Below, piece after piece: positions 1-36,847 of a stretch of 36,847 nucleotides of DNA. Below the pieces are notes generated by a model, which was not told the DNA's origin, did no database searches, and saw nothing but the letters and a program-made list of their open reading frames with translations. The stretch is taken from positions 1 to 36,847 of the forward strand of contig JABEVF010000153.1 in assembly GCA_013043965.1 (NCBI GenBank), in the 5' to 3' direction. Source of the DNA: Gallionella sp. GTDB taxonomy: Bacteria > Pseudomonadota > Gammaproteobacteria > Burkholderiales > Gallionellaceae. The number at the start of each line of letters is the position of its first letter. The stretch's first letter is position 1. The translations under genes and the position numbers were made by a program.

Positions 1-750
1 ACTGGGTTCAGCCCAATTTATAGGATGAAAGAGGCAATTATTTCCATGGCCACATTCGGCCCGGGGAATCAGTATGTAAAAAAGAATCTGTCACTTGAGA
101 AGCTCTTTTTGGAATTTAAACAAGTATTGGCCAAAGTTCTTCCTCCAACAGTAGGTTTTTTAGATATCAGTATTCGGATTCCTGACGTAGTGATAGTCAC
201 TGAAACTGGTGAGTTCATGATTGACGCTGCCTCTGGTGGTTTGATGTCAATTATTGAATTGGCTTGGCAGATATTTCTCTTTTCGCACGACAAGGAAGAG
301 TTCACCGTCACCATCGACGAACCAGAGAACCATTTGCATCCATCAATGCAAAGAAGCTTGTTGCGTCGTCTTATTGAAGCATTTCCAAAAGCGCAATTTG
401 TAATTGCCACGCATAGTCCATTCATCGTTTCTTCTGTGAAAGATTCTTTTGTTTATGTGCTTCAATACGATGTTTCAGAAGACGCAACTGAAATACAAAT
501 GAATCGAAGAATTTCTTCGGTCAAGCTGGATGCCGCAAATAGAGCGGGAACTGCCAGCGAAATCTTGAGAGATGTCCTCGGCGTGCCCGTAACCTTACCA
601 GAGTGGGCTGAAAATGAACTGCAATCAATAGTCAAAGATTTCAGCAATCAAGCTATAACCCCTCAGACCATTGCCTTGCTTCGCCATCAACTTGATACCG
701 CTGGCTTAGGCGAATATTATCCTGATGCACTGAGAATAATGGTTGGGTAA
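1..750 (+). CDS. AAA family ATPase (OLD/PtuA-like), C-terminal portion; 5' end truncated by window edge
   Basis: The frame is open through base 1 (TGFSPIYR-M...). Walker B-like DEPENHLHPSMQRSLLRRL and H-loop-like FVIATHSPFIV are present. No Walker A is visible, so the N-terminus lies upstream. Confidence 0.8.
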   Translation, partial: TGFSPIYRMKEAIISMATFGPGNQYVKKNLSLEKLFLEFKQVLAKVLPPTVGFLDISIRIPDVVIVTETGEFMIDAASGGLMSIIELAWQIFLFSHDKEEFTVTIDEPENHLHPSMQRSLLRRLIEAFPKAQFVIATHSPFIVSSVKDSFVYVLQYDVSEDATEIQMNRRISSVKLDAANRAGTASEILRDVLGVPVTLPEWAENELQSIVKDFSNQAITPQTIALLRHQLDTAGLGEYYPDALRIMVG

Positions 751-756
751 GTAGCA

Positions 757-1419
757 ATGATAAAACTGACGAAAATTGCTAAACCAGATGTGCTCACAGA
801 AAATGGTGATGCTTGGACGCAGGCATTATTAACGAAAATTGCGAGTAATGTTGAACCAACGCTCACCGAGAAGACAAGATATCGACACCCCGATATCAAG
901 GCAGCTCTAGTTGCTGAGACGCATGGTAAATGCGCGTATTGTGAAAGTAAGCTTCAACACATTCACCATGGCGACGTTGAACATATTTTTCCTAAATCTA
1001 AAGCGCCAGAGAAAACGTTTGAATGGGACAATTTAACGTTTGCGTGTGAAATTTGTAACCAGAATAAATCCAATAAAGATCCACTCTTGGAGCACATTAT
1101 TGACCCTTATCACATTGACCCCGCATTGCATCTTCAGTTTTTGGGATCGTTTGTGTTTCCACTGGGGACGGCCTTGGGTAAAAGCACAGAGGTAATACTT
1201 GATTTAAATAGAGTACGTCTGTGTGAAGCTCGAAAAGAACATTTGGAGAGAGTGATGGGAATTTTCGAAACAATTCTTAGAGAAGAATTGCCGCTAGTCA
1301 CGCGTAAATCAATTTATGACAACCTTTTGGCAGAAGAAGGTAGTTTCTCAGCGGCTTATTCTGCTATGACTACTGCCGCCCTTGCCGCGATGAAAGCAAA
1401 ACTTCCGCAGGGTTTTTAG
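757..1419 (+). CDS. HNH endonuclease (PtuB-like / TIGR02646-like)
   Basis: CAYC...HHGDVEHIFPKSKAPEKTFEWDNLTFACEICNQNKSNKD: paired CxxC motifs with HNH-type core; 6 nt after the ATPase ORF. Confidence 0.82.
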   Translation: MIKLTKIAKPDVLTENGDAWTQALLTKIASNVEPTLTEKTRYRHPDIKAALVAETHGKCAYCESKLQHIHHGDVEHIFPKSKAPEKTFEWDNLTFACEICNQNKSNKDPLLEHIIDPYHIDPALHLQFLGSFVFPLGTALGKSTEVILDLNRVRLCEARKEHLERVMGIFETILREELPLVTRKSIYDNLLAEEGSFSAAYSAMTTAALAAMKAKLPQGF

Positions 1420-1467
1420 ATTGAATTATTTATGTTGAACTAACGGGGGCAACTTCAAATAATAATT

Positions 1468-3138
1468 ATGCAAAAGCCCACCGAAAAAATCTGGGACTAC
1501 GAACGCCAGCGACGCAACCGCAAGCTGGAGCGCGCCGCATCTGCGCTGGGCGCATCGCTGCGCGACAAGGTGGTTCCGGCCGATATGGCGGTGCAGCTGC
1601 TCGAAGCGGTGATAGCGCCGGGTGACCGCGTGTGCCTGGAAGGCGACAACCAGAAGCAGGCGGATTTTCTGGCGAAATCATTGACACAAATTGATCCCGC
1701 GAAGGTCAATCGGTTGCACATGCTGCAATCGGTGCTGGCGCTGCCCGAGCATCTCGACCTTTATGAACTGGGCATCGCGGAGCTGCTCGACTTCTCGTTC
1801 TCCGGCCCGCAGGCCGCGCGGCTGGCGCGCATGGTGGGCAAGGGGCAGATACGCATAGGCGCGATCCACACTTATCTCGAATTGTTCAGCCGCTATTTCG
1901 TCGACCTCACGCCGCATGTCGCGCTGGTGGTCGCGCAATCCGCCGATGCGCAGGGCAATCTGTACACCGGCCCGAACACCGAGGACACGCCCGCGATCGT
2001 CGAGGCGACCGCGTTCAAGAACGGCATCGTGATCGCGCAGGTGAACGAGCTGGTGGACAAGGTGCCGCGCGTCGATATCCCCGGCGACTGGGTGAACTTC
2101 GTGATCCCCAGCCCGCGCCCGCATTTCATCGAGCCGCTGTTCACCCGTGACCCGGCGCAGATATCCGAGATACAGGTGCTGATGGCGATGATGGCGATCA
2201 AGGGCATCTACGCGGAGTATGGTGTGCAGCGTCTGAACCACGGCATCGGCTTCGACACCGCCGCAATCGAATTGCTGTTGCCCACCTATGCGGCCAGCCT
2301 CGGGCTGAAGGGCAAGATATGCAGCCACTGGGCGCTCAATCCCCATCCGACGATGATTCCCGCGATCGAGGCCGGATTCGTGAAATCCATACACTCCTTC
2401 GGTTCCGAGCTCGGCATGGAGAATTACATCGCCGCGCGCCCCGACGTGTTCTTTAACGGGCCGGATGGGACGATGCGCTCGAACCGCGCATACTCGCAGG
2501 CGGCGGGCCATTATGCCTGCGACCTGTTCATCGGCTCGACACTGCAGATCGATATGGCGGGCAACAGCTCGACCGCGACGCTGGACCGCATCTCGGGTTT
2601 CGGCGGTGCACCGAACATGGGCGCGGATGCGGCGGGGCGGCGTCATGCCAGCCCGGCCTGGCTGAAGGCCGGCGAGCAGAGACGAAGCCAGCAGCCCGGA
2701 ATTCCGCGCGGGCGCAAGCTGGTGGTGCAGATGGTCGAGACGTTCCGCGAGCACATGCAACCCGCCTTCGTCGCCGAACTGGATGCCTGGAAGCTGGCCG
2801 AGTTCGCCAGCATGCCGATCCCGCCGGTGATGATCTACGGCGAAGATGTCACCCACATCCTCACCGAGGAGGGCATCGCCAACCTGCTGTTGTGCGCCAA
2901 TGCCGAGGAACGCGAACAGGCGATACGCGGCGTGGCGGGTTACACCGAGATGGGCCTGGGCCGCGACCTGCGCATGGTGGAGAATTTGCGCGACCGTGGC
3001 GTGATAAAGCGTGCTGAGGATATGGGCATAGACAAGCGCGATGCTACGCGTGATCTGTTGGCGGCGAGGTCGATCAAGGATCTGGTGCGTGCATCGGGCG
3101 GGCTGTATCAGCCGCCGGCGCGGTTCAGGAACTGGTGA
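1468..3138 (+). CDS. mdcA: malonate decarboxylase alpha subunit (acetyl-S-ACP:malonate ACP transferase)
   Basis: 556 aa; starts MQKPTEKIWDYERQRRNRKLERA; MdcA-type sequence; followed by the other mdc genes. Confidence 0.95.
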   Translation: MQKPTEKIWDYERQRRNRKLERAASALGASLRDKVVPADMAVQLLEAVIAPGDRVCLEGDNQKQADFLAKSLTQIDPAKVNRLHMLQSVLALPEHLDLYELGIAELLDFSFSGPQAARLARMVGKGQIRIGAIHTYLELFSRYFVDLTPHVALVVAQSADAQGNLYTGPNTEDTPAIVEATAFKNGIVIAQVNELVDKVPRVDIPGDWVNFVIPSPRPHFIEPLFTRDPAQISEIQVLMAMMAIKGIYAEYGVQRLNHGIGFDTAAIELLLPTYAASLGLKGKICSHWALNPHPTMIPAIEAGFVKSIHSFGSELGMENYIAARPDVFFNGPDGTMRSNRAYSQAAGHYACDLFIGSTLQIDMAGNSSTATLDRISGFGGAPNMGADAAGRRHASPAWLKAGEQRRSQQPGIPRGRKLVVQMVETFREHMQPAFVAELDAWKLAEFASMPIPPVMIYGEDVTHILTEEGIANLLLCANAEEREQAIRGVAGYTEMGLGRDLRMVENLRDRGVIKRAEDMGIDKRDATRDLLAARSIKDLVRASGGLYQPPARFRNW

Positions 3139-3148
3139 GGCCAACAAC

Positions 3149-3475
3149 ATGACTATCGAAAATCTGAAGTATCGTTTTGACAACGGCACGACTACGCGGG
3201 GTGTGACGGCCATCGTCGGCGTGCTGGGCTCGGGCAATCTCGAGGTGCTGGTGGAGCCGGCCGCGCTCGGCGGCGCGTGCGAGATCGAGGTGAAGACCGC
3301 AGCCAACGGATTCGGCGCAATCTGGCACGCGGTGATGAAGGATTTCTTCGCGCGCCACCGGGTCGGCGACATCCGCGTGTCGGTGAACGACGCGGGTGCT
3401 ACGCCGGCCATCGTCAGCCTGCGTCTCGATCAGGCGATCGAGACCTACCTCGCACAAGGCCGCACAAAAAAATGA
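3149..3475 (+). CDS. mdcC: malonate decarboxylase acyl carrier protein (delta subunit)
   Basis: ATG at 3149: MTIENLKYRFDN...VLGSGNLEVLVEP...; size and position match MdcC. Confidence 0.92.
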   Translation: MTIENLKYRFDNGTTTRGVTAIVGVLGSGNLEVLVEPAALGGACEIEVKTAANGFGAIWHAVMKDFFARHRVGDIRVSVNDAGATPAIVSLRLDQAIETYLAQGRTKK

Positions 3476-4377
3476 GCAATCCCAAGCAAGCGAGATCGAG
3501 CTATTACGAGAGCAGTGCCCGCGCGCGCATCGCCGGGTTACTTGAGCCGGACAGTTTCCACGAATGGCTGCCTGCCGCAGAACGGGTGACCAGCCCGCAT
3601 CTGGCGACACTGGAGCAGCCTGCCGCGTTCGATGATGGCGTGATCATCGGGCGGGGCCGCATCGCGGGAAAAAATATTTTCATCGCCGCGCAGGAAGGCG
3701 GCTTCATGGGCGGGGCGGTAGGCGAGGTGCACGGCGCGAAACTTGCCGGCGTGCTGGAACGCGCAGTACGCGACCATCCTGCGGCGGTATTGCTGTTGCT
3801 GGAGACCGGCGGGGTGCGCTTGCAGGAAGCCAATGCCGGGCTGATCGCCGTGTCGGAAGTGATGCGCGCGATTCTGGCCGCACGTGCGGCGGGCGTGACT
3901 GTCATCGTCGCCATCGGCGGGCAATACGGCTGTTTCGGCGGCATGGGCATCGCCGCGCGTTGCGCCAGCGCTATCATCATGAGCGAGGAAGGGCGGCTCG
4001 GCCTGTCCGGCCCGGAAGTGATCGAGACCGCGCGCGGCGTCGAAGAATACGACTCGCGCGACCGCGCGCTGGTGTGGCGCACTGTCGGCGGCAAGCACCG
4101 TTATCTGCTTGGCGAGTGCGATGTGATCGTGCCGGACAGCATCGCCGCTTTTCGTCAGGCGGTCACGGCATGCATAGACAACGGTGACGACTGGTCGCTG
4201 GCCGCTTTGGAACGGGAGCATCAGATGCTGGCCGAGCGGGTGCAACGCTTCGGTGCCTGCAAGGACGGACGCGACATCTGGCGCGAGCTGGGCTGGGCCG
4301 ATCCTGATGCGATTGCGATGCTGGACAACGACGAGTTCGTCGCGGCGGCGCACGGACACCGTGCAAAGAATATTTAG
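3472..4377 (+). CDS. mdcD: malonate decarboxylase beta subunit
   Basis: ATG at 3472 overlaps the mdcC stop (ATGA); carboxyltransferase-like fold sequence (GGQYGCFGGMGIAARCASAIIMSEEGRLGLSGPEVIE). Confidence 0.93.
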   Translation: MSNPKQARSSYYESSARARIAGLLEPDSFHEWLPAAERVTSPHLATLEQPAAFDDGVIIGRGRIAGKNIFIAAQEGGFMGGAVGEVHGAKLAGVLERAVRDHPAAVLLLLETGGVRLQEANAGLIAVSEVMRAILAARAAGVTVIVAIGGQYGCFGGMGIAARCASAIIMSEEGRLGLSGPEVIETARGVEEYDSRDRALVWRTVGGKHRYLLGECDVIVPDSIAAFRQAVTACIDNGDDWSLAALEREHQMLAERVQRFGACKDGRDIWRELGWADPDAIAMLDNDEFVAAAHGHRAKNI

Positions 4378-4389
4378 AGGCGATACCAG

Positions 4390-5091
4390 ATGGAATGGAA
4401 AAGCGTAGTTGAGAAGATCTTCCCTGACGGACATGAGGTCGAGCAGACGGGCAATCTCATCCGGGGTTACGGCCGCTGCGGGCCGCATACCGCCGCGGTG
4501 ATCGGCACCACCGACCACACCGATGTCGGCGTGGAATTGGCGCTCGCGATGGCGGCTGCGGTCATCAACGTGATACGCGATCATCCCGCCCGCCCCATTG
4601 TGTTCCTGGTCGACACCAGCGGCCAGCGTTTGCGCCATCGCGACGAATTGCTCGGCCTGAACGGCTATATGGCACACCTGGCGAAATGCGTCGAGATGGC
4701 GCGTCGGCGCGGTCATCCCATCATCAGCCTGGTGTACGAACAGGCACTCTCCGGCGGCTTCCTTGCCAATGGCATGATGGCGGATGTGTGCGCCGCGTTG
4801 CCCGAGGCGGAGATACGCGTGATGGGTCTCGCCGCGATGGCGCGGGTGACGCGTATCGGCGAGGAAAGGCTGACCGAACTCAGCAAATCTTCGCCGGTGT
4901 TCGCGCCAGGTGCGAAAAATTATCTGCTGATGGGCGGCCTCGATGCCTTGTGGGAAGGCGATCTGTCGCTCTGTTTGTCGGCTGTGTTGAAGAACATCGA
5001 CAACACCGACCATAGACGTTCCCTCGGGTATGAGCGCGGCGGGCGCATGCTGGCCTATCCTGTCGTGCAACGCGTGTTAGCCAGTGCCTGA
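4390..5091 (+). CDS. mdcE: malonate decarboxylase gamma subunit
   Basis: 233 aa; LVDTSGQRLRHRDELLGLNGYMAHLAKCVEMARRRGHPIISLVYEQALSGGFLANGMMAD. Confidence 0.93.
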   Translation: MEWKSVVEKIFPDGHEVEQTGNLIRGYGRCGPHTAAVIGTTDHTDVGVELALAMAAAVINVIRDHPARPIVFLVDTSGQRLRHRDELLGLNGYMAHLAKCVEMARRRGHPIISLVYEQALSGGFLANGMMADVCAALPEAEIRVMGLAAMARVTRIGEERLTELSKSSPVFAPGAKNYLLMGGLDALWEGDLSLCLSAVLKNIDNTDHRRSLGYERGGRMLAYPVVQRVLASA

Positions 5092-5773
5092 ATCTGCAAT
5101 CAAATCGTGCTCCATACCGGGCCGTCATACTCTGGTGTGGGTGCGGCCGGAATGTCGCGCGGTGGTGGCCGCGCAAGTTAAAGATGACGCGACGCACCGG
5201 CAAGTCGCCGCATGGCTGGCGGCGGATAGGCCCTTGGTGGTTGCACGTCAGCCCGATGTGGCGTTGCCCGACATTCTCGCGGTCGGCCTGGCACTGCCGC
5301 CCGCACTCGGTAAATGTCGCATCGCACTTCGCGTGACCAGCCACGACCTCGTTCGACACGCACCGCCTTTGCGCCTTGCCGGGGTGATCCCGCATGCGCC
5401 TGCCGCGTGGCAGCCTGCACTGGCCGAGTTGCATGATGCGGCAATAAATATCGGTATCGATCTGCGCGTGTTCGGATCATTTTCCTGGCAGAGCTTAAGC
5501 GGACTGTCTTACCTGAGCCCGCAATCGGACATCGACCTGCTTTGGCATCCGTTATCGCATGCGCAGTTGCAGCAAGGCATCGCGCTGCTGGCGCGCTGGG
5601 AACAAAGCAGCGGGATGCGCGCCGACGGAGAGGTGCTGTTCGGCGGGAGCAGCGCCGTGTCATGGCGCGAATGGTGGCAATTAAAATCGGGCGGCGATCA
5701 GCGCGTATTGGTGAAGCGCGACCACAGCGCGGAACTGGTAGCGGCGCGCGAACTGCTGGCGTTGCTGGCATGA
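5084..5773 (+). CDS. mdcG: malonate decarboxylase holo-ACP synthase (phosphoribosyl-dephospho-CoA transferase)
   Basis: GTG start at 5084 overlapping mdcE; SYLSPQSDIDLLW nucleotidyltransferase-like motif; operon position. Confidence 0.85.
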   Translation: MPESAIKSCSIPGRHTLVWVRPECRAVVAAQVKDDATHRQVAAWLAADRPLVVARQPDVALPDILAVGLALPPALGKCRIALRVTSHDLVRHAPPLRLAGVIPHAPAAWQPALAELHDAAINIGIDLRVFGSFSWQSLSGLSYLSPQSDIDLLWHPLSHAQLQQGIALLARWEQSSGMRADGEVLFGGSSAVSWREWWQLKSGGDQRVLVKRDHSAELVAARELLALLA

Positions 5774-6639
5774 AGCCGCTCTTGCATCAACCCGCTGTCG
5801 GGCCGGATCAACGGGCACATCGCATCGCGCGTCTGGCAGTGCGCAGCCTGTACCAGGAGCTGGCGCTGTACCCGAAACCGGGGCTGGTCAGTTTTCGCGA
5901 CAACGGCGCGCACCTGGACATGGATGCCGCGACCTTTGTGCGCAGCATGTTCTCGCTGCGCGGCTACTTCGTCGCGATCTCGGCAGCCGGGATGGTCGAT
6001 GCCGGGTTCGCCCAGATGCAGCGACTCGGTGTCGCTGCCGAGTCGAAAATGCTGCGTGCTACGCGCGGCATCAACACGCACCGCGGCGCGATCTTCACGC
6101 ACGGCATACTTGCCGCCGCCGCGGGCTATGCAATTGCACGCGACATCGAACCTTCTGATGCGATCCTGCGCGCTGTCGTGCTGGAAAAATGCTCACCCGA
6201 TCTGCGCGCCATCGCCATTGCACCCAGCGCGACACCCACGCACGGACAACTGATGGCGGCGCGCCACGGCGCGGCCGGCGCGCGCGGCGAAGCACTGCAA
6301 GGCTTTCCCTCGGTTTTCGAGGCCGCGCTGCCCGCGTTGCGCGGCGCGCTGGCGCGCGGTGCCGATACGCGGCTCGCGCTGCTGCATACCTTCTTCGTGC
6401 TGCTGGCCGAGACGCTGGACACTAACGTGCTGTTTCGCGGCGGAGCCGGAGGATTGCAATTCATCCGGGCACGGGCCGCAGATTTTCTCGAACGCGGCAG
6501 CGTGTTCGAGCCGGGCTGGCAGCAGCGCGCGCTGGCCTTGCATCGCGAGTGTTCGGCGCAACGCTTGTCGCCGGGCGGCTGCGCCGACCTGCTCGCGGCA
6601 GCGTGGTTCATACACCAGTTACAAACCGATCAGCCATGA
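5770..6639 (+). CDS. mdcB: triphosphoribosyl-dephospho-CoA synthase
   Basis: ATG at 5770; LYQELALYPKPGLVSFRDNGAHLDMD and NTHRGAIFTHGILAAAAGY are MdcB/CitG family motifs. Confidence 0.92.
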   Translation: MKPLLHQPAVGPDQRAHRIARLAVRSLYQELALYPKPGLVSFRDNGAHLDMDAATFVRSMFSLRGYFVAISAAGMVDAGFAQMQRLGVAAESKMLRATRGINTHRGAIFTHGILAAAAGYAIARDIEPSDAILRAVVLEKCSPDLRAIAIAPSATPTHGQLMAARHGAAGARGEALQGFPSVFEAALPALRGALARGADTRLALLHTFFVLLAETLDTNVLFRGGAGGLQFIRARAADFLERGSVFEPGWQQRALALHRECSAQRLSPGGCADLLAAAWFIHQLQTDQP

Positions 6640-7559
6640 GCCTCGCGATCCTGTGTTCCGGTCAGGGTGCGCAGCATCCGGCCATGCTGGACATGGTCGC
6701 GGACCATCCGGCCGCCGCAGAAGTCATCAAGGCAGGCGGGGCGGCACTCGGTTTGGATCTGCATGATGTGCCCACTCAACGCGACGAGATGTTCCGCAAC
6801 GCGCTCGCGCAACCGTTGATCTGTCTGACGCAATTGGCGCTCTGGAGCGCATTGCGGCAAGATGCGCCGAAACCCGCCGCGTTCTGCGGCTACAGCGTCG
6901 GCGAACTGGGGGCGTATGCCTGCGCGGGTGCGCTGGGTGCCGCCGAACTGGCGCGCATCGCCGCTGCGCGCGCCGCGCTGATGGACCAGGCCGCCGCGAC
7001 GGCGGGTGGCTTGTTGGCGGTGCAGGGTCTGCGGCGCGACGGGATCGTTCGCCTGTGTGCCGGCCATCAGGCCTGGATCGCCATCGCGATAAGCGATGAG
7101 GAATTCGTCGTCGGCGGCGACGAGAGTGCGCTGACGATGTTGGGTAAGAACTTATCGGAACGCGGTGCCAAGCTGACCCGGCTCAAGGTGGGTTTGGCCT
7201 CGCACACGCCGCTACTCGGTGCTGCCGTTGCGCCGTTCCGCGCGCTGCTTGAAACTTCGTCGATAAGCGCACCCGCCACACCGGTCGTCGCCGGCATCGA
7301 TGCCGCATGGGTGGTGCGCCGCGAAGCGGCAATCGAGAAACTGGCACTGCAATTGTCCGGCACTGTCGAATGGGGGAGTTGTCTGGATATGCTGTACGAG
7401 CGCGGTTGCCGGGTGTTTCTGGAGCTCGGGCCGGGGCGGGCACTGGCGCGCATGACGCGGGCTCGCTTTGCGGATGTCGAGGCGCGCGCGGTGGATGATT
7501 TCCGCTCGCTCGATGGTGTCTCTTCCTGGTTGTTGAAGCATGCGACGGGTCGCCAGTGA
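6636..7559 (+). CDS. mdcH: malonate decarboxylase malonyl-CoA:ACP transacylase (epsilon subunit)
   Basis: MSLAILCSGQGAQHPAML; GYSVGELGAYACAGAL acyltransferase GxSxG motif; ASHTPLL. Confidence 0.92.
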   Translation: MSLAILCSGQGAQHPAMLDMVADHPAAAEVIKAGGAALGLDLHDVPTQRDEMFRNALAQPLICLTQLALWSALRQDAPKPAAFCGYSVGELGAYACAGALGAAELARIAAARAALMDQAAATAGGLLAVQGLRRDGIVRLCAGHQAWIAIAISDEEFVVGGDESALTMLGKNLSERGAKLTRLKVGLASHTPLLGAAVAPFRALLETSSISAPATPVVAGIDAAWVVRREAAIEKLALQLSGTVEWGSCLDMLYERGCRVFLELGPGRALARMTRARFADVEARAVDDFRSLDGVSSWLLKHATGRQ

Positions 7560-7573
7560 TAGACTCGCCGACT

Positions 7574-8587
7574 ATGAAAAATGTCCATCTGATCCTTCCC
7601 GATTTGTTTTTACCCGGACAGTTCGCCGCCGATATGAGCGCCGATCTGGTTTTGCCAGCTTTGCAAAAGCTGCTGTCGCGCGCGACAGCCGTGCCCGCCC
7701 CGGCACGCAGCGTGGAGGCGGCCTTGTGCGCGGCGTTCGGCGTGAACGCGCCAGATGAGGCGGGCCACGATGTCCCGGTCGCGCCCGTCAGCGCGGCGTT
7801 CGATGGTTTGGGCGCGGGCTGCTGGTTGCGTGCCGACCCGGTCCATTTGCGTTTGCAGCGCGATCAGATGCTGTTGTCGCAAGCGGCGGCCAGCGATGAA
7901 GAGGCGCGACAATTCTGCGCGAGCCTGAACGAATATTTCTCGGGGCAGGGGATGACGTTCTTTGCGCCGCATACAGAACGCTGGTATCTGCGCCTGGATC
8001 GCCTGCCCGACATGCAGACCACGCCGTTGTCGGAAGTGATAGGCGCCAACGTGCGCGGCGCGTTGCCTCGCGGCGAAGATGCCCAACGTTGGCATCAGGT
8101 GTTCAACGAAATACAAATGGTCCTGTTCGCCCATCCGCTCAATGATGCCCGCGAAGCGCGCGGTGAGTTGCCGATCAACTCGTTGTGGTTGTGGGGTGGC
8201 GGTACAAACATAGGCGGTTTGGAAAAGACTTATGACCAAGCCGGTTCGGATGAGGTGATGGCGGAGATGTTCGCCGCCGCAGCGGCTGTGCCGTACAGAA
8301 CATCGGCCGGTTCATGGCAAGCCCAGCCGGGCACACAGTTGCTGTTGTTCGGCGCGCTGCGCTCCGCGTTGCAAGCCGGCGATTTGCATGCCTGGCGCGT
8401 GGCCCTGCAAACATTCGAGACGGATTACGCGCAGCCCTTGTGGGATGCGCTGCGCGGCGGAAAGTTGGCGCGCCTGCAGATAGATGTTCTGGCCGGAAAA
8501 AATTCTCAGTGCCTGGTGATGACGCGCGGCGACACCTGGCGGTTCTGGCGGCGCGGCAAGCGTTTGGCGATGTATTCGATAGTGTAG
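7574..8587 (+). CDS. RpfE-type / archaeal-type phosphoglycerate mutase-like conserved protein
   Basis: MKNVHLILPDLFLPGQ... and NEIQMVLFAHPLNDAREARGELPINSLWLWGGG, typical of betaproteobacterial 'regulatory protein RpfE' proteins. Confidence 0.65.
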   Translation: MKNVHLILPDLFLPGQFAADMSADLVLPALQKLLSRATAVPAPARSVEAALCAAFGVNAPDEAGHDVPVAPVSAAFDGLGAGCWLRADPVHLRLQRDQMLLSQAAASDEEARQFCASLNEYFSGQGMTFFAPHTERWYLRLDRLPDMQTTPLSEVIGANVRGALPRGEDAQRWHQVFNEIQMVLFAHPLNDAREARGELPINSLWLWGGGTNIGGLEKTYDQAGSDEVMAEMFAAAAAVPYRTSAGSWQAQPGTQLLLFGALRSALQAGDLHAWRVALQTFETDYAQPLWDALRGGKLARLQIDVLAGKNSQCLVMTRGDTWRFWRRGKRLAMYSIV

Positions 8588-8621
8588 AATCCGGGCACTG
8601 CAAGGCGTACGGGAGAGAGTG

Positions 8622-10154
8622 ATGAGTTTTTGGGATACCGCGATCAGTTTTTTCTGGCGTGAAGAGTCGTTGCTGGTCGTTCTTATGTGCCTGGCACTCA
8701 CTTTTATCCTGTATCACTTCCATAAAGAAGAGCGCCGCAGCATCATCAACACCCTGAGTTTCTTCCTGGCCTGCCTGTTCGGGCAATTCATCAGCAGCCT
8801 GTTGCACGCGATGCAGTTCACCTCGGCCGCTTCGATGCTGCGCGAAGTGTTTGTCATCGGCGGCGGTATCGCGCTGATACGCCTGTGGGGGCTGTTGCTA
8901 TTCCGGTTGGCGTTACCGGCGACGCATTTCTCGCCACCGCGCATCGCGGAAGACTTTTTCGTTATCGTCGCCTACATCGCCTGGGGCATGGTGAGGCTGC
9001 GTTACGCCGGCCTGGACCTGGGCAGCATCGTCGCGACTTCGGCGATGATCACCGCGGTGGTGGCGTTTGCGATGCAGGACACGCTGGGCAACATCCTCGG
9101 CGGGCTGGCCTTGCAATTGGACAATTCGGTCGAGCTCGGCGACTGGATCAAGATCGACGATGTGGTGGGGCGAGTGGTCGATATACGCTGGCGTTCCACG
9201 CTGGTGGAGACCCGCAACTGGGAAACGGTGGTGTTGCCCAACAGCCAGTTGATGAAGAACAAATTTTGGGTGCTGGGCCGCCGTGCCGAGCAGCCAGTGC
9301 AATGGCGGCGCTGGGTGTGGTTCAACGTGAACCTGAACACCACGCCGACCAAGGTGGTCACCGCGGTGGAAAACGCGATCCTGCAGGCCGAGATCAATAA
9401 CGTGGCGAAATCTCCCGCCCCCAGTTGTGTGCTGATGGAGATGGACAAAGGCTGCGCGCGCTATGCCTTGCGCTACTGGCTCACCGACCTGGCGATAGAT
9501 GATCCGACCGATGCGGCGGTTCGCTGGCACGTGTATACCGCCCTGGAACGTGTCGGCATCAAGCTGGCGGTGGAAGAGCAAAACATCCACTTCATCAAAG
9601 AGAATGAAAAGTATGAAGAGGCGGTGCAGCAGCGCGAGCTGGCGCGGCGTCTCAAGTCGCTCAAACGCGTCGAGCTGTTTGCGCAAATGAGCGAGGACGA
9701 GTTGCACCGTCTGGCCGCGCGCCTCAAATACGCCCCTTTCGCCAAAGGCAACATCATTACCAAACAAGGCACTCCCGACCAGCATTGGCTGTTCATCATC
9801 ATTAACGGCGAGGCGGAAATCTATCTGGAAGGCGCCAACGGCGAGAAACGCGTCCTTAACATACTGGGCAAAGGCGATTTCTTCGGCGAGATGAGTTTGA
9901 TGACGGGAGCCCCGCGGCGGGCATCGGTGATCGCCAAGACGGATGTGGAATGTTATCGTCTGGACAAGGAAGCCTTTGAGGCGGTGATGCTGGCGCGCCC
10001 CAGTATCGCGGAGGAGATCACGCAGATTCTGGTGACACGCGGCGCCCAGTTGGATAGCGCGTTGCAAAACATGGACGAAGCAAGCAAGCACCAAGAGATA
10101 CACAAGCAGAATTACGAGGTGCTGGTCACTGTCAAACGATTCTTCGGTTTATAG
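8622..10154 (+). CDS. MscS-family mechanosensitive channel with C-terminal cyclic-nucleotide-binding domain
   Basis: N-terminal TM segments; MscS core AMQDTLGNILGGLALQLDNSVELGDWIKIDDVVGRVVDIRWRSTLVET; C-terminal CNB signature GDFFGEMSLMTGAPRRASVIA. Confidence 0.9.
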   Translation: MSFWDTAISFFWREESLLVVLMCLALTFILYHFHKEERRSIINTLSFFLACLFGQFISSLLHAMQFTSAASMLREVFVIGGGIALIRLWGLLLFRLALPATHFSPPRIAEDFFVIVAYIAWGMVRLRYAGLDLGSIVATSAMITAVVAFAMQDTLGNILGGLALQLDNSVELGDWIKIDDVVGRVVDIRWRSTLVETRNWETVVLPNSQLMKNKFWVLGRRAEQPVQWRRWVWFNVNLNTTPTKVVTAVENAILQAEINNVAKSPAPSCVLMEMDKGCARYALRYWLTDLAIDDPTDAAVRWHVYTALERVGIKLAVEEQNIHFIKENEKYEEAVQQRELARRLKSLKRVELFAQMSEDELHRLAARLKYAPFAKGNIITKQGTPDQHWLFIIINGEAEIYLEGANGEKRVLNILGKGDFFGEMSLMTGAPRRASVIAKTDVECYRLDKEAFEAVMLARPSIAEEITQILVTRGAQLDSALQNMDEASKHQEIHKQNYEVLVTVKRFFGL

Positions 10155-10237
10155 GTGGGCTGTAGTATCATCGCGCCGCATTTTTTAACCGGCAACATTA
10201 GAGTCCTTCCTTGACAAGAAGTGAGATAGGGAAAAGT

Positions 10238-11206
10238 ATGAAAATATCGTTTCTGGATTTTGAAGCTCCGATCGCCGAGCTGGAAGAGAAGATCGAGCAA
10301 CTGCGCTACATGCAGGACGACTCCGCGCTCGACATTGCCGATGAGATAGCCAACCTGTCGAAGAAGAGCGAAGCGCTGACCAAGGAGGTGTATGCGAAGC
10401 TCACCGCGTGGCAGATATCCCAGGTGTCGCGCCATCCGCAACGCCCGTACACGCTGGATTACATCGAACATCTGTTCACCGATTTCGAAGAGCTGCACGG
10501 TGACCGCAGCTTCGCCGACGACAAAGCCATCGTCGGCGGGCTGGCGCGCTTCAACGGACAGAGCGTGATGGTGATCGGCCATCAAAAAGGCCGCGACACC
10601 AAAGAGAAGATCATGCGCAATTTCGGCATGCCGCGCCCGGAAGGGTATCGCAAAGCGATGCGTCTGATGCATCTGGCGGAAAAATTCGGCATCCCGGTGA
10701 TGACGTTCATCGACACGCCCGGCGCGTATCCCGGCGTGGGCGCGGAAGAGCGCGGCCAGTCCGAAGCGATCGGGCGCAATCTGTATGAAATGACCGAACT
10801 GCGCGTGCCTATCATTTGCACGGTGATAGGCGAGGGCGGTTCGGGTGGCGCGCTGGCCGTGGCGGTGGGCGACGCTTTGCTGATGTTGCAATACAGCACT
10901 TACTCGGTGATCTCGCCGGAAGGCTGCGCTTCCATCTTGTGGAAGAGTGCGGCGAAAGCCTCCGAGGCCGCGGAGACCCTGGGTATCACCTCCACACGCC
11001 TGAAAGCCCTTGGCCTGGTGGACAAAGTCATCAGTGAACCGTTGGGCGGGGCGCACCGCGATTATGCGGCCACCATGCGCAACGTGAAAAAAGCCCTGCA
11101 GGACGCGCTGAAGATCGCGCAAAGCAAGCCCACCCCGGTGCTGCTGCAAGATCGTTTCAACCGTCTGATGAGCTATGGAAAATTCAAGGAAGTCGAGCTC
11201 GGCTGA
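10238..11206 (+). CDS. accA: acetyl-CoA carboxylase carboxyltransferase subunit alpha
   Basis: [22 protein letters not shown]...; [36 protein letters not shown]. Confidence 0.97.
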
Positions 11207-12521
11207 CTTCGCCCACCGGCTCGCGGGGGAGCTGGCACTCGTCATCCCCGCGCATAGCTCGATACTCATCGCCTTCAGCGGCGGGGTCGATTCCGTCGTG
11301 TTGCTGCATCTGTTGCACCAGTTTGCGGCGCGTTTCTCCTGGCAACTTTCCGCTTTGCATGTCCATCACGGCATCAGCCCCGACGCGGATGCCTGGGCAG
11401 AGTTCTGCGAGCAGCGGTGCGCCGCGTACAACATTTCCTTTCATCTCGCGCGGGTCGACATCGCGCCGTTGCGCGAGCAGGGCATCGAGGCCGCCGCGCG
11501 CGAATTGCGCTACCAGGCTTATGCGCGGCACGAATGCGATTTCCTGGCGCTGGCGCATCATGCCGACGATCAGGCGGAAACAGTGTTGCTGCAATTGCTG
11601 CGCGGCTCCGGGGTGCGCGGCGCGAGCGCCATGCCGATGCTGGCAAAGCGCAAGGTGCACTGGGTGCGGCCTTTGTTGGGCTGCACGCGCGAGGAGATCG
11701 TCGCCTATGCCGAGGCGCATCATTTGCGCTGGATAGAGGATGCAAGCAACGCGGACGAGCGTTATCCGCGCAATTTCCTGCGCCACAAGGTGCTGCCGAT
11801 ACTGGCGGAAAGGTTCCCGTCCTATCGCCAGACGCTGGCGCGCAGCGCGCAGCATTTCGCCGAAGCCGGCACCCTGCTCGACGAGCTGGCGCAGCAGGAT
11901 GCCCAGTCCGCGATACAGGCCGACAGGTTGCGGGTGTCCGAGTTGCGGCGTTTGAGTGTGCCCCGTGCGAAAAACCTGTTGCGCTACTTCTTGCAAAGCC
12001 GCGGCTCGCCGATGCCGCAAGCGGTGCAGCTTGACGATATGGTGCGGCAACTGCGCGCCGCGCGCGACGACGCGGCGGTCTGTGTGGCATACGGCGGTTG
12101 GCAGGTGCGCCGCTACCGGGGCGGGGTGTACGCGCTGCGCGCTTTACCCGGCCTCGACGGGCACCTGCGTTCTCCCTGGCGGGATCAGGATATTTTGGAC
12201 TGGCCCGCGCTGGATGCGCGGCTCGGCTTCGCGCGAGCGGAAGGCCGGGGTATCAGCCTGGCCAAGTTGCGGTCCGCGCCTGTTACGCTGCGCGTGCGGC
12301 AAGGTGGCGAAGCGATGCGGCCGCATGCCCACGGGCCTACCCGCACGCTGAAGAACCTATTGCAGGAACAGCACGTGCCGCCTTGGCTGCGCGACCGCCT
12401 GCCGCTGTTGTATTGCGGCGAGGAGCTGGTGTGCGTATTGGGTGTGGCCATCGCCGCAGAGTTCCAAGCGGGCGAGCATGAAGCGGGTGTGCAGATATCG
12501 TTCATCGAGGGCCCTGTTTAA
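11175..12521 (+). CDS. tilS: tRNA(Ile)-lysidine synthase
   Basis: SGGVDS PP-loop ([16 protein letters not shown]), [19 protein letters not shown]; overlaps the accA 3' end. Confidence 0.95.
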
Positions 12522-12551
12522 CGGTCACTTGCCGTGCCTGGCAGAAAATAA

Positions 12552-12580
12552 AAAAGCCGCACGAATATCGTGCGGCTTTT
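12552..12580. terminator. bidirectional intrinsic terminator between convergent tilS and rne
   Basis: Near-perfect palindrome AAAAGCCGCACGA-ATA-TCGTGCGGCTTTT. Confidence 0.9.
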
Positions 12581-12595
12581 GCTTGGTGCGAGACC

Positions 12596-15046
12596 TTATG
12601 CTGCTCGGTGTTGCGTCTCTATCTGCACCAAGGGTTCGTTCTCCACATACACCTCGCGTTTGCGTTCGCGGCGGCGCGGCGCATGTGACTGGGGATGCGT
12701 GGGGGTGCTGTAAGCGATCTTGGCGACCTTTTGGGGGTCGGTCTCGATCTGCGTCAGGCTGTACGCGGCAGGCACCACCACGTTGCTGGGCATGGCGATA
12801 TACTCGGTTGGCCTCACTATGTTGCCGGGCATGGCGATGTACTCGCTCGGCACGAGCTGCTTAGGTGCCGAGGCAACAGCGGCGGTTTCCAGACTAGCCA
12901 TGTTCGTATCGGTGGCTTGCCCGGCATTATTCATGCCCTCACCGTTCGCCGCCACGTTGTCACGGCGCTCACGTTCACGACGGCCGCCGCGACGGCCACG
13001 GCGACGCGCGCCTTCCCTCGCGCCGGATTCTTCTCCCGCTTCGGCGCTTGCGACAGCCACCGGCACTTGCGCCTCGACTACCGGCTTGGGTTCGCGCGGA
13101 GGACGCGGAGGTTTGGGCGCGCGGGGTTCACGCGGTTCGCGTTGCTCTTGGGGTTTTTGCTGGCCCTCGTTCGCCGCCGGTTTGCTGCGTGGCTCATTGC
13201 GTTCACGGCGCGGGTTTTGTCCCTCAGCGCGTTCGCCGCTCTTCTCGCCTTTGTCGCCGCCGCGTTCACGACGCTTGTCGCCGCCGTTGCGCTCGCTGCG
13301 TTCAGCCCGTTCGCCGCGTTCTGAACGTGGCGGGCGAGAGATGGCCGGTTTGGGTTTGGGAGCCTCTTCTTTTTCGCTTGGTTTGAACCAGCTCAGCACT
13401 TTACCCAGCAAAGAAATCTTCACCTCGGGCGCTTTCGTCGGCGCGGGTTGCGCGGGCGTGATGCCCTGCACCACGGCTTGTGCGCGGGTGGCTTTTTGTT
13501 GCTCTTGGGCACTGGTCAGGGCTTTGTCCTCGACCGGCTTTTCTACCAGTTTGTAGCTCGCCACCGCTTCGCCGCTAAAATCTTCTTGCTTGATGCGGTT
13601 GATGCTGTAGTTGGGCGTTTCCATGTGCGGATTCGGGATCAGCGTGATGGCGACTTTCAGGCGCGATTCGATGCGGTGTATATCGCCGCGTTTTTCATTG
13701 AGCAGAAACGTCGCGACATCCACCGGTACTTGCACCTGCAAGGCCGCGCTGCTTTCCTTCATGGCTTCTTCCTGCAGGATGCGCAGGATATGCAATGCCG
13801 AAGACTCGGTGCCGCGTATATGGCCGATGCCGCTGCAACGCGGGCAGGCCATGTAGTTGCTCTCGCCCAAACTCGGCTGCAGGCGCTGGCGCGAGAGTTC
13901 CAGCAGGCCGAAGCGTGAGATCTTGGCGGTCTGCACGCGCGCACGGTCGTAACGCAGCGAGTCGCGCAGACGGTTTTCCACGTCGCGCTGGTTGCGGCTG
14001 TTCTCCATGTCGATGAAGTCGATCACGATCAGCCCGCCCAGGTCGCGCAAGCGCATCTGCCGGGCGATCTCTTCCGCGGCTTCGAGGTTGGTGTTGAACG
14101 CGGTGTGCTCGATGTCCGCACCCTTGGTAGCGCGCGCCGAGTTGATGTCGATCGCGGTCAGGGCTTCGGTGTGGTCGATGACGATCGCGCCGCCGGAGGG
14201 CAGGCGCACTTCGCGCGCATGGGCCGATTCGATTTGGTGTTCGATCTGGAAGCGCGAGAACAGCGGCACATCGTCCTGGTAGAGCTTGATGCGGTCGATG
14301 TTGCCGGGCATCACGGTGCTCATGAAGGCGAGGGCCTGCTGATAGACCTCTTCGGTGTCGACCAGTATCTCGCCGATCTCGGGATTGAAGTAGTCGCGTA
14401 TCGCGCGCACCACCAGGCTGCTTTCCAGATAGATCAGCGACGGGGCCTTCTCGGTCTTGGCCGCGCCATCGATCGCATCCCACAATTGCGTGAGGTAGTT
14501 CAGATCCCACTGCAATTCTTCCTGGTTGCGGCCTATTCCGGCGGTGCGTGCGATGATGCTCATGCCGTTAGGCACTTCGACATGCGAAAGCACTTCGCGC
14601 AACTCGTTGCGCTCTTCGCCTTCGATGCGGCGCGACACGCCGCCGCCGTTAGGGTTGTTGGGCATCAAAACGATGTAACGGCCCGCCAGGCTGACGAAAG
14701 TGGTGAGTGCCGCGCCCTTGTTGCCGCGCTCGTCCTTTTCGACTTGCACCAGCAGTTCCTGGCCTTCGCGCAACGCTTCTTTGACCGAAGGGCGGCTGGG
14801 GCAACCGGGCTGGTAATACTGCGAGGACACTTCTTTGAACGGCAAGAAGCCGTGGCGCGTGCCGCCATATTCGACGAAGCAGGCTTCCAGACTGGGCTCG
14901 ATGCGGGTGATGACGGCCTTGTAGATGTTGCTCTTGCGTTGTTCCTTACCGGCGGTTTCAATGTCGAGGTCGATGAGTTTCTGACCGTCAACAATGGCGA
15001 CACGGAGTTCTTCCGGTTGTGTCGCATTGAATAACATGCGTTTCAT
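12596..15046 (-). CDS. rne: ribonuclease E
   Basis: [31 protein letters not shown]1 domain; [15 protein letters not shown] Zn-link; R/K/E-rich disordered C-terminal half. Confidence 0.97.
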
Positions 15047-15530
15047 TTTTATTTTCTCCCGCGCTCTGACACGGGCAAAACCATAAGCTACACGCGGCTA
15101 GGCGTGTCTGACCGAGCAAACAGTGAGCAATCGTGCAAACAACAATGGATGGTGCGAACGGTTGGCCAAAATATTTCTCTATCGTAGCGGGTCTTAAAAA
15201 AATCGGGCGGGGTGGCGAAAGTCACGAACACGATGCGAGGGAGAATCCTGGAAAATCAGCGGGCAGCCAGGCTGCGATGGTTGCTGACATTCGGCTCGAC
15301 CTGAAGCTAAGTGTCCCGACTTAAGCATCCCCGCGGAAAATCCAGCAGGTGCTTTGAGCGCGTAAATCAATTACTATCGTTGCTGGTTCCGGTGAACGAT
15401 ATTAACCGGGCTGCGGCGGGAAGCTGGTTGACGGCATTGCCGCCGATGAATCCTCAAAAGCGCGTTCCGAATAGAAACACACCGATAAACACCCAACCCC
15501 AAATCGCGCGAGCGGCGAAGTATATTCATA

Positions 15531-16484
15531 ATGAATGGTTTAAGCAAAGAATCTGTCACATTCTTGGAAATTGACGAAAGCGGTGCCGGCCAGCGCATCG
15601 ACAACTTTCTGTTTCGTCATCTAAAAGGCGTGCCCAAGAGCCATATCTACCGAATCTTGCGCGGAGAGGTGCGGGTCAATAAAAAGCGTATAGACCAGAC
15701 TTGCCGGCTGCAATTGGGCGATTTACTGCGCATCCCGCCGATACGCGTGGCGGAAAAGACCGTGATCGACGAAGCGCACATTCCCGCTGTCGAGTTCCCT
15801 ATCATTTACGAAGATGACGCGCTGGTGGTGCTGAACAAGCCCTCGGGCGTGGCCGTGCATGGCGGTAGCGGGGTGAGCTTCGGCGTGATCGAGCAAATGC
15901 GCCGCGCCCGCCCGCAGGCCAAGTTTCTGGAACTGGTGCATAGACTGGACAGGGAAACCTCGGGCGTGTTGTTGCTGGCGAAGAAGCGTTCCGCGCTGAC
16001 CGCGATGCACGAGATCATGCGCGAGGGCAATAGCGACAAGCGCTATTTCGCGCTGGTGCTGGGGCAGTGGAAGAACGTCAAACAGCATGTCAAGTTGCCG
16101 CTGCACAAGTTTGATACGCCGCAAGGCGAGAAGCGCGTGATGGTGCGCGAAGACGGGCAGGCCTCGCACACCATCTTTGCGCTGCAAAAAAGCTGGGCGG
16201 AATTCAGCTTGTTGGAGGCGCAACTCAAGACCGGCCGCACCCACCAGATCCGCGTGCATCTCTCGCATCTCGATTTTCCTATTGCCGGAGACGACAAATA
16301 CGGCGACTTCGCGCGCAACAAGGCATTGATGAAACAAGGCTTAAAGCGCATGTTTCTGCACGCCCACAGCATCGCGTTCGCGCACCCGTTGACGGGCGAG
16401 CCGATGCGGCTGCTTGCGCCGCTGCCCAAGGAGTTGGAGAGTTTTATTGCAAAGCTGGATGCAGGCGCATCTTCGGCCAAATAA
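15531..16484 (+). CDS. rluC: 23S rRNA pseudouridine synthase RluC
   Basis: S4 domain N-terminus; HRLDRETSGVLLLAKK catalytic motif; KTGRTHQIRVHL; adjacent and divergent to rne. Confidence 0.93.
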   Translation: MNGLSKESVTFLEIDESGAGQRIDNFLFRHLKGVPKSHIYRILRGEVRVNKKRIDQTCRLQLGDLLRIPPIRVAEKTVIDEAHIPAVEFPIIYEDDALVVLNKPSGVAVHGGSGVSFGVIEQMRRARPQAKFLELVHRLDRETSGVLLLAKKRSALTAMHEIMREGNSDKRYFALVLGQWKNVKQHVKLPLHKFDTPQGEKRVMVREDGQASHTIFALQKSWAEFSLLEAQLKTGRTHQIRVHLSHLDFPIAGDDKYGDFARNKALMKQGLKRMFLHAHSIAFAHPLTGEPMRLLAPLPKELESFIAKLDAGASSAK

Positions 16485-16495
16485 TCCGCTTACTT

Positions 16496-16524
16496 CGTCA
16501 TTCCCGCAAGGGCGGAAATCCAGT
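16496..16524. repeat. degenerate dRS3-like / intergenic inverted repeat (CGTCATTCCCGCAAGGGCGGAAATCCAGT)
   Basis: Resembles the widespread ATTCCC-N8-GGGAAT type intergenic repeat with a decayed right arm. Confidence 0.5.
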
Positions 16525-16546
16525 AAACCAACATCAAAGACAACTT

Positions 16547-16570
16547 CGCCGGGCTACCCCCGGCGGTTTT
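16547..16570 (+). terminator. candidate intrinsic terminator downstream of rluC
   Basis: CGCCGGG-CTACC-CCCGGCG followed by GTTTT. Confidence 0.65.
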
Positions 16571-16708
16571 GATTTACCCCTCTCCCCAACCCTCTGTTGG
16601 AACTACTAGCCATTCGACTAAGCTGTCAAAACACGACAACCAAGTCGCTGGTTATCAGCACGAACGGCCTTAGCTGTCGGGCAACCCCCGGCGAAGCTAT
16701 CTGTAAAT

Positions 16709-17593
16709 TTATTTACGTGAAGACACCCGCGCACCGAACACGGCACCCATCGTGACCGCGCTTAATCCCGCCAGGGTGAGCAAAGAGAGCGGTTCACCCA
16801 AAACAGGGACGGCGGCGAGGGCGGACAGGCCGGGCACGATGGCCATGAGTAGAGCGACGGTTTGGCCGCCGAGACGGCTGACTGCAAAAGTGTAGAGCAT
16901 CATCGCGACGAATACCACCAGTACGCCTTGATAGATTGCCTGTATGGCGATTTCGGCAAGCGGCGCCTGGCCCAGCGTGCTGGGCAGGAATAGCCACCAG
17001 ACAGGCAGGTACAGCATGGCGCTGCCCAACGTTGTGCTGACTGCTGCGGTCAGCGGCGACATCGGGTAGCGCCGCAACAGCAGGGTGAACACCGCCCAAG
17101 AAGAGGAGCCGCACAGGAACAGCAGGTCGCCCAACATTTGCATGCCGGTCAGGTGCGCCCCGTGGGAAAGCGTGTCGGCGGCGGTCAAGGTGATGCCGAT
17201 GAAAACCAGCACCAGTGCGCTACGTTGCGCTGGCGACGGTTTTTGCCGCAGCCACAGCCAGGCGATTACGGCGGTGGCAAAGGGCAGCGCACCGGGCAGC
17301 AACACGGCTGCGTGCGCGGCAGGTGCCATGCGAAAGCCGGCATACACCGCGACGGCGTAACCGACGCCGCCGAACACTGAAAATAGCAGAATCACTTTAT
17401 ATGGTGGCAGCGTCACGCGCGGCAGAAAGAACAGCGCGATCAGCGCGCCCACGCCGAAGCGCAATGCGGTCACATCCCAGCCAGTCAACACGCCCTTGCC
17501 GCCATAGCGGCTGACCAGAATGAAGCCGGTCCAGATGCAAATGGTAAAAAAGACCGCGACCAGTCCGGAGCGAGTGGGATGGGGTTTGCTCAT
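16709..17593 (-). CDS. EamA/DMT-family transporter
   Basis: 294 aa, about ten hydrophobic segments; EamA-like tail (LLMAIVPGLSALAAVPVLGEPLSLLTLAGLSAVTMGAVFGAR). Confidence 0.88.
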   Translation of the reverse strand: MSKPHPTRSGLVAVFFTICIWTGFILVSRYGGKGVLTGWDVTALRFGVGALIALFFLPRVTLPPYKVILLFSVFGGVGYAVAVYAGFRMAPAAHAAVLLPGALPFATAVIAWLWLRQKPSPAQRSALVLVFIGITLTAADTLSHGAHLTGMQMLGDLLFLCGSSSWAVFTLLLRRYPMSPLTAAVSTTLGSAMLYLPVWWLFLPSTLGQAPLAEIAIQAIYQGVLVVFVAMMLYTFAVSRLGGQTVALLMAIVPGLSALAAVPVLGEPLSLLTLAGLSAVTMGAVFGARVSSRK

Positions 17594-17822
17594 GTAGATT
17601 TATGGCGATATATATTTCGTGACAAGGCGAAATATATATCGATTAAATTGGAAATACAAGCGCGGAATGGTCGCCCTGAAAATCCTGCAAGCGCGCGACT
17701 GGGATCATCGTGACCAGGAAGGTGGCTTTGGCGCGGTCGGCGCATCTTGCCCCATTATCTTGCCCAAGTGATGCCTGCGACGGGGCCTTGGTAGAACATC
17801 AGGCCGTTTTAATCGGGACCGG

Positions 17823-18914
17823 CTAGCGCTTGGTCCGCGTCAAAAACACTGTCACTTCCTCTCGGTCGTGATAGAGCTGTTTCGCGCTCATCTTGTAGTT
17901 GATGCCTTCTTCGTCCAAACGTTTGCGGATGCCTCCAAGCGCGCCGTCGAGCGCGGCCAAGTGTTGTTTCATCGGCAGCTTGAGATTGAAGATGGTGTGC
18001 TTGCACCAGCCCGCTATGAACCATGCGGCTACCAGTTCGGCGACCTTGCCGGGCTTTTCCACCATGTCGCAGATCAGCCAGTCCACGGCCTTGCGCGGCG
18101 CGAACTTGAAGCCGTCCTGCTTGAGATGTTCGACCAGCGGGTGTTTCGCCAGCACGCCTTTCATCGGACCGTTGTCGACCGCGCTCACGCGTATGCCGCG
18201 TTTGACCATCTGCCAGGTCCAGCCGCCGGGTGCCGCACCCAGGTCGACGGCGGTCATGCCAGTCCGCAATAGTCGCGTTTGTTCGCCTTTATCCATGAAC
18301 ACTTCGATGGCCTCGGCCAGTTTGAGCGTGGAGCGGCTCGGTGCCTCCGACGGCATGTTCTGTCTGTGGATGCCCATCACCGATGCCGCGCTGTTGTACG
18401 GGTCGCTGGTGCCGATGAAGGCCTGTGACTTGTCGGGGAAGAAGACATGCAAGCGCGGCAAATGGTGGGTCTTGTATGCCGCGATTTTTTCCGCGCCGTC
18501 CTGCAACTTGCCTTGTTCGCGCAGCGCGGTTTCCAGCAGCGGTTGGAAGCGGCGCGTGAATGCGGACAGCGTCTTGCCATCGTTGGTGTCCGGTACTTCC
18601 AGCCACAGCGCGCCAAATGTGCCGGGCAGTCCGGTGATTGCCGCGAGCAGGGGAGTCAAGCGGTCGCGTTCCGGGAGGACTGTGATGGTGCGTTCCAGGC
18701 GTATCAACTGGCGCGCGAAGATCAGCTCCTGGTAGTTCGGCGTTTGCTCGTTCAGCGTGATTTGCACATAGCCGCTGTCGGCGGCGAGGGACGGTTGTTC
18801 GGTGCCGATGATGGGGCGTTGTTGCTTGGCCTGACGCAGTGCTTCTTGCGCGCAATCTGGTTCGAATCCGGGGCGGCAATACAGCAGCCAATGAGTGAGT
18901 GCGGGTGTGGACAT
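17823..18914 (-). CDS. rlmM: 23S rRNA (cytidine2498-2'-O)-methyltransferase
   Basis: MSTPALTHWLLYCRPGFEPDCAQEALRQ; MTAVDLGAAPGGWTWQMVKRGIRVSAVDNGPM; KxxxxWLICDMVEKP. Confidence 0.93.
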   Translation of the reverse strand: MSTPALTHWLLYCRPGFEPDCAQEALRQAKQQRPIIGTEQPSLAADSGYVQITLNEQTPNYQELIFARQLIRLERTITVLPERDRLTPLLAAITGLPGTFGALWLEVPDTNDGKTLSAFTRRFQPLLETALREQGKLQDGAEKIAAYKTHHLPRLHVFFPDKSQAFIGTSDPYNSAASVMGIHRQNMPSEAPSRSTLKLAEAIEVFMDKGEQTRLLRTGMTAVDLGAAPGGWTWQMVKRGIRVSAVDNGPMKGVLAKHPLVEHLKQDGFKFAPRKAVDWLICDMVEKPGKVAELVAAWFIAGWCKHTIFNLKLPMKQHLAALDGALGGIRKRLDEEGINYKMSAKQLYHDREEVTVFLTRTKR

Positions 18915-18999
18915 GGTGCCATTCTGAAAGAATTCGCGCATACCGACCGGGGATGCGCATGGTCGCGCATTATACGAGCCGACGTTTCGGTCCGCTGGA

Positions 19000-19434
19000 T
19001 TATTGCAGCAGGGGGGCGAATTCGGCCTTGGTGCGTACCTTTTGATTGAAACGGTCGCGGTCGATGACGAAACGTTCGTGCGTGCCTTGCGCGATCATGT
19101 CCACGCCGTCATCGGCCTCCACTTCAAAGGTCACGCGCCGGCCTTCGACCGCGACGATCTGCACTTTCGCGGTGACGATCATGCCGGGCGGGGTGGGTGC
19201 CAGATGGCTGATATTGATATGCGTGCCCAGCGATTGTTCGGTTGGCCAGTCCAGGTGAGGGTTCAGTGCGGTGATGCACGCCCATTCCAGAAAGCCCACC
19301 AGATAGCCGGTGGCGAACACTTCCGGCATCTGCTGGAACTCCGGCGACTCGGGATAGAGCGCGGGCACGGTTTTGCTGTTGGGTACGCGAAAGCTGAAGC
19401 TGTGCTTGAGCCCGGGTTTGAGAGTGTCTTTCAA
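19000..19434 (-). CDS. FlK-like hotdog acyl-CoA thioesterase (fluoroacetyl-CoA thioesterase family)
   Basis: TTG start preceded by GAGGAG on the minus strand. LKDTLKPGLKHSFSFRVPNSKTVPALYPESPEFQQMPEVFATGYLVGFLEWAC...SLGTHINISHLAPTPPG...VEGRR...DGVDMIAQGTHERFVI matches recalled Streptomyces cattleya FlK along its length. Confidence 0.85.
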   Translation of the reverse strand: MKDTLKPGLKHSFSFRVPNSKTVPALYPESPEFQQMPEVFATGYLVGFLEWACITALNPHLDWPTEQSLGTHINISHLAPTPPGMIVTAKVQIVAVEGRRVTFEVEADDGVDMIAQGTHERFVIDRDRFNQKVRTKAEFAPLLQ

Positions 19435-19682
19435 GGTGAACTCCTCGGTTGCGCTGATTGGCAAGCTGCCCGAACTGTACGGATTTGCGCGCAGGGGGTC
19501 AATGATATCGGGAATCGGGGCGTGAATGAAAAGCGATGTACCGGGTTTTCTCAATCCTCAATCCCCGTTCCTTTATTCAGAAACCGCAGCCTGATATCCG
19601 TCGTTTGGTGTGAATGCTCTTGCGGCATCAATCCTGATTTTCGCTGTGTTAAACTCCGCGCCTATTTTTTGGTAAGGTAGCG

Positions 19683-20339
19683 ATGAGTAAACGTTACGAT
19701 TTGATCGTGTTCGATTGGGATGGCACGGTGATGGATTCGACCGCGGTGATCGCGGGTTCGATACAGGCGGCTTGCCGCGATCTGGAATTGACTGTCCCGA
19801 GCGATGAAGCGGCGCGTCATGTGATCGGCCTGGGCTTGCAACAAGCTTTGCGCTACGCCGTGCCGGATGCGCCCGAAGCGATGTACGAGCCGCTGGTCTT
19901 GCGTTATCGCCATCATTTCCTGGCGCAAGACGGTGCGATCCCGCTGTTCGATGGGGCGCGCGAAACCATCGCCGAACTGTATGATGCGGGCTATCGCTTG
20001 GGGGTGGCGACGGGCAAGAATCGCAACGGGCTGGAGCGCGCTTTGCTCAGCACCGATATGAAGGGGTATTTCCATGCCACGCGCACCGCCGAGCAGACCC
20101 GCTCCAAGCCCGACCCGACCATGCTGTTTGAACTCATGGACGAGCTGGGTGTCAGCGCGGGACGCACCTTGATGATAGGCGACACTACCCACGATCTGTT
20201 GCTGGCGCAGAACGCCAAGGTCGATGCGGTGGCGTTGGGGCATGGCGCGCATCCGCCGGAGCAGTTGCAGGAGTTGAACCCGTTAGCCTTGCTGGATGAC
20301 TTCGTGCAATTAAGGGCGTGGTTCAAAGCCAACGCTTAA
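19683..20339 (+). CDS. HAD-superfamily phosphatase (phosphoglycolate phosphatase-like)
   Basis: FDWDGTVMDST motif I; GVATGKNRNGLERAL; GDTTHDLLLAQNAKVDAVALGHG. Confidence 0.88.
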   Translation: MSKRYDLIVFDWDGTVMDSTAVIAGSIQAACRDLELTVPSDEAARHVIGLGLQQALRYAVPDAPEAMYEPLVLRYRHHFLAQDGAIPLFDGARETIAELYDAGYRLGVATGKNRNGLERALLSTDMKGYFHATRTAEQTRSKPDPTMLFELMDELGVSAGRTLMIGDTTHDLLLAQNAKVDAVALGHGAHPPEQLQELNPLALLDDFVQLRAWFKANA

Positions 20340-20359
20340 TCGAATTAACTGGGAGAGTC

Positions 20360-21313
20360 ATGATGTCGGATCAGAATAACTGGGAACGTGCCGTGCTGGA
20401 AAAGCTGGCGATGTCGGCGATACAGGAACAACGCCGCGCGCGGCATTGGAATATCTTCTTCAGGACGCTGACGTTCAGCTTTCTATTCATCGTGCTGTTT
20501 ATCGCGATGGGTTGGTTCGATAAAAAAGAAAACGCGCTGACTCCGGGCAAACACACGGCCCTGGTCGATATGCAGGGGGTGATCGCGTCGGATAGCGCGG
20601 CGAGCGCCGACAACCTGATCCCCAGCCTGCAAGAAGCGTTCAAGGACAGCGGTACGCAGGCGGTGATATTGCGCATCAACAGCCCAGGCGGAAGCCCGGT
20701 GCAAGCGGGGCAGATCAACGACGAAATACGCCGTTTGCGCGCCCAGTATCCGGCGATTCCGCTGTACGCGGTGGTCGATGACATTTGCGCATCGGGCGGC
20801 TATTACGTGGCGGTGGCGGCGGACAAAATATTTGTCGATAAGGCCAGCCTGATCGGCTCGATAGGCGTGCGCATGGATGGCTTTGGCTTCACCGGCATCA
20901 TGGAGAAAGTCGGCGTGGAACGCAGGCTGGTGACGGCGGGCAGCAACAAAGGCTTCCTCGATCCGTTCAGCCCGGTGAGTACGGCGCAACAGGAATACGC
21001 CAAGCAGATGCTGGCGGAGATCCATCAGCAGTTCATCAAGGTGGTCAAACAAGGACGCGGAAAACGCCTCAAAGAAACCCCCGATACTTTTAGCGGCCTG
21101 GTGTGGAACGGTCAGAAGGGCGTGGAGATGGGCCTGGCGGACGGTTACGGCAGCGTGGAATCGGTGGCGCGCGATGTCATCAAAAACGAGAACGTCGTGG
21201 ACTTCACCGTGAAAGAAGGCTTTGCCGACCGCTTGGCCAAACGTTTCGGCGCGGGCGTGGCGAGTGCATTCCCCGGTTTTTCCGCGCAAATCGGCGGGGT
21301 CACACTGCGCTAG
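20360..21313 (+). CDS. sppA: S49 family signal peptide peptidase
   Basis: Single N-terminal TM; INSPGGSPVQAGQI; DICASGGYYVAVAADKIFVDKASLIGSIGV. Confidence 0.93.
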   Translation: MMSDQNNWERAVLEKLAMSAIQEQRRARHWNIFFRTLTFSFLFIVLFIAMGWFDKKENALTPGKHTALVDMQGVIASDSAASADNLIPSLQEAFKDSGTQAVILRINSPGGSPVQAGQINDEIRRLRAQYPAIPLYAVVDDICASGGYYVAVAADKIFVDKASLIGSIGVRMDGFGFTGIMEKVGVERRLVTAGSNKGFLDPFSPVSTAQQEYAKQMLAEIHQQFIKVVKQGRGKRLKETPDTFSGLVWNGQKGVEMGLADGYGSVESVARDVIKNENVVDFTVKEGFADRLAKRFGAGVASAFPGFSAQIGGVTLR

Positions 21314-21336
21314 CCGCGCGACTCTTCGTCGCCATC

Positions 21337-21364
21337 ACAGCCGCCCGATTCGCGGCTGTTTTTG
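21337..21364 (+). terminator. intrinsic terminator downstream of sppA
   Basis: ACAGCCGC-CCGATTC-GCGGCTGT followed by TTTTG. Confidence 0.85.
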
Positions 21365-21420
21365 TTCCATGGCCCCGCTTTCCCGTTTAAGGGCTGTAGC
21401 GGCGGGATCCCGCTATGTGT

Positions 21421-22032
21421 CTAGTGGAGCAGCGGCAGCAGCGCTTGCAACACATTGCCCTTGATGCGCGCTTGTGCGGCAGCGTTGGGGTGCAAATTAT
21501 CGGCTTGGAACTGTTCCGCGGGAATACCGTCGAGCAGGAATGGCAAAAATGCGACGTGATGTTTTTTCGCGAGCTGTGCAAATGTATTCTGAAATTCGCT
21601 GACATAAGCCTCTCCGTAATTGGGCGGCAAGCGCATCCCGACCAACAATACTTTGGCCTTTGCGTGTTGCGATCGCGCGATGATGTGACTCAAGTTGTTG
21701 CGCATCTCGGACAACGAACTGCCGCGTAGTCCGTCGTTCGCACCGAGTTCGATGATGACGATGGCGGGATGATGTTCGGCTAAGGCTGGCGCGATGCGCC
21801 GCAACCCGCCTGCTGTCGTCTCGCCGCTGATGCTGGCATTCACCACCCCGAACTGCGGATGGCTTTGCCGCAATTCCTGCTGCAACAAATTCACCCAGGA
21901 CGCATCGCGCTCAACCCCGTATCCGGCTGATAAACTGTCGCCGAACACCAGTATGGTTTTTTCGGCGTGGGCGGCTGGGCTCAGCATCAGCAAAGCGACC
22001 AGCAAGACTTTTGTTAAGGATATATTTTTCAT
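21421..22032 (-). CDS. tesA: arylesterase / GDSL (SGNH) hydrolase, TesA-like
   Basis: MKNISLTKVLLVALLMLSPAAHAEKTILVFGDSLSAGYGV signal peptide + GDSL; GANDGLRG; DNLHPN. Confidence 0.92.
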   Translation of the reverse strand: MKNISLTKVLLVALLMLSPAAHAEKTILVFGDSLSAGYGVERDASWVNLLQQELRQSHPQFGVVNASISGETTAGGLRRIAPALAEHHPAIVIIELGANDGLRGSSLSEMRNNLSHIIARSQHAKAKVLLVGMRLPPNYGEAYVSEFQNTFAQLAKKHHVAFLPFLLDGIPAEQFQADNLHPNAAAQARIKGNVLQALLPLLH

Positions 22033-22696
22033 GGCAGCGATTGTGCAAGCAATAGGACTCACCAAGCAAGTGTTAAGCGGCGATCTGCCCATCGTGATTC
22101 TGCACGATGTCAGTTTCGCGGTGGATGCAGGCGAGAGTCTCGCCATTGTCGGCGCATCCGGCTCGGGCAAATCCACATTGCTTGGCCTCTTGGCCGGACT
22201 GGACGTGCCGAGCAGCGGCAAGGTGTTGCTGAACGGCGCGGACTTGTTCGCACTCGATGAAGACGGGCGCGCCCGTCTGCGCGGCGAGCTGGCGGGCTTC
22301 GTGTTCCAGTCTTTCCAATTGTTGCCTGCACTGAACGCGCTGGAAAACGTGATGCTGCCGCTGGAGCTTGTCGGTGCAAAAGATGCGCGATCACGCGCCG
22401 AAGAATCGTTGCTACAAGTCGGCCTGAGCGCGCGAGCACACCACCTGCCCAAGCACCTTTCCGGTGGCGAGCAACAGCGCGTGGCACTGGCGCGCGCCTT
22501 CGTTACCCGGCCCAAGATATTATTTGCCGATGAGCCGACAGGGAATCTCGATGCCGCCACCGGCGCGCAAGTCATAGCACTGATGCTGGAACTCAACCGC
22601 GCGCAAGGCACGACCTTGATACTGGTCACCCACGACGAAGCGCTGGCGCGGCGCTGCAACAGGCAGTTGCACCTGGCGGCGGGACGGGTGATGTAA
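22031..22696 (+). CDS. ybbA: ABC transporter ATP-binding protein (YbbA/LolD-like)
   Basis: MAAIVQAIGLTKQVL; GASGSGKST Walker A; LSGGEQQRVALARAF; ILFADEPTGNLDAATG; divergent from tesA as in E. coli. Confidence 0.9.
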   Translation: MAAIVQAIGLTKQVLSGDLPIVILHDVSFAVDAGESLAIVGASGSGKSTLLGLLAGLDVPSSGKVLLNGADLFALDEDGRARLRGELAGFVFQSFQLLPALNALENVMLPLELVGAKDARSRAEESLLQVGLSARAHHLPKHLSGGEQQRVALARAFVTRPKILFADEPTGNLDAATGAQVIALMLELNRAQGTTLILVTHDEALARRCNRQLHLAAGRVM

Positions 22697-22839
22697 CGGG
22701 CACCTCTAAAAATCCAGATTTCATCCCAACTGCGGTGTTGCGGAAAAAATTTCTTGCTTACATATTATTCATATGCGGCGCTGCGAAATTTTTCCCGCGC
22801 CTTGCATTTGGGCGAACTCTGGATTTTTAGAGGTACCCG
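22697..22839. mobile_element. MITE-like element with ~22 bp terminal inverted repeats and overall palindromic organisation
   Basis: Left CGGGCACCTCTAAAAATCCAGA (22697-22718), right TCTGGATTTTTAGAGGTACCCG (22818-22839): one mismatch between arms. Interior arms (CCCAA...AAAAAATTTC / GAAATTTTTCCC...TTGGG) also partly complementary. No clear target-site duplication seen. Confidence 0.7.
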
Positions 22840-23224
22840 AATGTGAGGAAGAGGGTGGTTTTGCAGGAATAAATTAGCACCTACGCGGCCTGCGTGCCCT
22901 TAAGAATCCACGACTACCGCGATAACCTGCGATGACAGGGATTACGCGAATACTGCGATCACCGTATTTTCGCAATAAGTTATTTCTGGTCAACTTGTTA
23001 TGGTGATATGCTTCGGCATACTTTCTAACTGACATTCCCAGTATTGAATATATTCCGAGATTAATATTTCCAGTTGCGCCAAATAATGGCATTTATTACG
23101 GAGATACGGAATCACAAACATGGCTCTATCAGTGAGAAGCCAGCACAATTCTAACCAGCCAACATGCTATTCACGAGCAGTCTCCAAACCTGACTCGCGG
23201 CGGTCTCCACAACCGATGGCGTGT

Positions 23225-23250
23225 CACTCACGGGGCAATCCCCGTGAGTG
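23225..23250. promoter_or_regulatory. perfect 11-bp stem-loop upstream of orphan ORF
   Basis: CACTCACGGGG-CAAT-CCCCGTGAGTG, 31 nt before the ATG at 23282. Confidence 0.6.
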
Positions 23251-23281
23251 GGCTACCCTAATATTGTATGGAGGATTAAAC

Positions 23282-23848
23282 ATGGTTCAATCAGTTGCTA
23301 CTGCACCCACCCTGAACGTTAAGCAAACGCAGAGGAAAATCAGCAAGGCTAAAGACGATGCAATAGCTATGCGAAAGCATCTCTGGCCTGAGGTAACGGA
23401 TGCGCACCTATGGTTGCTGGACGATAAGAAAAAGAAAGGTTTTTCTTCCATACCACGCACGATGCCAATCCTGATGAACATTATTAATGATGCGTCGAAA
23501 CAGGTGAGCAGTAAGTCTGTTCCTGCGGGGCGCACCTACCTTGTCTTATGGTGCCGTGTGTTTGGTGAAGGCATAGTTAAAATCGAAAATGAAACCGTAG
23601 CCGCATCTGAAGCGGGATATGTTAGTGAGCGCGGTATTACCACTTGGCGCGAACATCTGCGAGTATTGAAGGAGCTTGGGTTCATAGACTACAAGCAGGG
23701 TCCGGCAGGGCCGATGCAATTCATCTTGTTGCACAACCCATATTTTGTTGTGAAGGATATTCGTGCAAAGAAATGGTTACAGGAAGGACAGTACACAGCT
23801 TTTCTACATCGAGCGATGGAAATTGGTGCTGCACCAGACCTGGCGTGA
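23282..23848 (+). CDS. conserved hypothetical protein, winged-helix-like, resembling plasmid/ICE-borne hypotheticals
   Basis: GGAGGATTAAACATG gives strong RBS spacing for the internal start. 188 aa: ...GFSSIPRTMPILMNIINDASK...TYLVLWCRVFGEGIVKIEN...GITTWREHLRVLKELGFIDYKQG.... Confidence 0.7.
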   Translation: MVQSVATAPTLNVKQTQRKISKAKDDAIAMRKHLWPEVTDAHLWLLDDKKKKGFSSIPRTMPILMNIINDASKQVSSKSVPAGRTYLVLWCRVFGEGIVKIENETVAASEAGYVSERGITTWREHLRVLKELGFIDYKQGPAGPMQFILLHNPYFVVKDIRAKKWLQEGQYTAFLHRAMEIGAAPDLA

Positions 23849-23889
23849 GTAGAGTATTAGGTAACCTACAGTTTCATGGTAAATAGAAA

Positions 23890-26409
23890 ATGAACCTCCT
23901 CCGTCTCTCCCTCAATCTGCTGCGCCGTGATTTGCGCGCCGGGGAATGGCGCGTGCTGCTGATTTCGCTGGTGCTGGCGGTGGCCAGCATCGCCACCGTC
24001 GGCTTGTTTGCGGATCGGGTGCGTCTGACGTTGCAACGGGAAGCGACCAGTCTGATTGGCGCGGACTTGCGCATCTCCTCGACACGGCCATTGCCAAAAG
24101 AGTATCGCGATGCTGCGCAACAGCGCGGCCTGCGCGTGATGGAGTCGGATGCTTTTCCCAGTATGGTGGCGGGCAAAAATGAGAATCTGCTGGCAGACAT
24201 CATGTCGGTGGAGCCAGGGTATCCGTTGCGCGGCAAGATCATCATCGATGATGGTGCGCAGCATGTCATCCGGAACGAAAATAGCACCATCCCCGCGAGT
24301 GGCACGTTGTGGGCGGATGAGCGCCTGATGCAGCGGCTGGGTTTGCAACTGGGCGACGAGGTGGGCATCGGTGCGCTGCATTTGCGGGTGGCGGCGCGGG
24401 TGGTGCGTTTTGTGGACCAGTCGGTCGGCTTTGCCAGTTTCGCGCCGCGCGTGATTGTGAATGCGAAAGATTTGCCCGGCAGCGGATTGGTACAGGAAGG
24501 CAGCCGCATAGATTACCGCCTGATGGTGGCGGGTGATGCGAAACAGGTCGTCGATCTGCGAACGTGGTTGCAGAATCGGCTGGGCGTGGGCGAGAAGCTG
24601 GAGGATGTGCGCGACGCGCGTCCCGAGATGCGCAGCGCGCTGGACCGCGCCGAACATTTTCTGGGTCTGGCCGCGCTCACCGCGGTGGTGCTGGCGGGTG
24701 TGGCGCTGGCGCTGGCATCGCGGCATTTCATCTCGCGCCATCTGGACAGCTGCGCGATGATGCGCTGCCTGGGCGCTGACCAGGCGCAGATGCTGCGCAT
24801 CTTCCTGTACCAGTTCCTGCTGCTGGGCGTGTGCGCGGTGCTGCTGGGAGAATTGCTAGGTTATATCGCGCAGGCCGCGCTGGTGGAAGCCATCGCCTCG
24901 ATGCGCGAAGCCGGGTTGCCGCCGCCGGGCTGGACGCCGATGTGGCAGGCCGCTGCGAGCGGCATGGCGCTGTTGCTGGGTTTTGCTTTCCTGCCGCTGT
25001 GGCAACTGAAAAGCGTTTCGCCGTTGCGCGTGATCCGCCGCGAACTGTGCGCGCCGGAAACGGGCGCATGGTTGTTGTACGCCTCCGGCGGAGCGGTGCT
25101 GTGCGGGCTATTCCTGTGGCAGGCCGGTTCGCTCAAGCTGGGGCTGACGGTGCTGGGCGGTTTGCTGGTGGGACTGCTGGTGTTTGGCGGGTTGGCGTGG
25201 GTGCTGTTGCACGGTCTGGCACGCAACGCATCGCTATTCCGGTCGCATTGGCGGCATGCATTCAGCAATCTCGCACGTCACGGGCGCAGCGCGGCAGTGC
25301 AAGTGGTGGCCCTGAGTCTGGGCGGCATGGCCTTGCTGGTGTTGACGCTGGTGCGCGCCGATCTGCTGGAAAGCTGGCAGGGCAAGTTACCACCGGATAC
25401 ACCGAACCGCTTCGTGGTGAATATTCAGCCCGATCAGATTCGGCCCGTGCAGGCGTTTTTTGCGGGGCGGTCCCTGCTTGCACCCGAGTTGCAGCCTATG
25501 GTGCGCGGCAGGCTGGTCGCCATCAACGATCGAGCCATCAGCGGCGACAGTTATCCTGATCCCCGCGCCCGTGCGCTGGTGGAGCGAGAGTTCAATCTTT
25601 CATACATGGAACAGATGCCGGCGTGGAACGAGCTGGTGAGCGGGCAGTGGTGGGCGCGCGCCCGGCCCTCCTTGTCAGGGGGAGAACCCGGGGGGAGTAG
25701 AGCTGGGGAGCTTTCGGTGGAGGAAGGTATCGCCAAGACATTGGGCATCCATCTCGGCGATACCCTTGGCTATGATGTGGCGGGCAGCAGCTTCACCGCG
25801 CGCGTCACCAGTCTGCGCAAGGTGCAGTGGGATTCGATGAAGGTGAATTTCTTTGTCATCGCCACGCCGGAATTGCTCAAGGATATGCCGGCCAGTTATC
25901 TCGGCAGCTTCTATCTGCCACCGGACAAGGCGCGCGTGGGCGATGAGCTGTCGCGCGAATTCCCCAATCTGCTGCTGATCGATACCGGCGCGGTGATCGC
26001 CCAGGTGCGCAACATCATGGATCAGATCGCGCAGACCGTCAGCGCGGTGTTCCTGTTCACCTTGTTGTGCGGCTTGGTGGTGCTATATGCCGCGCTGCTC
26101 GCCACACAGGACGAGCGCAGTCGCGAGGCGGCGATCCTGCGTACTTTGGGCGCGGACAGCCGTTACCTGCGCCGCTTGCACTTGTCCGAATTCGCCGTGC
26201 TGGGCGGCTTGAGCGGCCTGTTCGCGGCGGCGGGTGCCGTGCTGTCGGGTTGGGTGCTGGCGCGCTTCGTGTTGGAGATACCCTATCAGACGAACCCATT
26301 TATCTGGTTGATCGGCTGTGGCGGCGGGGTGGCGATAGTGATGCTGTCCGGGTGGTTGACGACACGAAAATTTGCGATGCAATCGCCGTTAGAATTACTG
26401 CGCGAGTAA
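23890..26409 (+). CDS. FtsX-like ABC transporter permease (YbbP-like)
   Basis: 839 aa; N-terminal TM, periplasmic loop, multiple FtsX-type TM segments; QDERSREAAILRTLGADSRYLRRLHLSEFAVLGGLSG; downstream of ybbA. Confidence 0.9.
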   Translation: MNLLRLSLNLLRRDLRAGEWRVLLISLVLAVASIATVGLFADRVRLTLQREATSLIGADLRISSTRPLPKEYRDAAQQRGLRVMESDAFPSMVAGKNENLLADIMSVEPGYPLRGKIIIDDGAQHVIRNENSTIPASGTLWADERLMQRLGLQLGDEVGIGALHLRVAARVVRFVDQSVGFASFAPRVIVNAKDLPGSGLVQEGSRIDYRLMVAGDAKQVVDLRTWLQNRLGVGEKLEDVRDARPEMRSALDRAEHFLGLAALTAVVLAGVALALASRHFISRHLDSCAMMRCLGADQAQMLRIFLYQFLLLGVCAVLLGELLGYIAQAALVEAIASMREAGLPPPGWTPMWQAAASGMALLLGFAFLPLWQLKSVSPLRVIRRELCAPETGAWLLYASGGAVLCGLFLWQAGSLKLGLTVLGGLLVGLLVFGGLAWVLLHGLARNASLFRSHWRHAFSNLARHGRSAAVQVVALSLGGMALLVLTLVRADLLESWQGKLPPDTPNRFVVNIQPDQIRPVQAFFAGRSLLAPELQPMVRGRLVAINDRAISGDSYPDPRARALVEREFNLSYMEQMPAWNELVSGQWWARARPSLSGGEPGGSRAGELSVEEGIAKTLGIHLGDTLGYDVAGSSFTARVTSLRKVQWDSMKVNFFVIATPELLKDMPASYLGSFYLPPDKARVGDELSREFPNLLLIDTGAVIAQVRNIMDQIAQTVSAVFLFTLLCGLVVLYAALLATQDERSREAAILRTLGADSRYLRRLHLSEFAVLGGLSGLFAAAGAVLSGWVLARFVLEIPYQTNPFIWLIGCGGGVAIVMLSGWLTTRKFAMQSPLELLRE

Positions 26410-26469
26410 TTCAGCAAGCGAATTAACAGGTACATTATCGAACTTGCAATCGGGGATGGGTACAACGGC

Positions 26470-27993
26470 ATGACAACGATACGCCAACAAGATTTCATCG
26501 ACAGCGTCGCCGACGCGCTGCAATTCATTTCCTACTATCATCCGGCCGATTTTATCCAAGCGCTGGCGCACGCCTACGCCAAGGAAGAATCGCCCGCCGC
26601 CAAAGATGCGATGGCGCAGATACTGGCCAATTCGCGCATGTGCGCCGAGGGTCATCGGCCTATTTGTCAGGACACCGGTATCGTGGTGGCGTTTGTGCGC
26701 GTGGGGATGGAGGTGCGTTGGGATGCCACGCTGGATGTGCTGGAAATGGTCAATGCGGGCGTGCGCAAGGCTTACTTGCTGCCGGACAATGTGTTGCGCG
26801 CCTCCATCGTCGCCGACCCGGCGGGCAAGCGTAAGAACACCGGCGACAACACGCCCGCAGTGGTGCATGTGGAATTGGTGCAGGGCGACAAGGTCGATGT
26901 GCGCATCGCGGCCAAGGGCGGCGGCTCGGAAAACAAAGCGGTGATGGAGATGTTGAATCCCGGCGATGACATTGTCGAATGGGTATTGCAGCGCGTGCCG
27001 GAAATGGGCGCGGGTTGGTGTCCGCCGGGGATATTGGGCATAGGTATAGGCGGCACGGCGGAGAAGGCGGTGTTGTTGGCCAAAGAGTCTTTGATGCAGC
27101 CCATGGATATGCTGGAACTGAAGGCGCGCGGGCCGCAGAATCGCACCGAAGAATTGCGTATCGAGCTATATGACAAGGTGAACGCATTGGGCATAGGCGC
27201 GCAGGGTTTGGGCGGATTGACCACGGTGCTGGATGTGAAGATTTTGGATTACCCGACCCATGCCGCGTCCAAGCCTATCGCGATCATTCCCAATTGTGCC
27301 GCGACCCGGCACATCCATTTTGAACTGGATGGGTCGGGCGTGGCGCAATTCACGCCGCCCAAATTATCCGATTATCCCGATGTGTATTGGCATCCGGCGG
27401 AAGATGCGCGGCGCGTGAATCTGGATACGGTGACGCGCGAACAGATCGCGCTTTGGCAGCCGGGCGAGACCGTGCTGCTCTCCGGCAAACTGTTGACGGG
27501 CAGGGATGCGGCGCATAAACGCATCGCCGAAATGTTGGCCCGCGGCGAAAATTTGCCCGACGGCGTGGATTTTACGGGCCGCTTCATTTATTATGTCGGC
27601 CCGGTCGACCCCGTGCGCGATGAGGCTGTCGGTCCCGCGGGTCCGACCACCGCGACACGCATGGATAGATACACCGAAATGATGTTGGCGCAGACGGGTT
27701 TGATGGGCATGGTAGGCAAGGCGGAGCGCGGGTCAGACGCGATCCAGGCTATCAAAAATCACGGTGCGGTGTATCTGATCGCGATAGGCGGAGCGGCTTA
27801 TTTGGTCGCCAAAGCCATACGCGGCGCGAAAGTGTTGGCGTTCGCCGATCTGGGCATGGAAGCGATCTATGAGTTTGAAGTGGAAGATATGCCGGTGACG
27901 GTCGCGGTCGATACGCAAGGGCGTTCCGTGCATGACATCGGCCCGGCAGAATGGAAGCAGCGCATCGGGATCATCCCGATGAAACAGATTTAG
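26470..27993 (+). CDS. class I fumarate hydratase
   Basis: 507 aa; GHRPICQDTGIVVAFV; NAGVRKAY; GGGSENK; IPNCAATRHIHFELDGSG; GPTTATRMDRYTEMML. Confidence 0.95.
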   Translation: MTTIRQQDFIDSVADALQFISYYHPADFIQALAHAYAKEESPAAKDAMAQILANSRMCAEGHRPICQDTGIVVAFVRVGMEVRWDATLDVLEMVNAGVRKAYLLPDNVLRASIVADPAGKRKNTGDNTPAVVHVELVQGDKVDVRIAAKGGGSENKAVMEMLNPGDDIVEWVLQRVPEMGAGWCPPGILGIGIGGTAEKAVLLAKESLMQPMDMLELKARGPQNRTEELRIELYDKVNALGIGAQGLGGLTTVLDVKILDYPTHAASKPIAIIPNCAATRHIHFELDGSGVAQFTPPKLSDYPDVYWHPAEDARRVNLDTVTREQIALWQPGETVLLSGKLLTGRDAAHKRIAEMLARGENLPDGVDFTGRFIYYVGPVDPVRDEAVGPAGPTTATRMDRYTEMMLAQTGLMGMVGKAERGSDAIQAIKNHGAVYLIAIGGAAYLVAKAIRGAKVLAFADLGMEAIYEFEVEDMPVTVAVDTQGRSVHDIGPAEWKQRIGIIPMKQI

Positions 27994-28256
27994 CTGGGAA
28001 AAATTTACTAGCCGCAGAGAATAGTTTGCGAGAGTAATTAAGAGTTTTACCAACCGTAGCGAGCGACAGGGGTTTGGCGCGTAATGGTTGGTTTAAACAG
28101 TGTGTTAAAAACGTAGCGAGCGATGACAGAACAAGGCGCGCGGAAGGGAAAAATCGGAATGTGCTTCTGCTTGGCGCGTTGCGCCCCCGGATTTTGAGTT
28201 TTTGCGCAACGCCGTTATGCCGAGCGTAGTAGTTTTGAACATACTGTTGATGAATT

Positions 28257-28352
28257 GGCGGGTCTCCCCGCATTGCAAGGTAGTGAACCTGGTCAGGTCC
28301 GGAAGGAAGCAGCCACAGCTATTTATTGTAAGTGCCGGGGGTAAGGCTCGCC
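28257..28352 (+). ncRNA. ffs: 4.5S signal recognition particle RNA (bacterial small SRP RNA)
   Basis: Conserved domain IV GGTCAGGTCCGGAAGGAAGCAGCCA; flanking GGCGGGTC.../...GGCTCGCC pairing; upstream of dnaX as is common. Confidence 0.95.
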
Positions 28353-28413
28353 TCCTATTGAGTGGTGTGAGAGCAAAGGTTCATTCACATCGCTGTCACC
28401 TAAGCTGAGTCTA

Positions 28414-30060
28414 ATGTCCAACATGTCAGCCAGCACCGTACTAGCCCGCAAATGGCGCCCCAAGAACTTTGCCCAACTGGCAGGGCAGCAGCATGTCGTT
28501 CAGGCATTGACTAACGCACTCTCGCAGAATCGGCTGCATCACGCCTATCTGTTCACCGGCACACGTGGTGTCGGCAAAACCACCATCGCCCGCATCTTTG
28601 CCAAATCGCTGAATTGCTTGACGGGTATCACCGCCACGCCGTGTGGCGAGTGCAGCGCTTGCAAGGAGATCGACAGCGGGCGTTTCGTCGACCTCATCGA
28701 ATTGGACGCGGCTTCCAACACCCAGGTCGATAACATGCGCGAGCTGTTGGAAAGCGCGCTGTATGCGCCGACTAGTGCGCGTTTCAAGGTGTACATCATC
28801 GACGAAGTGCACATGCTGTCCAAGTCGGCTTTCAACGCGATGTTGAAAACCCTGGAAGAGCCGCCCGCGCATGTGAAGTTCATTCTCGCCACGACCGATC
28901 CGCAAAAGATTCCCGTGACTGTGTTGTCGCGTTGTTTGCAATTCAATCTCAAGCAGTTGCCGCCCGCGCTGATTGCCGGGCATTTGCAATATGTGCTGGA
29001 GCAAGAACAGATCGCTTTTGAAGTGGCGGCGATCAATCTGGTGGCACGCGCCGCGTCCGGCAGTATGCGCGATGCGTTGAGCCTGATGGATCAGGCCATC
29101 GCGTTCTCGGCGGGCAGTGTCGGGGAAGATGTGGTGCGCAATATGCTGGGCGCGATAGACCAGAGCTATCTGTTTGAACTGCTCGGTGCATTGCAACAAC
29201 AGAACGGCGCCCAGTTGCTCGCGCTGGCCGACAATATGGCGGGCCGCAGTCTCGCTTTTGATGTGGCTTTGCAGGAGCTGGCGAGCCTGCTGCACCGCAT
29301 CGCGCTGGCGCAAACTGTGCCGCAGGCGATAGCCGATGACGATCCGTACCGGGCTGCCGTGCTGGAATTGGCGCGACTTTTTGCGCCGGAAGACGTGCAG
29401 TTGTTCTACCAGATCGCGATACATGGGCGAGACGAGCTCGATCTGGCGCCGGATGAATATGCGGGCTTCACGATGACTTTGTTGCGCATGTCGGCGTTCG
29501 CGCCCGGCAAGGGGCAGGCGGGCAGGATTGAACGCGCCGAAAAGGCATCGCCCGAGGCGGCGGGTGTTTCCGGTGCGGCCCAGCGAGCCGCCACTTATGA
29601 TGTGCCGCCACCCAAACCTGTGTTGGCCGATCCCGCCATGATCAAAGCTGTCCAGCCCGCAATCGCGCAATCCGGGACTGCCGTGCCGGACTGGGCTACT
29701 TTACTGGAGCAGTTGAACGTCCAAGGGCTCGCCGGGCAGTTGGCCAAAAACTGCTTGCTGGAGAGTTTTGACAACAACACAATGACGCTGAGTTTGTCCC
29801 CTGAACATAAAGGCTTGCAGAACAACAAAGTCGCATTCGACCGGTTGCAAGCGATGTTGAGTGCTTATTTTGCCAAGCCGGTCAAGCTGCAAATCGTGCT
29901 CGGTCAATCCAGCGTGGCGACCCCCGCCGTGGTCGCGCAACAAGTCAAGCAGGATCGCCAGCAACAGGCGAACGAGGCGATCGCGGCAGATGGGTTTGTG
30001 CTTGCGGCACAGGCCGAATTCGAAGCCAGGGTGATACCGGAATCAATCAGACCGATATAG
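28414..30060 (+). CDS. dnaX: DNA polymerase III subunit gamma/tau
   Basis: ARKWRPKNFAQLAGQQHVVQALTNAL; GTRGVGKTTIARIFAKSLNC; CGECSACKEID; DEVHMLSKSAFNAMLKTLEEPP. Confidence 0.97.
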   Translation: MSNMSASTVLARKWRPKNFAQLAGQQHVVQALTNALSQNRLHHAYLFTGTRGVGKTTIARIFAKSLNCLTGITATPCGECSACKEIDSGRFVDLIELDAASNTQVDNMRELLESALYAPTSARFKVYIIDEVHMLSKSAFNAMLKTLEEPPAHVKFILATTDPQKIPVTVLSRCLQFNLKQLPPALIAGHLQYVLEQEQIAFEVAAINLVARAASGSMRDALSLMDQAIAFSAGSVGEDVVRNMLGAIDQSYLFELLGALQQQNGAQLLALADNMAGRSLAFDVALQELASLLHRIALAQTVPQAIADDDPYRAAVLELARLFAPEDVQLFYQIAIHGRDELDLAPDEYAGFTMTLLRMSAFAPGKGQAGRIERAEKASPEAAGVSGAAQRAATYDVPPPKPVLADPAMIKAVQPAIAQSGTAVPDWATLLEQLNVQGLAGQLAKNCLLESFDNNTMTLSLSPEHKGLQNNKVAFDRLQAMLSAYFAKPVKLQIVLGQSSVATPAVVAQQVKQDRQQQANEAIAADGFVLAAQAEFEARVIPESIRPI

Positions 30061-30080
30061 TTTTTTAGGAGAGCGAGAAA

Positions 30081-30401
30081 ATGATCAAAGGCGGATTGGG
30101 CGGCTTGATGAAACAGGCCCAGCAGATGCAGCAGAATATGGAGAAGGCGAAGGCCGAATTGGCGACTGTGGAAGTCGAAGGGCAGTCGGCGTCGGGGCTG
30201 GTCAAAGTGTTGATGACGTGCGCGCATGAAGTGCGCCGTGTTTCGCTGGACGACAGTGTGCTGGCGGACGACAAAGAAATGTTGGAAGACTTGCTGGTGT
30301 TGGCGATGAACGATGCGATGAAAAAAATCGCCGCGACCACCGAGCAGCGTATGAGCGGCTTTTCTGCGGGCTTGCCCGCCGGCATAAAGTTGCCATTCTG
30401 A
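30081..30401 (+). CDS. YbaB/EbfC family nucleoid-associated protein
   Basis: [27 protein letters not shown]; between dnaX and recR. Confidence 0.95.
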
Positions 30402-30406
30402 TCCCG

Positions 30407-31006
30407 ATGAAGCAAGGCTCACATCTGGAAGAATTGATCGCGGCATTGCGTTGCTTGCCCGGGGTGGGGCCGAAATCCGCGCAGCGTATGGCTTACCATC
30501 TGCTGCAACGAGATAGAGCCGGGGCATTGCATTTGGCAAAGTCTTTGGAGTTGGCGGCGAACCACATTCAGCATTGTGGTCAGTGCAATAATTTTTCCGA
30601 GCACGCGATCTGTGATCTATGCGCATCGGGCAAGCGTGACGAGAGCCTGTTGTGCGTGGTGGAGATGCCGGCGGACCTGTTGATGATGGAGCAGACCCAG
30701 TGCTATCGCGGCAAGTACTATGTGCTGATGGGGCGGCTCTCGCCGCTGGATGGCATAGGCGCGAAAGAGCTGCATCTGGAACGTCTGCAGAAACGTGTGC
30801 AAGAACATCCCTGCGAAGTCATTCTAGCGACAAATTTCACCGTCGAGGGTGACGCCACGGCGCATTACCTGGCCTCATTGTTACAAGCGCATGGAATTAA
30901 AGTGTCGCGTATCGCACGGGGTTTGCCCGTGGGCGGCGAATTGGAACAAGTGGATGCGGGAACCCTGGCGCAGGCCGTAATGGAAAGACGTGAGATGGCC
31001 ACATGA
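30407..31006 (+). CDS. recR: recombination protein RecR
   Basis: [21 protein letters not shown]4 zinc finger [16 protein letters not shown]; Toprim region. Confidence 0.96.
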
Positions 31007-31959
31007 CAAAAAAAACAGAGCAAGTCGCACCGGCCGAATACGCCGAGCAGGGCGAAAAGCTACAAAAGGTTCTGGCCCAAGCCGGCTTTGGTTCGCGCCG
31101 CATGATGGAAGAATGGATATCGGCCGGACGTGTCAGCGTGAACGGTGAGCCGGCCACATTGGGCATGCGGGTCGTCGCAGGTGACCTGGTTAAAGCCGAT
31201 AGGCGCACCATACGCGTGGGTGAGCGAGACCAGGATGTGCGTATCCTGCTTTATCATAAACAGGAAGGTGAGATCGTCAGTCGCGATGATCCGGAGAACC
31301 GCACCACGGTGTTCGACAAGTTGCCCAAGCTGCGCGGGCAAAAATGGACGGCCATAGGACGTCTGGATTTCAATACCAGCGGCTTGTTGATCTTCACTAC
31401 TTCCGGCGAACTGGCGAACCGCTTGATGCATCCGCGTTTCGAAGTCGAGCGCGAATATGCGGTGCGCGTGCAAGGCACGATGTCCGAAGCCCAGATGGAG
31501 CAAATGCTGGGAATAGGCATCGACCTTGAGGATGGGAGGGTCGTTTTTGACAAGCTGCTGGACGAGGGCGGCGAAGGTTTTAACCATTGGTATCGCGTGA
31601 TGCTCAAAGAAGGGCGCAACCGTATCGTGCGCCGCACGTTTGAAGCTTTGGGCTTGACCGTCAGCCGCTTGATCCGTGTGCGCTTCGGGCTGATCAACCT
31701 GCCCCCGCGCCTGAAACGCGGCATGACCGCCGAGCTGGGCGAAGGTGAAGTGGCGCAAGTATTGGAATGGGTCGGGCTGACTGGAGAACAGGATGTGATG
31801 CAGAGTGACATGCCGGCAGGGGATGGTCCTGCTCCCTCGGCTGCAATAGAGAAATCGGCGCGGAAGGCTGACGCGACGCCCCGTTCTCGTGCGGGGAAAA
31901 ACACCCTGAGACACGGGCAAACAACACGGCCGAAAAGTAAAACTGGTGTTAAACGTTGA
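31003..31959 (+). CDS. rluB: 23S rRNA pseudouridine synthase B
   Basis: S4 domain [60 protein letters not shown]; overlaps the recR stop. Confidence 0.93.
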
Positions 31960-32050
31960 CTGCCACTAAAATCCGAGCGATAGATTGAAATGTCATTGCA
32001 GGCTGTAACCTTGGGGTAAATTACAGTCCTCCGGATTCTGGAAACTTAGA

Positions 32051-33385
32051 ATGGAACAACCTAGCAATAAAACCATCATGTGCGGTGTGTTTTTCTTGGA
32101 TATCGTGGGATATTCCAAGCGTTCCGTGGCCGGGCAGATTTCACTGAAGGAGCGATTTAACAGCTATCTTTCAGCCGCCATCAGGGATGTGCCGTTGTCA
32201 GATCGTATTATTTTGGATACCGGGGATGGCGCGGCGATCAATTTTATGGGGGACATCGAAGATGCCCTGAAAGCCGCGCTGAGCATGCGTTCTAGCATGC
32301 TGCTTGAAGATCCCAATATACAGCCCTCGCTGCTGGTGCGCATGGGGATCAATCTCGGCCCGGTTCGTTTGATACGCGATATTAACGGGCAACCGAATAT
32401 CGTGGGCGACGGTATCAATGTGGCCCAGCGCATCATGGGGTTCGCCGATGCCAGCCAGATATTGGTGTCGCGTTCTTATTTTGATGCGGTGTCGCGTTTA
32501 TCCCCCCAGTATGCGGGGATGTTTCACTATCGCGGGTCTCGCACCGACAAGCATGTGCGCGAGCACGAGGTCTATGCGATCGGGTATCCCGGTGATAAGA
32601 CGACCAAGCCGTTTGCGGTGCAGGACGGGGTGGACAAGCGGCCCAATAAATTTGCGAAGATAGCGGCTCCTATGGTTGCGGCATCGAGTCTTGCGCTAAA
32701 AAAAATGGATGCATGGCTTGAGATATCTCTTAATCACTACCATCACATCGAGCCTAAAAAACGCCCTCTGTATGTCGCCGCAATTGGCGCGCCATTGGTA
32801 TTGTTGATGGCTTTCGGATTGAAATCGGCATTGCGTGGCGATGGTGTGCCAGTCGGTGCAAAACCTGCTGTTGCACGAATGCCCAGAGCGATGCAGGAGG
32901 CGAATGGCATCGCTGTATCGGCCGTTAGTGGAGTGGCTGTAACGGTTGACGCAAAAACGGGTGCGGTCATTCCGCCGAAAAAGCCAAAAGCAGTTAAGGA
33001 TGGGAAATTGCCTTCAGCCACGCCTGTCAAGCCCGGTTCGGTCAAGTCCAACGCTCCCGACGTATTGAAAAAACCTGCGAAACTGACCGAGAAAGAAAAA
33101 GAGGAGGATGCGATCAGTCATGCCGTGCGTAAGGTGTTTGGTTTTGCCAAAGGAGGGGATGTCAACAATAACGCGAAGATTTCCTTGAGTTGTTTGCCGG
33201 GTACGCTGCTGTTTGTAGATGGCACACAAAAAGGTAGAGTGACCTCCGGGGATGCGGTAGCGGAAGTGGCTCCGGGGCGGCATGTGGTGATTGCGATACT
33301 GCCGAGCCAGAAATTGTTCTCGCAGCCTGTGGATGTTCCCGCCGGAAAAATGGTCAGAATCAGGCCGTCTGTGTGTAATCGATAA
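32051..33385 (+). CDS. class III adenylate/guanylate cyclase-domain protein with central TM and C-terminal PEGA-like domain
   Basis: FFLDIVGYSKRS...ILDTGDGAAINFMGD...NIVGDGINVAQRIMGFADASQILVS; TM LYVAAIGAPLVLLMAFGL; C-term LPGTLLFVDGTQKGRV...VAPGRHVVIA. Confidence 0.8.
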   Translation: MEQPSNKTIMCGVFFLDIVGYSKRSVAGQISLKERFNSYLSAAIRDVPLSDRIILDTGDGAAINFMGDIEDALKAALSMRSSMLLEDPNIQPSLLVRMGINLGPVRLIRDINGQPNIVGDGINVAQRIMGFADASQILVSRSYFDAVSRLSPQYAGMFHYRGSRTDKHVREHEVYAIGYPGDKTTKPFAVQDGVDKRPNKFAKIAAPMVAASSLALKKMDAWLEISLNHYHHIEPKKRPLYVAAIGAPLVLLMAFGLKSALRGDGVPVGAKPAVARMPRAMQEANGIAVSAVSGVAVTVDAKTGAVIPPKKPKAVKDGKLPSATPVKPGSVKSNAPDVLKKPAKLTEKEKEEDAISHAVRKVFGFAKGGDVNNNAKISLSCLPGTLLFVDGTQKGRVTSGDAVAEVAPGRHVVIAILPSQKLFSQPVDVPAGKMVRIRPSVCNR

Positions 33386-33435
33386 TTGTTGCGCGTACGG
33401 GTTCATGATAAATTGAAATCAATTAGGTGGGCGAA

Positions 33436-34674
33436 ATGATTAGCAAGTTGGGACGATACGAGGTGATTCGCGAGCTTGGGCAAGGTGCGATGGGCATTGT
33501 CTATCAAGCCAAAGATCCTTTGATTGATCGTGTCGTCGCGATTAAGACCATCAATCTTGGTTTGGCATTGGATGGCAAGGACGAGTACGAGGGGCGTTTT
33601 TATCAAGAAGCGAAGGCGGCCGGGAGACTCAATCATCCGAATATAGTCACGATTTACGATGTGGGCAAGAGTGGTGATATCGCCTACATCGCGATGGAGT
33701 TCTTGCAAGGCCGGGAATTGCGCGACATTATGAACGACGGCGGTCTGCTGCCCCTTGATCATGTCTTGGATATCGCCGCCCAAGTGGCATTGGGTTTGGC
33801 ATACGCTCATGAGTACGACATCATTCACCGCGATGTCAAGCCATCGAACATCATGGTGATACGCGACGGCCATGTGAAAATCACCGACTTTGGCATTGCG
33901 CATATGGCCTCCTCGGCTGTGCGCACACAAACAGGTATGGTGTTGGGTTCGCCAAAATACATGTCGCCCGAGCAAGTGATGGGCAAGGAGATCGATCAGC
34001 GTTCCGATATATTCTCGTTGGGTGTGATGCTGTATGAGATGCTTACCGGACAAGCTCCGTTCAACGGCGACAACGTCAACGCGATAATGTATCAGACGCT
34101 GAATGCCGTGCCTGCACCCCCCCATACCGTGAATCCGCTAGTCCCCGAGATGCTAAATTTCATCGTTGCCAAGGCGTTGGCGAAAGGTGTCGATGATCGC
34201 TATCAAAATGCCAAGGATCTTGCCGCCGATTTGCGCGCATGCCGCGATACGCTCCCAATCTCCAACCAGCAGCTTAACGTAGCGCCGGTCGCAATTACGG
34301 GCGACTGCAAACTGCTGGATGCAATCCCGATCATGAATCGCATAGACCGCACAGGAGATGGGGTGGAATCAACCACTCAGGGATTGTCGCTGACATTTGA
34401 TTCTGCCGCAGCTACTATGCGTTTGGCTGCAATGACCGCGACGAATGAGGACGTGGACAACCTTTGTAAAACCCTAAAGATGCCTAAAGCCAGTGCGGCG
34501 GAGATCAATCAGCTGGCTAACAAGCTCAGTGCCTTGTCGGCTAAACCTGCGAACTTGCGCCCCATCTCCTATGTCAACCAGTCAGATAGGGCACCAGAAC
34601 GAAGCAGTAACCGGATGCTGATTGTCGTTGTCGCATTAGTGCTGTTGGGCATCATTGCCGTTTTCATTTTCTAA
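33436..34674 (+). CDS. tail-anchored serine/threonine protein kinase (PknB-like)
   Basis: GQGAMGIVYQAKD, VVAIK, IIHRDVKPSNIM, ITDFGIAH, SPKYMSPEQ; C-terminal TM MLIVVVALVLLGIIAVFIF at the extreme end. An alternative GTG start lies at 33427. Confidence 0.9.
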   Translation: MISKLGRYEVIRELGQGAMGIVYQAKDPLIDRVVAIKTINLGLALDGKDEYEGRFYQEAKAAGRLNHPNIVTIYDVGKSGDIAYIAMEFLQGRELRDIMNDGGLLPLDHVLDIAAQVALGLAYAHEYDIIHRDVKPSNIMVIRDGHVKITDFGIAHMASSAVRTQTGMVLGSPKYMSPEQVMGKEIDQRSDIFSLGVMLYEMLTGQAPFNGDNVNAIMYQTLNAVPAPPHTVNPLVPEMLNFIVAKALAKGVDDRYQNAKDLAADLRACRDTLPISNQQLNVAPVAITGDCKLLDAIPIMNRIDRTGDGVESTTQGLSLTFDSAAATMRLAAMTATNEDVDNLCKTLKMPKASAAEINQLANKLSALSAKPANLRPISYVNQSDRAPERSSNRMLIVVVALVLLGIIAVFIF

Positions 34675-34694
34675 GAGCCATCGCGGCTGGAACG

Positions 34695-35111
34695 ATGCCG
34701 ACCCGCTATCATCCCAGGCCATCGTACTGTTTAACAGCGGGATTGTGTGTGTCGCACATTGTTGCGCTGTGCGTGGTCTGGCTGACGGATATAAGCTCGC
34801 CGGTGAAATGGCTGCTGTTGGTCATGATGCTGTCCAGCCTTGGTGTTTATCTTGTGCCTGTCATCAATTCTTTTCGCAACCCAAGCGGGCGCAGTTTTTC
34901 GCTGGAGAAGAACAATATCGCTGTTTTTGACGGAGATGATGTCAACTGGAATGGTGTCGTGCTGCCGAAAACCGTGGTTACGCCGTATTTCGTCTTGCTC
35001 TGTGTCAAAGCGCAAAACCAGGGTACGACGCGTTACCAGCTCATTTGTTCTGATGCATTGTGTGAAAGCGAGTTCCGACAATTGCGCATGATGTTAAAGC
35101 TTTCTCAGTGA
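34695..35111 (+). CDS. YgfX-like small membrane protein
   Basis: 138 aa with two N-terminal TM helices (AGLCVSHIVALCVVWL; WLLLVMMLSSLGVYLV) and a soluble tail; adjacent to nadB as in YgfX loci. Confidence 0.6.
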   Translation: MPTRYHPRPSYCLTAGLCVSHIVALCVVWLTDISSPVKWLLLVMMLSSLGVYLVPVINSFRNPSGRSFSLEKNNIAVFDGDDVNWNGVVLPKTVVTPYFVLLCVKAQNQGTTRYQLICSDALCESEFRQLRMMLKLSQ

Positions 35112-35113
35112 TT

Positions 35114-35141
35114 GGTATCGGGTATCAGGTATCAGGTATCA
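35114..35141. repeat. 7-bp tandem repeat, 4 copies (GGTATC[G/A])
   Basis: GGTATCG GGTATCA GGTATCA GGTATCA; spans the nadB stop codon. Confidence 0.9.
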
Positions 35142-36702
35142 GGATGGTCGGGCTGGACTGGGCTAGTGTCTCAGGATGGTCCTTGCTGTAATGCAGTCCG
35201 CGACTTTCTTTGCGGGTGAGCGCGCTGCGCACTATCAGTTCCGCGTTGCTGACCAGGTTGCGCAGCTCCAGCAGATCCGAGCTGATGTGGAAGTTTGCAT
35301 AGTATTCTTGGATCTCATCTTGCAATAACTGGATGCGATGTTGCGCCCGCTCCAGGCGTTTATCAGTGCGTACGATACCCACATAATCCCACATGAAATG
35401 CCGCAGCTCCGCCCAGTTGTGTGCGATGACTATCTGCTCGTCCGCGTCAGTGACACGACTCTCATCCCAGGCTGGCAGAACGCGCATTTTCTGAGGCGGC
35501 TTGCCGAGAATGTCTTGTGCTGCTGCATCCGCGAACACCAAGCATTCAAGCAGTGAGTTGCTGGCGAGGCGATTGGCTCCGTGCAAGCCGCTGTAGGCGG
35601 TTTCGCCAACCGCGTATAAGTTTTCAATATCCGTTCGCGCCCTCAAGTCTGCCATCACCCCGCCGCAGGTGTAATGTGCGGCGGGCACGACGGGGATTGG
35701 CTCCTTGCTGATGTTGATGCCCAGCGATAGGCAGCGCGCGTAGATAGTCGGGAAATGCTCTTGTAGAAACTCCACCGATTGATGCGAGATATCCAGATAG
35801 ACGCAATCCAAGCCGCGCTTTTTCATCTCGAAGTCGATTGCGCGCGCGACCACATCGCGTGGCGCAAGCTCTGCACGTGGATCGTGACTAGGCATGAAGC
35901 GCGTGCCGTCGGGCAACTTGAGTATCCCGCCTTCTCCGCGCACCGCCTCGCTGATCAAAAAGGATTTGGCGTGCGGGTGGTATAAACAGGTGGGGTGAAA
36001 TTGGATGAATTCCATGTTGGCCACGCGGCAGCCCGCCCGCCAGGCCATGGCGATACCGTCGCCAGTCGCAGTATCCGGATTGGTCGTGTACATATAGACC
36101 TTGCCGGCTCCGCCAGTGGCCAAGATGGTGTTTTGCGCCGCGATGGTGATGACCTCGTCGCTCAGGCCGTTGAGGGCATAGACACCGTGGCAGCGATTGT
36201 CATTCAGCCCAAGTTTCTTCCCTGTGATCAAATCGACGGAAATATACTTTTCCAGTACGGTGATATTCGCATGCTGGAGCACGCGTCGGGCAAGGGTCTC
36301 CTGCACCGCCTGCCCGGTATGATCCGCTGCATGAACAATACGGCGTTCGCTATGCCCGCCTTCCCGAGTCAAGTGATACCCGGAGTTGGTTGTAGTGTCT
36401 TTGGTGAAAGGCACGCCTTGCTTGATGAGCCAGTCGATCGAGGTCTTGCCATGTTCAACGACATATCGAGTGGCCGTTTCATCGCACAAACCCGCGCCGG
36501 CTATCACGGTGTCTCGCATGTGCGTTGCGATGGAATCCTGGTTTGACAACACAGCCGCGATGCCGCCTTGGGCCCAGCTACTGGCTCCATCGAGCAAGGA
36601 TTTTTTGGTGATTATCCCGATCTTCTGATGTTCGGCGAGCTTAAGGGCCAATGTCAGTCCCGCCAGACCGCTGCCAATGATGAGAGTGTCAAATTCTAGC
36701 AA
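35125..36702 (-). CDS. nadB: L-aspartate oxidase
   Basis: [47 protein letters not shown]-like [48 protein letters not shown]. Confidence 0.96.
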
Positions 36703-36847
36703 TTTGTTTTTTATTTAAGTTGGGGAGAAGACTATAGCAAATGTATTGTCTAGAATGAGCGGATTTTTATGGGGGCGCCCGCTAAGGCGCAACGCGGATT
36801 GGGGAAGTCGCTGCCTGGAATGCCAGCATCCGTTCGTCTGTCGGGCG

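Follow-up and report, generated by a model that had tools for sequence, protein, structure and literature searches.

A lid-bearing FlK-type thioesterase with Met36 in Gallionella sp. and the position of Phe36 within its subfamily

FlK is a standard model for the enzymatic recognition of fluorine and the one famous member of its family, an enzyme that disarms fluoroacetyl-CoA. The catalytic mechanism has been established for FlK itself, and Phe36 is among the residues to which recognition of fluorine is ascribed. Structures of the Streptomyces cattleya enzyme (PDB 3kv7, 3kx8, 3p2q) and of its F36A variant (3p3f/3p3i) are available, and a preference of about 1e6-fold for fluoroacetyl-CoA over acetyl-CoA is reported for this enzyme (as cited in PMC5485738).

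A second described system comes from Delftia acidovorans, whose plasmid pUO1 is known for a fluoroacetate dehalogenase (PMC5485738). On this plasmid we find the order methyltransferase, FlK-type thioesterase (with Met36), alpha/beta hydrolase, IS element and crcB (L140:7246-10893), in which the alpha/beta hydrolase beside the thioesterase was identified with DehH1, the fluoroacetate dehalogenase. The same gene set occurs in Caballeronia S22, as a published fluoroacetate degradation/resistance cluster with an annotated fluoroacetyl-CoA thioesterase (PMC11812338).

Family, fold and reading frame of the Gallionella protein

The window, as we call the whole analysed stretch of 36,847 nucleotides from Gallionella sp., carries a gene for which an earlier note had proposed a FlK-type thioesterase. 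The gene is indeed at the coordinates given in the note, which named no strand, and it runs on the minus strand. Its features are listed here, with the positions of individual residues taken from the alignment to FlK.

19000..19434, minus strand: FlK-type thioesterase gene, 144 amino acids plus stop (Pfam FlK, 105 bits; PDB FlK, E=1.2e-43)
19441..19446, minus strand: GAGGAG, a good ribosome-binding site, separated from the TTG by 6 nt (from the sequence; relatives have a similar motif there)
19432..19434, minus strand: TTG start codon (TTG/GTG in ten related Gallionellaceae loci)
19336..19338, minus strand: codon for Phe33, a lid residue that is kept
19327..19329, minus strand: codon for Met36, in the lid at the position of FlK Phe36
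19309..19311, minus strand: codon for Thr42, the catalytic nucleophile in FlK
19285..19287, minus strand: codon for Glu50, catalytic in FlK
19225..19227, minus strand: codon for Gly70 (Gly69 in FlK)
19204..19206, minus strand: codon for His77 (His76 in FlK, catalytic)
19072..19074, minus strand: codon for Arg121 (Arg120 in FlK)
19003..19005, minus strand: last codon of the FlK-type gene, followed by the stop at 19000..19002

The window protein matches the Pfam family FlK (PF22636) with E=2.2e-30 and 105.3 bits against a curated cut-off of 27, and shares 54% identity with S. cattleya FlK in a full-length alignment. In a phmmer search of the PDB the best five sequences were all FlK (E=1.2e-43). 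An AlphaFold model built from 51 relatives (mean pLDDT 97) has FlK chains as its 15 best PDB matches, with an rmsd of 0.9-1.3 A, and any non-FlK structure is at 2.0 A or more from it. In the lid region the model has predicted helices at residues 23-26 and 31-34, and the N-terminal lid segment ALYPESPEFQQMPEV, including Phe33, aligns to FlK without gaps. These results confirm that the protein is a FlK-type hotdog thioesterase, an ordinary and intact member of the lid-bearing subfamily. With S. cattleya FlK it shares the full-length alignment, the fold, the Thr/Glu/His/Gly/Arg set, Phe33 and the lid; it differs in having Met36 for Phe36. The lidless FlK-family proteins (TTHA0967, 2cwz; loci L002-L006) have the same fold and the same Thr/Glu/His/Gly/Arg positions, but lack the lid segment and show about 26-45% identity.

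The catalytic residues Thr42, Glu50 and His77, noted earlier as retained, are indeed all placed on their FlK counterparts by the alignment, in which a one-residue insertion before the histidine in the window protein shifts FlK His76 to His77. The Thr/Glu/His/Gly/Arg set is likewise present in lidless members of the FlK family from the same bacterial order, so that its conservation argues for activity and not for which substrate is used. By homology, the window protein is likely an active thioesterase. Among 135 relatives, a redundant sequence set, V23, L26, F33, V39, T42, E50, G69, H76 and R120 (FlK numbering) are FlK-like in at least 134. Subfamily-wide differences from FlK, also seen in the window protein, are R24P, V54I, A71H, T75S and W102F, and these may be no less important than residue 36 for the choice of substrate.

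With the TTG start, the alignment to S. cattleya FlK begins at residue 1, as had been claimed (phmmer, residues 1-137 on 1-136). The start position and a GGAG-like upstream motif are kept in relatives (L020, L049-L054, L057, L007, L014), where a TTG or GTG is followed by AAAGA[CT]. This comparison of start regions shows that the TTG is no reading error. The third codon position holds 40 of the 54 differences from L049 and 47 of the 65 from L020, and this concentration demonstrates that the frame is under protein-level selection. The gene is present as a single copy in the window genome.

Residue 36, the fluorinase and fluoroacetate

All 120 loci matching at E<1e-35 encode Met36, in a set where some loci represent the same gene fetched twice; after removal of near-copies, methionine is found in 86 of the 88 non-redundant relatives listed, with leucine and valine once each. 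The carriers include Gallionella, Sideroxydans, Thiobacillus and Sulfuricella, as well as metagenome-assembled genomes (MAGs) labelled Nitrospirota, Methylomirabilota, Acidobacteriota, Aquificota and Archaeoglobus; single labels among these are possibly wrong and the overall taxonomic spread is clear. The nearest named relatives of the window protein are from Gallionella MAGs (89-90% identity), which places the host in Gallionella or close to it. FlK orthologues in loci L049-L128 (Gallionellaceae, Sideroxydans, Thiobacillus, Sulfuricella, Nitrospirota, Archaeoglobus and others) are 60-90% identical to it and all have Met36; their gene neighbourhoods differ. Thus, across the sequences compared, methionine is the residue that lid-bearing FlK proteins normally carry at position 36. 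The earlier observation of a methionine at the Phe36 position is correct, but its description as an altered gate residue has to be reversed: it is Phe36 that is the exception, found in three related Streptomyces proteins.

Phe36 was searched for with S. cattleya FlK in 394 genomes of the Streptomyces group, of which four encode a lid-bearing FlK. Phe36 was seen only in S. cattleya FlK and in two Streptomyces proteins that are 71-73% identical to it (L153 and L154), the other lid-bearing Streptomyces FlKs having methionine or valine. A fluorinase gene is present in both Phe36 genomes examined, its product having 86% and 100% identity to the query, a fluorinase that itself matched those in the PDB with E about 1e-177; no fluorinase was found in the examined genomes with only a Met36, Leu36 or Val36 FlK, nor in the window genome. 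All three Phe36 proteins group together in the tree as a single clade (support 100/98) nested among Met36 proteins. This single clade, together with the fluorinase in the genomes, suggests that the change to Phe36 arose once in fluorometabolite producers, and a single origin is the best reading of the sequences; the co-occurrence of Phe36 and fluorinase is a correlation across three related sequences and not a repeated independent event.

In Streptomyces G946 (L159:9112-10643, L160:5715-14811) genes for a fluorinase, a transaldolase-like protein and a phosphorylase have two FlK genes nearby. The Phe36 FlK gene adjoins crcB and a DUF190 gene, and the second, with Met36, is located some 8 kb away from the fluorinase gene, so that two FlK types are found within one fluorometabolite region. 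In two Streptomyces genomes (L160:5715-7663, L161:2050-3251) a Met36 FlK gene adjoins an Amidohydro_2 gene, possibly as a functional pair. On plasmid p1 of Streptomyces BHT-5-2 (L139:5989-7400) a Val36 FlK gene is followed by what appears, by eye, to be a haloacid dehalogenase type II-like gene, in a stretch left unannotated in the plasmid record.

The pUO1 thioesterase (WP_011137957.1) has 51% identity with the window protein and 40% with FlK. It resembles the window protein in Met36 and the catalytic residues, but differs in its lid sequence, SAAFTGFSDMPP, and in having Ala for Gly43; moreover, its gene stands within a fluoroacetate operon and the window gene does not. The tree places the proteins of pUO1 and Novosphingobium outside the main lid-bearing group, hence their gene context transfers only weakly to the window protein. 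A tblastn search for DehH1 and crcB near other FlK loci gave nothing outside pUO1 except one 33% match at 7 kb in L083. By association in pUO1 and G946, Met36 appears compatible with a role in fluoroacetate metabolism and does not exclude one. A different natural substrate, which the earlier note derived from Met36, does not follow from this residue alone, as relatives with Met36 are encoded near the pUO1 dehalogenase and near the G946 fluorinase.

That the host shows no fluorometabolism agrees with our searches. Neither Phe36 nor a fluorinase, the two marks of a fluorometabolite-producer FlK, is found in the window protein and genome, and a search of this genome for a close fluoroacetate dehalogenase turned up just an alpha/beta hydrolase of weak similarity (55 residues, E=2.9e-7). 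CrcB is encoded in the genome, but is common to most bacteria and its presence is therefore no evidence for a role in fluorine metabolism. No fluoride riboswitch or other RNA was detected near the FlK gene, the Rfam matches in the window being limited to a small signal recognition particle RNA (RF00169) at 28257-28355, just upstream of dnaX.

Gene neighbourhoods and distribution

The window FlK gene is flanked by rlmM on the same strand (17826-18941) and, on its other side, by a phosphoglycolate-phosphatase-like HAD gene (gph) and an S49 peptidase gene on the opposite strand (19683-21313). The order rlmM-flK-gph is also found in L020, L049, L050, L051 and L057. In another 20 loci from Gallionellaceae and Nitrosomonadales, representing about 15 different genes (L058, L059, L060-L067, L069, L072, L076, L110 and others), the order is argD-argF-flK-argG, with all genes on the same strand and gaps of about 20-50 nt. 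In 26 diverse loci from outside the betaproteobacteria no conserved partner gene of FlK was seen; the calls of neighbouring genes in GC-rich loci are based on codon usage. The presence of FlK is patchy, with 9 of the 25 genomes of the genus and about 60 of the 399 of the order encoding it. Together with the changing neighbours, this fits an accessory, stand-alone function.

Elsewhere in the window, a malonate decarboxylase cluster occupies 1468-8587, with mdcA present in 4 of the 25 genomes of the Gallionella genus, and a gene whose start looks adenylate-cyclase-like by eye (no Pfam match) adjoins a serine/threonine protein kinase gene at 32051-34674.

Proposed function and alternatives

By homology with FlK, the window protein may be an active homodimeric lid-bearing thioesterase, with Met36 as the ancestral residue, which removes small activated acyl-CoAs in a protective role; we give this reading about an even chance. 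A small acyl-CoA would enter the pocket, and the lid at the N terminus (YPESPEF-QQ-M) would close over the acyl group with its Phe33 and Met36. Thr42 would then attack the thioester and take over the acyl group, assisted by His77 and Glu50, to give an acyl-enzyme under the closed lid, while Arg121 and Gly70 would hold the substrate and water would release the acid and CoA. Acting on its own, such an enzyme could clear small activated acyl-CoAs before they reach central metabolism, and the best-motivated candidate substrates would be fluoroacetyl-CoA and similar alpha-substituted acetyl-CoAs.

This reading draws on the family and fold matches, the conserved pocket, the prevalence of Met36 across many phyla, the nesting of the Phe36 clade and its fluorinase-bearing genomes, the gene set of pUO1 and Caballeronia S22, the patchy presence and the changing neighbours. 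It is weakened by the lack of a fluorinase or close dehalogenase in Gallionella, for which, moreover, we know of no source of a fluorinated substrate. Detoxification also leaves the argD-argF-flK-argG arrangement (about twenty partly redundant loci) unexplained, and the five subfamily-wide differences from R24P to W102F could alter the substrate.

The same arrangement speaks for a housekeeping role, in which a short-chain acyl-CoA thioesterase would release free CoA from an ordinary metabolite (acetyl-, propionyl- or dicarboxyl-CoA) and Phe36 would have added fluorine selectivity later. In Gallionellaceae the tight, same-strand arg context would tie the thioesterase to the use of acetyl-CoA in arginine synthesis; the very broad distribution in organisms without known fluorine metabolism and the confinement of Phe36 to fluorinase-bearing genomes point the same way. 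However, the fluorine-selective enzyme's lid is kept, as are nearly all of its pocket residues, the presence within a single genus is patchy, and the window genome itself has argD-argF-argG with about 400 bp between argF and argG and no FlK there. Gallionella is a genus of iron-oxidising autotrophs, and for an autotroph unrestrained hydrolysis of acetyl-CoA would probably be wasteful. A housekeeping role is the main rival and has an appreciable chance of being correct, though we lean against it.

A service in malonate or malonyl-thioester metabolism, in partnership with the window's mdc cluster and accA, is very improbable. A link to these genes had been suggested, as mdcA (1468-3138) and accA (10235-11206) lie in the same window, and mdcA is indeed found in 3 of the 9 FlK-bearing genomes of the genus and in 1 of the 16 that lack FlK. 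The co-occurrence is not significant (hypergeometric about 0.12, by hand calculation over 25 genomes), and 6 of the 9 FlK-bearing Gallionella genomes have no mdcA. The FlK gene is separated from mdc and accA by 8-18 kb that hold the unrelated genes rne, rluC, eamA and rlmM, and its neighbours are not conserved: related loci keep rlmM-flK-gph or argF-flK-argG and not mdc. On both grounds the link was rejected.

Finally, membership of another hotdog clade (PaaI, 4HBT or YbgC-like) with a mere resemblance to FlK has practically no probability and was ruled out by profile scores, PDB search and structure comparison: a 4HBT match of 22.6 bits is barely above its cut-off, but the FlK profile gives 105 bits, PaaI (TIGR02286) reaches 12.1 bits against an equivalog cut-off of 118.9, the nearest structures are all FlK whether ranked by sequence or by fold, and the nearest non-FlK structure (2cwz) has just 26% identity at 2.0-2.3 A.

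By itself the window gene is otherwise ordinary, but the subfamily to which it belongs offers a natural experiment, in which a widespread Met36 group that keeps the rest of the pocket stands against a small Phe36 clade linked to the fluorinase. Given this link and the breadth of the Met36 subfamily, how fluorine selectivity arose can be tested directly. It is possible, if in our estimation unlikely, that a working Met36 detoxifier of fluoroacetyl-CoA or a closely similar activated acyl-CoA is present in hundreds of bacteria and archaea that do not fluorinate, and that the FlK of the producers is a late, Phe36-tuned offshoot of it. If this is true, resistance to such a metabolic poison would be far older and commoner than its makers.
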